This document shows positions 1 to 64,000 of a DNA stretch of 64,000 nucleotides, piece by piece. Position numbers and translations under genes: made by a program. This DNA comes from Gracilimonas sp. (GTDB lineage: Bacteria > Bacteroidota > Rhodothermia > Balneolales > Balneolaceae), in NCBI GenBank assembly GCA_022450045.1, contig JAKURD010000001.1:338960-402959 (forward strand), given 5' to 3'. The notes beneath the pieces are model-generated. The model saw only the letters and a program-made list of their open reading frames with translations, made no database searches and was not told where the DNA came from. Each line of letters opens with the position of its first letter. Positions within the stretch are counted from its first letter, which is position 1.

Positions 1-1383
1 CAGATGCTGAAGCCTACCGATTTCTACAGAACCGCTAATCGACACATTTTTGAAACACTCACAAATTTATACGAGCGAGATAATCCGCTTGATCTGCTTA
101 CTGTTGAGAATGAACTAAAGGATAACAATCTGCTGGAAGTGTGTGGCGGACCAACTTACTTATCTGACCTGACCCGTTCGGTGAGCTCTTCGGCCAACAT
201 CGAATATCATTCGCAGATCATTATTGAAAAGGCGATTAAGCGAAACCTCATTCTTGCAAGTAACGATGTGATCAAAGATGCTTACGATACCACTTCTGAT
301 GCCTACGATGTATTGGATCACGCTGAGCAAAGTATTTTCGATCTCTCCAATCAAAAAAGCCGCAGTTCTGCTGTACCCGTTGAGAAACTTCTGAAGGATA
401 CGCTTTCATATCTGGAAGATCTTCGGGGCAAAGAATATGGTATTACCGGAGTTCCAACCGGTTTAGCCATCGATGATATGACCGCCGGCTGGCAGAAAGG
501 AGATCTCGTTATAATCGCGGCTCGCCCTTCGATGGGTAAGACTGCTTTCGTATTGACAGCAGCCCGTAATGCAGCCATGCATCCGGATGAAAATCTTCGA
601 ACCCCCATTGCCCTTTTCAGCCTGGAGATGTCTAATCAATCTCTTGTTCAGCGTTTGCTAACCATGGAAGCTCGTGTCCGCGCCGATGAAGCCCGAAAAG
701 GCACGCTTAAGGATGAAGACTTCCGCCGGCTGATAGACGCTGCAAGTCGCCTTTTCAGTGCAGAAATTTATATTGATGATACGCCTGCTATCAGTTTGAT
801 GGAACTTCGAACAAAATGCCGTAGGTTGAAAAGTGAAAAAGACATCGGCTTGATCGTGATCGATTATCTGCAGCTGATGCAGGCCAATTCGAAAGATATT
901 GGAAACCGTGAGCAGGAAATTGCCACCATTTCACGTGGCCTTAAAAGCCTTGCCAAAGAATTGGATGTTCCGGTTATTGCTCTTGCTCAGCTATCACGAG
1001 CAGTGGAGCAACGCGGTGGTGATAAAAGGCCACAGCTTAGTGACCTTCGTGAGTCCGGTTCCATTGAGCAGGATGCCGATATTGTAATGTTTTTATACCG
1101 CCCGGAATATTATGGCATCACCACGACCGAGGAAGGACAGTCTACAGCCGGACTTGCAGAAATCATTATCGGAAAGCAGCGTAACGGTCCGGTAGGAAGC
1201 AAAATGATGTATTTTGTGAAAGAATATGCCCGGTTTGAGAATCTCACTTCAGCCTCTAATGACAATCCTATGATGGGTAAGGGCGGGAACAATGGTGGCG
1301 GTAATCCTAATCTCGGCAGTGGAAATGACGGCTCTCCTCCCATGCCTCACAGCCCCGCCCCGGATGAAGATGCCCCTTTTTAA
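1..1383 (+). CDS. dnaB: Replicative DNA helicase DnaB (5' end cut off by window)
   Basis: Hexameric 5'-3' helicase that unwinds DNA at the replication fork. The reading frame is open from base 1 and the first visible Met falls inside the N-terminal domain (LKPTDFYRTANRHIFE is an internal family motif), so about 40 residues lie upstream of the window. Visible motifs are Walker A ARPSMGKT at about residues 174-181, the Walker B region with IVIDYLQLM, and the RecA-like end ALAQLSRAVEQR followed by LRESGSIEQDAD. The C-terminal tail is rich in Gly, Asn and Pro and ends DEDAPF, as is common in DnaB. No intein is seen in the RecA core. The next gene is convergent. Confidence 0.96.
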   Translation, partial: QMLKPTDFYRTANRHIFETLTNLYERDNPLDLLTVENELKDNNLLEVCGGPTYLSDLTRSVSSSANIEYHSQIIIEKAIKRNLILASNDVIKDAYDTTSDAYDVLDHAEQSIFDLSNQKSRSSAVPVEKLLKDTLSYLEDLRGKEYGITGVPTGLAIDDMTAGWQKGDLVIIAARPSMGKTAFVLTAARNAAMHPDENLRTPIALFSLEMSNQSLVQRLLTMEARVRADEARKGTLKDEDFRRLIDAASRLFSAEIYIDDTPAISLMELRTKCRRLKSEKDIGLIVIDYLQLMQANSKDIGNREQEIATISRGLKSLAKELDVPVIALAQLSRAVEQRGGDKRPQLSDLRESGSIEQDADIVMFLYRPEYYGITTTEEGQSTAGLAEIIIGKQRNGPVGSKMMYFVKEYARFENLTSASNDNPMMGKGGNNGGGNPNLGSGNDGSPPMPHSPAPDEDAPF

Positions 1384-1512
1384 ATTCGTTGATAAATAGT
1401 TGCCTTCTTTAATGGCTCGTCGATTAGGCCTAATATCCTCTCCGATCTTTGCGAATACTCTGCGTCCTCTGCTTTAAATAAAAAGATGTCGGGTTATCAA
1501 AAGAAAAACCTA

Positions 1513-2619
1513 TCACACCATCTCTTCAAACAGCTTATCAAAGGCTTTGATACGTTTTGACCAATCCAGATGGCTATTGATGTTCTGAAGGGAATTTTTT
1601 GGCAGGGATTTCGTATTTCCGGTAAGCAGGTCTTTCAAATAGTGAAACAGGTCATCCTCGGTCTCATACAAAACCGGTGCATGTAAAAGAGGATCGTGCA
1701 AGCTTTTCGGGATTAGTTCAGGGTAATGTAAACTCTTGGGCACCAATGGGTGGCACCCACAATATATTGCCTCCATTATAGCCACACAGAAGAATTCATA
1801 GCTTGCCGTAGACACTACGATATCACCCGAATGAAGCAGTTTGCTGTAGTTTTCTTTGTCATCCACATAGCCAAAATGGGTGATCTGCTGGCCGAAACGC
1901 TGCCAGGCCTTTTCGAATTCCTCGGGTTTTTCATGCTGCGTATCCCCCGCAAGGATTAGATCAAATTTCAGGTCAATGTCATTCAAGCGATTCAGCACTC
2001 TGAAAAACATGGCCGGGTTACGATCAAACTGCCAGCGTTGGTTCCAAACGATCACCGGAGTTTCGTTTTCAGATCGTGTATCCGGTTGCTTGTCAAAGCT
2101 TTTCAGATCCAGGCCGGGATGCATCACAATGCTTTTTTCTCGGATCTTATCAACGGTCCCATGTTGCTTTCCATCGGGAAAATTATCCAGAAAACCGGGT
2201 AAAGCATCCATCAGATCGTCAAGGTGAAACTGGGATGAAAAAAGCAGTTTATCAGCCACCAGCATGCTTAAATAGTTGATGTAACAATAGGTCAGATCAC
2301 GCTTTTCCCCATCCGGTATTGGTCGGGTAAACTGATTTTCATGCATGTACATGATCACCGGTGTATGAGCAAATCTTGGATTGGTCAGAGCCATAAACGC
2401 CGGAAGATTGGTCATGCTGCTGGTGAGCAAGAGATCGATATCCTCTTCCACCTTATTTGTCATCTCTGTAAGTGTGACCGAATCCCCATGCATTCTCCAT
2501 TTCCAGCCTTTATAGTTCAATTTTATGGGAATGATGTTGTGGCTGGAATGTTTCTCAAGTCCTTTGAGAAAAGCTTTATGGGAGCCGCTGTAAAATGGTT
2601 CTACCGCCAGGATATTCAT
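1513..2619 (-). CDS. tRNA-queuosine alpha-mannosyltransferase homologue (QTMAN/GTDC1, DUF3524 family)
   Basis: 368 aa from the ATG at 2619; a TTG nine bases upstream is less likely. The N-terminus ILAVEPFYSGSHKAFL and the following KGWKWRMHG match the DUF3524 glycosyltransferase family, whose animal member GTDC1/QTMAN adds mannose from GDP-mannose to queuosine in tRNA-Asp. A GT-B type C-terminal half is visible: WNQRWQFDRNP, then HFGYV and SYEFFCVAIMEAIYCGCHPLVP. The same window carries queD and queE, so the cell probably makes the queuosine base. Assignment to the family is firm by motif. The acceptor in bacteria is inference; another glycoconjugate target is possible. An R1 repeat separates it from mutL upstream. 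Confidence 0.75.
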   Translation of the reverse strand: MNILAVEPFYSGSHKAFLKGLEKHSSHNIIPIKLNYKGWKWRMHGDSVTLTEMTNKVEEDIDLLLTSSMTNLPAFMALTNPRFAHTPVIMYMHENQFTRPIPDGEKRDLTYCYINYLSMLVADKLLFSSQFHLDDLMDALPGFLDNFPDGKQHGTVDKIREKSIVMHPGLDLKSFDKQPDTRSENETPVIVWNQRWQFDRNPAMFFRVLNRLNDIDLKFDLILAGDTQHEKPEEFEKAWQRFGQQITHFGYVDDKENYSKLLHSGDIVVSTASYEFFCVAIMEAIYCGCHPLVPKSLHYPELIPKSLHDPLLHAPVLYETEDDLFHYLKDLLTGNTKSLPKNSLQNINSHLDWSKRIKAFDKLFEEMV

Positions 2620-2694
2620 GTGTAGCAATATCGTTTGAAAACTAAGTCTAAGTATAGGGAATTTTTAGGATGAGCGAATAATATTTCATGCATC

Positions 2695-2881
2695 CGAACA
2701 CGACCTGAGGATAACCCATCTGACCGGGAGGCAGTGCAAACAACCCCGAATTCGATCTGATGGACCACCCATCTGATCAATGATACAGGTGCAGGATGTT
2801 GGATTAGCACACGAAATGAACTTGAGTGCCCCCATCCAACAATCGGTCAGACGGCTTAGAGCCGGTAGACCGGGAGGTAGT
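2695..2881. repeat. R1 REP-like repeat unit
   Basis: One R1 unit between mutL and the mannosyltransferase. Hairpin 1 at 2754-2778 has arms GATCTGATGG and CCATCTGATC with a T.T mismatch at the fifth pair. Hairpin 2 at 2844-2872 has outer arms CGGTC and GACCG. A degenerate partial hairpin lies at 2702-2725. The 264-base gap between the genes is otherwise empty. Confidence 0.8.
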
Positions 2882-2883
2882 TT

Positions 2884-4734
2884 TTACCTAAATCGAGCTT
2901 GGATTTCGTCCAGCGGAATATAACTGATCGTGGGTTTCTTTAATGGATCGAGATAAGGCTGCTCACAGGCAAATAATTGATCGACCAGTGATTCCATTTC
3001 CTGCCCGGTCAGTTTCTTTCCTCTTGGGATAGCTGCCTTGGCTGCAAAAGCGATCGCCAGTTTTTCACGGGCCTCAAGTTTCACCTTTTGTCCCAACTCC
3101 TGATATTGATGGAGCATGGAGATCAGCACTTCTTCCTCGTTCCCGATCTCAATATCGGCCGGCACTCCGTTTATCATAGCCGTATTTCCACTCAAAAGCT
3201 GTACCGAAAACCCCATCCGCTGTATAATGGAATGAAGTTCTTTGAGTAAGGTGTAGTCCGAAGCTGAGAGTTCCAGCGTTTGCGCAAATAAAAGCTGTTG
3301 TGTGCTTGGCAGCGCCTCTTCCGTGGCATTGATCGCCTTTTCGAAGATAATGCGTTTATGAGCTAAATGCTGATCGATAACGGTTAATCCCGTGCGTGTC
3401 TGTGTTAGGATATAAGCGTTATGCAGTTGCCAAAACCCTTTATCCTGTGCCACCTCGCCTTTAGATTCTCCTGCAGGCTGAAAAGCTTGAGTTTTATCCC
3501 CTTCAGCTCCGGTTTGGAACGATCTCCCACCATACAATTGCTTCGAAAATTCATCGCCTCTGCCCTTCACAGAATCAGGATTGTTGTTTATCCTGGAAGA
3601 CATATGAAAGCCCCCGACTTCTCCTTGCGATCTATTTGGGCGGTTGAAACTGAACCCGGAGTCAAATCCTTTGGCGGGATCGTCACTCAGAAAGGTATCC
3701 TCATTAGGCTGTATATCCGGCACCTGAAAGTGTTTGTTCAAAGCTCGATTAACAACGGAACGGGCAAGCTGTATTACGCTTCGTTCATCCTCGAATTTTA
3801 CTTCCATCTTTGCAGGATGAACATTCACATCTACCTTAGAAGGATCTATATCGAAGAACAGTGCGTAAAAAGGATACTCATTGTTGCGGGTCCATGCATC
3901 ATATAAACTCAAAATTACGTGCGTGAGATAGCGATGCTGAAAAGGTCGTCCATTCACAAACAGAAACTGCTCTCCCCTACTCTTTTTAGCCAGTTTAGGA
4001 TCGGAAGCAAACCCATGGATCTTCACATAACTTGTTTCCTCTCCAAACTCGATCAGGCTCGCTTTATAGGAACTTCCGAATATCTGTGTTACCCTATCTT
4101 TTAAATCCTGAATGGGAAGATCATAGATCACATCTCCATCAGCTTCCACGTAAAAAGCAACATCCGTACTTGCAAGAGCTGCATACTGTATAGTTCGGAG
4201 AATATGTCGGAGTTCTGTAACGTCTGTCTTCAAAAACTGTCTTCGCGCGGGCACATTAAAGAACAAATTTCGAACAGCGATGGTAGTACCATCATCAGTG
4301 GCGGTAGGCTTTATTTCGCGTTCTTCTCCGCCCCAGACCTCAAATTTCCAACCGTTCTCATCTCCTGCTCTTTTTGTCTTCACCGTAACCTGGGAAACCG
4401 ATGCGATGGAAGCCATAGCCTCTCCCCGAAAACCAAGGGTGCGAATTTTAAAGAGGTCATCAACGGAATTGATCTTGGAGGTAGCATGTCGTTCAAAACA
4501 AAGCGGCAGATCCTTCTTACTCATCCCGCAGCCATTATCAGAAACCTGTATAAGAGTACGGCCTGCATTCTGGATCAGGATCTTAAGCTGGTCGGCTCCG
4601 GCGTCGATGGCATTATCGAGAAGTTCTTTAACAACGGAAGCCGGACGTTGTATGACTTCCCCTGCCGCAATTTTATTGCTTATTTCAGGCGGCAGTTGAT
4701 GAATAATAGAATCGCTGATATGCGTGTCGCTCAA
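2884..4734 (-). CDS. mutL: DNA mismatch repair protein MutL
   Basis: 616 aa. MutL couples MutS mismatch recognition to strand processing. The N-terminal GHKL ATPase is complete: KIAAGEVIQRPASVVKELLD, then DNGCGM and RTLGFRGEAMASIA, followed by the transducer segment FLFVNGRPF. A variable linker of about residues 335-430 leads to the dimerisation domain. The endonuclease motif DQHA(X)2E(X)4E reads DQHLAHKRIIFE, so the first Glu is Lys, and the CPHGRP-type metal motif reads DPLKKPT; nicking activity is therefore uncertain. The apparent start is TTG at 4734, since no ATG precedes the conserved N-terminus. It lies 16 nt after a small membrane protein gene and is probably cotranscribed with it. 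Confidence 0.95.
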   Translation of the reverse strand: MSDTHISDSIIHQLPPEISNKIAAGEVIQRPASVVKELLDNAIDAGADQLKILIQNAGRTLIQVSDNGCGMSKKDLPLCFERHATSKINSVDDLFKIRTLGFRGEAMASIASVSQVTVKTKRAGDENGWKFEVWGGEEREIKPTATDDGTTIAVRNLFFNVPARRQFLKTDVTELRHILRTIQYAALASTDVAFYVEADGDVIYDLPIQDLKDRVTQIFGSSYKASLIEFGEETSYVKIHGFASDPKLAKKSRGEQFLFVNGRPFQHRYLTHVILSLYDAWTRNNEYPFYALFFDIDPSKVDVNVHPAKMEVKFEDERSVIQLARSVVNRALNKHFQVPDIQPNEDTFLSDDPAKGFDSGFSFNRPNRSQGEVGGFHMSSRINNNPDSVKGRGDEFSKQLYGGRSFQTGAEGDKTQAFQPAGESKGEVAQDKGFWQLHNAYILTQTRTGLTVIDQHLAHKRIIFEKAINATEEALPSTQQLLFAQTLELSASDYTLLKELHSIIQRMGFSVQLLSGNTAMINGVPADIEIGNEEEVLISMLHQYQELGQKVKLEAREKLAIAFAAKAAIPRGKKLTGQEMESLVDQLFACEQPYLDPLKKPTISYIPLDEIQARFR

Positions 4735-4750
4735 TTAAATGATCTATATT

Positions 4751-4957
4751 TTAAAGTGAAATTAGATAAACGATGATGGCCAATAAAGCAGCAAAGAACA
4801 CAATTCTCGAAAATTGTGCCGGTCTGCGGCGAGTGTGTGTCTCAAATTTAATTCGCTTGCGCCGCTTTTCCTTTTCGTCCTTTTCAGGATCGTAATATCG
4901 AAACGGATAGTCGAATTTCTTGGGTTTGGGCCGGAAGCCGAACATTGGTTTGATCAT
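4751..4957 (-). CDS. Small single-pass membrane protein, unknown function
   Basis: 68 aa from the ATG at 4957, chosen because GAGGTG lies six bases upstream; a GTG at 4966 would overlap that site. The middle is very basic and acidic (DPEKDEKEKRRKRIKFE, then HTRRRP). It ends in one hydrophobic helix, IVFFAALLAIIVYLI, reaching almost to the C-terminus, so the charged part is predicted to be cytoplasmic. It is the first gene before mutL with a 16-nt gap. I do not recognise the family. Confidence 0.65.
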   Translation of the reverse strand: MIKPMFGFRPKPKKFDYPFRYYDPEKDEKEKRRKRIKFETHTRRRPAQFSRIVFFAALLAIIVYLISL

Positions 4958-5028
4958 AAACAACACCTCATTTTATTAGCTTTAGAAGGCTAACGAAGTG
5001 GGCTAACCTATCGTGTCTCAATATATGA

Positions 5029-7476
<2,448 letters not shown>

Positions 7477-7505
7477 AAATTCAATTTTGGTTTTTCTGAT
7501 CTTAG

Positions 7506-7534
7506 CCCGGTTCTTTAAAGAGCCGGGTTTTTTT
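7506..7534 (+). terminator. Intrinsic terminator of icd
   Basis: Eleven-pair stem CCCGGTTCTTT / AAAGAGCCGGG (one G-T pair) followed at once by a run of seven T. Confidence 0.9.
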
Positions 7535-7602
7535 ATACCCTGATAATTATCCTTTTTTGATAAATCAAAAGGCTCATCAAGAATTAAAAGCGCTACCAAT
7601 TT

Positions 7603-7610
7603 TACATTTG
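7603..7610 (+). promoter_or_regulatory. Candidate -7 box for the thr operon
   Basis: TACATTTG fits the Bacteroidota sigma-A -7 consensus TAnnTTTG and would start transcription about 75 nt before the thr leader peptide. No clear TTG -33 element is seen at the expected distance. Confidence 0.4.
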
Positions 7611-7687
7611 TGACTGATTTATAAAAACTTAAAAAGAAATTATCGTCAGGTGTTTACTTTCAGGTTCAAATGGAATAGACTAAAGCA

Positions 7688-7798
7688 ATGAAATTTGATC
7701 AATCACATAGCACAACCAATGAGGCTCTTTCGATGACTTTGAGCCATGCTATGTCTTTGACCAACACCACCATTACGATTACAATTACAACCCCTTAG
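7688..7798 (+). CDS. thrL: Threonine operon leader peptide (attenuator ORF)
   Basis: 36-codon ORF from the ATG at 7688 to TAG at 7798. Its last third reads T-N-T-T-I-T-I-T-I-T-T-P, so seven of the last twelve codons are Thr and three are Ile, the hallmark of a leader that senses charged tRNA-Thr and tRNA-Ile ahead of threonine biosynthesis genes. Internal ATGs at 7733 and 7751 could give shorter peptides. The 5' half of the ORF folds into a hairpin (ACATAGCA with TGCTATGT), and the stop codon sits in the loop of a second hairpin. It precedes thrA by 84 nt. The role as attenuator is inference from this layout. Confidence 0.75.
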   Translation: MKFDQSHSTTNEALSMTLSHAMSLTNTTITITITTP

Positions 7799-7811
7799 GG
7801 GGTGCTTTTCT
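7702..7811 (+). promoter_or_regulatory. Attenuator hairpins of the thr operon
   Basis: Hairpin 1: ACATAGCA pairs perfectly with TGCTATGT (about 7702-7757), enclosing a nested GGCTC / GAGCC stem. Hairpin 2: ACCCC-TTAG-GGGGT (7790-7803) followed by GCTTTTCT, a weak terminator-like element overlapping the leader stop codon. The Thr/Ile codon run lies between them, so ribosome stalling there would change access to both. The exact antiterminator pairing was not resolved by eye. Confidence 0.6.
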
Positions 7812-7882
7812 ACATATCGCCATTTGGCATTATGCCATTCTCAAATAGCTTCAACGCTTAAAGTCATTAATCTCACTCTAAA

Positions 7883-10339
7883 ATGAATATGTTTATATTA
7901 AAATTTGGTGGAACTTCTGTCGCCACTGCGCAAAACCTGAAAAAGGTTCAGACCATCATAAAAAAATATTCTGAATCTCATAAAGTTATAGCTGTTGTAT
8001 CAGCCTTGGGAGGAGTTACCAATCAGCTGCAGGAATGTGCAACCCTTGCTGCTAATGGCAACGACACCTACAAAGAAGTTCTGGAACACATAGAAAAGCG
8101 ACATCTCGAACTTTGTAATGAGTTGTTACCTGTTAAAGAACGCAATAGTACACTCACTCAGGCAAAACTTCTTCTAAACGATCTTGAAGACATTTGTCGC
8201 GGTGTGTTTTTGATTAGAGAACTCTCCCCCCGATCTCTGGATCATATCCTAAGTTATGGGGAGGTGCTTTCGGCCGCAATCATCTCGGATTATTTGAAAG
8301 CTTCAGGATTGGATACCGGTTTATTCGAATCAACAAAATTTATCAAAACCGATAACCGGTTTGGTAAAGCAGCCGTGGATACCAACACCACCTACCGTGA
8401 AATTCAAAAACAGTTTCAAACGGCTCCCCCTGTTTCGGTTTGTCCTGGATTTGTGGCTTCATCAAAAGATGATGAATTGATTACAACTTTAGGCCGCGGA
8501 GGTTCCGACTATACAGCAGCTTTGATAGCAGCAGCTCTCCAAGCCATAGAACTTCAGATCTGGACGGATGTAAACGGTATGATGACTTCCGATCCAAGGT
8601 TGGTACCAAATGCTCATCCTATCGAGCACCTCTCCTATGAAGAAGCCATGGAGCTTTCTCATTTCGGGGCAAAAGTAATCTATCCTTCGACTATTCAGCC
8701 GGTCTTGGATGCAGACATCCCGGTTCACATAAAAAATACATTTGAATCCGATCATCCTGGAACCCTTATTTCTAAAGACGGGCCGGAGAATGACCAGGTT
8801 GTAAAGGGAACTTCGTGTATTCAGGAAATTGCTATTTTTACTCTTACGGGCAGCGGAATGATTGCCGTACCAAATATTTCCTATCGTTTATTTGGATCGT
8901 TGAGCCGGCAAGACGTGAATGTAATCATGATTACCCAAGCTTCATCCGAACACTCAATTACAATCGGGATTGCCATTGATGATGTTGATAAAGCTAGAAA
9001 GGCGATCTCAGAAGAATTCTCTTACGAAACAGAAATCCACAAGATAAATCCGCTTGAAGTTGAAACAGGGTTATCTATTGTAGCATTGGTCGGTTCACGT
9101 ATGAAAAAACAAGTGGGCGTAAGCGCAAAACTGTTTGATACGCTGAGCCATAACGGTGTGAATGTCCGGGCAATAGCACAGGGTTCAACCGAGCTTAATA
9201 TTTCCGTGGTCATTGACAAAAAAGACCTTAAGAAATCCCTTAATAGTATTCACGAAAGCTTCTTCCTTTCCGACCGCCGAAAGCTTCACTTGTTTATGAT
9301 TGGAGTTGGAAATGTGGGCCGGGTTTTTATAGATCAGGTAAAAGCCCAGCAAGAGTATCTCGCCAAAAAGCATAACCTGAATGTGTTTATAGCCGGACTG
9401 GCGAATTCTCGACAGATGCATTTTGATGAGGAAGGTATAGACCTTGAAGATGGGGAAAAACTGTTGGAGGAAGAACATCAGGAAATGAACGCCGAAAAAT
9501 TTGTAGAAATCATGAAAGACATGAATCTGAGAAATTCTGTTTTTATAGATTCTACAGCCTCGGGTGATATTGCCAAACTTTATAAAGATGTGCTGGAAAG
9601 CAGTATTTCAGTGGTTACACCAAACAAGATAGCATGTTCGTCTTCTTACAAGAATTTTAAAGAATTAACCGACTCGGCTATTAAATACAAATCAAAGTTC
9701 TTATATGAGACTAATGTCGGAGCCGGACTTCCCGTTATTTCAACCCTTAACGACCTGATTAAAAGCGGGGATGAAGTTCATAAAATTCAGGCTGTACTTT
9801 CCGGAACATTGAATTTCATCTTTAATAATTATGACGACACCAAAAAATTCAGTGATGTTGTAAAAGCAGCCAGAGAAGCCGGTTTTACCGAGCCGGACCC
9901 TCGAATTGACTTAAGCGGTGTTGATGTAATGCGTAAAATTCTGATTCTGGCACGTGTCAGCGGTTACGAACTTGAACTCGATGACATTACCAACAATGGT
10001 TTTGTTCCTGAAGAGTGCATGAAAACAGATTCACTTAAAGAATTCTATACCAAGTTGGATGAACATGATGATGTTTTCAGACAGATTTATGAGAAAGCCA
10101 GTGGACAAAACAAGCGGCTTAAATATGTAGCCACTTTTGAAAATGGGAAGTCGCAGACCGGACTTGAGGCTTTCGCTTCCAATCATTCGTTCTATAATTT
10201 GGGAGGAAAAGATAACATTGTGCTTTTCTATACCAATCGATATAGTGACCAGCCTTTAGTTGTAAAAGGAGCCGGTGCCGGTGCGGCTGTCACGGCTTCC
10301 GGTATATTTGCTGACATCATGAAAATAGCCTCAGCCTGA
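7883..10339 (+). CDS. thrA: Bifunctional aspartokinase / homoserine dehydrogenase I
   Basis: 818 aa. It carries out the first and third steps from aspartate to threonine. The N-terminal aspartokinase begins FILKFGGTSVATAQN and has TTLGRGGSDYTAAL at about residues 200-213. Two ACT regulatory domains (about 310-460) imply threonine feedback control. The C-terminal homoserine dehydrogenase has the Rossmann start LFMIGVGNVGRVF and LYETNVGAGLPVI. The length matches E. coli ThrA. ATG at 7883 is used; an ATG two codons later is equally possible. It is first in the thrABC operon and ends 1 nt before thrB. Confidence 0.97.
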   Translation: MNMFILKFGGTSVATAQNLKKVQTIIKKYSESHKVIAVVSALGGVTNQLQECATLAANGNDTYKEVLEHIEKRHLELCNELLPVKERNSTLTQAKLLLNDLEDICRGVFLIRELSPRSLDHILSYGEVLSAAIISDYLKASGLDTGLFESTKFIKTDNRFGKAAVDTNTTYREIQKQFQTAPPVSVCPGFVASSKDDELITTLGRGGSDYTAALIAAALQAIELQIWTDVNGMMTSDPRLVPNAHPIEHLSYEEAMELSHFGAKVIYPSTIQPVLDADIPVHIKNTFESDHPGTLISKDGPENDQVVKGTSCIQEIAIFTLTGSGMIAVPNISYRLFGSLSRQDVNVIMITQASSEHSITIGIAIDDVDKARKAISEEFSYETEIHKINPLEVETGLSIVALVGSRMKKQVGVSAKLFDTLSHNGVNVRAIAQGSTELNISVVIDKKDLKKSLNSIHESFFLSDRRKLHLFMIGVGNVGRVFIDQVKAQQEYLAKKHNLNVFIAGLANSRQMHFDEEGIDLEDGEKLLEEEHQEMNAEKFVEIMKDMNLRNSVFIDSTASGDIAKLYKDVLESSISVVTPNKIACSSSYKNFKELTDSAIKYKSKFLYETNVGAGLPVISTLNDLIKSGDEVHKIQAVLSGTLNFIFNNYDDTKKFSDVVKAAREAGFTEPDPRIDLSGVDVMRKILILARVSGYELELDDITNNGFVPEECMKTDSLKEFYTKLDEHDDVFRQIYEKASGQNKRLKYVATFENGKSQTGLEAFASNHSFYNLGGKDNIVLFYTNRYSDQPLVVKGAGAGAAVTASGIFADIMKIASA

Positions 10340-10340
10340 T

Positions 10341-11273
10341 ATGAATTCTATAAACGTTTTTGCCCCCGCTTCTGTCGCTAATGTTGCATGTGGTTTTGAT
10401 GTGATGGGTTTTGCCCTTCAGGGAATTGGTGATGAGCTTGTCATTCGTAAGACAGAAAACCTGGGACTTAACATTACGGCCATTCATAATGCTGACTCCT
10501 TATCAAAGAATTCAGATGAAAATGTAGTAACGGTTTCGACACAGGCTCTTTTAGACAGCCTGGAAATACAGCCTGAATTTGGCTTTGAATTTGAGCTTAC
10601 CAAAAGAGTAAAACCGGGAAGCGGACTTGGGTCAAGTGCATCAAGCTCTGTAGCTGCTGTTTTTGGGGTTAATGAATTGCTTAGCAAGCCCTTCAGTAAG
10701 AAAGAATTAGTCGCATTTGCGATGGAAGGAGAACGGCTCGCTTCGGGAATTCCTCATGCTGATAATGTAGCACCTTCCCTGCTTGGCGGTTTTATTTTGA
10801 TCAGAAGTTACAATCCTCTCGACATCATAGAACTCGACTACCCGGATGATTTGGTTGCCACCGTAATTCATCCGCAAATTGAAATTAAAACGGCAGATGC
10901 CAAAAGAATGCTTCGTAAACAAATAGAACTAAAAGATGCTATTACTCAATGGGGAAATATTGGCGGGCTTGTCAGTGGTTTAGCTATAGCTGATTATGAA
11001 CTCATTGGGCGCTCTTTACATGACGTTATAGCCGAACCCATCCGGGGAATGTTGATTCCTTCTTTTAAAGAAGCAAAAGAAGCTGCTTTAAGTACCGGAG
11101 CTTTAGGGTGTAGTATTTCCGGTTCAGGCCCCTCTATTTTTGCTTTGAGCAGGGGAATGGATATAGCAAAAGCGGTTGCCACTAAGTTTGAAGCCCTTTT
11201 CAAAAGCATTGGACTTGAAAGCTATGTGCATATTTCACCAATCAATGCTAAAGGCTGTGAGGTGTTGAAATGA
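10341..11273 (+). CDS. thrB: Homoserine kinase
   Basis: 310 aa GHMP-family kinase that phosphorylates homoserine. Visible are the N-terminal VFAPASVANVACGFDVMGFA, the ATP loop KPGSGLGSSASSSVAA at about residues 93-108, and the C-terminal glycine motif GCSISGSGPSIFAL. It starts 1 nt after thrA and overlaps thrC by 4 nt (ATGA), so the three genes are translationally coupled. Confidence 0.97.
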   Translation: MNSINVFAPASVANVACGFDVMGFALQGIGDELVIRKTENLGLNITAIHNADSLSKNSDENVVTVSTQALLDSLEIQPEFGFEFELTKRVKPGSGLGSSASSSVAAVFGVNELLSKPFSKKELVAFAMEGERLASGIPHADNVAPSLLGGFILIRSYNPLDIIELDYPDDLVATVIHPQIEIKTADAKRMLRKQIELKDAITQWGNIGGLVSGLAIADYELIGRSLHDVIAEPIRGMLIPSFKEAKEAALSTGALGCSISGSGPSIFALSRGMDIAKAVATKFEALFKSIGLESYVHISPINAKGCEVLK

Positions 11274-12559
11274 AATATTACAGCACAAATGGTAAAGCCC
11301 CTATCGCTTCATTCAGAGAAGCGGTATTTAAGGGACTCCCGGAAGATAACGGCCTATATATGCCTGAAAAAGTACCTTCGCTTCTTCCCTCTTTTTTTGA
11401 TGCCTTGCAAGATCTCTCGCTTCCTGAAATCGGGTATCAGGTTCTAAAGCCTTTTGTGGGAGAAGAAATTCCGAACAATAAGCTTGAAGACATTCTTCAT
11501 AATACTCTCAATTTTGAAATTCCTTTGGTCAGGGTTTCCGGGGATGTTTATTCACTTGAGTTATTTCACGGGCCTACTTTTGCGTTTAAGGATGTCGGAG
11601 CACGGTTCCTTGCAAGAAGCCTCAGCTATTTCAGTGAACAAACCGATCAGAAGCTCAAGGTATTAGTGGCTACATCTGGCGATACCGGCAGCGCTGTTGC
11701 ACAGGGTTTTTATGATGTTCCAAACATTGAGGTTTTGATTCTTTATCCCTCTGGGAAAATCAGCCACTTCCAGGAGCAGCAAATGACTACACTTGGCAAA
11801 AATATCAATGCATTGGAAGTGTCGGGTACTTTTGATGACTGCCAGAACATGGTTAAACAAGCTTTTCTGGATAAAGAATTGAGCAGAAGCATCAATCTTA
11901 CTTCCGCAAATTCAATTAACATTGCACGGTTATTACCACAAAGCATTTATTATTTCTATGGATTAGCTCAGCTCCCAAAAGAAAAACAGGCTCAGGTTGT
12001 AATATCTGTGCCAAGTGGTAATTATGGAAATTTAACAGCTGGACTTATTGCTCAAAGGATGAACGTACCTATTCACCACTTTCTGGCTTGTTCAAATATA
12101 AATGATACGGTGCCCGAATATCTGCGAACGGCTGAGTATAAAGCCAAGCCGGGTATTCAAACCATTTCAAACGCTATGGATGTGGGTGATCCAAGCAATT
12201 TCAGACGAATATTGGATTTATTTTCCGGTTCATACCAACAAATGGCTTCTCATATTTCAGGTTATTCATTCAATGACGAGCAAACCCGGGCAGCTATACA
12301 CAAAGTTCATGAAGAAACAGATTACATTCTGGACCCTCATGGTGCCGTAGGTTACCTGGGACTAAAAGATTACCTGGAAAAGAATGGTGGAACCGGCATT
12401 TTTCTGGAAACTGCACACCCCTATAAATTTAAAGAAACGGTAGAAAGCGAAATTGAGAAAAAAATAACTCCTGTCCTCTCTTTTGATGAACGTAAGAAAA
12501 AATCGCTGCCTTTTTCATCAGATTTTGAAGACCTGAAATCTTATCTGCAGAAGCAATAA
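11270..12559 (+). CDS. thrC: Threonine synthase
   Basis: 429 aa PLP enzyme making threonine from O-phosphohomoserine. The PLP lysine lies in FHGPTFAFKDVGARFLAR (about residues 99-116), and the phosphate-binding ATSGDTGSAVAQGF and SVPSGNYGNLTAG are both clear. The N-terminal MKYYSTNGKAPIASFREAV is typical of thrC. It is the last gene of the operon and is convergent with the dedA-like gene, with stop codons directly adjacent and no clear terminator. Confidence 0.97.
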   Translation: MKYYSTNGKAPIASFREAVFKGLPEDNGLYMPEKVPSLLPSFFDALQDLSLPEIGYQVLKPFVGEEIPNNKLEDILHNTLNFEIPLVRVSGDVYSLELFHGPTFAFKDVGARFLARSLSYFSEQTDQKLKVLVATSGDTGSAVAQGFYDVPNIEVLILYPSGKISHFQEQQMTTLGKNINALEVSGTFDDCQNMVKQAFLDKELSRSINLTSANSINIARLLPQSIYYFYGLAQLPKEKQAQVVISVPSGNYGNLTAGLIAQRMNVPIHHFLACSNINDTVPEYLRTAEYKAKPGIQTISNAMDVGDPSNFRRILDLFSGSYQQMASHISGYSFNDEQTRAAIHKVHEETDYILDPHGAVGYLGLKDYLEKNGGTGIFLETAHPYKFKETVESEIEKKITPVLSFDERKKKSLPFSSDFEDLKSYLQKQ

Positions 12560-13336
12560 TTAAATTCTGAACTTCTTTTTGAAAACCGGAATCAGATATT
12601 TTAAAAGTATCAAAAGAAATACAAATACAGCCAGAATCACCCATATTGCATAATCCTCATAAGTCTCATAAAAGAGAAGCAGCTCATTACCGGCAAAAAC
12701 GGAGAGCCAGACAAAGGTTGGTGTCCACAATAAAGCCGTAAGCCCGAAGTAAAGCAGGAATGTCCAGAAGCCCGTTTTCAGGATTCCAGCACTTAAATAA
12801 ACTGGAAAACGACTTCCGGGAATGAATCGGCTCAACACTAAAATAACCGGACCCTTTTTTTGAAACCAGGCTTCAGCACTATATACATTTTCCTTTTTTA
12901 CCATCCACTTAAATGGAGGAATGTTAAAAATAGCATTCCCCATAAAACGTCCGGCAAAATAAAGCGTAAAATCTCCAATATAAATTCCGGCTGTTGCAGC
13001 TATTGCAGCCGGCCAAAAATCAATTAGACCCTGGGCGGCCATTAAACCGGCTCCGATACAGGCCAGATCTTCACTCATCAAGGTTCCCAGTATGATGAGC
13101 AGCATGTAAAGCACTATGAGCTCGTTCTTTGAGTCAGCCTTCACATCATCCAGATAAGGCACGAGTTTCTCAAGGCTGCCTTTCTTAGTCTGAACCGAGT
13201 CTGTAACTTGTCTGTTGCTATCCAAAACTACAGAATCCTGAAGAACAGGATATTCTGAAGATACGTTAATACCATAATCAGAAGCAGAGAAAAGCCCGGC
13301 CAGAATAAAGATAGTGCAGATTTGAATATACTTCAC
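12560..13336 (-). CDS. DedA/SNARE-associated family membrane protein
   Basis: 258 aa. It has an N-terminal signal-like helix, about 70 residues of soluble sequence, then a DedA core: GAGLMAAQGLIDFWPA, GIYIGDFTLYFAGRFMG and the family motif SRFIPGSRFPVYLSAGI. DedA proteins are inner-membrane lipid scramblase-like or transport proteins needed for membrane homeostasis; the substrate is not deducible here. The start is GTG at 13336, supported by GAGGAG nine bases upstream. It lies just after the PlsC-like gene, a context consistent with lipid metabolism. The extra N-terminal soluble segment is unusual for DedA. Confidence 0.85.
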   Translation of the reverse strand: MKYIQICTIFILAGLFSASDYGINVSSEYPVLQDSVVLDSNRQVTDSVQTKKGSLEKLVPYLDDVKADSKNELIVLYMLLIILGTLMSEDLACIGAGLMAAQGLIDFWPAAIAATAGIYIGDFTLYFAGRFMGNAIFNIPPFKWMVKKENVYSAEAWFQKKGPVILVLSRFIPGSRFPVYLSAGILKTGFWTFLLYFGLTALLWTPTFVWLSVFAGNELLLFYETYEDYAIWVILAVFVFLLILLKYLIPVFKKKFRI

Positions 13337-13356
13337 AAAGAGGATCTCCTCATAGG

Positions 13357-14166
13357 TTAAGAGAATGTAATGGGTGTGAACTCCAAGTTTTTTTCCAGGA
13401 ATTCTTTTTGTGTTATAACAGGTTCAAAATGTGATTCTATATCAGCTTTTAGTCTTTCGGCCAACAATTTTCGGTCATCATCTAAAATTTTATCAGGACC
13501 AAAATTAAGAACAGCTGTAAAAGATTTTAGTTTCAGCAAGTTGAAGAAGTGTACAAAAAAAAGAGTATCGTCCCACCAGCAAACAGAATGGTAAGCAACC
13601 TCCTGTTGTGCATTTGTTTTGTATGAAATAGACACTGTGGAAACCGGAAACTGCTGTGAAGCGGGATACTCTAAAAGGGAAGTTCTGAAAGGTAAAATTT
13701 CATAACCGGGACTTGTTGTACCCTCCGGAAAAAGAATGATTCCCTGATTGGCATTAATATTCCTTGAAATGAGTTTGTTCACTCGGGTTACATCCCTCTT
13801 CCTTTGCCGGTCAATAAATAAAATTCCACAGGTACGAATTATAAAACCAATGAACGGCCATGTTTTAACATCACTTTTAGCTACAAACAGGCATCTTAGC
13901 TTCGAGAAAAGAACAAAAATATCTATATAGCTCAAATGATTGGAAACCAGCAAAAATGGAGGCTCAGGCACTTCGTTCTTGACTACTACATTGGCACCCA
14001 GAATCCAACAGCATACTTTACCCCATGTTCGAAGAAGATACCCTCTCAGTTTCTCGTAATTAACCCCGATTACTGATCCCAAAAGGCAAAGCATAATCAA
14101 TGAATAAAATAAAAGGGTTGTGACAAGAAAACTGATTAATTTTGTAATAGCCCGAATAATACTCAT
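13357..14166 (-). CDS. PlsC-type 1-acyl-glycerol-phosphate acyltransferase (possibly OlsA-like)
   Basis: 269 aa. An N-terminal membrane helix is followed by the acyltransferase motif NHLSYIDI (HX4D) at about residues 76-83, then FIDRQRKRDVTR and FPEGTTSPG. These are the catalytic and acceptor-binding motifs of the PlsC family. It sits 71 nt downstream of a broken olsB-like gene on the same strand. OlsB and OlsA act in sequence in ornithine-lipid synthesis, so this gene may have been the partner of that enzyme. It may equally make phosphatidic acid. Confidence 0.85.
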   Translation of the reverse strand: MSIIRAITKLISFLVTTLLFYSLIMLCLLGSVIGVNYEKLRGYLLRTWGKVCCWILGANVVVKNEVPEPPFLLVSNHLSYIDIFVLFSKLRCLFVAKSDVKTWPFIGFIIRTCGILFIDRQRKRDVTRVNKLISRNINANQGIILFPEGTTSPGYEILPFRTSLLEYPASQQFPVSTVSISYKTNAQQEVAYHSVCWWDDTLFFVHFFNLLKLKSFTAVLNFGPDKILDDDRKLLAERLKADIESHFEPVITQKEFLEKNLEFTPITFS

Positions 14167-14237
14167 GGGCGGAAATTAACAATTTCTATTTGAAAAACAG
14201 GCTTTTTTGTTTCCGGATTTAACGCGTTCAGATCCAA

Positions 14238-14646
14238 CTAAATAAGATAGTCGATGGAATTAAACGTTCTGTCTATAGCAGGCGAACTGCAAATCTTAGC
14301 TCCAATTTTGAGATACATTTTTAGAAGTATTGGAATGTCAACAGGTTCTTTTTTTGTCAAGATTTTACTTTCACTTTTATAAACATCCTGACCGGGGGCA
14401 AAATATTTGGTGTGGAGTTGGTTTTTTTCTTTTAGAAAACGATATAACTGCCAACCCTTCTCAGAATTAACTAAATTCAAAGAACAGCACCAAAATAAGA
14501 ATCTTTTTTTGAGTATTAGGTAATTTGCCATTCCTTTCCATAATAAGAGCAAAACTCTGCTATTTCTGTGCAGAGGAGCAACACAAGCTTGTCCTAATTT
14601 AACCCCGCTAGTCAGCTATTCGCAGGACAAAAGATCTATCTTAAAT
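14238..14646 (-). pseudogene. OlsB-like GNAT N-acyltransferase, truncated and with a premature stop
   Basis: The frame shows the C-terminal half of the OlsB/putative hemolysin acyltransferase family: VKLGQACVAPLHRNSRV (family: ELGRxCVxPxYR), LLLLWKGMANYL, and at the end PILLKMYLKIGAKICSSPA with FNSIDYLI. Reading upstream, an in-frame TAG lies at 14616-14618, but similarity continues through it (FKIDLLSCE before the stop) until an R3 element begins at 14647. The N-terminal half is absent on the far side of R3. The gene is therefore dead through both a nonsense codon and truncation. It lies upstream of the PlsC-like gene, an olsBA-like order. Confidence 0.75.
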
Positions 14647-14933
14647 CAATAGCGTCCTAAACGTTGAAATACATTTTGGTAAAACGATCCTTCAAAAGGA
14701 TTCTCGCAGAGTTCCGCAAAGGATATCGCAGAGTTGCGCTGAATAGCGATGCGTATTGATAAAAGATCATCTGCGCTCCGAGCGCAGCGATTCCCACGAA
14801 GTAAAACTCAGCGGGTTAATCGGCGAGCCTCTGCGAGAAAAAAGTGGGGTTGATTTTAAACATGTCAACTCATCCGTTTATATCTTCGAAAACACAGGTT
14901 TTTTCAATTTTGAAAACGTTTAGGACGCTATTG
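14647..14933. repeat. R3 element, copy 1 (287 bp, 19-bp terminal inverted repeats)
   Basis: Begins CAATAGCGTCCTAAACGTT and ends with its exact reverse complement (14915-14933). The interior is about 90% similar to the copy at 58302-58562 in the opposite orientation, apart from a roughly 26-bp extra palindromic stretch near 14772-14800. It has no ORF. It directly abuts the olsB pseudogene. No target duplication is recognisable for this copy. Confidence 0.85.
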
Positions 14934-15400
14934 GTCATACTCATATCCTTACATAGGCAAGATTCTTCAGGAGTACCTTCAGAATGACTAATTTATTATG
15001 TTCAATTATGCAGGCTTTTCCAATACTGTATGAGGCCATTCAGGCTGAAAAGAGAATCAAAGGGAAGGACAGAACATGGAAAGAAAAGTTGATTACCAAA
15101 AGAAACCCTAAATGGAATTCTTTGAATAAAGGCATCCTTGGTGAGTGGCCCCAAATAAGACGTTGTCTCTCGGGTCATCCTGAGGATACCTCCGAAGGAT
15201 CTTGCCTTTTACGAAGCATCGATGTTTGAATGACTCAAAATAGATGAAGTGGCCAGCATGTAGTTTATGTCATACTCATATCCTCAAATAGGCAAGATGG
15301 TCTTTCGCGGCGAATGCCCGAAATCTAATTGTTTTTTTAGGTATCTATGATTGAATTACCGGCAATAATAAGATCCCTGCCTTCGCAGGGATGACTTTCC
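14934..15400. repeat. R4 imperfect-palindrome repeats with a GIY-YIG fragment, 14.9-15.4 kb
   Basis: Contains R4 ends (AAGATTCTTCAGGAGTACC, then TCATCCTGAGGATACCTCCG) around a GIY-YIG gene fragment, then a second R4 start near 15268 and a piece of R2 interior (TTTCGCGGCGAATGCC at 15303-15318). The stretch 14960-15240 is nearly identical to the reverse complement of 39050-39300. Between 15400 and the hydrolase start I see nothing further. Confidence 0.75.
14984..15229 (+). pseudogene. GIY-YIG endonuclease C-terminal fragment inside R4
   Basis: The open frame encodes ILYEAIQAEKRIKGKDRTW then KEKLITKRNPKWNSLNKG, the C-terminal signature of small YhbQ/URI-type GIY-YIG nucleases (pattern EAI..EK.IKG..R..K..LI...NP.W..L). 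The catalytic GIY and YIG part is missing upstream. The last 30 residues are translated R4 repeat. A second copy, with a deletion of about 27 bp, lies at 39139-39276 on the other strand. Confidence 0.6.
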
Positions 15401-15551
15401 AGGCAGTTTTCAAACTATCAATAATCGAACTCAGGTTAATAGTAAACTTTCCCTGTTAAGCTGATGTTCACAAATTGTTTAGTTTCTGTCTCGATTTGTA
15501 AAGTTGACGGAACTGATTTACTTAAATCGGAAATATTTGTAATCTTTGTAT

Positions 15552-16337
15552 ATGCTTTATTATAAAAAATATGAATCTTCAGACAAGAACGATTGGGTGG
15601 TCTTTGTACATGGTGCCGGAGGCAGTTCATCTATCTGGTTCAGCCAGCTTAGAGATTTCAGAAAGCACTTTAATGTATTGCTTATTGATCTTCGCGGACA
15701 TGGCAAATCAAAAGATCTTTTGCAGAAATATTATGAAGAGGACTATTCCTTTGAATTTATCAGCAAGGATATCCTGGATGTCTTAGATCATTTAGAAATT
15801 GAAAAAGCGCATTTTATTGGTGTTTCTTTAGGAACCATCATCATCAGGACAATTGGGGAAATTGCACCTGACCGGGTTAAATCGGCTGTTTTATGCGGCG
15901 CCATTACACGGTTGAATATACGTTCACGTATCCTTGTCTTTTTAGGACATATGTTCAAACGTTTTATCCCCTACATGTGGCTGTATAAGTTTTTTGCATG
16001 GATCATTATGCCCCGAAAAAGACATGCTAAATCCAGAAATTTATTTATCAGAGAGGCTAAAAAACTTTACCAAAAAGAATTTTTAAGATGGTTTAAGCTT
16101 ACCAATGAGGTCAATCCTCTTCTAAAATATTTCAAGGAAAAAGAGATAAAATCCCCCATGCTTTATGTGATGGGAAGCGAAGATCATATGTTCCTGCCTC
16201 CTGTAAAGCAGATCGTAAAGAAACATAAGAATTCAACACTACAAGTAATTGAAAATTGTGGGCATGTTTGTAATGTGGAACGCCCGGGGGCCTTTAACAG
16301 ATTAACTATTCGATACCTGAAACAACATTCTGCCTGA
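15552..16337 (+). CDS. Alpha/beta hydrolase
   Basis: 261 aa from the ATG at 15552; a TTG two codons upstream is less likely. It shows the alpha/beta-hydrolase fold: VVFVHGAGGSSSIWF (oxyanion loop), DLRGHGKSKD, nucleophile elbow GVSLGT (Ser at about residue 96), acid MGSEDHMF and catalytic His in NCGHVCNVERPG. A basic, aromatic cap (about residues 130-175) lies between. The substrate cannot be told. It is monocistronic, between R4 repeats and the convergent pilus operon, ending 2 nt from the stop of pilQ. Confidence 0.88.
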   Translation: MLYYKKYESSDKNDWVVFVHGAGGSSSIWFSQLRDFRKHFNVLLIDLRGHGKSKDLLQKYYEEDYSFEFISKDILDVLDHLEIEKAHFIGVSLGTIIIRTIGEIAPDRVKSAVLCGAITRLNIRSRILVFLGHMFKRFIPYMWLYKFFAWIIMPRKRHAKSRNLFIREAKKLYQKEFLRWFKLTNEVNPLLKYFKEKEIKSPMLYVMGSEDHMFLPPVKQIVKKHKNSTLQVIENCGHVCNVERPGAFNRLTIRYLKQHSA

Positions 16338-16339
16338 TC

Positions 16340-18196
16340 TTATTCCTGCCCTGATGGTAATTGAAAGATCCAGGCCTCATCATTGAAAGTATTGCGAATC
16401 TCAATGGTTCTTGCTTTTGCGGTATCGTAATCTTCATACGCTTCAAAAGCTACGTAATTGAATCGTGTCTCAGGGTTAAAAAGAATGCGGGTTTCGTAGC
16501 CTTCATCTTCAAGCATTTGCTTGAAATTCTCCGCGTTTCTTGGAACTAAAAATGAGCCGCCAATAATGAAATATTGAAGGTTAGAAGTATCATCTGTCTC
16601 CACTTCTTTACCATTTGCCTGATATTCAAGATATTCTTCCAGTGAAAACGCCTTAGGTACTACAACCATCAGCTCCGGCCGATCTAAAGAAATCGTAAGG
16701 TCTTCTTCAGGTTCCTCAGCTCGTTCATTTGCTTCTTCCTGATCTATTTGTGGTTCTGTTACTTCAGCTTCGGTTGTATCTTCCTCAGCCTCCTCTTGGG
16801 CAGGTTTAACGGGCTCAGTCTCAGTAACTACAGGTTCATCTGCAATGGTAGTTGAAAAAACTTCTGGTTCAAATACGCGATCTAAATCTGTTCGCATATC
16901 ATCTCTTGTGTTATTAAGAACTTCGCGCGTCGTTAATTTTTTATTTTCCACCCGCTTTGATACCGGTTCTATTAACTCAGCCTGAACAATAATAATCAAT
17001 TCATTTTCGAGAAAATCACTGGAGTTATAACCAAATAAATATTTAAGCCCAAAGAACCAACCCGGAAGATCCTTTAATATTGGTACTCCTCTTCTCACCG
17101 CAGTTTCTTCCGTACGATAAAGCCCGGCAACATAGGTAGATTCCCCATTTAAAAGGATAGCTGAAGTTTCTGCCGATTGCTTGTTTACAATGGTACTTAC
17201 CACATCAGGTTGCGCGGTTGACCTTTCCACAGCAAGGTTCAGGTAGATAAATGAAGTGTCCCCTTGTGTAATTATTTGCGGAGTTACAGTAAGGATAGTA
17301 CCTGTACTCACGAAATTATCTGTCACGTTTCCGGCAATATCACGCTGCTTAATCGAGAAATCCTGCCCAACCTGAATATTACCTTCCTGACCGTCCACAA
17401 CCTTGATGGATGGAGTTGCCAATACCTTGCCAAGGTTATCCGCTTCAAAAGCTCTAAAAAGAGCCTGAACACTAATACCGGGACCATATTCTCCCAAGTT
17501 AACCAGTGCATTAAACGCATTCTGTGATACGTTTGCAGCATTGAATGAATTAATGGCTACAAATTGATCGCTGAGATCTGATGAAGGAACAGACTCCTGT
17601 CCATCACTTCCTACAAAGTCACTGACATTATCAGGAGCATCGCTTGTCAAAGTGGACCAGTCAATCCCAATCTCCTGCAAAGCTCGTTTATTACCTTCAA
17701 AAAAGGTTGCATTTATTCGTACTTCGCGAGTTTGAGTGGTGGCTAAAACATCTACCAATGCTGCGGTTCCTTGTCCTCCACCGGCCTGCCCGGTATTTCC
17801 ACCCGAAATGTTTTGCGTTGTTTTCGGTTCTGGTCTTGTTATTTCATAGAATTCATCATATTCAGTCAATTCCAGATTTTGGAATCTCAGGATGTATTCA
17901 AGCGCATCCATCCAATGCATAGCCGGCAGATTAACACCAATCTCACCGCTATAAGCTGATTTATCAATGATAAATTTATTTTTATACTCTTGAGCAAACG
18001 TATTTATGATCTCAATGGCCTCATTGTAGGTGGTATTTTTATTGAAAGCTACAATTTCATCAGGATTTGTGTACTCTCTGAATGGATCAATGATCTGAGC
18101 TGAAAGGTGCTGTGGAATAATGGCCACAATGGCAAAAGCCACCATAAAAATGGAAAACAAACCTAGTTTATATCTTATTTCTTTCAAGGGTTTCAT
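16340..18196 (-). CDS. pilQ: Type IV pilus/type II secretion secretin with C-terminal SPOR domain
   Basis: 618 aa. The signal peptide ends LSAQ at about residue 33. An STN/secretin N-domain follows (YNEAIEIINTFAQEY), then the secretin gate domain with VLATPSIKVVDGQEGNIQVG, TVTPQI, and GVPILKDLPGWFFGLKYLFG near residues 350-390. After ELIIIVQAELIEP comes an acidic Glu/Thr-rich linker (about 450-510) and a SPOR-like domain at the end (YFIIGGSFLVPRNAENFKQM). Secretins form the outer-membrane pilus channel. SPOR domains bind denuded peptidoglycan, so this fusion may anchor the channel to the wall. It overlaps the pilO/P-like gene by 4 nt and is last in the operon. Confidence 0.88.
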   Translation of the reverse strand: MKPLKEIRYKLGLFSIFMVAFAIVAIIPQHLSAQIIDPFREYTNPDEIVAFNKNTTYNEAIEIINTFAQEYKNKFIIDKSAYSGEIGVNLPAMHWMDALEYILRFQNLELTEYDEFYEITRPEPKTTQNISGGNTGQAGGGQGTAALVDVLATTQTREVRINATFFEGNKRALQEIGIDWSTLTSDAPDNVSDFVGSDGQESVPSSDLSDQFVAINSFNAANVSQNAFNALVNLGEYGPGISVQALFRAFEADNLGKVLATPSIKVVDGQEGNIQVGQDFSIKQRDIAGNVTDNFVSTGTILTVTPQIITQGDTSFIYLNLAVERSTAQPDVVSTIVNKQSAETSAILLNGESTYVAGLYRTEETAVRRGVPILKDLPGWFFGLKYLFGYNSSDFLENELIIIVQAELIEPVSKRVENKKLTTREVLNNTRDDMRTDLDRVFEPEVFSTTIADEPVVTETEPVKPAQEEAEEDTTEAEVTEPQIDQEEANERAEEPEEDLTISLDRPELMVVVPKAFSLEEYLEYQANGKEVETDDTSNLQYFIIGGSFLVPRNAENFKQMLEDEGYETRILFNPETRFNYVAFEAYEDYDTAKARTIEIRNTFNDEAWIFQLPSGQE

Positions 18197-19062
18197 TGCT
18201 CTGTCTCCAAGGTAACTAATTCCGTAATGCCACCTTTATTTAAATTGAAAGTAGCAGATTTATTTCCAAGGTCTATTGATTCTAATACACCGAGATAAAC
18301 TTGATCACCCTTTCTCAAGGATGTTATATTTCCAGCCTGATCTACTATAAATACTCTTGAACCTGTCAATCCGATTATCCTGCTCTGTTCAACATTGATC
18401 AGGTTTTCCTCGTTTGGCGGCAGCGAAGGCTGAATAAGCGGGTAAAATGGATTATATAGCGATACCTCCTCATTCATAGTCAGCCGGCTTGTATATTCTT
18501 CGCCTTCCTGTATGGGTATTCGTTCGTAATAACTTTGCAGCGCAAAACTAAAAGTAACTTCTTCCAGTTCCTCATTATTTCCACCGGCCGGGCTTATAGA
18601 AAGATTGGTAATCTTATTCAGTAGTTGGCTGTTTTCAAGCTTGTTAATGAAGTTCACAAAATTTCTATAATTTGCATATCCATTAATATTTGATTCGAGA
18701 ATACCATATTGATCCTGAGCAGTTGAATCCGAATAAACAAAATCAAAATACACTTTTGATGAAGGGCTGCTCCCGCTGATATAATTTAGATAGTCGTAAA
18801 CATGGTCAGGATTTGGCTGCTTAAATAATGACTTATCGTAGTTTTCAATGATTGACAATGCCTCTAAATAGGTTGCATTAAGTGCCGGAAATGCATCACT
18901 TATAGCCTTTTTACTGTTATACTCCTCTTGCTTTTCAGCACGAGTCTCTTCCAGTTTTTCCAGCTTAGAAAGCTGAAAAAACTTGATGTAAATAAATGCC
19001 CCTCCTCCAAAAATAGTCAGAGTCAATAATAAAATCAGGGTATTTCTGAGAGCGTATGACAA
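18193..19062 (-). CDS. PilO/PilP-like pilus alignment protein
   Basis: 289 aa starting at a TTG (19062). One N-terminal transmembrane helix and a short coiled coil (LSKLEKLEETRAEKQEEY) are followed by a PilO-like ferredoxin fold. The last 60 residues look PilP-like: GSRVFIVDQAGNITSLRKGD followed by LGVLESIDLG, similar to PilP beta-domain segments about non-localised signal and display. It would link the inner-membrane PilM/N platform to the secretin. It is placed by context between pilMN and pilQ, 4 nt after one and overlapping the other. The fusion of PilO and PilP functions is inference. Confidence 0.7.
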   Translation of the reverse strand: MSYALRNTLILLLTLTIFGGGAFIYIKFFQLSKLEKLEETRAEKQEEYNSKKAISDAFPALNATYLEALSIIENYDKSLFKQPNPDHVYDYLNYISGSSPSSKVYFDFVYSDSTAQDQYGILESNINGYANYRNFVNFINKLENSQLLNKITNLSISPAGGNNEELEEVTFSFALQSYYERIPIQEGEEYTSRLTMNEEVSLYNPFYPLIQPSLPPNEENLINVEQSRIIGLTGSRVFIVDQAGNITSLRKGDQVYLGVLESIDLGNKSATFNLNKGGITELVTLETEQ

Positions 19063-19066
19063 TTTT

Positions 19067-20815
19067 TTAATCCTGTATTAAATTCTGTATGCCTTGTACA
19101 CTCTGCGGAGTATATATGTTTTCATCCTCAACAAAGGATTGTATCGTATATCTAAATTCAAATACTTCCTGTTCCCTGATAGTACCCGATCTAACGTTCA
19201 ATAATGTTGCTGATTCAAAAACATTTGCTAAACGGGGAATTCTGTTTTGATACATTGCAGTGCCGGCAAGATCCACAGTGCCATTTTGGCCTTCAGACAT
19301 AGAATTGACCCATATTGAATTGACATTATTGAATCCACGATTCAACAGGTCCAGATTAACAGACCACCTCAAAGTACCTTGGTTCAGCTCACTTAATAAT
19401 CCAAGCTTTGCCTGAATTTGATCTAACTCATTGGTTATTTGTTCGGAGCGCTGAACTGTTGGGTCAAGAGCTCGAATCTGAGAATCCAGTGCACTAATTT
19501 CACCTTCAAGCTGGTTTATCTGGCTCGCATAATTATTGTAAAAGTAATTTACCACTATGGGTGTTAGCAAAATACATAAGAGCAACAAGAAACCATGCCA
19601 TTGTAACCGAAAAACTTTCTGCCGGTCATTTACATATCCCGGCAAAAGTGAAATTTTCGGAAAATTTTCTTTCTTGAAGCCTGATGCCATCCATGCTGCA
19701 CCAATTGCATTGGTAAAAGCCGGAATAGAACTCTCACTAACACTTTCAGACTCAAAAATCTCTTCAGAAAAACTGAATTCTGAAACATCTACATCCTGGA
19801 AACGTTCTTCGAAAAATTCGATGGCTGTTTCACCTAAAGAATTATTACATACAATCAGACGATCAAGACTTGCTACTTCGCCGGTATCCAGCTGGAACAG
19901 GATTTTACTAAATACCGTATTTAAAAAACGTTGATTTTTTGTCCCTTCTATAACCACAGGAGCAACTATCCAAAGCTTATTCCCTTTTAAGAACAGAATC
20001 CTGGTTTTACTTTCCCCAAACTGGATGATCCCGGTTATACTTCCTTCATCTAATTCATAGTTTGCGCGAATAAGACCAACTAAGATCGTTTCATCAGGTT
20101 GTACATCAGAAATTAAAAGCTTTCCGCGATAGAAATTTAAAGAGCTGTTAACTAATTGAAGTATTCCAGGTTCTTCATCAATGGAGGCAAGAAGTAATGA
20201 ACCATCATCACGCACTGTATAAGAATAATAGTCAGAAGATTTAGAAACTCCATGCAAAGCCTCTAAACGATCATCTATGATAACCCGAAGATCTTTTTTC
20301 TTGATTGAAGAAAAATCAACATCCTTGAGTATCTGAAATAGTGTCTGGCCTGCGGGTACACTTAACCCCAGATCAACCCGATCCGGATCAATCCCGCTTA
20401 GCAAATTGTAGAGGAGTAATTCATTTGAAGAGGCCGCCTCTTCAGTCTCACCGGCCATATCTGTATCAATGATATCATCAGCAGTCTCTTCTTCAAAATC
20501 ATCAATCCCTAAGTCATCTAAATCATCAAAACCGGCAAGTGCATCCTCAAAATTTATCTCATCCGTATCATCATCTTCTTCTTTTTCTTCAAGACCAAAA
20601 ACTTCTCCCTCTTCAAGTGCATCATCTGCGCCGCCAAAAGCCTCTCCACCAGGTGATCTTCTGCTATCTTTATCTTTTTTATTAAGACTTTCTACTAACC
20701 GTACTTTATCCAGCCCAATGAGGGTAATTTTTTTATTTGTTACTCTTATCTTGGCGACTTTTAAATAGTCGTCATCAACTACGAGCCCTGTATATATTTT
20801 ATTTCCTCCAATCAT
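19067..20815 (-). CDS. PilM-PilN fusion protein
   Basis: 582 aa. The N-terminal part resembles PilM (actin-like ATPase): MIGGNKIYTGLVVDDDYLKV, and later ESSIPAFTNAIGAAWMASGF. A very acidic insert occupies about residues 55-125. One transmembrane helix at about 415-432 (LLLLCILLTPIVVNYF) starts a PilN-like half with a coiled coil (INQLEGEISALDSQIRAL) and a fimbrial-assembly domain (RWSVNLDLLNRGFNNVNSIW). In most bacteria PilM is cytoplasmic and binds the tail of PilN; here they appear covalently joined. The neighbours confirm the pilus context. Confidence 0.75.
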   Translation of the reverse strand: MIGGNKIYTGLVVDDDYLKVAKIRVTNKKITLIGLDKVRLVESLNKKDKDSRRSPGGEAFGGADDALEEGEVFGLEEKEEDDDTDEINFEDALAGFDDLDDLGIDDFEEETADDIIDTDMAGETEEAASSNELLLYNLLSGIDPDRVDLGLSVPAGQTLFQILKDVDFSSIKKKDLRVIIDDRLEALHGVSKSSDYYSYTVRDDGSLLLASIDEEPGILQLVNSSLNFYRGKLLISDVQPDETILVGLIRANYELDEGSITGIIQFGESKTRILFLKGNKLWIVAPVVIEGTKNQRFLNTVFSKILFQLDTGEVASLDRLIVCNNSLGETAIEFFEERFQDVDVSEFSFSEEIFESESVSESSIPAFTNAIGAAWMASGFKKENFPKISLLPGYVNDRQKVFRLQWHGFLLLLCILLTPIVVNYFYNNYASQINQLEGEISALDSQIRALDPTVQRSEQITNELDQIQAKLGLLSELNQGTLRWSVNLDLLNRGFNNVNSIWVNSMSEGQNGTVDLAGTAMYQNRIPRLANVFESATLLNVRSGTIREQEVFEFRYTIQSFVEDENIYTPQSVQGIQNLIQD

Positions 20816-20823
20816 ATCAGATA

Positions 20824-22068
20824 TCAGTAGTTTATTTCACTTAAGAGCTGAACAATTTTCGTTTTGTTGTTGGCAAAGTTGAGCGCAGTTTCTTTTGAAA
20901 TAATCCCCTGATTGTAAAGCCTTTTCAGGTCTTGTTCCATAGTATTCATGCCTTTTTCACCGCCTTCCATCAACATTTGATAGATCTCGCTGATATTATT
21001 GTTACGAATTGCAGCTCTGACAGAAGAATTAACCAATAATACCTCTTTAGCCAACACTCGCTTTCCGTCCAAACTTGGAACTAATTTTTGACTTATTACA
21101 CACGTGAGAACATCAGCCAGACGAGCACGCACCCTATTTTGCTCTTCAGAAGGAACCTCACCTAAAATACGCTCTATACTTTCCATAGCAGAAGAAGTGT
21201 GCAATGTTCCAAAAGTTTTATGTCCGGAATCTGTAATCTCCAAAGAAGTCATAATTGTTTCCGGGTCCCGAAGCTCCCCAATTACAATAATATCAGGATC
21301 CTGACGCAATGCTTGCACAGCCCCTTCTTTAAATGAAGGAACATCTTTACCGACTTCACGGTGGCGAACAACTGATTTGATGGGTTCATGAATTAATTCT
21401 ACCGGTGAGGCAATGATCACAATGTGTGATTGAACAGTACGGTTATTTGCATCAATTACGGTATCAAGTGTAGATGACTTACCGGAACCCGTAATACCGG
21501 TTATTAAGGTTAAACCGTATTTATAATATTTAAGGCTAAGAGCTTTGGCTACTTCTGTATGGGTTCCCAGACTTTTAAATGGGCGAATGGTATTGTCAAT
21601 CTTTCGCATATTTAAAGCAAGATGCTCTAAATCAAAATACATATCAGCCCTGAATCGTTGTGAGCCTCCATTTTTTAATGTAAGCGAGTATGAGAAGTCC
21701 AGATTTTTATCTTTGATCAGTGTTTCGCGCTGCGTGGGTAGTATGGCATTATGCAACAAAACATCTGTTTCATCCAGCGACATATCCGGTAGTTTCGTTA
21801 CGGGGTTTTTATCTCCAAATATGCGATACCAAATTTTGCCCTTACACCCTGGACCTCCCAAATCAATATCTGAAGCCTCATTTTTGAGCATGGCGAGCAA
21901 AAATTTGTTCAATATATCGGTAAGCTCCTGACGATGATCATCATCTAATCCGTCAATGATCTCACCCAGCTTCATATGGCGATCTACCCCGCGCAAAGTC
22001 CGTGGGAGCTGATCGACCACTGGTTTCGTTAGGTCGGTTAAAGATGTTGATGTTGTTGCCGCCTGCAT
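20824..22068 (-). CDS. pilT: PilT/PilU-like type IV pilus retraction ATPase
   Basis: 414 aa. Walker A ITGITGSGKSST (about residues 191-202), Walker B DPDIIVIGELRDPET and the His box GHKTFGTLHTSSA are clear, as is the PilT-type C-terminus. The Asp box, normally TxEDPIE, reads IIASPVE, so the first two acidic residues are missing while the last Glu is kept. The N-terminus is about 60 residues longer than classical PilT. The gene lies 9 nt before pilMN. Powering pilus retraction is the family role; the Asp-box change makes its catalytic strength uncertain, and it may be PilU-like. Confidence 0.85.
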   Translation of the reverse strand: MQAATTSTSLTDLTKPVVDQLPRTLRGVDRHMKLGEIIDGLDDDHRQELTDILNKFLLAMLKNEASDIDLGGPGCKGKIWYRIFGDKNPVTKLPDMSLDETDVLLHNAILPTQRETLIKDKNLDFSYSLTLKNGGSQRFRADMYFDLEHLALNMRKIDNTIRPFKSLGTHTEVAKALSLKYYKYGLTLITGITGSGKSSTLDTVIDANNRTVQSHIVIIASPVELIHEPIKSVVRHREVGKDVPSFKEGAVQALRQDPDIIVIGELRDPETIMTSLEITDSGHKTFGTLHTSSAMESIERILGEVPSEEQNRVRARLADVLTCVISQKLVPSLDGKRVLAKEVLLVNSSVRAAIRNNNISEIYQMLMEGGEKGMNTMEQDLKRLYNQGIISKETALNFANNKTKIVQLLSEINY

Positions 22069-22199
22069 AGTAAAGCCAATATCAGTTAAGAGAACAGTGT
22101 AATAGACATTTTTGTAGATGATTTGTTACAAACTAAATTAAATTATTTTAATATAACAAACCTAAATACAAACTTATTTACGTAGATACTGATAAAAAA

Positions 22200-22706
22200 T
22201 CACCAATTGGTATCGTTCAATAACCTTTTTTTCAAATTCAGTAACTGTACATTCATATTACTGATTTTTCGCTGCTGTATTTCGATGATATTTTTTGTGA
22301 AGATATTAAAAAGCTTTTCCGGTTTTTTCCTAAAAAAGTTAAGTGCTTCATAGCGTTCATATCTTAAAAGCACACAATCCCCGTCTGCGGTAACTTTAGC
22401 CATTCGATTATTTTTACTGAAAAGAAAAGCTTCCCCTAAAAAATTCCCCTCTCCAAGTGTGGCTAACTGTATGTTATCCTTCCATATACTAACTTTTCCT
22501 TCCGCTACCAAGTATGCTGAATTCACGTATTCAGCTTCTTTTAAAATGATCTCGTCGGTCATAAAACGCTCTTCTTTCCCCAATTGGAGAAACTCTAATA
22601 CATCTTCATAATGAAAATTTTTCAAGAGCAACGGAGGCTCTTTTAAAAACTTTTTGATGTAATCAGGCATTAAGTTGTCGCCGGATTTTGACATTTCAGT
22701 ACTCAT
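22200..22706 (-). CDS. Cyclic-nucleotide-binding domain protein within pilus operon
   Basis: 168 aa. A CRP-type cNMP-binding beta roll is visible: ILKEAEYVNSAYLVAEGKVS, then LGEGNFLGEAFLF in the position of the phosphate-binding cassette. The usual Arg of a cAMP pocket is not obvious (KNNRMAKVTADGD follows). It has no helix-turn-helix; the last 40 residues form a charged helix (IIEIQQRKISNMNVQLL). It is probably a sensor or adaptor rather than a transcription factor. It lies between pilB and pilT on the same strand, which suggests ligand control of pilus motors. Confidence 0.75.
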   Translation of the reverse strand: MSTEMSKSGDNLMPDYIKKFLKEPPLLLKNFHYEDVLEFLQLGKEERFMTDEIILKEAEYVNSAYLVAEGKVSIWKDNIQLATLGEGNFLGEAFLFSKNNRMAKVTADGDCVLLRYERYEALNFFRKKPEKLFNIFTKNIIEIQQRKISNMNVQLLNLKKRLLNDTNW

Positions 22707-22787
22707 GGTGAACCCCTGTAATAATTACTGCTGGGAAAATATAACTATACCCAAAGTTAATATTTAATTTCAAGTTTTGCCTCTTAA

Positions 22788-24563
22788 TTAATCTTCTATG
22801 GTTGCTGCTATTACTTCTTGTATGGTTGAGATCCCTTCTTTCACTCTTTCTCTTCCAGAAGCCCTTAAAGTGAGCATCCCTTGAGAGATTGCAAGATCTT
22901 TAATGGCTCCTTCATCGATATCTCCACCGGCATCCAGGATCATTTGTTTAACTTCTTGAGAAAAATACAAGGCCTCATGAATACCTGCACGGCCTTTATA
23001 ACCGGTGTTATTACATTTTTCACAACCTACGGCCTTGTAAAATGTAGTTGATTCAATCTCTTCATCAGTAAATCCAATTCCTTTAGCTATTTCAGCATGT
23101 GGCTGAAATACTGTTTTACACTCATTGCACAATCTACGTACAAGCCGCTGTGCTACAATCAAATTCACCGCATTTGCAATCAAAAAAGGCTCAATACCCA
23201 TCTTAAATAATCGCGAAACAGCACTCGGGGCGTCATTGGTGTGCAGAGTTGAAAATGTTAAGTGACCGGTATTGGCCAGTTTAATAGCTATCTCGGCCGT
23301 TTTAAGATCTCGAATCTCACCTACCAAGCATATATCCGGGTCATGGCGCAAAATACCGCGAATTGATTGATCAAAAGTCATATGATGACTGATCTTCAGC
23401 TGCCTGGCTCCTTCAATAATATACTCAACGGGCTCCTCAACCGTAAGTACATTTTTGGTGGGGTCAATAACGTAATATAAAGCAGCTACTAAAGTTGTAG
23501 ATTTACCACTACCCGTTGGCCCGGTAATAATTACGATACCGGATGGCTTTTGGATCGATTTGACAAAATTTTCCTTCGCCTTTTTCTGTAAACCAAGTTT
23601 ATCCAGATCCCTGATCACATTTCTGTCATCCAGAACCCGAATAACGATAGACTCGAACTTTCGATCAAATTGTTTACCTACGATCGGCATAATGGAAACA
23701 CGGTATCGAATCCCAACTCCATCAATTTGACGCTGTATGAATCCATCCTGAGAGGCATCTCGTTCAAAACGATCCACATTTCTGGTCTTATCCTTAATTA
23801 CAGCTGAAATAGCTTCCGGCTTAACATTTTTTTGCTGATACCACAGCTGCAATTTACCATCTACCCTAAATCTGATATCGGTTGTTGTGGGAGAACTGGG
23901 TACAATATGCATATCACTCACACCCTGCCTTACAGACTCAACCAGCATACCTTCAACCAGAGAGTTGAGCATACTTTGATTGATCTCAGCGTCAATCTCA
24001 TCCTCGTTTACTTCTTCATCAGTTTTTTCCAGATCAGGCTCTTCATAATCAATTTCTTCCAGCAGATCGAGGAACTCATTTTTCTGTTCATAGACTTTTG
24101 AAAGAATCTCTTCTATCACTTCATACTTACAATAAACAAGTTCAGTTTGCTTGTAATTGATCTTATTTATGACATTCTGAATATTCGGATCAGAAGGATC
24201 AGCGGCTGCAATAGTGATAACATCTTTGTTTTTCTGGTAAGGAAGAGCCTTATGATATACCAGTTCTTCAATAATTTCTTTAGGGAACTTTTCGACATTA
24301 TCCCTTATATGAGAAAGTACCTCTTCAGGAATTTTTTCAACATCCTGAAGCACTTCCCTGAAAGCGTAGATCTGAGCGATCTCTTTCATCACAACATGCC
24401 GGTCCAGGCCTAAATCTTGTGAAAGAATTTGCCCCAGTCTTCTATTGCTCTCCTTTGGCTCTTCAGCCAAAATAGCCAAACCCTTTTGAAGCTGCTCATC
24501 AGTAACTACTCCTTTACTTAAGAGTAAATCACCTATATGTCTGCGGATATTAATTTTTCCCAT
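22788..24563 (-). CDS. pilB: Type IV pilus extension ATPase (PilB/GspE)
   Basis: 591 aa. The N-terminal T2SSE domain has LSQDLGLDRHVVMKEIAQIY; the motor has Walker A ITGPTGSGKSTTLVAALYY, an intact Asp box VEEPVEYIIEGA, Walker B DPDICLVGEIRDLKTAEIA and His box GHLTFSTLHTNDAPSA. A zinc site is formed by CNEC and CEKC flanking about 40 residues, as in GspE/PilB. An acidic insert lies near residues 165-190. It is second in the operon, 39 nt after pilC. It powers pilin polymerisation. Confidence 0.93.
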   Translation of the reverse strand: MGKINIRRHIGDLLLSKGVVTDEQLQKGLAILAEEPKESNRRLGQILSQDLGLDRHVVMKEIAQIYAFREVLQDVEKIPEEVLSHIRDNVEKFPKEIIEELVYHKALPYQKNKDVITIAAADPSDPNIQNVINKINYKQTELVYCKYEVIEEILSKVYEQKNEFLDLLEEIDYEEPDLEKTDEEVNEDEIDAEINQSMLNSLVEGMLVESVRQGVSDMHIVPSSPTTTDIRFRVDGKLQLWYQQKNVKPEAISAVIKDKTRNVDRFERDASQDGFIQRQIDGVGIRYRVSIMPIVGKQFDRKFESIVIRVLDDRNVIRDLDKLGLQKKAKENFVKSIQKPSGIVIITGPTGSGKSTTLVAALYYVIDPTKNVLTVEEPVEYIIEGARQLKISHHMTFDQSIRGILRHDPDICLVGEIRDLKTAEIAIKLANTGHLTFSTLHTNDAPSAVSRLFKMGIEPFLIANAVNLIVAQRLVRRLCNECKTVFQPHAEIAKGIGFTDEEIESTTFYKAVGCEKCNNTGYKGRAGIHEALYFSQEVKQMILDAGGDIDEGAIKDLAISQGMLTLRASGRERVKEGISTIQEVIAATIED

Positions 24564-24602
24564 TTAAGTAATAGAGTATAAATCTTTTTTTTTCTAAAAT
24601 TA

Positions 24603-25937
24603 TTAAGGTGATGAAGGACTAATTACAGCTGCTTCAGAAGAAACAATTGTAATAGCTATCAAAGCCACCATAATGAACATGTTTATGAATAAATTAATTA
24701 TATCTATAACAGAATCCATTTTGTATGTGGTCTGCAGCTCATAATATTCGGCTAACTGTTTTGCATTTTCGCGCAATGCCCCGGATTCTGCTCCCAACCT
24801 AAACCTGCTTATTGCAGTGACAGTAAAAACTCCGGTTGCTTCCATTGATTCAATCAGCCCCGCACCATCCTTTAACATACTCTTTATAGCCACGTCTTTG
24901 ATCTGCTTTTCCATGTATTTGTTTCTGCAAGCTTCCGCTGCAATTTTTATCACTTCAATATTTTGCCCCGAACCACTGTATAAAGTGAAAAATACCCTTG
25001 CAAAGATCTCTATACTGGTTTTATGTAATAAGTCTCCAAGAACGGGCACATGAATAATATATTTATCCAGCTTTAATTTGCCCTCGGGTGTCCTCACATA
25101 AAGGATAAATGCAACTATAGGAACTATAAATGACAACAGAATGTAGACCCAGTTGGCTTGGAGCCAGTAACTGAGATCAAGGGTTGCAGCCGTCATTGGC
25201 GGAAGTTCAATGTTCATCTCCAAAAACATCTCGGCGGTGGCCGGAAATATATAACCAACATAAAATAGTACAACACCAATTACAGCCAGTACAGTAATGG
25301 TGGGCATCATGAGCGCACGTTTCATGTTTTTCTTAAAATCGGCATCCCGTTCCATGAACTTGGCTGTACTTTCAAAAACCAACGCCATGTTACCGGATGT
25401 TGAGGCTACACTAAGCATATAAGCAGCAAATTTACCGAAGACATCTTCATGTTTGCCATATACCTCAGAGCCCTCTTTACCATCTTTGAGGTCTTTTTGT
25501 ATGGTTTTGATGACCTCTTTCATCCTTTTGTTTTGAGTATCCTCATACAAAAGGTTTAATATCTCATCATATGGCAATTGTTGCTTTAGCAGATCGGCAG
25601 AGAGACTAATAAAAGTAACGATCTCCTGCATAGGAACACCGCCTTTAAAATCAAACCACTTTTTATTAATGCTTACTACTTTGTAGCCCAGCTTAACCAG
25701 TGCTTTCTCAAGCTCCTCTTTGCTGTAAGCTTCTTGTTCTCCAGAAATAACAGCTTTACCCGGCCGCTGAGCCTTGTACATATATAATGTCTTCTGATCA
25801 ATAGATCTCGTGGTCAGGCCATTTAATCGGGACAGCTTGTCAACTTTTTGCTGCGCTTCTTTTTTAGTGTCAGCTTCAAATTCTGTTTGTATGATCTTGC
25901 CCTTCTGAGAAATAGCCTTAAGTCTAAATTGTGCCAT
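24603..25937 (-). CDS. pilC: Type IV pilus inner-membrane platform protein PilC (GspF family)
   Basis: 444 aa. The N-terminus MAQFRLKAISQKGKIIQTEF is longer than usual and carries a small domain. Two GspF repeats follow: EIVTFISLSADLLKQQLPYD with LSVASTSGNMALVFE, and EIFARVFFTLYSGSGQNIEV with FRLGAESGALRENAKQLAEY. Three membrane helices are apparent (about 210-230, 260-280 and 415-435). It is the likely first gene of the pilus operon, with palindromes in its upstream region. It forms the platform on which PilB acts. Confidence 0.9.
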   Translation of the reverse strand: MAQFRLKAISQKGKIIQTEFEADTKKEAQQKVDKLSRLNGLTTRSIDQKTLYMYKAQRPGKAVISGEQEAYSKEELEKALVKLGYKVVSINKKWFDFKGGVPMQEIVTFISLSADLLKQQLPYDEILNLLYEDTQNKRMKEVIKTIQKDLKDGKEGSEVYGKHEDVFGKFAAYMLSVASTSGNMALVFESTAKFMERDADFKKNMKRALMMPTITVLAVIGVVLFYVGYIFPATAEMFLEMNIELPPMTAATLDLSYWLQANWVYILLSFIVPIVAFILYVRTPEGKLKLDKYIIHVPVLGDLLHKTSIEIFARVFFTLYSGSGQNIEVIKIAAEACRNKYMEKQIKDVAIKSMLKDGAGLIESMEATGVFTVTAISRFRLGAESGALRENAKQLAEYYELQTTYKMDSVIDIINLFINMFIMVALIAITIVSSEAAVISPSSP

Positions 25938-25969
25938 AATTTTATCTATTGCTTAATTTCATTCATTCC

Positions 25970-26016
25970 AAGCTTTATAAAGCTTTTTTTACTAAACCAG
26001 AATCTAAGCCTGGTTT
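25970..26016. promoter_or_regulatory. Palindromes upstream of the pilus operon
   Basis: A perfect 16-nt palindrome AAGCTTTATAAAGCTT (25970-25985), followed by AAACCAG / CTGGTTT arms 9 nt apart (25994-26016). They lie 33-80 nt before the pilC start, where an operator or a 5'-UTR hairpin could act. No known regulator site is matched. Confidence 0.35.
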
Positions 26017-26191
26017 GCCGATTATGCTATTTACTATTATTTGTAATTACCATATTTAATATCCGTAGATGATGCAATAAACTAATTTATTTTGAGAAAT
26101 AAGCATAATAATCAGACAATCTTTCTTTTGATTTTCCAGATGCATGCTATGGAGTAAAAAAATCTGAGTGTAAAAATCATATGATCCTTAA

Positions 26192-26389
26192 TTAAAGTCA
26201 GTTCAATATAAAGACTATCTGTTGAACACGTTGAATGGGCATTTCGCAGCGAATGCCGGAAATCCTATGGTTGGTCAGGTATCCAATATGGAAGTAATGG
26301 CAACCATTAGATTCCCGTCTCCACGGGAATGACCACACACATCCATTTTTATCCTTTTACCTTAGTTCTTATCTCGAACGGACGTTAAT
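26192..26389. repeat. R2 element, copy 1 (198 bp)
   Basis: Ends TTAAAGTCAGTTCAATATAA and (right) CTTATCTCGAACGGACGTTAA form imperfect terminal inverted repeats. The interior has two small palindromes: CATTTCGCAGCGAATG and ATTCCCGTCTCCACGGGAAT. The next 55 bases (26390-26445) match those at 58246-58301. The remainder of the pilC to MFS gap is AT-rich and shows no gene. Confidence 0.8.
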
Positions 26390-26534
26390 CTACTTTACCA
26401 GTGGCAAGCTAACATTCAATTACCCATACGAATCAACATAGAGCCTTAACTTTTAATATTTAACTAAAGCTCATCTGTTTAAATATTTACTGTTTTTTAA
26501 ACAAAGGCGTTCTATCTTGGTCTAAATTTTTAAA

Positions 26535-27737
26535 ATGACCAAAGAACAAGACGGCAACCCTTACATTATAATTTTTGCTTTATGGCTGCTTGTATTTGCT
26601 GCAAGTAGTCAGGTCATGATTATTTCTCCTATTCTACCCCGCATAAGTGAACAACTTGGCACCCCATTAGAAATTCTCGGAAACCTGGTTACCATCTATG
26701 CGGTAATGGTGGGTGTTTTTGCGATCATAATGGGGCCTCTTTCAGATAAAATCGGGCGCAGAAAGATCTTATTGATAGGGACCGGAGGGATTACGATCTC
26801 GCTCTTTCTGCATGGTTTTGTAGATTCTTTTTGGGGGTTGATGACCGTACGTGCTTTAGCAGGAATGGCCGGTGGAGTGTTAAGCGGAGCTGCTGTTGCC
26901 TATGTGGGAGATTATTTCCCTTATGAAAAAAGAGGCTGGGCCAACGGTTGGATAATGAGCGGCATTGCCATGGGGCAAATTCTTGGAATTCCAATGGGTA
27001 CACTATTGGCTGACCTTTCCGGATTCAGAATTCCTTTTGTTTTGTTTGGAGGAATAATGGCAATTACATTTATTTTAATTCTCATAAAAGTACCTCAGCC
27101 CAACATTACCTTATCTGAGGACAGGGTGACCTTTAAAAGCTCTATCAGTAAATACTATATCTTATTGAAACGACCTGAAGTACGGGCCGTTGCCTTCTCT
27201 TATGTTTTGATGTTTTTGAGCATTTCTGTTTTCGTTGTATATCTGCCCACCTGGCTGGAAGAGACTTTTGGAGTAAGTGGTACCGAAATTGCATCTTTAT
27301 TTTTTGTTGGGGGAATAGCTAATGTTATCACAGGCCCCATAGCCGGGAAGCTGTCTGACAAGATCGGCCGCAAGAGTATTATTATAATTTCTTGTATTGG
27401 TTTGTCAATAGTTATGGGAATCACAACTTATGTAATCACTGATTTTTGGATCGCATACATTATATTCTTTCTGGCCATGGTTCTTATAGCTATGCGTATT
27501 AGTCCCTTCCAGGCACTGTCCACTCAGCTTATAAAGTCTGACAATCGCGGCTCCCTGATGAGTTTATTAGTAGCCATAGGTCAGGTTGGTTATGGCGTGG
27601 GAGGTTCCATCGCCGGGCCCTTTTATGTACAAAGCGGGTATGTTAGTAATACCATCATTGGTACGGTAATGATCCTGGTCATGGCGTATGTTGTATGGCG
27701 GCACGTTCCTGAACCGGATTTAAACAGTACTTCCTGA
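26535..27737 (+). CDS. Major facilitator superfamily transporter
   Basis: 400 aa, about 12 membrane helices. The MFS motif-A loop is present twice: GPLSDKIGRRKILLIG after helix 2 and GKLSDKIGRKSIIIIS after helix 8. The motif QILGIPMGTLLADLSGFRIP in helix 5 resembles drug/H+ antiporters of the DHA1 type. The substrate is not deducible. It is monocistronic, with a TATCTTGG box 27 nt before the start that resembles TAnnTTTG with one change. Confidence 0.9.
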   Translation: MTKEQDGNPYIIIFALWLLVFAASSQVMIISPILPRISEQLGTPLEILGNLVTIYAVMVGVFAIIMGPLSDKIGRRKILLIGTGGITISLFLHGFVDSFWGLMTVRALAGMAGGVLSGAAVAYVGDYFPYEKRGWANGWIMSGIAMGQILGIPMGTLLADLSGFRIPFVLFGGIMAITFILILIKVPQPNITLSEDRVTFKSSISKYYILLKRPEVRAVAFSYVLMFLSISVFVVYLPTWLEETFGVSGTEIASLFFVGGIANVITGPIAGKLSDKIGRKSIIIISCIGLSIVMGITTYVITDFWIAYIIFFLAMVLIAMRISPFQALSTQLIKSDNRGSLMSLLVAIGQVGYGVGGSIAGPFYVQSGYVSNTIIGTVMILVMAYVVWRHVPEPDLNSTS

Positions 27738-27883
27738 ACTTTGGAACTGAAAAACCAATCCTAATATTAATTTATTTTAATATTCATTGCTAACTATTAT
27801 TTTACTCTCCATGCAGATAGCAAATATTATTGTTCCAATTGTGTAACATTTCGGATGGTTCTCACTTTTTAAATAAAAAAGTT

Positions 27884-29341
27884 ATGAAAAAATCACTACA
27901 GCACTGTTTTTCTCTTTTAATAATTTTATTTGTAGCCATAACGTGCACCACCAATGATGATTCTGCGGTTATTCAGGGAAGTGTATTTGATGCTCAATCG
28001 GGCAATATAATTGAAAATGCACTGGTACAGATCACTGCACCGGGGGAATTCAATGACCTGTTTGCACGGACAAATGAAAATGGCCAGTACAATATTGGCG
28101 GTATTGAAGTGGAAGGCGTTACAGACCTGACCCTTACCGCTTCAGCGACCGGGTATAATGACTTAGAAGAAGTTGTAAGAATCACCCCCGGTGAAAGTAT
28201 ATCCGATGTTGATTTTGATCTTTCGGTAGAAGGTTCCGGGGATGGCGATGGCGACGATGGTGACGGAGATGGCGGTGGTGAACAAATAAGCGGTGAAGCC
28301 GGCGGCCCTGCTCAAATGGAATTGGTCGGTGTAACAAATCCTTTTATTAATGTAGCAGAAACGGGGGCAAATACCAGTACCACTTTCACTTTTGTAGTAC
28401 GTGATTCAGCCGGAAGGACGGTAAATAGAGATCACGAGGTATTATTTGAAATCATTAGAGGGCCTGGAGGAGGTGAATACATCACTCCTGAAACAGGTTT
28501 AACCAATAGTGAGGGCCGGGTCACCTCTCAGCTTGTCAGCGGTAGTTTATCCGGTACCGTTAGAGTTCAGGCAACTATTGACCGATCAGATATAGGTCTT
28601 ACGATTCGTTCAACGCCAGTGTTAATTTCTATTAGCAATGGTTTTCCAGTTGAAGAAAACTTTAATGTAGGTCCAAAAGTGTACAATTTTGACGCCTATG
28701 GTTTGATTGAAGAAAGCCATACAAATAATATTACTGTAAGTTTGGGCGACGAGTTTGGAAACCCGGTTAAAGAGGGAACAACGGTATGGTTCAGATCTGA
28801 ATATGGCGGTTTGGTGAATGGTAGTGCCGCAACCAATGCCAATGGATATGCTACGGTAAATATGTCCGCAAATGGTAGTACTCCGCAAACACACCCTAAT
28901 GGAATTGGATATATAGATATTACGGCGCAGACCATAGATGTAAATAACAATTACATTGAGAAAACTATGACGATGCTTTTAACAACCCCTCGGGCAATAA
29001 TCTCCGTAACACCTAATGTTTTTGATGTCAACAATGGAGGCAGTCAAAATTTTGACGTAACCATTACTGATTTAAATGGATATCCCATGGCTGCCAATAC
29101 ACAGATATTTGTGACAGCAGGAACAGGCTTAGTAGCCAGCGGAGATATTGTAGATTTTCAAATGCCAGATGCTTTTACAACCGGACCGGGTACTACAGAA
29201 TTCAATATTACTATATCCGATTCAGATCCAGATGTTATAAATAATACAGAAGGAAGTTTTACTATACAGGTGGTAAGTCCTTTTGGAACTACAACTACAA
29301 CAACGATACAAGGTAGCAGAGCCAAAACCAGCAGCAATTAA
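27884..29341 (+). CDS. Exported protein with carboxypeptidase-like and Big_1-type Ig-like domains
   Basis: 485 aa from the ATG at 27884. A signal peptide ends in AITC, a possible but atypical lipobox (Thr before Cys). Residues 30-115 form a carboxypeptidase regulatory-like domain (IQGSVFDAQSGNIIENALVQ). A Gly/Asp-only linker follows (about 117-135), then at least two invasin-type Ig-like domains: FVVRDSAGRTVNRDHEVLFE with TNSEGRVTSQLVSG, and VSLGDEFGNPVKEGTTVWF. It is probably surface-exposed and adhesive or structural. It stands alone with its own terminator. Confidence 0.75.
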   Translation: MKKSLQHCFSLLIILFVAITCTTNDDSAVIQGSVFDAQSGNIIENALVQITAPGEFNDLFARTNENGQYNIGGIEVEGVTDLTLTASATGYNDLEEVVRITPGESISDVDFDLSVEGSGDGDGDDGDGDGGGEQISGEAGGPAQMELVGVTNPFINVAETGANTSTTFTFVVRDSAGRTVNRDHEVLFEIIRGPGGGEYITPETGLTNSEGRVTSQLVSGSLSGTVRVQATIDRSDIGLTIRSTPVLISISNGFPVEENFNVGPKVYNFDAYGLIEESHTNNITVSLGDEFGNPVKEGTTVWFRSEYGGLVNGSAATNANGYATVNMSANGSTPQTHPNGIGYIDITAQTIDVNNNYIEKTMTMLLTTPRAIISVTPNVFDVNNGGSQNFDVTITDLNGYPMAANTQIFVTAGTGLVASGDIVDFQMPDAFTTGPGTTEFNITISDSDPDVINNTEGSFTIQVVSPFGTTTTTTIQGSRAKTSSN

Positions 29342-29359
29342 TCATTCTGCCATAAGTTT

Positions 29360-29395
29360 AAAAGCCTGCTTAACCAAGCAGGCTTTTCTTTTTTC
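29360..29395 (+). terminator. Intrinsic terminator after the Ig-like protein
   Basis: Stem AAAAGCCTGCTT / AAGCAGGCTTTT with loop AACC, followed by CTTTTTT. Confidence 0.9.
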
Positions 29396-29421
29396 TGCTT
29401 TATTACAATTGCAGTAAGCCC

Positions 29422-29429
29422 TACCTTTG
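29422..29429 (+). promoter_or_regulatory. Candidate -7 promoter box
   Basis: TACCTTTG fits TAnnTTTG exactly and lies 33 nt before the ATG at 29463, directly after an upstream terminator. Confidence 0.45.
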
Positions 29430-29462
29430 CTACTCATTTACAATCAGCTTTTAATCATAGCC

Positions 29463-30026
29463 ATGAACGCAGACCATACTTTTGAATACAGTAGTATTAA
29501 CTACAAAGAATTTTTAAGAAAATTCAGAAACTTTGATTCATCCAAACATACTCTCATCGTGTTTGCCGGTCCTTTTCACACCAACAGAAATGCGGCGATG
29601 GATGAACTGAAGCGGGAAGTGATCGGTAAAGTAGTGGAAGTTGATCTGGCTGAGATCATTACCCCATATGAAGAAGAAACGTATCAGAATATTGACAAGG
29701 CCTTAGAGGACATTGATCAGAAAGCCTCACTCATTATTTTTAGAAATGCAGAGCAATTAAATGGAGTTTATACGGCTTTCTCAGGCTCTATCGTTAAATA
29801 TGCTACTCCTCAAGAAAAGTATTTCCTCCTAAAAGTGAAGAACATAAAAGCACCCGTGGTTCTGGAATTCAAAGATTTTGATCAACTTGACCGGACCGTT
29901 GTTCGAACAGCTGATTCTGTTGTGTACTTCCGCCCCCCTTCCTCCCTCATCGAGAGATTAGTATGGAAATTACAGAATGTTCACGTTCATGGATCAAGCT
30001 TCTTATCCCCCCGGCCTGTTAAATAA
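29463..30026 (+). CDS. Hypothetical protein, possibly a degenerate AAA+-like fold
   Basis: 187 aa from the ATG at 29463. The strand pattern resembles an AAA+ core: LIVFAGPFHTNRNAAMDEL occupies the Walker A place but lacks the GKT, KASLIIFRNAEQLNGVY is like a Walker B strand with Asn-Ala in place of DEA, and PVVLEFKDFDQLDRTVVRTA resembles the sensor-1 and Arg-finger region. ATP binding is therefore unlikely. I do not recognise a named family; the fold idea is inference. The stop codon TAA is the first base triplet of the following R2-type repeat end. Confidence 0.6.
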   Translation: MNADHTFEYSSINYKEFLRKFRNFDSSKHTLIVFAGPFHTNRNAAMDELKREVIGKVVEVDLAEIITPYEEETYQNIDKALEDIDQKASLIIFRNAEQLNGVYTAFSGSIVKYATPQEKYFLLKVKNIKAPVVLEFKDFDQLDRTVVRTADSVVYFRPPSSLIERLVWKLQNVHVHGSSFLSPRPVK

Positions 30027-30340
30027 CGTGAATTCGATATAAAGAATGTTAGAATAGCTGTAAGATCCGTCTAATGGACGGACTGAACGATGGCTCAGGC
30101 GCAGGGTGCTGGATTAGGCCAAGGAAAAGACGTAGGTGCTCCAACCAGACAATCGGTCAGATGGACCTGGAGCCATCAGACCGAGAGGTAGATTACACAA
30201 CCACGAACTCGATCTGATGGATCACCCATCTGATCGATGATATAGGCCCCGGGTGTTGGCTTAGGATAAGAATAAGCTTAAGTGCCCACAAGCATCCATT
30301 TTGTCCTTTTAACTTAGTTCTTATCTTGAACTCACGTTAA
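30024..30340. repeat. Composite element: R2-type ends enclosing R1 hairpins
   Basis: Left end TAACGTGAATTCGATATAAA (30024) and right end CTTATCTTGAACTCACGTTAA (to 30340) are the R2 terminal repeats, but the interior is R1: hairpin 2 (CGGTCAGATGG ... CCATCAGACCG, 30153-30183) then hairpin 1 (30211-30235). The left end overlaps the stop codon of the preceding gene. From 30341 to 30447 only AT-rich leader sequence is seen. Confidence 0.75.
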
Positions 30341-30447
30341 ATAAGGTTGAAATTGTTTATCCGGAAGTACCTAACTACGTCTGAACTAAATCTCGTTTTA
30401 TTGGTACCTTCACAAACGTTGTAATCCCAAATTAAATAAAGAGTATT

Positions 30448-30672
30448 ATGAAAGTAACCGTAAAAATGGAAACCGCCGGACGTAAAGGAAAACAAGTCTC
30501 GGTAATCAGAGGTATTACTCATAACCCTCAGGTCATAGAAAAGCTGGAAAAGAAATTGAAAACTCAATTGGGAACCGGTGGCACCATTAAAGGAAAAACG
30601 ATAGAAATTCAGGGCGACCACGTTAACCGGATCAAAGAGATATTGACTAAAGAAGGGTACGAGGTTAATTAA
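30448..30672 (+). CDS. SUI1/eIF1-like (YciH-type) translation initiation factor
   Basis: 74 aa. It is almost only the SUI1 domain: GRKGKQVSVIRGI, KLKTQLGTGGTIKGKTIEIQ and the closing IKEILTKEGYEV. The bacterial homologue YciH modulates initiation fidelity under stress. Most are about 105-120 aa, so this one lacks the N-terminal extension. It is followed immediately by an inverted-repeat cassette that overlaps its stop codon. Confidence 0.88.
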   Translation: MKVTVKMETAGRKGKQVSVIRGITHNPQVIEKLEKKLKTQLGTGGTIKGKTIEIQGDHVNRIKEILTKEGYEVN

Positions 30673-31174
30673 GGTGTTAGGTTCGAGGTTTTAGGTGTTA
30701 GGGTTTGGCCTTAATCCTATTTTTTTAGAGAAAGGTTTGTAAGGTTCTTTATTTACATCGCTCTTACATAGTGAATGAAATTTAAAAAATCATCACTATG
30801 AAAAACTTCAAGAAACTTATTGTTTGGCAAAGAAGCATCGAACTTGCTTCTGAAATAAGAACAATCTCCTCTAAACTTCCTATAAAAGAGCAGTATACCC
30901 ATAGAGATCAAATTATAAGATCATCAATATCTATTCCTTCCAATATAGCTGAGGGCTGTAGCAGAGAAAGCAGAAAAGATTTTAAACGATTTCTGAGAAT
31001 AGCACTGGGTTCTTGCTTTGAACTTGAGACTCAACTTATTTTGCTCAAACAAAATGAAATAATTCAGTCAGGCTCTCTACTAAAAGCATTAGATTACAGC
31101 GATGAAGTTCAAAAAATGTTGCATACCCTGTTAAAGAAATGATCTAACACCTAAAACCTTACGCCTAACACCTT
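30671..31174. mobile_element. Inverted-repeat cassette carrying a four-helix-bundle gene
   Basis: A 31-nt arm at 30671-30701 is matched in inverted orientation at 31144-31174 with 27 of 31 identities; the outer 11 and inner 16 bases are exact (inner AGGTTTTAGGTGTTAG). The arms closely frame one gene, the right arm starting 2 nt after its stop codon. Such framing suggests a small non-replicative cassette or group of mobile repeats; no transposase is present. Confidence 0.55.
30798..31142 (+). CDS. Four-helix bundle protein (S23/IVS, bAvd-like family)
   Basis: 114 aa. Family marks are FKKLIVWQRSIELASEI, the DQIIRSSISIPSNIAEGCSR motif and KDFKRFLRIALGSCFELETQ. This family includes proteins encoded in 23S rRNA intervening sequences and is related to Avd of diversity-generating retroelements. 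Its function outside those settings is unknown. There is no reverse transcriptase nearby. The inverted repeats around it are its most notable feature. Confidence 0.9.
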   Translation: MKNFKKLIVWQRSIELASEIRTISSKLPIKEQYTHRDQIIRSSISIPSNIAEGCSRESRKDFKRFLRIALGSCFELETQLILLKQNEIIQSGSLLKALDYSDEVQKMLHTLLKK

Positions 31175-31177
31175 TCT

Positions 31178-31669
31178 CTACAACTTTACCTTACTTTCCT
31201 GCTTGGGGTCCAGATCATATAAAGAAGAAGCGGTGGCCTGTATCGTCTTATACCATTCGTTTCCAAACTTATCGTTGATGGTGTAGAAATCGGCAAAATC
31301 AGGCTTTCGGATCGTCATCTTCCACTCTTGAGTTTTGGACTTGAAGGTAGGATCTACATGCAGCAGTTCATGATACAACATCATCTCTTTGGTGTCATTG
31401 TCAAGCATATCCCATAGCTCGCCCGAAATTTCGATCAGATAATCATTCCCGGAATAATGCTTTACCTCACGAGTCGCTTTCATGCATTTGGCAGCACGCT
31501 GCTTTGAAAGATTTGGATACACCAGGAAATACCCGATCTCGGCCGGACCAAATTCCATCTTATGTTTTTCGATCACCTTTTTGGCAATAGCCTCCACTTC
31601 GGGAGATTCCATTAATTGCTTGGTAGAATGAATAGTAGGTTCCGCATCTAAAAAATCGTTCTCTGGCAT
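31178..31669 (-). CDS. Putative phage-type zinc metallopeptidase
   Basis: 163 aa. It has a HExxH-type site, MLYHELLHVDPTF (about residues 97-109), preceded by an extended segment YLIEISGELWDML. The layout resembles the putative phage metallopeptidase family (PhageMetallopep): KVIEKHKMEFGPAEIGYFLV near the start and PDFADFYTINDKFG after the site. No other phage genes are near, so it is either domesticated or a lone transfer. There is no signal peptide; it is probably cytoplasmic. Confidence 0.65.
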   Translation of the reverse strand: MPENDFLDAEPTIHSTKQLMESPEVEAIAKKVIEKHKMEFGPAEIGYFLVYPNLSKQRAAKCMKATREVKHYSGNDYLIEISGELWDMLDNDTKEMMLYHELLHVDPTFKSKTQEWKMTIRKPDFADFYTINDKFGNEWYKTIQATASSLYDLDPKQESKVKL

Positions 31670-31713
31670 GAATAGATATCTTGATATAAATTAAAATTCT
31701 ATGGTAATCAAAC

Positions 31714-31901
31714 TTAACGTGAATTTGATATAAAGACAATCTGTTGAATGATTATTTCGCGGCGAATGCCCGAAATCTTATGGCTGGTCAGGTAGCGAAT
31801 ACGGAATTAATGGCCACCATTAGATTCCCGTCTCCACGGGAATGACCAAAAGAATCCATTTTTATCCTTTTAACTTAGTTCTTATCTCGAACTCACATTA
31901 A
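31714..31901. repeat. R2 element, copy 2 (188 bp)
   Basis: Left end TTAACGTGAATTTGATATAA, right end CTTATCTCGAACTCACATTAA, same interior palindromes as copy 1. The right end directly abuts the stop codon of the nei-like gene (31902). Confidence 0.85.
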
Positions 31902-32729
31902 TTATTCATTTTCTTTTTGACGGTTCTCACAAAAGTAGATCTTACGTCCTCCTGTTTTCATTTCTTTGATCTCCCGCCCGCATTTGTAACAAGGGTTACC
32001 GGTTCTGCCATATGCATAATGCCGGTATTGCTTTCGGGCGGCCCCCTCCCGTTTCAAAGCCTCTGTTAATTCCGGAGCGGTTGTAATACCTCCGGTTTTA
32101 TAAGACCTGCGGGAAAGCTCTAAGGAATAATGAGCCAGATCTTTGATTTGTTCCTCCGAACAATCTTTTGGCCTGAGGTCCGGATCAACTTTTGCATAAA
32201 ATAAAATTTCACTGCGCAGATAATTCCCTACTCCGCTCAGAAAGCCCTGATCCAGTAATAATGTGGTGAGTTTTCGGTTTTTGAATCTATCATCTTCATA
32301 TCGCTTACATACCTCTTCATAGGTGGTATCGGGATCGACCACATCCGGACCAAGCTTTTTTATGTATGGATGAGATTCAATTTCACCATCCTTCAAGAAC
32401 TCAATTTCAGAAGCTGAATAAAGATAAGCTGAAGCATCCCCGGTGTGAATGGCTACTCTTAATGATCGATTCGTATCCGGCTTTTCCCCGTTTCCGCTGA
32501 TCATCCATTTCCCATAAAGCTGATTATGGGTATATAAATTTAATTCGTTGTGAAACGCCGTGATGATAGCTTTACCACGTGGCGTTACAGAGGTGACTAC
32601 AGAACCTTCCAGCTCGTTTTCATATTTTTTCAGTTCATCGAAAGCGAAAAATAGTTTTGTAATCTGTTTTCCTGCAATGGCATTGTTGATCTGATCCGCC
32701 GCTCTCCAAATTTCAGGTCCTTCTGGCAT
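31902..32729 (-). CDS. Endonuclease VIII-like DNA glycosylase (Fpg/Nei family)
   Basis: 275 aa. The N-terminal MPEGPEIWRA carries the catalytic Pro2 and Glu3. KLTTLLLDQGFLSGVGNYLR is the helix-two-turn-helix, and the C-terminal zinc finger starts NPCYKCGREI. The finger ends YFCENRQ where the family has CxxC, so the fourth zinc ligand is Arg (codon CGT at 31920-31922; TGT would restore Cys). It removes oxidised pyrimidines in base excision repair; zinc-finger function here is uncertain. The start is certain from the conserved N-terminus. Confidence 0.88.
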   Translation of the reverse strand: MPEGPEIWRAADQINNAIAGKQITKLFFAFDELKKYENELEGSVVTSVTPRGKAIITAFHNELNLYTHNQLYGKWMISGNGEKPDTNRSLRVAIHTGDASAYLYSASEIEFLKDGEIESHPYIKKLGPDVVDPDTTYEEVCKRYEDDRFKNRKLTTLLLDQGFLSGVGNYLRSEILFYAKVDPDLRPKDCSEEQIKDLAHYSLELSRRSYKTGGITTAPELTEALKREGAARKQYRHYAYGRTGNPCYKCGREIKEMKTGGRKIYFCENRQKENE

Positions 32730-32734
32730 GTTGT

Positions 32735-32815
32735 TTCGTTATTTGTTAATCGTTAAATCGTTAATCTTGTTCTTAGCCCCCTTGTCTCTTGTCTCTAAAA
32801 TATTTGGTTAATCGC
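32735..32815. repeat. Low-complexity intergenic stretch
   Basis: Tandem-like TTAATCG and CTTGTCTC words (GTTAATCGTTAAATCG) between the nei-like gene and the next membrane protein. No gene or clear promoter is seen. Confidence 0.4.
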
Positions 32816-32852
32816 TTTGAAGTCATTACAATTCCAACCAAAAATTCGTTCA

Positions 32853-33251
32853 ATGAAACAAACCCTCACTGTGCTATCCGGCTTTTTAGGCCTTCTCTTC
32901 TTTGAAGGCTTTGCCCGGCTGATTATCACTTTTTACCACCGTATGGATTTTCAATTTTACGGTATTTCCCATTTACCTTCTGATGTCTGGATCGTGGTGA
33001 TCTTACTTTCCGTGATCACCAGTACCTGGCTTGTAACCATGCTCGTACTTACGGTCATCAATAAACACTTTCTTTTTTATGCCGTAGTATTTGGAAGCAT
33101 CATCATAGCCTGGCGGGGAGTTGAGATCTTAAATTCATACCATACTGAACCGGCATGGTACTTTTTTACGGTTGTAATTCTTCACATAATCGGTATATTT
33201 CTTGCCTACCAATCATTTACAAGACAACATGAGATCAATTCTTCTATTTAG
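32853..33251 (+). CDS. Four-helix integral membrane protein, unknown function
   Basis: 132 aa from the ATG at 32853; a TTG at 32817 would add 12 residues. Four hydrophobic helices are seen: LTVLSGFLGLLFFEGFARL, WIVVILLSVITSTWLVTMLV, LFYAVVFGSIIIAW and WYFFTVVILHIIGIFLA. No motif is recognised. Its 3' end overlaps the start of the following lipoprotein by 23 nt, so the two are probably cotranscribed. Confidence 0.6.
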   Translation: MKQTLTVLSGFLGLLFFEGFARLIITFYHRMDFQFYGISHLPSDVWIVVILLSVITSTWLVTMLVLTVINKHFLFYAVVFGSIIIAWRGVEILNSYHTEPAWYFFTVVILHIIGIFLAYQSFTRQHEINSSI

Positions 33252-34425
33252 TTTAGCATTTATTTTTGGAATAACCGCTTGTGACCTCGATCGCAGGATC
33301 ACTATTGATGAGGTCGGGGCTCCTGTTTCATTGAATAGCTCATTACCTCATTTATATACAGATAATACAGGAACCGTTTTTATGAGTTGGGTAGAAGAAG
33401 TTGACAATATGGCCTATCTCAAATTCTCTTCGTTCTCCGGGCATACGTGGTCAGAGCATAAAATCGTAACTTCCGATTCTACCTGGTTTGTGAACTGGGC
33501 AGATTACCCATCCGTCATAGCCAGGGACGAAACTCCCATGGCTGCTCACTGGCTCAATAAAGTGGAAGGGGGAGCCTATGCCTACCACATCAATATGTCG
33601 GTGTATGATGAGGGCTGGAGCCCGGCTTTTACTTCTCATCAAGATGATACGCCAACCGAACACGGGTTTGTCAGCATGGCTCCCGCTTCCGACTCTACCT
33701 ACGCTGCAATTTGGCTGGATGGGAGACAAACTCACGATCGTGAAGATGACCAATATTCTGATTTAAATAAGGCCATGACTTTACGTGGAGCAATAATTAA
33801 CACCAATGCTGAAATTGTAGAGAAATTCCTTATTGATGATTCCGTTTGTGACTGTTGTAACACGGCCATTACAAAAACCGAAAATGGATTTTTAGCGGCC
33901 TATAGAAACCGAACCGGAGATGAGATCAGGGATATCTACGTCACATCTTATGTTGACGGAGTGTGGTCGGAGCCAAAACCTGTTCATGCTGATAACTGGT
34001 CGATCGGAGCTTGCCCTGTAAATGGACCGGCTGTTGATGCGTATGGTAATACCGCCGCTGTTGCGTGGTTCACCGGTGCCGAAGGCACACCGCATGTTCA
34101 GTTTGCGATCTCCAAAGATCATGGTAAAACCTTTGAAGCCCCGATCTCTCTGGATAATGACTCTCCTTTGGGAAGGGTTGACCTCAACATGACTGAGAAT
34201 AAGATATGGGTAAGCTGGCTCTCCCCCGCTGAAAACGGAGCGGAATTAAAGATCAGAAGTTATACGCATGATGGAGAAGAAATCGCTTCAACAACTGTAC
34301 ATGACCTTTCAAGAAGCAGAAGTAGTGGATTCCCTCATATTTCTGAATTAGATTCCGGGTTAATGATCGCCTATACCGATGTAACGGGAGAGATCCCAAG
34401 GGTTCGAACACTAATTTTGGAATAA
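33229..34425 (+). CDS. Exo-sialidase-like beta-propeller lipoprotein
   Basis: 398 aa from the ATG at 33229. A lipoprotein signal peptide ends in the lipobox GITAC. Propeller-like repeats follow, with an Asp-box ISKDHGKTF (about residues 290-298) and tryptophan-rich strands such as TWFVNWADYPSVIARD. CDCCNTAI at about 210-217 is a cluster of three cysteines, and GACPVNGP lies further on. It is predicted to sit in the outer membrane or periplasm. A true sialidase function is not shown: the family FRIP Arg motif is not obvious. Confidence 0.65.
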   Translation: MRSILLFSLAFIFGITACDLDRRITIDEVGAPVSLNSSLPHLYTDNTGTVFMSWVEEVDNMAYLKFSSFSGHTWSEHKIVTSDSTWFVNWADYPSVIARDETPMAAHWLNKVEGGAYAYHINMSVYDEGWSPAFTSHQDDTPTEHGFVSMAPASDSTYAAIWLDGRQTHDREDDQYSDLNKAMTLRGAIINTNAEIVEKFLIDDSVCDCCNTAITKTENGFLAAYRNRTGDEIRDIYVTSYVDGVWSEPKPVHADNWSIGACPVNGPAVDAYGNTAAVAWFTGAEGTPHVQFAISKDHGKTFEAPISLDNDSPLGRVDLNMTENKIWVSWLSPAENGAELKIRSYTHDGEEIASTTVHDLSRSRSSGFPHISELDSGLMIAYTDVTGEIPRVRTLILE

Positions 34426-34472
34426 TGCTTTCGTTTGAGGTACAAAACTAAACCCTTTTTACCAAAAGCACT

Positions 34473-34632
34473 CGATCCGATGGACGTGGAGCCATCAGGC
34501 CGGGAGGCAGAATACACACAACCACGAGCTCGATCTGATGGATCACCCATCTGATCGATGATGCAGGCGCAGGGTGTTGGATTAGGATACGAACTGAACG
34601 TGGTTGCTCGAATCCAACAATCGGTCAGATGT
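34473..34632. repeat. R1 REP-like unit (34.5 kb)
   Basis: Hairpin 1 at about 34532-34556 (GATCTGATGG ... CCATCTGATC), the internal stem TGTTGGATT / AATCCAACA, and the start of hairpin 2 at 34621 that is cut off after CAGATG. A degenerate hairpin 2 lies at 34473-34503. Confidence 0.8.
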
Positions 34633-34698
34633 GCAGAAGTCAGCTGATTCGTTGAGCGTTTTAGTTCTTTGGGTTTCGCTGCCCTTCCTTCCCCTGCT

Positions 34699-35178
34699 TG
34701 TCATTTCGAACGCAGTGCAGGGAGTGAAAACGAACGAAACGTAGCTGAGAAATCTACGGAGTCGAAAAGAGCAGTATTGCTGAATGACCCAGGGGGGATT
34801 TTCATGCTTTTTATGTTAATAGCGAGCCTCGTCATTCTGAGGGTATTCCCGAAGAATCTCGCCTTTGCAGGGATGAGAGTATGACATACACTACACAATA
34901 TGCCAGCCACTTCTTCTATTCTTGGTTACTCAAACCCTATGCTTCGCAAAAGGCAAGGTTCATCGCTCTCGCTCTGAATGACTGGGGGTATTCATGCCTT
35001 TTAATTCGATATCAAGCTTAGTCATTCTGAGGGTACTCCCGAAGAATCTCGCCTTTGCAGGGATGGGAATCAGAACCAAACTTCCAACGCTCCACTACAC
35101 CGTATCCATTCACCATAAACCTCGGTGCTTCGCAAAAGGCGGGGTTCATTGTTCTCGCTCTGAATGACCAGGGTACCT
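34699..35178. repeat. R4 repeats (34.7-35.2 kb)
   Basis: Two tandem R4 units, each starting GTCATTCTGAGGGTA-TCCCGAAGAATC and ending near CTCGCTCTGAATGAC, with CTTCGCAAAAGGC in the inverted half. They fill the 770-nt gap between the sialidase-like gene and the MORN lipoprotein; no gene is seen. Confidence 0.75.
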
Positions 35179-35196
35179 TCTGAGCGTCGCTCCTTT

Positions 35197-35748
35197 TCAG
35201 AGGCTATCGGCCGGATTGCTTTCAATTAATTCGCCATTATCATAGGTACTTGCAAATTCGATCTCGCCGTCACGATTCCAGCGGGTATAGGTACTATCCA
35301 GGTTGCCGTCTACAAAATACCCTTCTGTATATATCAGTCCGGACGGGTAGTAAGTGGTTAGTTTCCCCTGACGCAGTCCCTCTTCGAAGTGTATTTCACT
35401 GGCTTTATTGCCATTGTCGTGCCAGGATTCAGACAGCCCATCCAGTTCACCCTTTGAATACGTGGATTCACCCATTTTCGTACCGTTGGAATAATAGGCG
35501 GAGTATTTCCCGTCCATTTTACCCTCTTCAAAATCAGCATGTACATAGGGATCGCCCGTGGAATAGGTGGAGCCGGAAGTACCCGTAAACGGAACATCTT
35601 CTCCGTTTTTATAATAGGCCCCGTCTTTCAGCGTGAGCTCAGGGAAGAAAGCGTAATCTGCAGGCTCTTGTTCCTTCTTATCTGTATTACATGAGATAAG
35701 GGTTATGATGAATAGGGGCAGGAGCAGAAATTTTAATACTTGTATCAT
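35197..35748 (-). CDS. MORN-variant repeat lipoprotein
   Basis: 183 aa. The lipobox ITLISC ends a signal peptide at about residue 20. Four or five MORN_2-type repeats follow, e.g. GKMDGKYSAYYSNGTKMGES, GELDGLSESWHDNGNKASEI and GLRQGKLTTYYPSGLIYTEG. Such repeats form beta-hairpin arrays; the family is often named YwqK-like antitoxin, but no toxin neighbour is present, so that name is not used here. It lies downstream of the pilin terminator and is transcribed separately. Confidence 0.75.
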   Translation of the reverse strand: MIQVLKFLLLPLFIITLISCNTDKKEQEPADYAFFPELTLKDGAYYKNGEDVPFTGTSGSTYSTGDPYVHADFEEGKMDGKYSAYYSNGTKMGESTYSKGELDGLSESWHDNGNKASEIHFEEGLRQGKLTTYYPSGLIYTEGYFVDGNLDSTYTRWNRDGEIEFASTYDNGELIESNPADSL

Positions 35749-35795
35749 ACAGTCGTTTATTAATTCAAATTTTTTTTAAAAATAACCTTGGAAAT

Positions 35796-35826
35796 AAAAA
35801 AGGGCTTCTGTTAAGAAGCCCTTTTT
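35796..35826 (-). terminator. Intrinsic terminator of the pilin gene
   Basis: Perfect stem AAAAAGGGCTTCT / AGAAGCCCTTTTT with loop GTTA, symmetrical, so it can act in both directions. It lies 26 nt past the pilin stop codon. Confidence 0.92.
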
Positions 35827-35851
35827 ATCATTCTAATCTTTCAATTAGTGC

Positions 35852-36292
35852 TTATTGCCAATTTACATTACCTTTAGTTATTATGGCAGTCAATGGTGTT
35901 CCTGCTTGAGGAATAACCGTTGGACCGTTAGCCGCAGCATATGCGTCATCACTTGATGGATAAGCAGTAACTGTCAACTCTGCCGCAGTAGCTGCTAATA
36001 CATAAGTTCCATTCATATTTTTTGCAATGGTTGGATCATTTGTATCAATAGTATCAGCAGAAAAGTTGAACTTAGTGAAATCAATTCCAGTGAAAGAATT
36101 TCCTCCACCACCCATCATGTCAGGTTTGATATACCAACCCTGAGATGAAGATGCGATACCAAGTACATCATTACGTACAGCATCTACGTTAGCTGAAGCT
36201 GCACTGGTTCCAAATACGTTAATAGCTACTACTGTAGCGATTCCTACGATTATAGTTACTAAGATTACGAGTAATAATTGTTGTTGGCCCAT
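35852..36292 (-). CDS. Probable major type IV pilin with minimal leader
   Basis: 146 aa. It begins MGQQQLLLVILVTIIVGIAT, a pilin-like hydrophobic helix preceded only by Met-Gly. If prepilin peptidase cuts after Gly2, the leader is two residues, and position 5 of the mature form is Leu rather than the usual Glu. A small beta-rich globular part with a GGGG turn follows; no disulfide Cys is present. AGGAGG lies 5 nt before the ATG, the strongest Shine-Dalgarno seen in the window, and a strong terminator follows: both suit an abundant structural protein. The pilus operon is 10 kb away. The pilin call is inference from the helix and context. Confidence 0.65.
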   Translation of the reverse strand: MGQQQLLLVILVTIIVGIATVVAINVFGTSAASANVDAVRNDVLGIASSSQGWYIKPDMMGGGGNSFTGIDFTKFNFSADTIDTNDPTIAKNMNGTYVLAATAAELTVTAYPSSDDAYAAANGPTVIPQAGTPLTAIITKGNVNWQ

Positions 36293-36520
36293 GATGGCCT
36301 CCTATTTGTTGGTTGTTTGTTGTTTGTTAAAACGTTGTGTTAATTTCTTTGATCTAAAGTCACAAATGATTTGAACAAAGAAAATTAAATTTTTTTTACT
36401 CTTTCTTTAAAGTCTGACTACAAGAGTACAGGCTTAGTGGTTTGTTACAAATGAAACTTAATTAAAAAATTTTAATATTTGCAATTATTTTTTATTTAAG
36501 GCTCAGTTCTAATGTTCTAC
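36293..36520 (-). promoter_or_regulatory. Long AT-rich upstream region of the pilin gene
   Basis: About 230 nt of very AT-rich DNA with no ORF precedes the pilin on the minus strand, ending in AGGAGG before the ATG. It probably holds the promoter and a long 5' UTR. No exact TAnnTTTG box was found. Confidence 0.4.
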
Positions 36521-36610
36521 CCCTTCAGTTGATCCTATGATACGAAACTAATCCATCAGTGGATTGAATTTTCATGTATTTCTGCCTGATCATCGTTTTA
36601 TCCGTTGTAT

Positions 36611-36900
36611 AAACAACCACGGACTCGATCTGATGGATTACCCATCTGATCGATGGATTAGGCCTCGGATGTTGGAGTAGGTTAAGAATACGCTTGGGTA
36701 CTCGAATCCAGCAATCGGTCAGATGGCTTGGAGCCGGCAGACCGGGAGGCAGGTTCAACCATTCCCAAACCCGATCTGACGGATCACCCGTCTGATCGAT
36801 GGTACATGCCCCGGATGTTGGATCAGGTTAAGAATACGCTTGGGTACTCGAATCCAACAATCGGTCAGATGGACTTAGAGCCATCAGACCGAAGAGGCAT
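36611..36900. repeat. R1 REP-like cluster, two tandem units, left of RAYT
   Basis: Two full units. Unit 1: hairpin 1 at 36627-36651, hairpin 2 at 36716-36743 (GATGG against CCGGC). Unit 2: hairpin 1 at 36772-36796 with GACGG / CCGTC, a compensated change from GATGG / CCATC; hairpin 2 at 36862-36890. Each unit also has a TGTTGGA-type internal stem. Confidence 0.88.
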
Positions 36901-36922
36901 GTATTTAATTTCATTTCATTAA

Positions 36923-37531
36923 TTAATATAGTTTTTGAATGACTGATTCAGGAATGGTCTGTTCTGAGATCTTAATAAATTCATGAGGATCACTCGGCAA
37001 ATCAAATAAATCGAAAGCCAACTCTTTATTGCAAAGTCTTCCTTCCCTTAATCCTGCATAATCACGAAAAGAAGAAAACTTCCAGTCCTCCATCCTATGT
37101 ACCAATCCTGCCCTTATTGGGTTTTGATGAATGTAAAAGAAACAATTTACTCCGTAATTATCTGCGTCCCTTTCATTCTCTGTCAAAGACTTCGCTTTAG
37201 TTCTGGTTCTGAACAAAGAACCGCTTCGTTCATGTTTTTTATTAATTGCTTGGGTATAAGAACTTTGCAGTGAACCAATGCTTCGATTTAACGGATCGAT
37301 TATTTTCTGTTTATTCTCAAGTTTAGGTAGACTTGGATAACTCTCTTTTACCTTGATAAGCCAGTGAAAATGGTTCGGCATCAGACACCAAGCTAAGATA
37401 TCCGCATGTGGCGTAAGGTGGTGCTTCATTTTCTCGATGAAATACAGATAGTTTTCTTTATCAAAGAAAATGTTCTCCCTGTTATTTCCTTGATTATAGA
37501 CGTGATAAGTGTGTCCCGAATAAAATTCCAT
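36923..37531 (-). CDS. REP-associated tyrosine transposase (RAYT, Y1_Tnp/IS200-like)
   Basis: 202 aa. The HUH pair is seen in WCLMPNHFHWLIKV (about residues 48-61), and the catalytic Tyr is probably in CFFYIHQNPIRAGLV (about 131-145), the RAYT signature. The N-terminal HTYHVYNQGNNRENIFFD is also typical. R1 repeats flank the gene closely on both sides (from 22 nt on one side and about 34 nt on the other). RAYTs move or maintain REP/REPIN sequences in many bacteria. The frame is intact, so it may be active. The link to R1 is by position and hairpin type. Confidence 0.9.
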   Translation of the reverse strand: MEFYSGHTYHVYNQGNNRENIFFDKENYLYFIEKMKHHLTPHADILAWCLMPNHFHWLIKVKESYPSLPKLENKQKIIDPLNRSIGSLQSSYTQAINKKHERSGSLFRTRTKAKSLTENERDADNYGVNCFFYIHQNPIRAGLVHRMEDWKFSSFRDYAGLREGRLCNKELAFDLFDLPSDPHEFIKISEQTIPESVIQKLY

Positions 37532-37564
37532 GAAAGAGAATAATAAATCACTCTGTAACTACCA

Positions 37565-37900
37565 AGAACCCGATCCCATCTGATCGAAAGATAGATTAAA
37601 CAACCACGAACCCGATCTGATGGAAACCCCATCTGATCGATGATACAGGCGCAGGGTGCTGGATTAGGATACGAACTTAACGTGGGTACTCGAATCCAAC
37701 AATCGGTCAGACGGCTTGGAGCCGGCAGACCGAGAAGTAGGTCAAACATTCCCGGACTCGATCTGATGGATTACCCATCTGATCGATGAATCAAGCCTCG
37801 AAAACATGACATGTATACAGGACTACCCGCGGTGAGTGAATCCAACCATAGTTCAGATGGACTTGGAGCCATCAGACCGGGAGGCAGGTTACACATTCCC
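37565..37900. repeat. R1 REP-like cluster, right of RAYT
   Basis: Partial hairpin at 37571, a full unit with hairpin 1 at 37613-37638 and hairpin 2 at 37704-37732 (GACGG against CCGGC), then another unit with hairpin 1 at 37759-37784 and hairpin 2 at 37853-37880. The cluster runs to the stop of the SDR gene. Confidence 0.88.
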
Positions 37901-37918
37901 GGATCGAGGGGGCAAAAG

Positions 37919-38632
37919 CTACGTAGGTTTTACTTCTCCGCCCTGGGGCATTAAGGTGATTTCTTCAGCAACACTCCGGGTGCTTAACTGTGATAAAGAA
38001 ATGATCAGTTTCCCCACATCTTCGGGGTCAATAAGCTTCTCCGGGGCAATATCCACATCATGCCAGGATGTGGAGTAGGTTTGTCCCAAATTTATTGCCG
38101 TTACTGCAATATTGGTATGCATCAATTCCTTCCGAAGTGAGCGGGTGTACCCGAGTAAGGCATGTTTTGACATTGCATAGGCTCCACTGTCTCCCAGTCC
38201 TTTTAAAGAACCCATAGAGCAAATATTCACGATAAGTCCTCTCTCCTTCTTTTCTAACTCAGGTAGAATTGACCCTGTGATGTTGAAAGCCCCAAATGCA
38301 TTAATTTGAAACTGACTGTTAAATTCTTCCGCTGATGTATCCTTTAATTTCTTGAATAGAAATGAGCCGGCATTATTAATAACAATCCCCGGATCATAAT
38401 CAGTAAATGGAATCTTTGAAACGGCAGCCTCATCCGTAATATCAACAGATATTGTGGAAACCTGGGGAGCTCCTTCCTCGAGGCAAATTTGCCTGGCCTC
38501 CCCCAATTCATGCTTACTTCGAGCAACCAGTACCAAAGGGTGATCGGTTTTACGGGCAAAGACTTTCGCAATAGATAAGCCGATCCCTTTACTTCCTCCT
38601 GTTATAAAAACTGCTGTGTCTCGATATGACAT
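37919..38632 (-). CDS. Short-chain dehydrogenase/reductase (SDR)
   Basis: 237 aa classical SDR. Cofactor loop FITGGSKGIGLSIAK (TGxxxGxG), NNAGSF, the catalytic Ser in NICSMGS and the YxxxK pair in GAYAMSKHALLGYTRS are all present. It resembles FabG-type oxidoreductases, but the C-terminus (VAEEITLMPQGGEVKP) is typical of the YqjQ/sepiapterin-reductase-like group. The substrate is unknown. It is flanked by R1 repeats at its 3' end and R4 repeats upstream. Confidence 0.88.
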   Translation of the reverse strand: MSYRDTAVFITGGSKGIGLSIAKVFARKTDHPLVLVARSKHELGEARQICLEEGAPQVSTISVDITDEAAVSKIPFTDYDPGIVINNAGSFLFKKLKDTSAEEFNSQFQINAFGAFNITGSILPELEKKERGLIVNICSMGSLKGLGDSGAYAMSKHALLGYTRSLRKELMHTNIAVTAINLGQTYSTSWHDVDIAPEKLIDPEDVGKLIISLSQLSTRSVAEEITLMPQGGEVKPT

Positions 38633-38767
38633 AAATAGATGGTATTAATTTGAATAAATATTCTGCAATCAAAATAACTTCATCCGTTGATTCAATCAAA
38701 GTTTAGAACAAAATATATTCTTGGTGACTGAGTTTTGGATGAAGTTTTTTAATTCAAAATAAACCCA

Positions 38768-39122
38768 GTCATTCTGAGGGTACTCCCGAAGAACCTTGCC
38801 TATTTAGGGAACAGAATTACAATCAAATTACCAATGCGCTACTTTTCCCCAACCATGCAATGCAAACTCCCATGCTTCGCAAAAAGCAAGATCCTTCGCT
38901 CCGCTCTGGATGACTCGGGAGTTATTAATGCCTCTTATCTCAAACAAAAACCATTTATTATATCAACCCATTCATTCTGAAGATACTACCGAAGAATCTT
39001 ACTTATGTTAGGGAAATGTGTACGACATAAACAAGAAACGCTCAACTTCGTCTATTCTTGGTCATTCAAACATCGATGCTTCGCAAAAGGCAAGATCCTT
39101 CGGAGGTATCCTCAGGATGACC
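38768..39122. repeat. R4 repeats, two units
   Basis: Units at 38768-38917 and 38969-39122, each with left arm TCATTCTGA-(G/A)G(G/A)TACT and right arm containing CTTCGCAAAA-GGCAAGATCC. The right arm is the imperfect reverse complement of the left. Confidence 0.75.
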
Positions 39123-39138
39123 CGGGAGATAACGTCTA

Positions 39139-39276
39139 ATTTGGGGGCCACTCACCAAGGATTTCTTTTGGTAATCAACTCTTCTTTCCATGTTCTGTCC
39201 TTCCCTTTAATTCTCTTTTCAGCCTGAATGGCCTCATACAGTATTGGAAAAGCCTGCATAATTGAACATAATAAGT
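39139..39276 (-). pseudogene. Second GIY-YIG endonuclease C-terminal fragment
   Basis: Read on the minus strand this matches the fragment at 14984-15140 (AFPILYEAIQAEKRIKGKD and WKEELITKRN), but about 27 bp encoding the NPKWNSL region are deleted. It is framed by R4 units on both sides. Confidence 0.55.
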
Positions 39277-39432
39277 TAGTCATTCTGAAGGTACTCCTGA
39301 AGAATCTTGCCTATCTAAGGAGATGAGTATAATATAAACTACTTGCCGGCCACTTCGTCTATTCTTGGTCATTCAAACATCGATGCTTCGCAAAAGGCAA
39401 GGTTCATCGCTCTCGCTCTGAATGATCGGGGT
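39277..39432. repeat. R4 repeat unit next to queE
   Basis: Left arm TCATTCTGAAGGTACTCCTG at 39277, right arm near CTCGCTCTGAATGATC at 39432. With the preceding units it fills the 840-nt gap between the SDR gene and queE. Confidence 0.7.
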
Positions 39433-39468
39433 TGAGGCAGGCAAGTCATAAATAGAATGCAGAGCGCG

Positions 39469-40119
39469 TTACGGCACGTTTAAAAATTTATGGGTCTGCA
39501 GGCTTATCCCCCATTCAGGATGATCCTTCACATATTCCACAATAAGATCTATGGATTTGGGAGTTTCCCATTCAGGCTGCAATAGTAATTTTGTTCCTGC
39601 CGTACATTTAGCTGCATTTTCTTCAGCCCACTTCAGATCTTTGTTCGTAAGCACAACAACCTTCAGTTCATCTACATAATCAAATACTTCCTCAGTTGGT
39701 TTCTTAAACCGTTTTGGAGAAAGTGTGATCCAGTCTAACTGCCCGGATAAGGGTGATGAGCCGCTTGTTTCAATATGTACCTGTAATCCGGCTGATTTCA
39801 ACCCAAGAGTTAAAGGAAGCAGATCATGAAGCAGAGGTTCACCACCGGTGATCACTGCAAACGGAGCCCCGCTGTCCCTGGCGGCATGAACAAGCTCTTG
39901 CACGGTTAATCTCGGATGACCTTCTTCTTCCCAGCTGTCTTTCACATCACACCACCAGCAATTCACATCACATCCGGCAGTGCGTATGAAATAAGAGGCC
40001 CGCCCCGTATGAGCCCCTTCTCCCTGAATGGTATAGAAATGCTCCATTATAGGATATTCCACATCCATAAGGTCTTTGGAGTCAGTGATCGGTTTGCTAT
40101 GGTTCTCTACTTTAAACAT
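39469..40119 (-). CDS. queE: 7-carboxy-7-deazaguanine synthase
   Basis: 216 aa radical SAM enzyme of queuosine synthesis. The cluster motif is GCDVNCWWCDVKDSW (C-x3-C-x2-C, about residues 49-57), after HFYTIQGEGAHTGRASYF, which is the typical QueE start. GGEPLLHDLL is the SAM-binding GGE motif. It starts directly after the queD stop codon (TAAATG), so the two are coupled. Confidence 0.93.
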   Translation of the reverse strand: MFKVENHSKPITDSKDLMDVEYPIMEHFYTIQGEGAHTGRASYFIRTAGCDVNCWWCDVKDSWEEEGHPRLTVQELVHAARDSGAPFAVITGGEPLLHDLLPLTLGLKSAGLQVHIETSGSSPLSGQLDWITLSPKRFKKPTEEVFDYVDELKVVVLTNKDLKWAEENAAKCTAGTKLLLQPEWETPKSIDLIVEYVKDHPEWGISLQTHKFLNVP

Positions 40120-40500
40120 TTAATTTGTGTATTCCACCCAGCTTGTGTCTGTTTCCCAGACGGTTACGGTAAGTTCGATACCCTCAGGTATTCTGCTTTT
40201 GGTTTCTTTATGAATAAATTCAGCGATCCGTTCGGCCGTAGTATTCTCAGGCATCAATTCGTTAAGAAAACCATGATCAAATCCGCCTTTTTCAGAATCC
40301 TTTGCAGCCCACTTTAATTCTTTAAAGTCGCAGACCATATCGGGAGTATCAAGATATTGAGAAGGATTCAGCTTGTTTGATTTAGCTGTCATCTTAACTT
40401 TATAGGAATGGCCGTGCATCCGGCCGCATTTTCCATCATATCCGTCTATATAATGAGCAGCATCAAATTTAAATTCAGTATGTAATGTCCAGGTTGGCAT
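40120..40500 (-). CDS. queD: 6-carboxy-5,6,7,8-tetrahydropterin synthase
   Basis: 126 aa member of the PTPS family, second step of queuosine precursor synthesis. Zinc ligands are seen in FDAAHYIDG and CGRMHGHSYKV, catalytic Cys in the CGRMHGH segment and His in GGFDHGFLNEL, with the substrate Glu in VTVWETDTSWVEY. It precedes queE with no gap. queC and queF are not in this window. Confidence 0.92.
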   Translation of the reverse strand: MPTWTLHTEFKFDAAHYIDGYDGKCGRMHGHSYKVKMTAKSNKLNPSQYLDTPDMVCDFKELKWAAKDSEKGGFDHGFLNELMPENTTAERIAEFIHKETKSRIPEGIELTVTVWETDTSWVEYTN

Positions 40501-40547
40501 TCTTTTCTCTTAGTTCCTTTGATGTATTTGGTAAAACATCTTTCAAT

Positions 40548-40567
40548 AAAAAAGCCACGCTTGTGGC
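40548..40567 (-). terminator. Intrinsic terminator after the thioredoxin-like gene
   Basis: On the minus strand GCCAC-AAGC-GTGGC is followed by TTTTTT, about 30 nt past the stop codon at 40599. Confidence 0.85.
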
Positions 40568-40598
40568 ACGGCCTAAAACTACGGGTTTTTAAGGAAAA

Positions 40599-41210
40599 TT
40601 ACTTAGTCCGCTTAATGGTACATCCATGAATTTCGGTTTCAGTAATTTCGATATCTTTTCCGGCTGCAATAGCTAATAATGCCTCTTTAAGGTACTCTAT
40701 ATTCACATCGGTCCTTGAGTCGGCATGATCATCAACGGCACCGTGATATACTAACTGAAGGTTTCCATCAAATAAAAAAACTTCCGGTGTTCGGGTTGCT
40801 CCAAAGGCATCCGCAATAATATGATCTTTATCCAGGGCATACGTAAAGTTATATCCTTGTTTCTGAGCCCGCCTTCTCATGTCATTTATCGACTCACCTC
40901 TGTTACGGATCCGTTCATTGGGATTCAGTGCGATCATACCTATATCATTTTGAGCTGCCAGACTTGAAAGCTGGTTATACTGGTCTTCCCATTTGGCTAC
41001 CCAAGGACAAGTATTACAAGAAAAAATAACCAGAAGACCGTTATTGTCTGCGACATCGGAGAGCGTTGTATTAAGCCCGGATGTATCTACGATCACCCTT
41101 TCCGTTTCAGGCGCATTAGTTCCTATTCCCAATGGAGTAATATTTTGTGCTAATCCAGTCGCCGTTATACCTAAAAAGAATATCAGCAACCCGTTCAGTT
41201 TTTTATTCAT
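40599..41210 (-). CDS. Exported thioredoxin-like redoxin
   Basis: 203 aa from the ATG at 41210, supported by GGAG six bases upstream; the ATG at 41225 is a less likely start. A signal peptide (LLIFFLGITATGLAQ) directs it to the periplasm. The redoxin core has VIFSCNTCPWVAKW with a CxxC pair, then YALDKDHIIADAFGATRTPE with the cis-Pro loop. It is probably a thiol oxidoreductase or peroxiredoxin-like protein. It is monocistronic, with a terminator behind it. Confidence 0.82.
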   Translation of the reverse strand: MNKKLNGLLIFFLGITATGLAQNITPLGIGTNAPETERVIVDTSGLNTTLSDVADNNGLLVIFSCNTCPWVAKWEDQYNQLSSLAAQNDIGMIALNPNERIRNRGESINDMRRRAQKQGYNFTYALDKDHIIADAFGATRTPEVFLFDGNLQLVYHGAVDDHADSRTDVNIEYLKEALLAIAAGKDIEITETEIHGCTIKRTK

Positions 41211-41315
41211 CTGTACTCCACTCATAGATTTCCCAATAACTTATACCCAACATTTAATTCTTAGAACCAAAAACACCTTTCCTAATTATACATAATGAAG
41301 AAGGTACATGCACCT

Positions 41316-41660
41316 TTAGTTTTCCAAATCCATTGGATCCCAAAAATGCTTTTCCATATCTACCGTGTATTCTTCCTTGAACACTACCCCTTCCTGCAAC
41401 AGCCGCTCGCGCATGGTATCTCCTTCAAAATGGGTCCGACCGGTCAATTGCCCCAGCCTATTCAATACCCGGTGAGCAGGAAGCTCAAATTCAAGATCGT
41501 AGCTTTGATAGTTATTCATGGCATACCCAACCATTCGGGCTCCCGATTCTACCCCTAAATATTTTGCGATGGCTCCATAAGAAGTTACTTTTCCATGAGG
41601 AATTTGAGCCACGACCTCATATACACACTCATAGAAATCATTAGCTTTACCTGAACTCAT
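41316..41660 (-). CDS. Alkyltransferase-like protein (ATL, MGMT family without the active Cys)
   Basis: 114 aa. It has the MGMT DNA-binding domain: QIPHGKVTSYGAIAKYLG, SGARMVGYAMNN and LPAHRVLNRLGQLTGR. The alkyl-acceptor Cys of PCHRV is Ala here, which defines ATL proteins: they bind O6-alkylguanine and hand it to nucleotide excision repair rather than repairing it. It overlaps the DUF2520 gene by 4 nt and ends a three-gene operon. Confidence 0.88.
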   Translation of the reverse strand: MSSGKANDFYECVYEVVAQIPHGKVTSYGAIAKYLGVESGARMVGYAMNNYQSYDLEFELPAHRVLNRLGQLTGRTHFEGDTMRERLLQEGVVFKEEYTVDMEKHFWDPMDLEN

Positions 41661-42514
41661 GATAACAACTCTTTTATTGTGCTTAGTGACGGAGAAACTC
41701 CCTTTTTGCGCTCGGCTATTTGTACAGCCTCCCGCCCAAGAGTCTTATATAATGCCTGAAGCTTTGGGTCTGAATCTAAACTTTGCAAATGTTTCTCGAT
41801 CGTTTGAACATCTCCCCTGGCTATGGGGCCGGTCAGTGCATCCGTAACTCCTAATTCAGTAATATTGGAAAGCGTGTTTTTCATTAAAGGAGCTAATGCT
41901 TTGATCGCGGTGTGTTCCGGTATGTTTCCAAGGGCTGAGATCTTTGATAACAGGTCAGCCAAAACCACCAAATAATTTGAGGCTGCCACAGCTGATGCAT
42001 GCAAAAATGGCTTGGCTTCCGGTTCAACCCTAAATGAAGAAGCCCCCAACTTTTCAGCTAATTGCTCAAGCGTTTTCAGAAGTTCTTCATCCCCTTCCAT
42101 GTCAAACCATATATCCTCAAAAGAAACCGTGTTTCTTGTGATCGCTTTGATGGGGTGAAAAGAGGCGGTCTTACCTCCTTTTTCTTTTAGAGGTTTCAAT
42201 ATTTCCGATGAATGAGTTCCTGAGCAATGGATTACGTTCTTATGCTCATCAAAGGTGAGAAGATCAGAGAGCTTTTTAGCAACTTCTGTTATAGCATCGT
42301 CGGAAACAGCTACGATGATCAGGTCTCCTATCGGATCTTTTTGTCCGGGAAAGCCTTTGCCAAAGAAAAAATTCGGGAATTTTTCTTTGACGGAAGGGTC
42401 TATTCCTGAGCGATTAAATGCGGAAACCACCTCTATACTACATTTTGAAAATGCATTCAATAATGCCATACCCACCTGTCCCAATCCTATAATCGAAACG
42501 CGGGGTTCTTCCAT
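41657..42514 (-). CDS. Rossmann-like / DUF2520 domain oxidoreductase-like protein
   Basis: 285 aa from the ATG at 42514, which shares one base with the stop of the upstream gene (TGATG). The N-terminal Rossmann fold VSIIGLGQVGMALLNAFSK binds a dinucleotide, and HCSGTHSSEIL plus SFHPIKAI are typical of the DUF2520 family, related to pyrroline-5-carboxylate and ketopantoate reductases. The C-terminal helical domain has KPFLHASAVAASNYLVVLAD. The substrate is unknown. Confidence 0.82.
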   Translation of the reverse strand: MEEPRVSIIGLGQVGMALLNAFSKCSIEVVSAFNRSGIDPSVKEKFPNFFFGKGFPGQKDPIGDLIIVAVSDDAITEVAKKLSDLLTFDEHKNVIHCSGTHSSEILKPLKEKGGKTASFHPIKAITRNTVSFEDIWFDMEGDEELLKTLEQLAEKLGASSFRVEPEAKPFLHASAVAASNYLVVLADLLSKISALGNIPEHTAIKALAPLMKNTLSNITELGVTDALTGPIARGDVQTIEKHLQSLDSDPKLQALYKTLGREAVQIAERKKGVSPSLSTIKELLS

Positions 42515-43269
42515 CACAATGCGATCTGAGGTTGTGTGCGTTTTGCGTATCCACAAATATTATTTGCAGATTCAATGTGATCCAGGAATTCAACATCATA
42601 TCCCCAAGAACGGGCAACCAATACTCCACTCATAAAAGCGCGGGCTCCTTTTACAGTTTTGTCGTTACTGTTCAGATAGTGCATAAGCCCGGATTCTTTA
42701 TTTTCCACAACCAGCGTTCTAAGCTTTTCTAACTCTTCCGGGCTGTTTGCGGGAACGTCGCAGCAATACACGATCAATGCATTTTTATGAAGCAATAACT
42801 CATCAAGCGTGAAAGCCAGTTCCCGGACAATAGCCGGATCATAATCTCCAATTTGTAAACTAACCACTTCAAAATCAGAGAAACAAGATTGCAAAATGGG
42901 CAGTTGAGTGTATAAGCTCATTTCTTTACTGTACCCTTCATCCGCAATGAAAAAATCATCTTCCTCATCACAGAATTCATTCCGTAAATAATCGTTAACG
43001 GGCACTTTACCGAACCGGGTTTCGAAGATTTTATTGGAAGGCATGGCCAGTTTCTTTTGCAGCTGCCCCGTATAAGATTCAATGACAACCACCGTATCAA
43101 AATTTTGATTGATAACGGTTTTATACGTTGTGCAAAGCTCCCCAAAATTCTGTTCACCAATTTTGTTCGGAACGAAGAGCATTCGAACATGCTCAGAATT
43201 CGTGTTTAAATGCTTTGCATTGTTGATGCTGTCCCGGATCTCTTGCTTCGTGAGGGTTTGTACGTCCAT
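42514..43269 (-). CDS. Memo-like (AmmeMemoRadiSam system protein B) protein, degenerate
   Basis: 251 aa. The second half follows the Memo pattern: EMSLYTQLPILQSCF, then VVSLQIGDYDPAIVRELAF, NALIVYCCDV and HIESANNICGYAKR. The His residues that bind metal in Memo (PHAGY and SSDFSHY regions) are not seen, so this is a distant or altered member. It is first in an operon with DUF2520 and ATL. Function is unknown. Confidence 0.5.
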   Translation of the reverse strand: MDVQTLTKQEIRDSINNAKHLNTNSEHVRMLFVPNKIGEQNFGELCTTYKTVINQNFDTVVVIESYTGQLQKKLAMPSNKIFETRFGKVPVNDYLRNEFCDEEDDFFIADEGYSKEMSLYTQLPILQSCFSDFEVVSLQIGDYDPAIVRELAFTLDELLLHKNALIVYCCDVPANSPEELEKLRTLVVENKESGLMHYLNSNDKTVKGARAFMSGVLVARSWGYDVEFLDHIESANNICGYAKRTQPQIAL

Positions 43270-43304
43270 AGTGCTGATTGATGATCTAAATAAATCGTTA
43301 AACT

Positions 43305-43360
43305 AAAAAAAGCCCAAAGACACTATTCCCAAACCAAAGGAGAATGGCGACTTTGAGCTT
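43305..43360 (-). terminator. Intrinsic terminator of the phosphopantetheinyl transferase gene
   Basis: On the minus strand, arms AAGCTCAAAG and CTTTGGGCTT (one G-T pair) with a partly paired interior, followed by seven T. Confidence 0.75.
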
Positions 43361-43373
43361 CTTTGAAATTCTA

Positions 43374-44012
43374 TCAAATATGTTTGCTTTGATAAGCTAA
43401 TGCTACCTGATGATCGGATTGCCTAAAACTACAAATTTCAATGAATTTATCATTGTTAAATTTCACAGAAATCTGAGAATTGCTTTTTTTTACAACCGTA
43501 AGGTCATTTAAATTTGTTCGCAGCCCTGTTCCCAGGAACTTTACTACTGCTTCCTTTATCGTCCAGATCTGAACAGGCTTAAGGGTTGATGCTTCTGATC
43601 GTTCCGCTTCCGATGTTATTCTTTCCAAAACCCTTTGCCTGATCTCTCTTGAGACAGGTTCTACATCAAGGCCAATATCCATTTTTTTTGATATTGCACA
43701 GTACACTTTTTTTGGGGAATGGGAAAAACTCACAAAAATATGTTTCCCATTCCATATAGCATACGGTTTTCCCTCCTGCTCCTTTAGAAGCTGAACTTGT
43801 TTTGGGTTTATATCCATTTGAGAAAGTAAAAACCTAAAGAGTTTTCTGGTCGATACAAACTCTGCTTTTCTCTTTGTGTTCCTGAAGGAGTCGTATTCTT
43901 TTAGCTCTTTTTCAGAAAGAATATCCAGGGGCGGATGTTCCACTATATCCGTCTCACCAAGTATCACATTTTGTGGGTAGTTTTTTATTTGAGAAGTGTC
44001 CAGTTCTTTCAT
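43374..44012 (-). CDS. 4'-phosphopantetheinyl transferase (Sfp type)
   Basis: 212 aa. Mg and CoA motifs are clear: HIFVSFSHSPKKVYCAI, IGLDVEPVSREI (GxDxE) and WTIKEAVVKFLGTGL (WxxKEAxxK). It activates carrier proteins by attaching 4'-phosphopantetheine; whether it serves fatty acid or secondary metabolism is not clear. Its ATG overlaps the first base of an R2 element, so the element forms the whole 5' region and no Shine-Dalgarno is visible. Confidence 0.88.
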   Translation of the reverse strand: MKELDTSQIKNYPQNVILGETDIVEHPPLDILSEKELKEYDSFRNTKRKAEFVSTRKLFRFLLSQMDINPKQVQLLKEQEGKPYAIWNGKHIFVSFSHSPKKVYCAISKKMDIGLDVEPVSREIRQRVLERITSEAERSEASTLKPVQIWTIKEAVVKFLGTGLRTNLNDLTVVKKSNSQISVKFNNDKFIEICSFRQSDHQVALAYQSKHI

Positions 44013-44209
44013 TAAAGTCAGTTCGAGATAAGGAATAAATTAAAAGGATAAAAATGGATGCTTGTGGTCATTCCCGTGGAGACGGGAATCTAATGGTGCC
44101 ATGATTTCAGTATTCGATACCAGGCAAACCATAGGGTTTCGGGCATTCGCTGCGAAATGGCCATTCAACGTGTTCAACAGATGGCCTTTATATCGAATTC
44201 ACGTTTTAT
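44012..44209. repeat. R2 element, copy 3 (198 bp, inverted)
   Basis: TTAAAGTCAGTTCGAGATAA at 44012 and CTTTATATCGAATTCACGTT at the other end, with palindromes ATTCCCGTGGAGACGGGAAT and CATTCGCTGCGAAATG inside. It lies between the phosphopantetheinyl transferase start codon and the tRNA-Ser gene. Confidence 0.85.
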
Positions 44210-44272
44210 TAAGACAAGTATAACGATTTTTAGCGGTAATGAATGCGGTGAGAAAAAAGAAAAGCAAAAATG

Positions 44273-44361
44273 CGGAGAGGGAGGGATTCGAACCCTCGGT
44301 ACCCCGTAAGGGGCACACTCGCTTTCCAGGCGAGCCCGTTCGACCGCTCTGGCACCTCTCC
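44273..44361 (-). tRNA. tRNA-Ser (anticodon GGA)
   Basis: 89 nt on the minus strand. Acceptor arms GGAGAGG and CCTCTCC pair fully, with discriminator G. The anticodon arm is CTCGC-CTGGAAA-GCGAG, giving GGA. A long variable arm (GTGCCCC-TTA-CGGGGTAC region) marks a class II serine tRNA, and the T loop reads GGTTCGAATCC. The CCA end is not encoded. Confidence 0.95.
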
Positions 44362-44431
44362 GTTTTTATATAAGATGATAGCCCGTCGAAGGGCGCCTAA
44401 GATAGAAGTATTTAGATCCTATATCAATGAA

Positions 44432-45109
44432 TTAAAAGCCAATATTAAAACTATTTTGAACATAGGTTTTAACGCGTTCTCCATCGTCTCTTGCAGGGGT
44501 AAATCTCCACCTGGATGCCGCTTCCAGAGTGGCCTCAAGAATCCCATATCCTATTTGATCCACTACTTCATATGAATCTCCGTTATATAGCCTGATCTCA
44601 TTAACCACCGCTTCTTCAACCTGACCATCTATCCCCACTAAAAAAGTTACTATGATCTTTGCCTTGATATTTTGCCTTTTAGCTACATCGGATATTGTTG
44701 GCTCAACGATTCGGAATACACGCGGGTCCTGCTCAGGACTTCCCACAAGTTTACCCTCTCCGCCTGTTTCAGATGAGCCTTCTTCTCCCATGGCATCAAA
44801 ATTAGTGAACACTTCATCAAATTCCGGGAAATCGATTTCCTCTTCTATCACTTCATCATTTGGAACAGGAACGGGAATCACGGGTTTAGGAGGGGCGGCC
44901 GGGGCATTGGTCTGTTGAGTTACAATGGCGCGCTCAACATAAATAACTTCATCGGTAAATGGATCAGCATAAAATGTTGAGGTCTCAACCTGAGCAGGCC
45001 ATAATTTGAGAATCAGTAACAGGATCAATTCGGCACATATAAGCGAAAACATAAAGCGATGCTCATGCTCAAGTTGGCCGTAATATATATCTCGAATTTT
45101 ATTGATCAA
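44432..45109 (-). CDS. TonB-family energy transducer protein
   Basis: 225 aa starting at a TTG (45109). One N-terminal membrane helix (FMFSLICAELILLLILKLW), a Pro-rich spacer (APAAPPKPVIPVPVPND), an acidic segment, and a TonB C-terminal domain: VTFLVGIDGQVEEAVVNEIR and EAASRWRFTPARDDGERVKT. It transmits inner-membrane proton force to outer-membrane receptors. It overlaps the preceding acyltransferase gene by 4 nt and is last in the operon. Confidence 0.88.
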   Translation of the reverse strand: MINKIRDIYYGQLEHEHRFMFSLICAELILLLILKLWPAQVETSTFYADPFTDEVIYVERAIVTQQTNAPAAPPKPVIPVPVPNDEVIEEEIDFPEFDEVFTNFDAMGEEGSSETGGEGKLVGSPEQDPRVFRIVEPTISDVAKRQNIKAKIIVTFLVGIDGQVEEAVVNEIRLYNGDSYEVVDQIGYGILEATLEAASRWRFTPARDDGERVKTYVQNSFNIGF

Positions 45110-45834
45110 GCACGTCTCATTTCTTGCAGTTCCTTATTCATAAGCATTCTTACGTGGTCTCTTAATTCCGCGATGCCCTCAAAGTCTTTCACATCAATAG
45201 GGTCTAATACCCTCAATTTAAAATCCACCTTAGGTTCTAGATTTCCTGAACCTGAAGGCATGGCTTTGTGTCCGCCATTGATAACCATGGGCTGTAGTTT
45301 AAAACCATGCTCCATAGCCAATAGGAATGCTCCGTTCTTGAACGGCTTGAGTTCCCCATCCATTGTGCGAGTTCCTTCCGGAAAGATCATCACAGGAACA
45401 AGATCTTTCAATGGCTGGACCAAATTGTCGAGTTTTTTGAGCGCCGTTTTACTGCTTCTGTTTATCGTAAGGTGACCTGTCAGCCAAACGAGCCACCCCA
45501 TTATCGGTATATAGGTTAAGCTTTTCTTTGACACCCATTTCATTTTCCAAGGCAAATGATAGATCACAGCCATATCCAGAAAACTTTGGTGGTTACACAC
45601 AAAAATTGTTGGCTCTTCAGGATCAAATTTTTCCGTTCCCTCAAACTTCATCCTCCACCACGGACTTGCCATCATCATGAGGCGTGCCATGATGGATAAA
45701 GTGAAATTCGGGGCTTTGTGGTACCTGTCGAATGGAAATGTAACCAGGAAAACCGCTGATATAAGAATGAAAAATATTAAAAATAGAAAGCTGAAATACG
45801 TAAATACAAAAATACTGAACAGAGTTCTCATCAT
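45106..45834 (-). CDS. plsC: 1-acyl-sn-glycerol-3-phosphate acyltransferase (PlsC)
   Basis: 242 aa. An N-terminal membrane segment is followed by VCNHQSFLDMAV (HX4D), then GHLTINRSSKTALKK and MIFPEGTRTMDGELKPFKNG, the four PlsC motifs. This is a better match to canonical PlsC than the gene at 13.4-14.2 kb and probably makes phosphatidic acid for phospholipids. It is coupled on both sides by short overlaps (murQ upstream, tonB downstream). Confidence 0.9.
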   Translation of the reverse strand: MMRTLFSIFVFTYFSFLFLIFFILISAVFLVTFPFDRYHKAPNFTLSIMARLMMMASPWWRMKFEGTEKFDPEEPTIFVCNHQSFLDMAVIYHLPWKMKWVSKKSLTYIPIMGWLVWLTGHLTINRSSKTALKKLDNLVQPLKDLVPVMIFPEGTRTMDGELKPFKNGAFLLAMEHGFKLQPMVINGGHKAMPSGSGNLEPKVDFKLRVLDPIDVKDFEGIAELRDHVRMLMNKELQEMRRA

Positions 45835-46799
45835 GACTTTTCTAAACTTAAAAGTGCTTTTCGCACAAAACCATTATGCTGATTCAAAATATCTTTCGCT
45901 TCATCAAGGTCCAATTTACCCAAAGCCATCATCAATGCTGTTTTTACATGTCCGCCTGCCTCTGATAACAATTCTTCTGCGGTTTCATACTCAATTCCTG
46001 AAAAGATCATCAAAATTCGCTTTGCCCGTTCTGCCAGTTTTTCATTGGAGAGCATAAGGTCAACCATCACATTTTCGTAGATCTTACCTTGCCGAATCAT
46101 AGCTCCCGTCGAGATCATATTCAATACCATTTTTTGGGCCGTCCCGCTTTTCATCCGTGTGCTGCCCATTATTACTTCCGGGCCCACAGGTATGGCGATC
46201 AAGTGATCTACAACAAGGTCTATTTGTTCATCGGGAACAGTAGTTACCAGGATCGTTTTGCATCCTCTTTTTGAAGCTTCCTTTAGTGCTCCATGCACAT
46301 AAGGAGTACGGCCGCTGGCAGCAAGGCCACAAACAACATCAGGTGAGGCAGCTTCCGCTTCCTGAACCGCTTTTATACCAACAGCTTCAGAATCTTCGGC
46401 ACCCTCCTGTGCTGCGAACATCGCCTGATTACCTCCGGCAATAAATCCTTGTACTGTTTCAGGAGAAACTCCAAACGTTGGCGGACATTCAGCGGCATCC
46501 AAAACTCCTAACCGTCCGCTTGTTCCGGCTCCAAAATAAAGCAATCTGCCCCCAAGCTGAAAGGCATCGCTAACCAGTTCAATGGCCTCCGAGATAACCG
46601 GAAGCTTCTTCTCAACTTCCCCTGCCACTTTTTGATCTTCCTGATTTATGAGCCGGGCGATCTCCAGTGGAGAAGCCAAATCAATTTCCGTGGTTTCAGG
46701 ATTTCGTCCTTCCGTTGTCAAAGACTCAAGTTTGCTGAATAACTTTTTTTTACCAGCTTTTGATCTCAATTGTCTTACTCCCTGCGGTTTTTCCACCAC
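45831..46799 (-). CDS. murQ: N-acetylmuramic acid 6-phosphate etherase
   Basis: 322 aa. Family marks are SLTTEGRNPETTEIDLAS, LLYFGAGTSGRLGVLDAAEC and GLAASGRTPYVHGALKEA from the SIS domain, then IPVGPEVIMGSTRMKSGTAQ. It cleaves the lactyl ether of MurNAc-6-P in cell-wall recycling. Start choice is open: GTG at 46799 overlaps accC by 25 nt, while a TTG at 46769, eight bases after AGGGAG, would lie past the accC stop. Confidence 0.95.
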   Translation of the reverse strand: MVEKPQGVRQLRSKAGKKKLFSKLESLTTEGRNPETTEIDLASPLEIARLINQEDQKVAGEVEKKLPVISEAIELVSDAFQLGGRLLYFGAGTSGRLGVLDAAECPPTFGVSPETVQGFIAGGNQAMFAAQEGAEDSEAVGIKAVQEAEAASPDVVCGLAASGRTPYVHGALKEASKRGCKTILVTTVPDEQIDLVVDHLIAIPVGPEVIMGSTRMKSGTAQKMVLNMISTGAMIRQGKIYENVMVDLMLSNEKLAERAKRILMIFSGIEYETAEELLSEAGGHVKTALMMALGKLDLDEAKDILNQHNGFVRKALLSLEKS

Positions 46800-48265
46800 A
46801 TACTTTCAGCAGAACCATTTAAAGTGAGGGTCGGCTCTGAATCGCTCTCAGCCATCCCTTTTAGTAACGCAGCCGCTAAAGCTACATCAGTATCGTCCTG
46901 CTCAGGCTGCATTTTTTCCGGCGTGAAGTGATCAGGTACAAAATGGGTATCGTATTTTGCGTCAATGAATGCAGAGTGATTCAACGTGAATTCACAAAAA
47001 GGAATGGTTGTTTTACATCCGGCTATCTCATATTCACCTAAGGCTCGCAACATGCGTTTTCGGGCTGTTTCTCGGTCGGGACCATGAACACTTAGTTTTG
47101 AGATCATCGGGTCATAATTAATGGTGATCTGCTGCCCTTCTTCTACACCCGAATCTACACGAATTCCTGCCCCGGTAGGCACTCTGTGTTTCTCAAGCAA
47201 TCCGGTACTTGGCAGGAAGTTATCGGCCGGATCTTCTGCATAAATACGACATTCTATGGCATGACCGTGGATCTTCAGATCCTCTTGTTTGAACGGAAGT
47301 TCTTTACCTTCGGCAACAAGGATTTGCATAGCTACCAGATCCACTCCTGAGATCATTTCTGTAACCGGGTGCTCTACCTGAAGCCGCGTATTCATCTCCA
47401 GGAAATAGAAATTAAGGTGTTTATCTACCAAAAATTCGATGGTTCCGGCACCAATATAATCCACAGTTTTAGCTGCTTTAATAGCTGCTTCCGACATATT
47501 TTTTCGAAGCTCCGGGGTCAGTAAAGCACAAGGCGCTTCCTCTATCACTTTCTGATGGCGACGCTGAACCGAGCATTCCCGGTCAAATACATGAAATACA
47601 TTTCCGTGGGTATCAGCTATGATCTGAAACTCCACATGGCGGGGCTCTTCCAGATATTTCTCAATATAGATTCGGTCATCCCCGAACGCGTTTTTTGCCT
47701 CCGATTTAGCGGCCTTAATACTTGCTTCAAATTCTTCTTTTTTATGAACGATGCGCATACCCTTTCCTCCGCCACCGGCAGCGGCTTTCACAAGAATGGG
47801 ATAACCAATATCATCAGCAACAGATCGGGCCTCTTCAATATCCTTAAGTTCACTTTTTAGCCCCGGAGGAGTTGGGATTCCAGCCTGGGTAACTAATTCA
47901 CGAGCTTCTGTTTTATCTCCCATCAGGGTAATTGCTTTGGGCTCCGGACCAATAAAAATGATTTTTTCTTTTTTACAACGCTCTGCAAAAGCTGCATTCT
48001 CACTTAAAAACCCATATCCGGGATGAACAGCATCTGCTCCGGTTTGTTTAACGGCATCAATGATCTTGTCGATCACAAGATAACTTTCAGAAGAAGCGGC
48101 TTCTCCAATAAAGACGGATTCATCAGCATGAAGTACATGGGGAGCATGCGCATCAGGACGGGAATATACCGCAACGGTTTTAATACCCATTTCCTTACAG
48201 GTGTGAATTACCCTTAGTGCAATTTCTCCGCGATTAGCGATCAGTACTTTCTTTATCTCAGCCAT
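46775..48265 (-). CDS. accC: Biotin carboxylase subunit of an acyl-CoA carboxylase
   Basis: 496 aa from the ATG at 48265, preceded by AGGA; the longer frame to 48319 is unlikely. Clear motifs: KKVLIANRGEIALRVI, AAAGGGGKGMRIVH (ATP-grasp loop), FDRECSVQRRHQKVIEEAP and EMNTRLQVEHPVTE. It is about 45 residues longer than AccC of E. coli, with an acidic tail (QPEQDDTDVALAAALLKGM) similar to propionyl-CoA or methylcrotonyl-CoA carboxylase subunits. No biotin carrier or carboxyltransferase gene is adjacent. Confidence 0.92.
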   Translation of the reverse strand: MAEIKKVLIANRGEIALRVIHTCKEMGIKTVAVYSRPDAHAPHVLHADESVFIGEAASSESYLVIDKIIDAVKQTGADAVHPGYGFLSENAAFAERCKKEKIIFIGPEPKAITLMGDKTEARELVTQAGIPTPPGLKSELKDIEEARSVADDIGYPILVKAAAGGGGKGMRIVHKKEEFEASIKAAKSEAKNAFGDDRIYIEKYLEEPRHVEFQIIADTHGNVFHVFDRECSVQRRHQKVIEEAPCALLTPELRKNMSEAAIKAAKTVDYIGAGTIEFLVDKHLNFYFLEMNTRLQVEHPVTEMISGVDLVAMQILVAEGKELPFKQEDLKIHGHAIECRIYAEDPADNFLPSTGLLEKHRVPTGAGIRVDSGVEEGQQITINYDPMISKLSVHGPDRETARKRMLRALGEYEIAGCKTTIPFCEFTLNHSAFIDAKYDTHFVPDHFTPEKMQPEQDDTDVALAAALLKGMAESDSEPTLTLNGSAESMWWKNRRE

Positions 48266-48333
48266 AAAATCCTGTTTTCTTTTTGCCCAATGATAGGACT
48301 TTACAGTAAGATTCTCCAAGCTAAAAACAGATT

Positions 48334-49308
48334 TTAACTGGCTGCTTTCATCTCCAGCAAAACACGGGGTAACATTGCCAGTTTTTCAGTGTAATTGAGA
48401 TAGGCCCGAGTATCAAACACATTGTAATTATTCTCTTCGATCTTATGCAAAATCCGGCTGTAATTATGACGAGCAAGATATACCGGCAGTCGACTGTCAC
48501 TTGAGAGCAGCGGAATTCCAAGATCTGCTTTAGAATAATATTCATTAGCACGTTCGACCTGAAACTTCATAAGTTTAGTAAATTTTTCATTTACTTTACC
48601 CTCAAAAAGTTCTTCTTCAGTTATATCAAATTTACTTAGATCCTCCTGAGGAATATATATTCGCTCCCTTCTAAGGTCTTCACCTACATCCCTTAAAATA
48701 TTGGTAAGCTGCATGGCAATACCCAGATCAACGGCATAATCCAAAGCATCGTTATCTACATACCCAAAAACTTCACATGTCATTAATCCAACTACCGAAG
48801 CAACTTTATAGGAGTAATCATACACTTCCTCAAAGGTCTCAAATCGGTCTTTTACAAGATCCATTTTTACTCCTTCCATCAAAAGGAAAGGCAATTCAAT
48901 GGAGATCTTAAACTTTTTAAGAGTATCAGAAAATGCGGTAAGTATTGGGTCATCTACTATCTTGCCATCATAAACATCGATCAAACGCCGCTTAAAAAGT
49001 TTAAGTTTTTCATCAACCTGATTAATGGTGATCTTTTGGTCATGAATGAGGTCTTCGGCTTCATCCACAAGATCATCCAAATATCGACACAAGCCATAAA
49101 TGGCAAATATCCCCCTCTGCTTATCATTCGGAAGAAAACGGGTAGCCATATAAAAAGTTTTTGCATGCTTTCTGGTAATAAACCGGCAATGAGAGTAGGC
49201 ATTTTTCAATCCGTCATCTTTCAGATCCTCTATGACAGACCTGTGAAAGCTGGTTTTCTCATACAGAGGACGGATCAGATGATATGATATGCTTAAAATA
49301 TTTGTCAT
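48334..49308 (-). CDS. crtB: Phytoene/squalene synthase family protein (probable CrtB)
   Basis: 324 aa. Both Asp-rich prenyl-binding motifs are present: YGLCRYLDDLVDEAED (about residues 72-87) and QLTNILRDVGEDLRRERIYI (about 197-216). SHCRFITRKHAKTFYMAT near the start fits the phytoene synthase group, which joins two GGPP molecules in carotenoid synthesis. A squalene synthase role is less likely. No other carotenoid genes are nearby. It is divergent from the lacI-type gene, with a 200-nt AT-rich region between them. Confidence 0.88.
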   Translation of the reverse strand: MTNILSISYHLIRPLYEKTSFHRSVIEDLKDDGLKNAYSHCRFITRKHAKTFYMATRFLPNDKQRGIFAIYGLCRYLDDLVDEAEDLIHDQKITINQVDEKLKLFKRRLIDVYDGKIVDDPILTAFSDTLKKFKISIELPFLLMEGVKMDLVKDRFETFEEVYDYSYKVASVVGLMTCEVFGYVDNDALDYAVDLGIAMQLTNILRDVGEDLRRERIYIPQEDLSKFDITEEELFEGKVNEKFTKLMKFQVERANEYYSKADLGIPLLSSDSRLPVYLARHNYSRILHKIEENNYNVFDTRAYLNYTEKLAMLPRVLLEMKAAS

Positions 49309-49509
49309 ATATTCAATTTTTTTATCTCTTTCAAAGCTTTTTTTATTTAAAAAAAGTTCCCGTACCCAATAGTTAATTCTATTTATACTCTATAACATTT
49401 TGAAAAGAAGATGTTTATACTTGAAGATGGTAAATGGTTATATTAAGGTAATACACTTCTATTAAGTTTTTAACCTTATTATTATATAACACTAAATAAT
49501 TCAGGTAAA
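49309..49509. promoter_or_regulatory. Divergent AT-rich promoter region (crtB / lacI-purC)
   Basis: About 200 nt with no ORF between the two divergent start codons. It should hold both promoters. AGGTAAA precedes the plus-strand ATG. No clear LacI-type palindrome was identified by eye. Confidence 0.4.
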
Positions 49510-50526
49510 ATGCGAAAAAAAGTTACAATCTATGAGGTCGCTGAAAAGGCCGAAGTGGCCATTTCCACTGTTTCAAGGGTATTGAATGGATCAGAAAATG
49601 TTTCAGAAACCACAAAGGAGAAAGTTCAAAATACGATCAAAGAACTGAATTTTCGGCCTCAGGTAAACGCAAGAAAATTGGCCAGTAAAAAACCACAGAT
49701 GCTGGCTATAGCCGTTCCCTCCTTCACAACTCCATATTTCAATGAAGTTTTGAAGGGAGTTAAAGATGAGATCAAAAAAATGGACCTTGATATCATCATG
49801 TATAACACAGGATCAAAAAATCCAGAAGAAGGAGTACAGAATTTCTTCGATCGAGGCACGGCTGACGCTGTTATTTTACTATCCATTGATGTAAGTGATA
49901 CGGTTCATGAATTAATTCAAGCTACCCAAACACCGGCCGTTCTTGTAAACTCTTCCCATCCCGCCTATAATTATTTTATGCTCAATGATTATCGGGGTGG
50001 TTATCTCGCCGGCGAACATTTAGTGAATCAGGGCTTTAAACGACTCGGCATGATCACCAGTATCGTTGAATCCAAGACTTCGAAGGAAAGGGTCAGGGGA
50101 TTCAAAGATGCCCTCAAGAACTATAAAATGAATATTGACAGTGAACTCTTTATGAGCGGTGATACAACCAAGCATGGAGGTTTTACAGAAGAAGCCGGTT
50201 TCGAGGCCATCTATAAATATGAGAAACTTGGGAAATTTCCCGATGCCATTTTCTGCTCAAATGATACTCAGGCAGTCGGTGCCATCTACGCTTTGTCAAA
50301 ACTTGGAATGAAAGTGCCTAATGACATTGCCATTATGGGTAATGACAATATTAAGTTGAGTAAATACCTGGAACTGACTACCATTGACCAAAAAATGTAC
50401 ACCATCGGAGTTCAGGCAACCAAACGGTTAGCAGAGATCATCGAAAAACCTAATGATGAACTTTGCCAAACCACTATCAATCCGGTGCTTGTTAAACGAG
50501 GTTCAACTGAAAATAAAAAGGCATAG
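49510..50526 (+). CDS. LacI-family transcriptional regulator
   Basis: 338 aa. The N-terminal HTH and hinge read VTIYEVAEKAEVAISTVSRV, then LNGSENVSETTKEKVQ and FRPQVNARKLASKKPQ. The periplasmic-binding-like effector domain follows (MLAIAVPSFTTPYFNEVLKG; DAIFCSNDTQAVGAIYALS). The stop TAG shares one base with the GTG start of purC, which is unusual for a LacI regulator and hints at a PurR-like role. The ligand is unknown. Confidence 0.92.
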   Translation: MRKKVTIYEVAEKAEVAISTVSRVLNGSENVSETTKEKVQNTIKELNFRPQVNARKLASKKPQMLAIAVPSFTTPYFNEVLKGVKDEIKKMDLDIIMYNTGSKNPEEGVQNFFDRGTADAVILLSIDVSDTVHELIQATQTPAVLVNSSHPAYNYFMLNDYRGGYLAGEHLVNQGFKRLGMITSIVESKTSKERVRGFKDALKNYKMNIDSELFMSGDTTKHGGFTEEAGFEAIYKYEKLGKFPDAIFCSNDTQAVGAIYALSKLGMKVPNDIAIMGNDNIKLSKYLELTTIDQKMYTIGVQATKRLAEIIEKPNDELCQTTINPVLVKRGSTENKKA

Positions 50527-51479
50527 TGAATACCAATTTCTCTACAAAGGAAGCGCTCAATAACTGCATTACGGAAACCCATGTCCCCGGCCTGCCCTCT
50601 CCCTACAAAGGCAAAGTCCGTGAAGTATATGATCTGGGAGACGAAAAATTAGGCATTGTTGTAACCGACCGGATCTCCGCTTTCGATTACATTATGAAGC
50701 AGGCAATCCCCTTTAAGGGACAAATTCTGAATAAGCTGGCTGCTTTTTCATTTGATAAGGTGAAGGATATTGTAGCTGCACACATCATTGAGGTACCCCA
50801 TCCCAATGTAACCATTGCTAAAAAGTGTACTCCCATCCCCATAGAAGTGGTTATTAGAGGTTACCTTACCGGACATGCCTGGAGAGTTTACAAGTCAGGA
50901 AAGCGCGAACTTTGCGGAGTGAAATTGCCCAACGGACTGAAAGAGCATGACAAATTCCCTAAGCCGATCCTTACTCCCGCTACCAAGGCCACGGAAGGCC
51001 ATGATGAGGATATCCCGGAAAGGGAAATTCTATCTCGCAAAATTGTAGCACCGGACCTTTGGAATGAAATTAAAGAAACCGCCTTCAAACTTTTTGAAAG
51101 AGGCTCAGCCGTAGCCGCAGAACAAGGCCTTATACTTGTAGATACTAAATACGAGTTCGGGTTATTTAACGGAGAGCTCACCCTTATTGATGAGGTCCAC
51201 ACCACCGACTCTTCCCGTTATTTTTACAAAAAGAGATATGAAGAACGACAAGCTAAAGGGCAGGCACAAAAACAACTTTCCAAAGAATTTCTGCGGGAAT
51301 GGCTGATGGAACATAATTTCCAGGGGCTGGAAGGACAATCCCTTCCTGACCTGCCGGATGAATTCAGGATGGAAGTTTTTGAACGCTATGCCGAATTGTT
51401 TGAGATGCTGACCGGAAAAGAATTTGAACCGGTTTTAGAAAAAGATTTCAACAGAACATTAGCCAGCATCTTTTTATGA
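50526..51479 (+). CDS. purC: Phosphoribosylaminoimidazole-succinocarboxamide synthase
   Basis: 317 aa from a GTG start at 50526. Motifs: PYKGKVREVYDLGDEKLGIV (nucleotide loop), VTDRISAFDYIM, IPIEVVIRGYLTGHAW and LIDEVHTTDSSRYF. It belongs to the eukaryote/alphaproteobacterial-type longer SAICAR synthases (about 300 aa). It ligates aspartate to CAIR in purine synthesis. It lies between a LacI regulator and a cupin gene, overlapping both. Confidence 0.95.
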   Translation: MNTNFSTKEALNNCITETHVPGLPSPYKGKVREVYDLGDEKLGIVVTDRISAFDYIMKQAIPFKGQILNKLAAFSFDKVKDIVAAHIIEVPHPNVTIAKKCTPIPIEVVIRGYLTGHAWRVYKSGKRELCGVKLPNGLKEHDKFPKPILTPATKATEGHDEDIPEREILSRKIVAPDLWNEIKETAFKLFERGSAVAAEQGLILVDTKYEFGLFNGELTLIDEVHTTDSSRYFYKKRYEERQAKGQAQKQLSKEFLREWLMEHNFQGLEGQSLPDLPDEFRMEVFERYAELFEMLTGKEFEPVLEKDFNRTLASIFL

Positions 51480-51847
51480 TCGATAAGGCAAACTTACTCG
51501 CGAAATTTGATCTGATTGATGAATATTGGACACCCAAGATCATCACAGAACTCAACGATCAATATGTTAAACTCGCCAAACTTAAAGGTGAATTTATCTG
51601 GCACGATCATGAAAATGAAGATGAACTTTTTTATATCGTCAAAGGTCAGCTTCAACTGAAATTCAAAAACCGGGATGATGTCCTTCTTTCTGAGGGGGGA
51701 ATCTTTGTGGTTCCGGCCGGAGTTGAGCACCTCCCGATAGCTGAGGAAGAATGCTGGGTAATGCTGGTGGAACCCAAGAGCACGACTCACACCGGCTCAA
51801 CCCAGAATGAGCGAACGGTTCAGGTTGAAGATCAGGAGTGGATCTAA
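51476..51847 (+). CDS. Cupin-domain protein
   Basis: 123 aa. A single cupin_2 barrel is visible: metal-binding HDHENEDELFYIVKGQLQLK (HxHxxxxE, about residues 43-50) and GIFVVPAGVEHLPIAEEECW. It is a small stand-alone cupin of unknown substrate. It overlaps purC by 4 nt (ATGA), so it is cotranscribed with purine synthesis and its regulator. Confidence 0.85.
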   Translation: MIDKANLLAKFDLIDEYWTPKIITELNDQYVKLAKLKGEFIWHDHENEDELFYIVKGQLQLKFKNRDDVLLSEGGIFVVPAGVEHLPIAEEECWVMLVEPKSTTHTGSTQNERTVQVEDQEWI

Positions 51848-51899
51848 GTTATTTCGACTTTCCTGATACAGCAACTCCATTTGTGATTTTGGATGTTCA

Positions 51900-52139
51900 T
51901 TGTATAAACAAATTTCAAAATGGGGAAACTCAGTGGCATTAAGAATTCCCAAATCATTTGCCTAACAAGTTAATTTGCAGGAAGGAACTCCTGTGGATCT
52001 TACAATTAAAAAAGATCAGCGTTTAATCTCTCCTCAAAAACAGAAACCGGATCTTAAATCACTTTTGAGCAAGGTTAATGGTGATAATTTGCATAAAGAA
52101 ATTGATTTCGGAGAACCTGAAGGCAAAGAAATATGGTAG
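51900..52139 (+). pseudogene. MazE-type antitoxin, dead by a nonsense codon; no toxin
   Basis: In one frame: TTG start, YKQISKWGNSVALRIPKSFA, then TAA (51963-51965), then QVNLQEGTPVDLTIKKDQRL and, at the end, HKEIDFGEPEGKEIW. These are the AbrB-fold start, the EQVNL turn and the conserved EVDWGEPVGKEVW-like tail of MazE. The TAA stands where the family has Glu, so one base change (GAA to TAA) explains the stop. The TTG start may be a changed ATG. A MazF toxin would be expected downstream, but an R1 cluster begins about 20 nt after the stop. Confidence 0.75.
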
Positions 52140-52159
52140 CACAACCACAACCTTTCAAG

Positions 52160-52434
52160 CAATCAGTCAGATGGACTTGGAGCCATCAGACCGGGAGGCA
52201 GGTTACACATTCCCGGGCTCGATCTGATGGATCACCCATCTGATCGATGGTGCAGGCGTAGGGTGTTGGATGAGGCTAAGAACAAGCTTGGGTGCTCGAA
52301 TCAGGCAATCGGTCAGATGGACTTGGAGCCATCAGACCGAGGAGCAGATTAAACATTCCCAGATTCGATCAGATGGATGTTGTAGCTATTTTAAACTTCT
52401 TTTAGACACATTCTTTATCTTGAACTCACATTAG
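52160..52434. repeat. R1 REP-like cluster with an R2-type right end
   Basis: Hairpin 2 at about 52161-52193, hairpin 1 at 52222-52247, hairpin 2 again at 52310-52340, then a half hairpin 1. The right edge TTATCTTGAACTCACATTA (52414-52432) is an R2-type terminal repeat. The left R2 end is missing. It lies where mazF would be expected. Confidence 0.8.
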
Positions 52435-52466
52435 TTATTGAATAATCTATTTCGTGTTTTAGTGGC

Positions 52467-52496
52467 AAAAGAAAAAGCTAAAACAAGGCTTTAGCT
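52467..52496 (-). terminator. Intrinsic terminator overlapping the metF stop codon
   Basis: On the minus strand AGCTAAA-GCCTTGT-TTTAGCT is followed by TTTTCTTTT. The 3' arm includes the TAG stop of metF. Confidence 0.75.
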
Positions 52497-53434
52497 ACCT
52501 CATAAACTGAAGCAGATATTCCCATCGAATAATAATGTAAACCCGGAACGCCATATTCCATTAGCTCTTTGGATTGCTGAATGGTCCACTCAATTCCCAC
52601 CTGAATAACCTCTTCCCTGTTTTTACAGGCTTCTACGGCTTTCGATAACTCCATAGGCAGATCCACATGAAAAAGCTGGGGTAAGATCGTCAGTTGTTTA
52701 TTAGATGTAATGGGTTTCAGACCCGGAATGATAGGAAGTGTAATTCCGGCCTCTCTGCATTTTTCAACAAAATTAAAATACGACTGATTATCGAAGAACA
52801 TCTGGGTGACGATATAATTGCCCCCTTTTTCTTGTTTTAACTTCAGATACTTTAGATCCGTCTCCATATTCGGTGCTGCAAAGTGTTTCTCAGGATATCC
52901 GGCCACTCCAATACAGAAATCTGAAGGCTTCGCGTTTTGAAGCTCTTCATCCAGATAAATCCCATTATTAAGCTCTACAACCTGCTCAATTAAACCTGAA
53001 GCATGAGCATGACCATCCGGCTCAGCTACAAATTCCCGCTCCGGTTTCCTGGTATCTCCCTGAATTAACAGCACATTGTCAATTCCTAGAAAATTAAGAT
53101 CGATAAGAGCGTTCTCTGTGTCCTCTTTTGAAAACCCACCACAAATGATATGCGGAACTGCATCCACCTGATAATGATTTTGAATGGCCGCGCAGATCCC
53201 AACCGTACCAGGACGTTTACGCACCGTCTTGCGCTCAAGCAATCCATTGCCCCGCTTCTTATATATAAACTCTTCCCGGTGATAGGTTACATCCACAAAA
53301 GGTGGATTGAATTCCATCAGCGGATCCATGTGATCAAACAAAGAGCGAATATTCTGTCCCTTTAAAGGCGGTAAAACCTCAAACGAAAACAGGGTGTTAC
53401 CATTGGCTTTCTTAATGTGCTCAGTTACTTTCAT
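52478..53434 (-). CDS. metF: 5,10-methylenetetrahydrofolate reductase
   Basis: 318 aa. [19 protein letters not shown] with the catalytic Glu, [18 protein letters not shown] and [20 protein letters not shown] are typical of MetF. It supplies 5-methyl-THF for MetH. It overlaps metH part 2 by 4 nt, so it belongs to the SAM-regulated methionine operon and closes it. Confidence 0.95.
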
Positions 53435-56130
53435 TTCCTCTCTGGATCGTAGTCTAAATTAGGAGAAAGCCATTTTTCAACTTCCTCTTTGGTACATGAT
53501 TTTCGTCTGGCATATTCGATGACCTGATCTTCCCCAATATTTCCCACCCGGAAATATTTCGATTGTGGATGTGAAAAATAAATACCACTCACTGATGAAG
53601 CCGGGTACATCGCAAAAGATTCCGTGAGTTTAATCTGGGCATTTTTTTCCACTTCCATCAGATCAAACAAAATGCGTTTCTCGGTATGATCGGGACAGGC
53701 GGGATAACCCGGAGCTGGTCGAATTCCGGAATATTTCTCAGCGATCAGCTCTTCATTTTTGAAATTTTCTTCGTCTGAATATCCCCAAAATTCTTTACGA
53801 ACGCGCTCATGCATGCGTTCCGCAAAAGCTTCAGCCAGCCGATCAGCCATGGCTTTTACCAGAATTGCCATATAATCATCATTGGCTTTTTTGTATTTGG
53901 TAATGATGTCTTCAATGCCAACTCCGGCCGTTACAGCAAAGAAGCCAATGTAATCCGTAATTCCGGCTTCGCGGGGAGCAATGTAGTCAGCAAGGCTTGA
54001 ATTTGGCTGGCCTGCCCGCTTCTTAGTTTGTTGCCTGAGAAAATGGAATTCCGCCAGTTCCTCTGACAGGTCTTCATCTTTATATATCTTTATATCATCA
54101 CCGTAACTTACTGTGGGATAAAAACCTATCACTCCTTTTGATTTCAATAAATTCTGCTCAACAATTTCATCCAGCAATTTATTCGCATCATCAAAAAGAG
54201 ACTGTGCCTGTTCGCCTACCGTCTCATCTTTCAGGATATCAGGATATTTTCCAGTAAGCATCCAGGTTCGGAAAAAGGGCGACCAGTCAATGTAATTTCT
54301 TAATTCTGAAATGGGATAATCTTCAAAGGTCCTGGTTCCCAAAAAGGTGGGTTTTGGGGGATTATATCCTTCCCAGTCTATTTCTACTTTGTTACTTCTC
54401 GCTTCCTCAATACTCAAAATCGGTTTTTTATTCTGACGCTCTTCGTGCTGCTTGCGTAGTTCAGCATATTCTTTCTTAACATCGATTTTGACACCGCCTT
54501 TTCGCTCCTTACTGATAACATCTCCGGCAATGGATACAGCTCTTGAGGCATCCAATACATGAATAATGGATCCTTCATATTCAGGATCGATCTTCACTGC
54601 GGTATGAAGGCGTGAGGTTGTTGCCCCGCCAATGAGCAGCGGCAGATCCATGCCTCGCTTCTTCATTTCGCGAGCCACATGGATCATTTCATCGAGGGAA
54701 GGCGTGATCAATCCACTTAAACCAATGGCATCCACTTTATGCTTCCCGGCTTCATCCAGGATCTTGTCGGCCGGGACCATCACTCCAAGATCAACCACAT
54801 CGTAATTATTACAAGCCAGAACTACACTTACAATGTTTTTACCGATGTCGTGCACATCACCTTTTACGGTAGCCAGTAGTACTTTAGGGCGTTCACTCTT
54901 GTCTTTGTTATCCGCCTTCTCCTTTTCAAGATATGGGGTGAGATAGGCTACAGCCTGTTTCATTACTCGTGCACTTTTCACTACCTGTGGCAAAAACATT
55001 TTCCCTGAGCCAAAAAGATCTCCAACTACATTCATGCCATCCATGAGCGGCCCTTCAATCACCTGCAAAGGGCTTCCATATTTAACACGGGCCTCTTCCG
55101 CATCTTCTTCAATGTGTTCATTGATCCCTTTTACCAGAGAATGTCTGATCCGGTCTTCCACAGGATTTTTGCGCCATTTATCGTCTTTTTTGGCTTTAAC
55201 AGAAGATTCTTCATTCTTGAACTCTTCCGCGATTTCCATAAGTCGTTCCGTGGCATCATCCCTTCGATCAAAAAGCACATCTTCTACTCGTTCAAGCAGA
55301 TCTTCAGGAATGTCGTCATACACCTCAAGCTGGGTGGGATTTACAATTCCCATATCCATTCCGTGCTTAATAGCGTGATATAGGAATGCAGAGTGAATAG
55401 CTTCGCGTACACGGTTATTTCCCCGGAAAGAGAACGATACATTGCTCACACCTCCGATAACGTGTGCTCCGGGAAGATTCTCACGTATCCACTTGGCAGC
55501 CAGGAAGAAATCCATCGCATTCTGCCTGTGTTCCTCCATTCCGGTAGCTACCGGAAAGATATTGGGATCGAGGATGATATCGGAAGCATGAAATCCAGCT
55601 TCTTTGGTTAGCAGTTTATACGCCCGGTCACAGATCTCTTTTCGTCGCGAAAGTGTATCGGCTTGACCATCTTCGTCAAACGCCATACAAATTACGGCTG
55701 CGCCAAAGCGTCGAATGATCTTTGCTCGTCGCAGGAATTCCTCTTCCCCATCCTTCAGGCTGATTGAATTTACTATGCCCTTACCTTGCATGCATTTCAA
55801 CCCGGCCAGGATCACTTCCCACTTTGAAGAATCTACCATTATAGGAATTTTTGCGATATCGGGCTCAGAGGCTATAAGATGCATGAAACGCGTCATTTCA
55901 ATAGCACTGTCCAGCATGCCCTCATCCATGTTCACATCCAGGATCTGCGCCCCGCCCTGCACTTGATCGAGCGCAATTTTAAGCGCCTGATCATAATCTT
56001 TATTCTTAATGGTATTAAGAAATTTCCTGGAACCGGTCACATTGGTTCGCTCTCCTACATTCACGAAGTTAGAATCTTCCGTGATGATAAGAGGTTCAAG
56101 TCCGCTAAGTGTTAAAGGTAATGACTTCAT
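53431..56130 (-). CDS. metH: Methionine synthase, part 2 (pterin, cobalamin and AdoMet domains)
   Basis: 899 aa. Order of domains: pterin-binding barrel ([16 protein letters not shown] at about residues 22-37, [12 protein letters not shown]), cobalamin cap, B12 Rossmann domain with [11 protein letters not shown] (DxHxxG, about 428-436), and the AdoMet reactivation domain at the end ([19 protein letters not shown]). The homocysteine domain is encoded separately upstream, so MetH is split in two. Between the halves lies a 66-codon ORF that overlaps both by 4 nt. Confidence 0.95.
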
Positions 56131-56327
56131 GCTATCTCACCACAGAAAGTTTTAGAATTCCAGCTCTTTGTCTGGCGGCTCCAAACCCATCTGGCGAATG
56201 GAATACACGAGCCTTGCCCTGTAAATCCATCAGATGACTCTTGCTTTAGATTCATTTTTAGAGACCTATTTTCAGTCGTCAGATGGGGTCCAGGGTTGTT
56301 TTCTGTTGATTGTTCAAATCTACTCAT
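56127..56327 (-). CDS. 66-codon coupled micro-ORF between the metH halves, built partly from R1-like repeat
   Basis: It runs from an ATG overlapping the metH part 1 stop (ATGA) to a TGA overlapping the metH part 2 start (ATGA). The DNA contains a degenerate R1 hairpin 2 (minus strand GCCAGATGGGTTTGGAGCCG at 56175-56194, then CCAGAC) and hairpin-1-like words (CATCTGATGG). The peptide ([20 protein letters not shown] in the repeat part) has no family I know. It probably arose by repeat insertion at an existing ATGA junction, keeping a coupled frame. Whether the peptide matters is unknown; it would at least keep ribosomes passing to part 2. Confidence 0.5.
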
Positions 56328-57334
56328 ACTAATACTCCATCCGTTCTTTTGACTTTTCGGTGCGAATATTTTTCAGCCAGTTCAGCCATTTTAGTAATGT
56401 GTGCAGGAGTTGTTCCACAACAACCGCCGAGAATATTAACCAATTCATCTTCAAGGTATTCTTCAACCTGACTTCCCATTTCATCCGGCCCCTCATCATA
56501 TTCTCCAAATTCATTCGGTAATCCTGCATTCGGGTATGCACTAATGTAGAATGGAGATCTGTCAGATAGATTTTGCAGATATGGTTTAAGCTGCTTGGCT
56601 CCAAGAGCACAATTGAAGCCAACACTGAGAATAGGTGCATGGGAAACAGAGATCAAAAATGCTTCCACGGTTTGGCCGGAAAGGGTTCTCCCCGAAGCAT
56701 CGGTGATCGTCCCTGAAACCATAATGGGGATCTCCTCTTCCCGCTCCTCAAATAAATCCTGGATAGCGAATAAAGCGGCTTTGGCGTTGAGTGTATCGAA
56801 AATGGTTTCTACCAGCAGTACATCCGCTCCTCCATCCATGAGCCCTCTTGCCTGCTCTTTATAAGCCTCAGCAAGTTCATCGAAGGTAACAGCTCTATAA
56901 CCGGGGTCAGTAACTTCCGGGGAAATGGAGGCCGTTTTGTTTGTCGGTCCCATCGAGCCCGCTACAAACCTTGGTTTATCCGGATTTTGTTGGGTGAATT
57001 TATCCGTGGCCTTTTTTGCGATCTCCGCTGATTTCCGATTCAGGTCATACACAATATGTTCCAGGGCATAATCAGCCTGGGCGATGGATGTTCCGCTGAA
57101 GGTATTCGTCTCTACGATATCGGCCCCGGCCTCCAAATATTCCTCATGGATGGCCTGTATGATCTCCGGCCGGGTTAAACTAAGCAGATCGTTATTTCCT
57201 TTTAGATCATCGGAATGATCTTTGAATTGTTCGCCCCTGAAATCTTCTTCTTCCAGCTTATAGCGCTGTATCATGGTACCCATGGCCCCATCGAGGATCA
57301 GGATTCGGTTCTGTAAAGCTTGTTTAATATTCAC
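56324..57334 (-). CDS. metH: Methionine synthase, part 1 (homocysteine S-methyltransferase domain)
   Basis: 336 aa from a GTG at 57334, chosen because [20 protein letters not shown] is the conserved start; a GTG at 57403 would lie inside a regulatory hairpin. Zinc ligands are in SVGFNCALG and [31 protein letters not shown] is typical of MetH. It transfers a methyl from cobalamin to homocysteine together with part 2. It is first in the operon behind a SAM-I riboswitch. Confidence 0.93.
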
Positions 57335-57397
57335 TCTTTCATCGTTAGATTGGCTTATACAGAAAGAGCGGAGAGTGATTAGCTCGCTTATCTTTCT

Positions 57398-57502
57398 AAG
57401 CACATAACTAAATTATGTGCTTAGTGGGATTTGGCACCTGCCCCTTTCTGAAGTGGTTGCCAAGACGTCATCGGGCCCATCCCTCGGTCTTTCTTTATAA
57501 GC
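57398..57502 (-). ncRNA. SAM-I (S-box) riboswitch controlling metH-metF
   Basis: On the minus strand the aptamer (57502-57419) shows GACCGAGGGATGGGCCCGAT, then GGCAACC, then GGTGCCAAATCCCACTAAGC, the conserved S-box core, with P1 formed by GCTTA and TAAGC. The P1 3' strand is also the 5' arm of a perfect 10-bp hairpin AAGCACATAA / TTATGTGCTT (57398-57422), so aptamer and hairpin exclude each other. No T-run follows, so control may be at translation or through a later hairpin. P3 is short. Confidence 0.88.
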
Positions 57503-57710
57503 ATTCAATAAATAATTTCAATGAATATAACGGTCTCTAATGCGCTGAGCAACCTATTATTATGAATTAATTACAGACATATAAAGTCGAAACAATTTTG
57601 GGAATGAAACACGAATGACAAGGATTAGGTGGATGATCGTGAAAAAAATAATGCAATCGGCCTTAGAAAAAAAGCATTAAGAAGATGACGATATGAAGCG
57701 TGAAGAAGTA

Positions 57711-57880
57711 GATCATTCGATATAAAAATAATCGGCTAAGTACATTAAGGGATTATTTCACAGCGAATGCCTGATATCCTAAGGTTGGTCAGACAGCGAA
57801 TACGGAAGTAATGGCCACCATTAGATTCCCGTCCCCACGGGAATGACCATGCGCATCCATTTTTATCCTTTTAACTTAAC
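57711..57880. repeat. R2 element, copy 4 (truncated)
   Basis: Degenerate left end (TTCGATATAAAAATA), interior palindromes as in other copies (ATTCCCGTCCCCACGGGAAT), but the right end stops at CTTTTAACTTAA and runs straight into the next composite element. 57503-57710 contains no recognisable gene. Confidence 0.75.
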
Positions 57881-58256
57881 GTCAGTTCGATGTAATTATC
57901 CCCAGTAAAGCCTTTGAGGCACGGTCTGCCGACTCGTAGTCCATCTGACCATTTGCTTGATTCCGGCACCTAAACTTGTTCGTATTCTAATCCAACATCC
58001 TGCGCCTACGCCATCGATCAGATGGGGTTTTCATCAGATCGAATCCGAAAATGTGTAACCTGTCTCTCGGTCTGATGGCTCCAAGCCCATCTGACCGATT
58101 GTTTAATTCGAGCACCAAGTTCAGTTCGTATTCTAATCCAACACCCGCCCCTTGTATCACCCATCAGACGGGGTTTCCGTTAGATGGGTCTTGCAGCTAT
58201 TTTAAAATTCTTTTTGGAGCATTCTTTATCTCGAACGGACGTTAATCTACTTTACC
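57876..58256. repeat. Composite element: R2-type ends around inverted R1 units
   Basis: Left end TTAACGTCAGTTCGATGTAA, right end TTTATCTCGAACGGACGTTA (to about 58246). The interior is R1 in reverse orientation: CGGTCTGATGGCTCCAAGCC followed by CATCTGACCG near 58058-58090, and hairpin-1-like pairs at 58018-58045 and 58148-58185. Confidence 0.7.
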
Positions 58257-58301
58257 AGGGGCAAGCTAACATTCGGTTACCCATACAAATAAACATAGAG
58301 C

Positions 58302-58562
58302 CAATAGCGTCCTAAACGTTTTTAAAATTGAAAAAAAACCTGTGTTTTCGAAGATAAAAATGGATTAGCTGACATGTTTAAAATCAATCCCCTTTTTTTC
58401 TCGCAGAGGCACGCCGATTAACCCGCTGAGTTTCGCCGATGATCTTTTATCAAAACACATCGCTATTCAGCGTAACTCTGCGATATCCTTTGCGGAAATC
58501 TGCGAGAATCCTTTTGAAGGATCGTTTTACCAAAATGTATTTCAACGTTTAGGACGCTATTG
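58302..58562. repeat. R3 element, copy 2 (261 bp) with 9-bp target duplication
   Basis: Same 19-bp terminal inverted repeats as copy 1. It is flanked by ACATAGAGC (58293-58301) and ACACAGAGC (58563-58571), one mismatch in nine. A related sequence at 26390-26450 has ACATAGAGCC without the insertion, in otherwise matching flanks. It has no ORF, so it must be moved by a transposase elsewhere. Confidence 0.85.
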
Positions 58563-58678
58563 ACACAGAGCCTTTATTTTTTTATAAGCAATTTATTTAT
58601 CCATTGCAATTATCTCGTATATTTATACTTTTTTCACCCCAACATCCATTTAATTACCTATGACCTCTACCCCATCTG

Positions 58679-60085
58679 ATGAAGAATAACTATTACGAAT
58701 TAATTGACCAGACCTACCATTTCCCACAAAATGGGTTTGAGCTTGCTGATGGCACGCTCCATTTCAATAAAGTTGACCTCCATAAACTGATCCAAAAATA
58801 CGGAACGCCTTTTAAGCTGTCGTACTTGCCCAAGATCAGAGAGAAAATTCAGAAATCGCGAAAGTACTTTAATCAAGCTATCTCTGATAATAACTACTCC
58901 GGGAAATATGAGTTTTGCTACTGTACCAAATGCTGCCACTTCAATCATGTGGTAAGAACGGCCTTAAAGGAAAATGTGTCGCTGGAAACTTCCTCTTCAT
59001 TCGACATCGACCTGATCGAAAACCTTTACAACAAAGGGGCGTTAAACCGGGATAAGATCATTGTTCATAATGGATATAAAACAGACAATTACATTAGAAA
59101 AATAGGCAGGCTCATCAATCAGGGGTTCTCCAACTCTATTTGTGTGTTAGATAGCATTGGAGAGCTTGATAAACTCATGGAGCTGGAAACCGAAGAACCA
59201 ATCAAGATCGGATTGCGGATATCCATTGAAGAAGACCCTCAGGCAGCCTATTACACCTCGCGACTTGGGATCAACAAGCGGGAAATATTGGATTTTGTAC
59301 GAGAAAAGATCGTTGGTAATGACCGTGTGGAGCTGGTTATGGTTCACTTTTTTGTAGATTCCGGCATGGGTGATAACATGTATTACTGGAATGAATTCAA
59401 AAAAGCACTGAGCCAGTTTACCAAGATCAAAAAGCTGGCTCCCTCCGTCAAAAGCTTAAATATTGGAGGCGGCTTCCCTATACAGAACAGCCTTAGTTTC
59501 GACTTTGACTATGAGTATATCACCGGTGAGATCGTGCGCAATATCCAGGAGGCCTGCAAAGATGATGGCGTGGAAGAACCCGATATTTACACCGAATTCG
59601 GTAAATATACCGTTGGTGAAAGCGGAGCCGTTATTTTCCAGGTGCTGGAGCAAAAGCAACAGAATGATGCCGAACTTTGGTACCTGATCGACAACAGCCT
59701 GATGAATACTATTCCCGATGCATGGTCCATCAACGAAAAATTCATACTACTGCCGCTCAATAAATGGCAAAATCAATATAAACGAGTCAATATAGGCGGC
59801 ATCAGCTGCGACCATTCCGATTATTACAATTCTGAAGAATTAAATCAGCAGGTACTGTTGCCAACTTATTCTAATGATGATGAAGAACCTTTATACATCG
59901 GATTCTTTCATACCGGAGCTTATCAGGATTCCATCAGCGGCTATGGAGGCATCAAACATTGCCTCATCCCTTCTCCAAAACATATTGTGGTTGATATGGA
60001 TGAAAATGGAGACTTTTTCGATTATGTGTATCGCGAGGAGCAAACAGTGGATAACATGCTTAACATATTGGGTTACAATGATTAA
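58679..60085 (+). CDS. Arginine decarboxylase, flavobacterial short type
   Basis: 468 aa fold-III PLP decarboxylase. The PLP lysine lies in FCYCTKCCHFNHVVRTALK (about residues 78-96), with ASSSFDID-type segment LETSSSFDIDLIENL, the substrate-side His and glycine loop LNIGGGFPI, and PDIYTEFGKYTVGESGA. It is much shorter than E. coli SpeA (about 658 aa) but matches the roughly 465-aa arginine decarboxylases of Flavobacteriia. It heads an operon with an agmatinase-like gene (8-nt overlap), which supports agmatine as product. An ornithine/lysine specificity cannot be excluded. Confidence 0.82.
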   Translation: MKNNYYELIDQTYHFPQNGFELADGTLHFNKVDLHKLIQKYGTPFKLSYLPKIREKIQKSRKYFNQAISDNNYSGKYEFCYCTKCCHFNHVVRTALKENVSLETSSSFDIDLIENLYNKGALNRDKIIVHNGYKTDNYIRKIGRLINQGFSNSICVLDSIGELDKLMELETEEPIKIGLRISIEEDPQAAYYTSRLGINKREILDFVREKIVGNDRVELVMVHFFVDSGMGDNMYYWNEFKKALSQFTKIKKLAPSVKSLNIGGGFPIQNSLSFDFDYEYITGEIVRNIQEACKDDGVEEPDIYTEFGKYTVGESGAVIFQVLEQKQQNDAELWYLIDNSLMNTIPDAWSINEKFILLPLNKWQNQYKRVNIGGISCDHSDYYNSEELNQQVLLPTYSNDDEEPLYIGFFHTGAYQDSISGYGGIKHCLIPSPKHIVVDMDENGDFFDYVYREEQTVDNMLNILGYND

Positions 60086-60938
60086 AGCGAATCAAATATT
60101 TGCCGGAATTGAAGGTGAACACAACGAATTTGAAAATGCCGGTATCCTCTTGCAATCCATACCCTACGACGGCACAAGCACTTGGGGGAAAGGAGCCGAT
60201 GAAGGTTTTGGAGCTTTCCTTGATGCCGCTGAGAATATGGAGATCTATGATATTGAAACCGACAGTGAAGTCTATAAAAAAGGCGTGCATATCATCGATC
60301 CGATCTTAGAAGATGCCTCCCCTGAAGCCATGTTTGAGTCGGTATATAAAAACACTAAAGAATTACTAAAAGCTAACAAGTTCCTCACTTTTTTTGGAGG
60401 TGAACATTCCATCAGCATTGGGGTGATTAAGGCTTTCTATGAAGCTCATCCGGATATCACTATTCTACAGCTCGACGCCCATGCTGATCTTCGTGCTGAG
60501 TACCACGGCTCCCCTTACAATCACGCCTGTGCCGTTTATGATGCTTCAAAAAATACGAACTTAATTCAGGTTGGCATCCGCAGTATGGATACCAGCGAAG
60601 TGCCGTACATGGACAAAGATAAATGCTACTTCGCTGAAGATATGTATGGCCATTCCGGTTGGATGGAAGATTCCATAAGTAAAATGACCGATAAGGTGTA
60701 TATCACGCTCGACCTGGATGTATTCGACCCATCCATTATGCCGGCCACCGGAACTCCTGAGCCCGGGGGGATGCTCTGGAATCCTATGATCCAATATCTC
60801 AAAAAAGTATTTCAACAAAAAAATGTATTGGGCTTTGATATTGTGGAACTAGCACCTATTGAAGGGCTTAAGGCACCTCAGTTTTTGGCTGCTAAACTAT
60901 ATTATAAAATGTTAAGCTATAAATTTGTGAATTCATGA
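60078..60938 (+). CDS. speB: Agmatinase (ureohydrolase family)
   Basis: 286 aa from the ATG at 60078; the longer open frame from 59874 overlaps the decarboxylase and is not real. Mn-binding motifs: FFGGEHSISIG, ILQLDAHADLRAEY and LDLDVFDPSIMPATGTPEPG. Agmatine to putrescine plus urea is the probable reaction, given the neighbour upstream. It overlaps the deoxyhypusine-synthase-like gene by 4 nt. Confidence 0.88.
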   Translation: MIKANQIFAGIEGEHNEFENAGILLQSIPYDGTSTWGKGADEGFGAFLDAAENMEIYDIETDSEVYKKGVHIIDPILEDASPEAMFESVYKNTKELLKANKFLTFFGGEHSISIGVIKAFYEAHPDITILQLDAHADLRAEYHGSPYNHACAVYDASKNTNLIQVGIRSMDTSEVPYMDKDKCYFAEDMYGHSGWMEDSISKMTDKVYITLDLDVFDPSIMPATGTPEPGGMLWNPMIQYLKKVFQQKNVLGFDIVELAPIEGLKAPQFLAAKLYYKMLSYKFVNS

Positions 60939-61909
60939 GTAAAAAAGGACCTGTTTCCGATTACATCACCCACCACTACCGTCACTTCAATGCGGCCTCC
61001 CTGGTTGATGCTGCCAAGGCCTATGAAGATCAACTCAACTTCGGTGCAAAAATGATGATTACCCTTGCCGGAGCTATGAGTTCTGCCGAGTTGGGATTGT
61101 CACTTGCTGAAATGATACGTCAGGATAAGGTGCATATTATTACCTGTACCGGCGCGAATTTGGAGGAAGACGTATTTAACCTGATTGCTCATGATCATTA
61201 TAAACGTATTCCAAATTACCGGGATCTGAGCCCACAGGACGAGCAAGAGCTGCTCAAAAACCACTTTAACAGAGTTACTGATACCTGTATTCCTGAAGAA
61301 GAAGCCATGCGCCGCATCGAAGATCATTTGGTGAAACGCTGGGTAAAAGCTTCCGAAGCAGATGAACGTTATTTACCCCATGAGTATTTTTATGACATGT
61401 TACTAAGTGGAGATCTGAAGGACGATTACCAGATCGACCCGAAAGATTCATGGCTTCTGGCGGCCGCTGAAAAAAATATCCCTGTTATTGTTCCGGGCTG
61501 GGAAGATTCTACATGTGGAAATTTCTTTGCCTCTCATTGTATTGAAGGCCGTACAAAGCCATCTGCAATGAAATCAGGAATTGAGTACATGATGTTTCTG
61601 TCGGACTGGTATCTAAAGAATTCGGATAAAGGAATTGGCTTTTTTCAGATCGGAGGAGGCATTGCCGGCGATTTCCCAATTTGCGTGGTTCCGATGATAG
61701 AGCAAGACCTGGGCAAGAAAGATGTACCACTGTGGTCCTATTTCTGTCAGATCAGTGATTCTACCACGAGCTATGGCTCTTACTCAGGCGCTGTCCCCAA
61801 TGAAAAAATAACCTGGGGCAAGCTGGGCATTGATACGCCAAAATTTATCATTGAATCGGATGCAACTATTGTAGCTCCGCTTATTTTTGCTTATCTGTTG
61901 GACTGGTAA
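60935..61909 (+). CDS. Deoxyhypusine synthase-like protein (SpeY/homospermidine synthase type)
   Basis: 324 aa. The family is clear: MMITLAGAMSSAELGLSLAE, HIITCTGANLEEDVFNLIAH, and the active-site lysine in NEKITWGKLGID (human DHS has SWGK). NAD-binding SDSTTSYGSYSGA is also visible. Bacteria lack eIF5A, so such proteins use free amines, making homospermidine or a related polyamine from putrescine or spermidine. It follows arginine decarboxylase and agmatinase, which fits putrescine as substrate. The exact product is not fixed. Confidence 0.85.
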   Translation: MSKKGPVSDYITHHYRHFNAASLVDAAKAYEDQLNFGAKMMITLAGAMSSAELGLSLAEMIRQDKVHIITCTGANLEEDVFNLIAHDHYKRIPNYRDLSPQDEQELLKNHFNRVTDTCIPEEEAMRRIEDHLVKRWVKASEADERYLPHEYFYDMLLSGDLKDDYQIDPKDSWLLAAAEKNIPVIVPGWEDSTCGNFFASHCIEGRTKPSAMKSGIEYMMFLSDWYLKNSDKGIGFFQIGGGIAGDFPICVVPMIEQDLGKKDVPLWSYFCQISDSTTSYGSYSGAVPNEKITWGKLGIDTPKFIIESDATIVAPLIFAYLLDW

Positions 61910-61933
61910 CATTTGAACTAACTTACAGAAAGC

Positions 61934-63919
61934 GTGGCTATTACTACAAAAAAGAAAATTTCCGACGAACAAGCTTTACACATCTACAAGAATTTGCTGC
62001 TGCCCCGCCGGATTGAAGAGCGAATGCTCAAACTATTGCGGCAGAATAAAATCAGTAAATGGTTTTCGGGAATTGGGCAGGAAGCAGTTGCCGTAGGTGT
62101 AACACTTTCTGCTAAGCCTAAAGATTATATTCTGCCCATGCATCGGAATCTCGGGGTTTTTACAGCCCGGGAAGTCCCGCTCTATCCCCTTTTTTGTCAG
62201 CTTTTTGGAAAGGCAGATGGATTTACAAGAGGCCGTGACCGCTCTTTTCACTTTGGTACACTCGATCATAATATTGTAGGAATGATCTCCCATCTTGCTG
62301 CCATGATGCCCGTTGCTGATGGACTTGCACTGGCTAAAAAACTCAAAGGCGAAGATGCCGTTGCTTTCTCATTTTGCGGTGACGGTGCCACCAGCGAAGG
62401 CGATTTTCATGAAGCTCTGAATCTTGCTGCCGTGTGGAAATTACCGGTAGTTTTTATCATCGAGAATAATGGGTATGGACTCTCCACTCCTACTTCCGAG
62501 CAATATGCTTGCGAGCATTTGTCTGATCGAGCTAAAGGCTACGGAATGCACGGCTTCAATATTGATGGAAACAATGTCTTTGAAGTGATGGCGACCGTAG
62601 AAAAGGCACGAAATCTTGCCTTAAAAGGTGAACCTGTTCTTATCGAAGCCAAGACGTTTCGTATGCGGGGGCATGAAGAAGCTTCCGGCACCCATTACGT
62701 TCCTGATATCTTATTTGAGAACTGGGCTGAAAAAGATCCCATCCTTCGGTTTGAGAACTTTATGGAGAAAGAAGGAATTGCCGGCAAAGAGGATTTTAAA
62801 AGGATCACCAAAGAGATCGATCAATCCTTTAAAAAAGATCTTGAGAAAGCAATGAATGCTGAGGATCCCATTTTTGATAAGCAGACTGAAATTAAGGCCG
62901 TTTATTCCACCGAAGAACCCAAGCCTCCGGTTCGCTCCAATGGCATTACCTACGAAAAACGGTTTGTGGATGTGATGCAGTCAACCCTATGGCAAGCGTT
63001 CGAAGAGGATGACTCTTTCCTTACCATGGGACAGGACATTGCCGAATATGGAGGCGTTTTCAAGATCACGGAAGGATTTTTGAAGGAATTTGGTGAAAAT
63101 CGGATCAGAAATACTCCTATTATTGAATCAGGTGTGCTGGGAGCAGCCGTGGGGCTTGCGCTGGAAGGATTCAAACCGGTTGTTGAAATGCAGTTTGCCG
63201 ATTTTATATCCTGCGGATTTAATCAGATTGTGAACAACATCGCTAAATCGCACTATCGGTGGGCACCTTCATTGAACATCACTATTCGTGCACCCCATGG
63301 TGGGGGTGTTGGAGCCGGGCCTTTTCACTCACAGTCCGTGGAAGGCTGGTTCATGCAAATCCCCGGGCTGAAGGTTGTAGTTCCCGGAACCGTACAAGAT
63401 GCTCAGAATTTACTATACAGTTCGCTATATGATCCTAATCCCGTCCTGTTCTTTGAACACAAGAAACTATATAGAAGCCTTAAAGCAACTGTTTCTGACA
63501 AAGCTGCTTATGAACCCCTTGGGAAAGCAAAAGTTCGAAGAGAAGGTACCGCTGCAACCATCATCACCTATGGAATGGGTGTGCAGTGGGCGCTGACCGT
63601 TGCTGAAAAGTACGAGGAAAAGGAAATCTCTCTGGAAGTTCTGGATCTGCGAACTCTCCTGCCTTTAGACAAAGAAGCCATCCGAAAAACCGTTCAAAAA
63701 ACAGGTAAAGTATTGTTGCTCCAGGAACCTTCGCTTACTTTAGGCCCGCTGAGTGAAATTTCAGCCATTATTTCCGAAGAATGTTTTGAGTGGCTGGATG
63801 CACCTGTAATGCGCTGTGCTTCAATGGATATCCCTATTCCCCACGATAAAGGACTGGAAACAGAATTTATGGCTGATTCCAGACTTGATATGCAGCTTAC
63901 CAAACTTTTGGCATATTAA
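61934..63919 (+). CDS. 2-oxoacid dehydrogenase E1, alpha and beta subunits fused
   Basis: 661 aa from a GTG at 61934. The N-terminal half is E1 alpha: RRIEERMLKLLRQNKISKWF, the ThDP motif CGDGATSEGDFHEALNLAAV and IIENNGYGLSTPT. The C-terminal half is E1 beta: GQDIAEYGGVFKITEGFLKE, NTPIIESGVLGAAVGLALEG and VEMQFADFISCGFNQIVNN. It decarboxylates branched-chain 2-oxoacids or pyruvate; no E2/E3 genes are in view. It starts 24 nt after the DHS-like gene. Such fused E1 proteins are common in Bacteroidota. Bases 63920-64000 show no further gene. Confidence 0.92.
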   Translation: MAITTKKKISDEQALHIYKNLLLPRRIEERMLKLLRQNKISKWFSGIGQEAVAVGVTLSAKPKDYILPMHRNLGVFTAREVPLYPLFCQLFGKADGFTRGRDRSFHFGTLDHNIVGMISHLAAMMPVADGLALAKKLKGEDAVAFSFCGDGATSEGDFHEALNLAAVWKLPVVFIIENNGYGLSTPTSEQYACEHLSDRAKGYGMHGFNIDGNNVFEVMATVEKARNLALKGEPVLIEAKTFRMRGHEEASGTHYVPDILFENWAEKDPILRFENFMEKEGIAGKEDFKRITKEIDQSFKKDLEKAMNAEDPIFDKQTEIKAVYSTEEPKPPVRSNGITYEKRFVDVMQSTLWQAFEEDDSFLTMGQDIAEYGGVFKITEGFLKEFGENRIRNTPIIESGVLGAAVGLALEGFKPVVEMQFADFISCGFNQIVNNIAKSHYRWAPSLNITIRAPHGGGVGAGPFHSQSVEGWFMQIPGLKVVVPGTVQDAQNLLYSSLYDPNPVLFFEHKKLYRSLKATVSDKAAYEPLGKAKVRREGTAATIITYGMGVQWALTVAEKYEEKEISLEVLDLRTLLPLDKEAIRKTVQKTGKVLLLQEPSLTLGPLSEISAIISEECFEWLDAPVMRCASMDIPIPHDKGLETEFMADSRLDMQLTKLLAY

Positions 63920-64000
63920 TTAAGGGTCTTATGAAGCAAACGAGTCAAAGAGGATCATCTCTGAGTCGTTTAAGCAGTATGTGATATAAGTTATGATTGC

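Follow-up and report, generated by a model that had tools for sequence, protein, structure and literature searches.

What a locus at positions 36,611 to 37,900 of the window (the whole 64,000-nucleotide stretch of Gracilimonas sp. DNA analysed here) raises is the question of how a transposase-like gene is related to the hairpin repeats on either side of it, and what has carried those repeats elsewhere. A first-pass annotation had placed an intact RAYT between two clusters of a repeat called R1, and the ORF at 36923-37531 (minus strand) is indeed flanked by two arrays of two units each. Further copies, which it had put at 2.7, 30.1, 34.5, 52.2 and 57.9 kb, were located at 2742-2876, 30058-30289, 34443-34634, 52153-52341 and 57918-58197 (the last on the minus strand). 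The RAYT gene and the R1 copies of the window are as follows.

36923..37531, minus strand: RAYT (TnpA-REP-like) gene, 202 aa; HUH motif H54-F-H56, catalytic tyrosine candidate Y92
36615..36892, plus strand: R1 array of two REPIN units (36615-36747 and 36761-36892) on one side of the RAYT gene; without MITE ends
37602..37883, plus strand: R1 array of two REPIN units (37602-37735 and 37748-37883) on the other side of the RAYT gene; without MITE ends
2742..2876, plus strand: single R1 unit; no MITE ends found
30024..30339, plus strand: R1-bearing MITE of 316 bp; terminal inverted repeat (TIR) at both ends, target-site duplication (TSD) TAAATA, R1 at 30058-30186 and 30199-30289
34443..34634, plus strand: partial R1 array; no MITE ends found
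52153..52341, plus strand: R1 array followed by an inverted left MITE end and TIR (about 52415-52434); other side without TIR
56168..56201, minus strand: degenerate R1 fragment between two metH-like ORFs
57877..58244, minus strand: R1-bearing MITE of 368 bp; TIR at both ends, no exact TSD, R1 at 57918-58052 and 58065-58197

The degenerate copy, previously assigned to the inside of metH, sits at 56168-56201 (minus strand) in the gap between the metH-like ORFs 53431-56130 and 56324-57403; the metH-like gene is in two ORFs, and an old insertion may have split it. An Rfam search of the window returned two matches, neither in R1, and a SAM riboswitch was placed by Rfam at 57385-57503 (minus strand), upstream of the first metH-like ORF. 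A gene for a 23S rRNA-intervening-sequence-type protein (PF05635) at 30798-31142 adjoins an R1-bearing MITE. The window also holds another dispersed repeat family, of the GTCATTCTGAGGGTACTCCCGAAGAATCT kind, at 14937-15298, 34794-35174 and 38731-39432, with GTCAT starts and, in a TIR scan, no TIR bracketing, as well as an inverted repeat pair at 14646-14904 and 58333-58563 that is 92-96% complementary over 101 and 130 nt.

The RAYT gene is present as a single copy in the 3.5-Mb draft genome (G000, 71 contigs, 96.8% complete). Its profile scores fall under the curated cut-offs, with 21.2 for Pfam Y1_Tnp (cut-off 23) and 65.6 bits for NCBIfam NF047646 (cut-off 80). An AlphaFold model built on an alignment of 36 sequences reached a pLDDT of 92.5, and its top PDB match was 4er8, a RAYT with a bound REP hairpin (Foldseek E 1.8e-7, TM 0.54/0.64, 21% identity). 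In an alignment of 18 of the 21 close loci described below (L049, L053 and L060, being broken or short, were excluded), H54, H56 and Y92 are invariant, and the middle residue of the HUH motif is F, or Y in 4 of the 18; in a wider alignment of 36 sequences, made up of our RAYT and 35 of 80 wider loci, H54 is invariant and H56 and Y92 are conserved in at least 90%. The identity proposed at first sight is thus borne out by the fold match and the conserved HUH and tyrosine residues, and the ORF is filed here as RAYT-like on its predicted fold, its residues and the adjoining REPs, despite the sub-threshold profile scores. The protein is a probable single-strand DNA-cutting enzyme.

R1 recurs through the genome well beyond chance, with 66 matches at E≤0.001 in 3.5 Mb; the pattern TCWGAYGGN{3,12}CCRTCWGA was found at 150 places, compared with 1 for the reversed control. 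The 66 matches, found through the R1 sequence itself, give the 44 loci analysed below, which are a subset because other scans show more R1 in the genome (one R1 scan scored at most nine candidates per genome). Two R1 units, partial units included, are present at 27 of these 44 loci; in arrays the units repeat with a period of 146 nt. The arms of hairpin 1 read CGATC-T-GATGG / CCATC-T-GATCG and those of hairpin 2 CGGTC-A-GATGG / CCATC-A-GACCG, so that hairpin 2 is the reverse complement of hairpin 1, a feature absent from the first-pass annotation. Because of this inversion, the T.T and A.A mismatches are one mismatch read from two strands. R1 is therefore built like a REPIN, from two REPs in opposite orientation that some 64 nt of spacer separate. 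As in REPINs, the two inverted REPs are dispersed between genes, and none of the 44 loci lies inside an ORF of at least 130 aa. No GTAG stands beside either hairpin in the R1 unit consensus, which places R1 outside the REPs defined by that motif. The mismatches, taken initially to be fixed, are nearly so: among 57 near-full units aligned out of 83 places, hairpin 1 has T.T in 56 and hairpin 2 has A.A in 53, but the other 4 have A.G.

Each hairpin has one pair that switches between T-A and C-G, in 40 and 11 of the 57 units for hairpin 1 and in 25 and 20 for hairpin 2, and pairing at the alternating pair of each hairpin exceeds that in all 300 shuffles (0/300), a count to be read with the common descent of the copies, which are hence not independent. 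Many of the C-G cases in hairpin 1 are leftmost units of arrays, so these cases may be one event. A single long hairpin across both REPs was also considered. Such a fold pairs well (82.6% and 92.1% of cells, compared with 86.0% and 84.0% for the local fold), but the covarying columns show no covariation across hairpins, where their pairing is not above shuffled (82 versus 87% and 62 versus 69%), and the long fold is the less favoured of the two. By covariation alone, the alignment favours two local hairpins over one long fold. The DNA-fold z-scores of six R1 units in the window were -2.0 to -4.2 for four, and -1.8 and -1.9 for the other two.

We then compared the flanks of our RAYT with those of 20 close orthologues (21 loci in all), searching them mechanically for stems that have ten or more pairs and a single mismatch, with dinucleotide shuffles as the control. 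A one-mismatch stem of any kind was found at 15 of the 21 loci (0.45 loci in shuffles), and a stem with a homo-mismatch at 11 (0.15 in shuffles), on both sides in 8 of them; it is missing at the other 10. All homo-mismatches at these loci have the form C-X-G/C-X-G in stems of differing sequence (0.01 in shuffles), with X being A or T at most loci and G in G025. When 46 stems from 12 loci were oriented by the purine of the mismatch, C preceded it in 45 of 46 and G followed it in 44 of 45; at the 5' foot, A is present in 37 and T in 39 of the 46 stems, with no mirror of this on the 3' side. The foot of these stems reads A-T-Y (37-39 of 46) and not GTAG, and L042, L044, L053, L046 and L056 deviate in the foot. 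In E. coli the unpaired state, not the identity of the base, seems to matter, according to the available part of PMC8266576, and the varying X fits with this. Across 80 named RAYT loci, mostly from Bacteroidota, any one-mismatch stem was found at 26, a homo-mismatch at 11 and the C-X-G form at 8 (2.6, 1.0 and 0 in shuffles). A homo-mismatch as a hallmark of all RAYTs was rejected, with 72 of the 80 wider loci lacking the C-X-G form; since only 8 have it, the mark is confined to part of the RAYT group. The proposed link between mismatched REP-like stems and RAYTs is nonetheless upheld by the same kind of mismatch around orthologues, at 11 of the 21 loci. The expectation that the RAYT phylogeny tracks R1 variants holds for the closest pairs only, but not for the whole set: a Mantel rank correlation of RAYT against flank similarity over all pairs was null, whereas the 7 pairs richest in shared flank 9-mers have a RAYT similarity of 0.667 versus 0.514 (0/20000), a threshold test that came after the null Mantel result and includes a pair, L055/L056, that on visual inspection seems to have a neighbouring gene in common.

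A RAYT match at E≤1e-10 was obtained in 49 of the family's 92 genomes, among them G025 of the same genus, where it lies at 90574-91176 of the contig. R1-type hairpins, with their 150 places, are much more frequent in our genome than in the 91 relatives, where they number 0 to 27; G091 (27) and G001 (20) have the most, and none of the other 89 has more than 13. At least three such hairpins are present in 10 of the 21 genomes with a close RAYT (E<1e-50) versus 9 of the 71 others (Fisher p 0.0013). R1 is therefore not equally common without a RAYT, the outcome that would have told against the first reading, but the association is not strict: G026, G027 and G031 hold 8, 5 and 13 and have no RAYT match at E≤1e-10. 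A second REP type (of the L045/L050/L051 kind, allowing up to 3 mismatches) is found in 7 of the 92 genomes; a close RAYT is present in G046, G055 and G063, the richest three, and in G054, a distant one only in G061, and none at 1e-10 in G050 and G051. G091 has the REPs closest to R1, and although its RAYT (L049) looks damaged in the N-terminal part, these REPs are abundant. The R1-like unit of G091 gives 32 matches in that genome, against a single TIR place, so REPs of the R1 kind can disperse without the TIR family.

In our genome, the dispersed R1 arrays have outer ends in common, finishing in a terminal inverted repeat, TTAACGTGAGTTCGAGATAA and variants. That such repeats bracket most of the dispersed arrays examined had also escaped the first-pass annotation. 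The TIR ACGTGAGTTCGAKATAA, which starts AC, occurs at 215 places (117+98) with up to 3 mismatches, and its reversed control at 0/0. At least one TIR end (up to 5 mismatches) was found at 34 of the 44 R1 loci and both ends at 19, while 1 of 400 shuffled window pieces attained the TIR-end score; the 10 loci without a MITE end include both RAYT-flanking arrays, and two are near contig ends. Our genome yielded 48 elements with both TIR ends, and 32 of them carry R1, which is not an unbiased share because the elements were chosen partly through R1 loci and partly among about 100 of the 215 TIR places. Exact duplications of 6-7 nt of the form TAnn(n)TA flank 13 of the 32 complete R1-bearing elements (shuffled mean 1.9) and are lacking in the other 19; they also flank 9 of 16 own elements without R1 (shuffled 1.14) and 19 of 41 elements sampled from a few other genomes (1.9), so that the own elements with one total 22 of 48, and none of 2000 shuffles was as high in any set. 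The sizes of the R1-bearing MITEs recur, at 316-319 and 366-369 bp, and the sequence between TIR and R1 is conserved. No R1 was found in the 41 elements sampled elsewhere. The TIR itself is present in 58 of the 92 genomes, some of them without a RAYT match (for example, G071, G041 and G049), and is missing from G001, G004, G007 and G008, all with a close RAYT; because each occurs without the other, the TIR family is independent of the RAYT. The implication of the first reading that the RAYT dispersed the other R1 copies is not supported, given the 34 loci with a MITE end and the TSDs of the R1-bearing MITEs. Instead, R1 has probably spread largely as MITE cargo. Since most of the other copies examined sit in unrelated mini-elements, two kinds of mobile DNA seem to spread R1.

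Evidence on the transposase behind the TIRs came from other genomes, the TIR being present in 10 of 118 sampled genomes of the phylum. In G186, two TIRs span 1022 bp from outer end to outer end. Between them lies an IS982-family transposase gene in two frames, whose pieces, searched separately, score 57.5 and 184.2 bits versus NF033520 (cut-off 130). Two G055 loci have similar IS982 fragments directly inside the TIR and different outer flanks. A search for an autonomous element by PF01609 in G000, G022, G055, G064 and G071 gave no locus flanked by TIRs on both sides and was discarded; the PF01609 loci L225 and L231 have one TIR-like site each. In our own draft genome (96.8% complete), no IS982-like transposase was found, and its one PF01609 match is dissimilar to the IS982 pieces; a parent transposase in the same genome is not needed for an orphan MITE. 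As described in the available part of PMC7335449, IS982 repeats mostly start AC and have direct repeats of variable length, features with which our TIR and its variable duplications agree, and IS982-derived MITEs are known in Cardinium (PMC9769881, available part).

The same TIRs also enclose elements without R1, three of them in the window.

26193..26387, no strand assigned: sister MITE without R1, 195 bp; same TIR, GTCAT-tagged hairpin
31715..31900, no strand assigned: sister MITE without R1, 186 bp; same TIR, GTCAT-tagged hairpin
44013..44206, no strand assigned: sister MITE without R1, 194 bp; same TIR, GTCAT-tagged hairpin

A GTCAT-tagged hairpin is present in all 16 own elements without R1 and in 16 of the 41 elsewhere (0.02 and 0.04 in shuffles), and in none of the 32 R1-bearing elements; a tagged pair in both orientations, by the same criterion, was found in only 6 own elements and 4 elsewhere. 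One such hairpin has a stem of 8, a loop of 4 and a CTA tail, and in the examples GTC is preceded by G or A. CGTC REPs are defined by a CGTC tag, a stem of 8-9 starting AT, a loop of 4-5 and a short tail, which the sister-MITE hairpins would resemble in form, and the available part of PMC3733652 reports CGTC REPs without a transposase. Element interiors fold better than their shuffles, with median z of -2.4 for R1-bearing elements, -2.5 for own elements without R1 and -4.0 for those elsewhere, compared with 0.01 for random window pieces. Elements of other genomes (L096-L143 and L243), about 70-480 bp in length, have the same TIR around very different, strongly foldable interiors. We tentatively suggest, as a reading somewhat less probable than not, that IS982-type TIR shells serve, in Balneolaceae and beyond, as a general carrier of REP-type hairpins, a constant shell with exchangeable cargo, the cargo being RAYT-cognate REPINs in our genome and CGTC-like REPs in the sister elements. 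If so, REPs without a transposase would gain a way to move, and RAYT substrates could multiply without the RAYT.

Altogether, we consider it likely that the locus is a REPtron with REPIN-type R1, and that an R1 array then came to lie in an IS982-type MITE whose transposition spread most copies. One RAYT gene would have its cognate REPs on either side, R1 being real and the probable cognate repeat of the gene at 36923-37531. Each unit would be of REPIN/BIME type, with two inverted REP copies that form local hairpins of about 11 pairs, each with one unpaired step (C-T-G/C-T-G, or C-A-G/C-A-G on the other strand) and a 5' A-T foot facing the spacer. Judging by E. coli TnpA-REP, the RAYT would most likely bind the folded single strand via foot and mismatch and cut beside it. 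A miniature transposon with ends of IS982 type may have captured the REPIN array, or the array may have arisen within it, and the TIRs and target duplications suggest that an IS982-family transposase moved those MITEs and so spread most R1 copies; RAYT cleavage and MITE transposition are both read here from sequence.

The unit was originally described as more complex than a REPIN, with a fixed third stem in the middle, and R1 would then be a three-stem unit in which this stem is a working part. The middle stem has 8 of 9 pairs in two of the four RAYT-flanking copies, 7 in one and 2 in the fourth, and 7 or 8 of its nine pairs are Watson-Crick in 36 of the 57 aligned copies. However, 80% of its cells are paired in the 57 copies, about as in shuffled columns, no covariation was seen, and one of the nine pairs is G.A in 40 of 57; the copies share descent, and the best 9-bp match anywhere in shuffled spacers reaches at least 7 in 228 of 570 and 8 in 21 of 570. 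In the units of L049, the nearest relative, the middle stem is absent by eye. We regard a working third stem as hardly credible and R1 as a REPIN whose spacer is complementary in part; REP dimers with structured spacers have been described in the available part of PMC3733652.

Another explanation is that all R1 copies were spread by the RAYT, with the TIR elements serving as no more than favoured insertion sites, comparable to the palindromes that hold REP dimers in A. variabilis and H. neapolitanus (PMC3733652, available part). The 32 matches to the R1-like unit in G091, a genome with one TIR place, show that such dispersal is possible without the TIR family, but duplications at the outer TIRs in 13 of 32 elements, recurrent sizes and a conserved sequence between TIR and R1 are what copies of one composite would be expected to have, and we judge this explanation unlikely. 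R1 could also be unconnected to the RAYT, a mere MITE part between copies of which the RAYT landed by chance. That most R1 loci examined are in MITEs is in keeping with this, as is the null rank correlation of RAYT and flank similarity. Yet in other genera, too, related REP pairs with a mismatch of this kind flank the orthologues, several of those genomes (G001, G004 and G007) are TIR-free, and the arrays flanking our RAYT are without MITE ends; a chance association is accordingly very improbable. The REPtron whose repeat later became MITE cargo thus remains the preferred reading.

If it is true, one genome provides two routes for one repeat, and REP abundance is not simply readable as RAYT activity. 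The spread of REPs is described as unresolved in the available part of PMC8266576 and, for CGTC REPs, in that of PMC3733652. That the mismatch is kept amid a changing stem is a pointer to the feature recognised by the enzyme, and for a single-strand cleavage assay the roughly 20 orthologues provide a ready panel of REP pairs. The parts are known (a RAYT with atypical REPs, a REPIN, an IS982-type MITE) and their combination is unreported in the literature searched, a search with supplements and most subscription journals outside its scope, which returned no REPs inside IS982-type MITEs and no Balneola REPs.

Among known systems, as far as the available parts of the cited sources describe them, RAYT/TnpA-REP subclass 2.6 (RAYT group 5), mostly from Bacteroidetes (PMC6006769), shares with our locus a Bacteroidota-type RAYT and GTAG-free REPs that also occur elsewhere in the genome. 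The REPs of this subclass are atypical structures found by manual inspection; the C-X-G homo-mismatch and 5' A-T foot are not among the features described in that part of the source. From host phylum and atypical REPs, our RAYT would belong to this subclass. REPINs and BIMEs (PMC8266576, PMC3116915) likewise consist of inverted REP pairs, often in tandem, with a single RAYT nearby and a stem mismatch, whereas R1 is without GTAG and most examined copies are inside TIR elements (compared with PMC8266576). Our MITEs resemble MITECca01 of Cardinium (PMC9769881) and the IS982 family (PMC7335449) in a TIR starting AC, a short non-coding body of similar size and variable direct repeats; unlike the Cardinium elements, ours hold REP-type hairpins, and their parent transposase was not found in the genome. 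The GTCAT-tagged hairpins of the sister MITEs recall CGTC REPs (PMC3733652), but they are enclosed by TIRs, and the examples carry GGTC or AGTC as the tag. REP dimers in palindromes and TIRtrons (PMC3733652) also have REP-type repeats within, or replaced by, inverted repeats, whereas the outer repeats of our elements are accompanied by TSDs and correspond to those of an IS982 transposase element. Finally, a MITE of Porphyromonas gingivalis with a minisatellite (PMC4596501) similarly carries a repeat unit, but R1, in contrast, has a transposase-type partner of its own.
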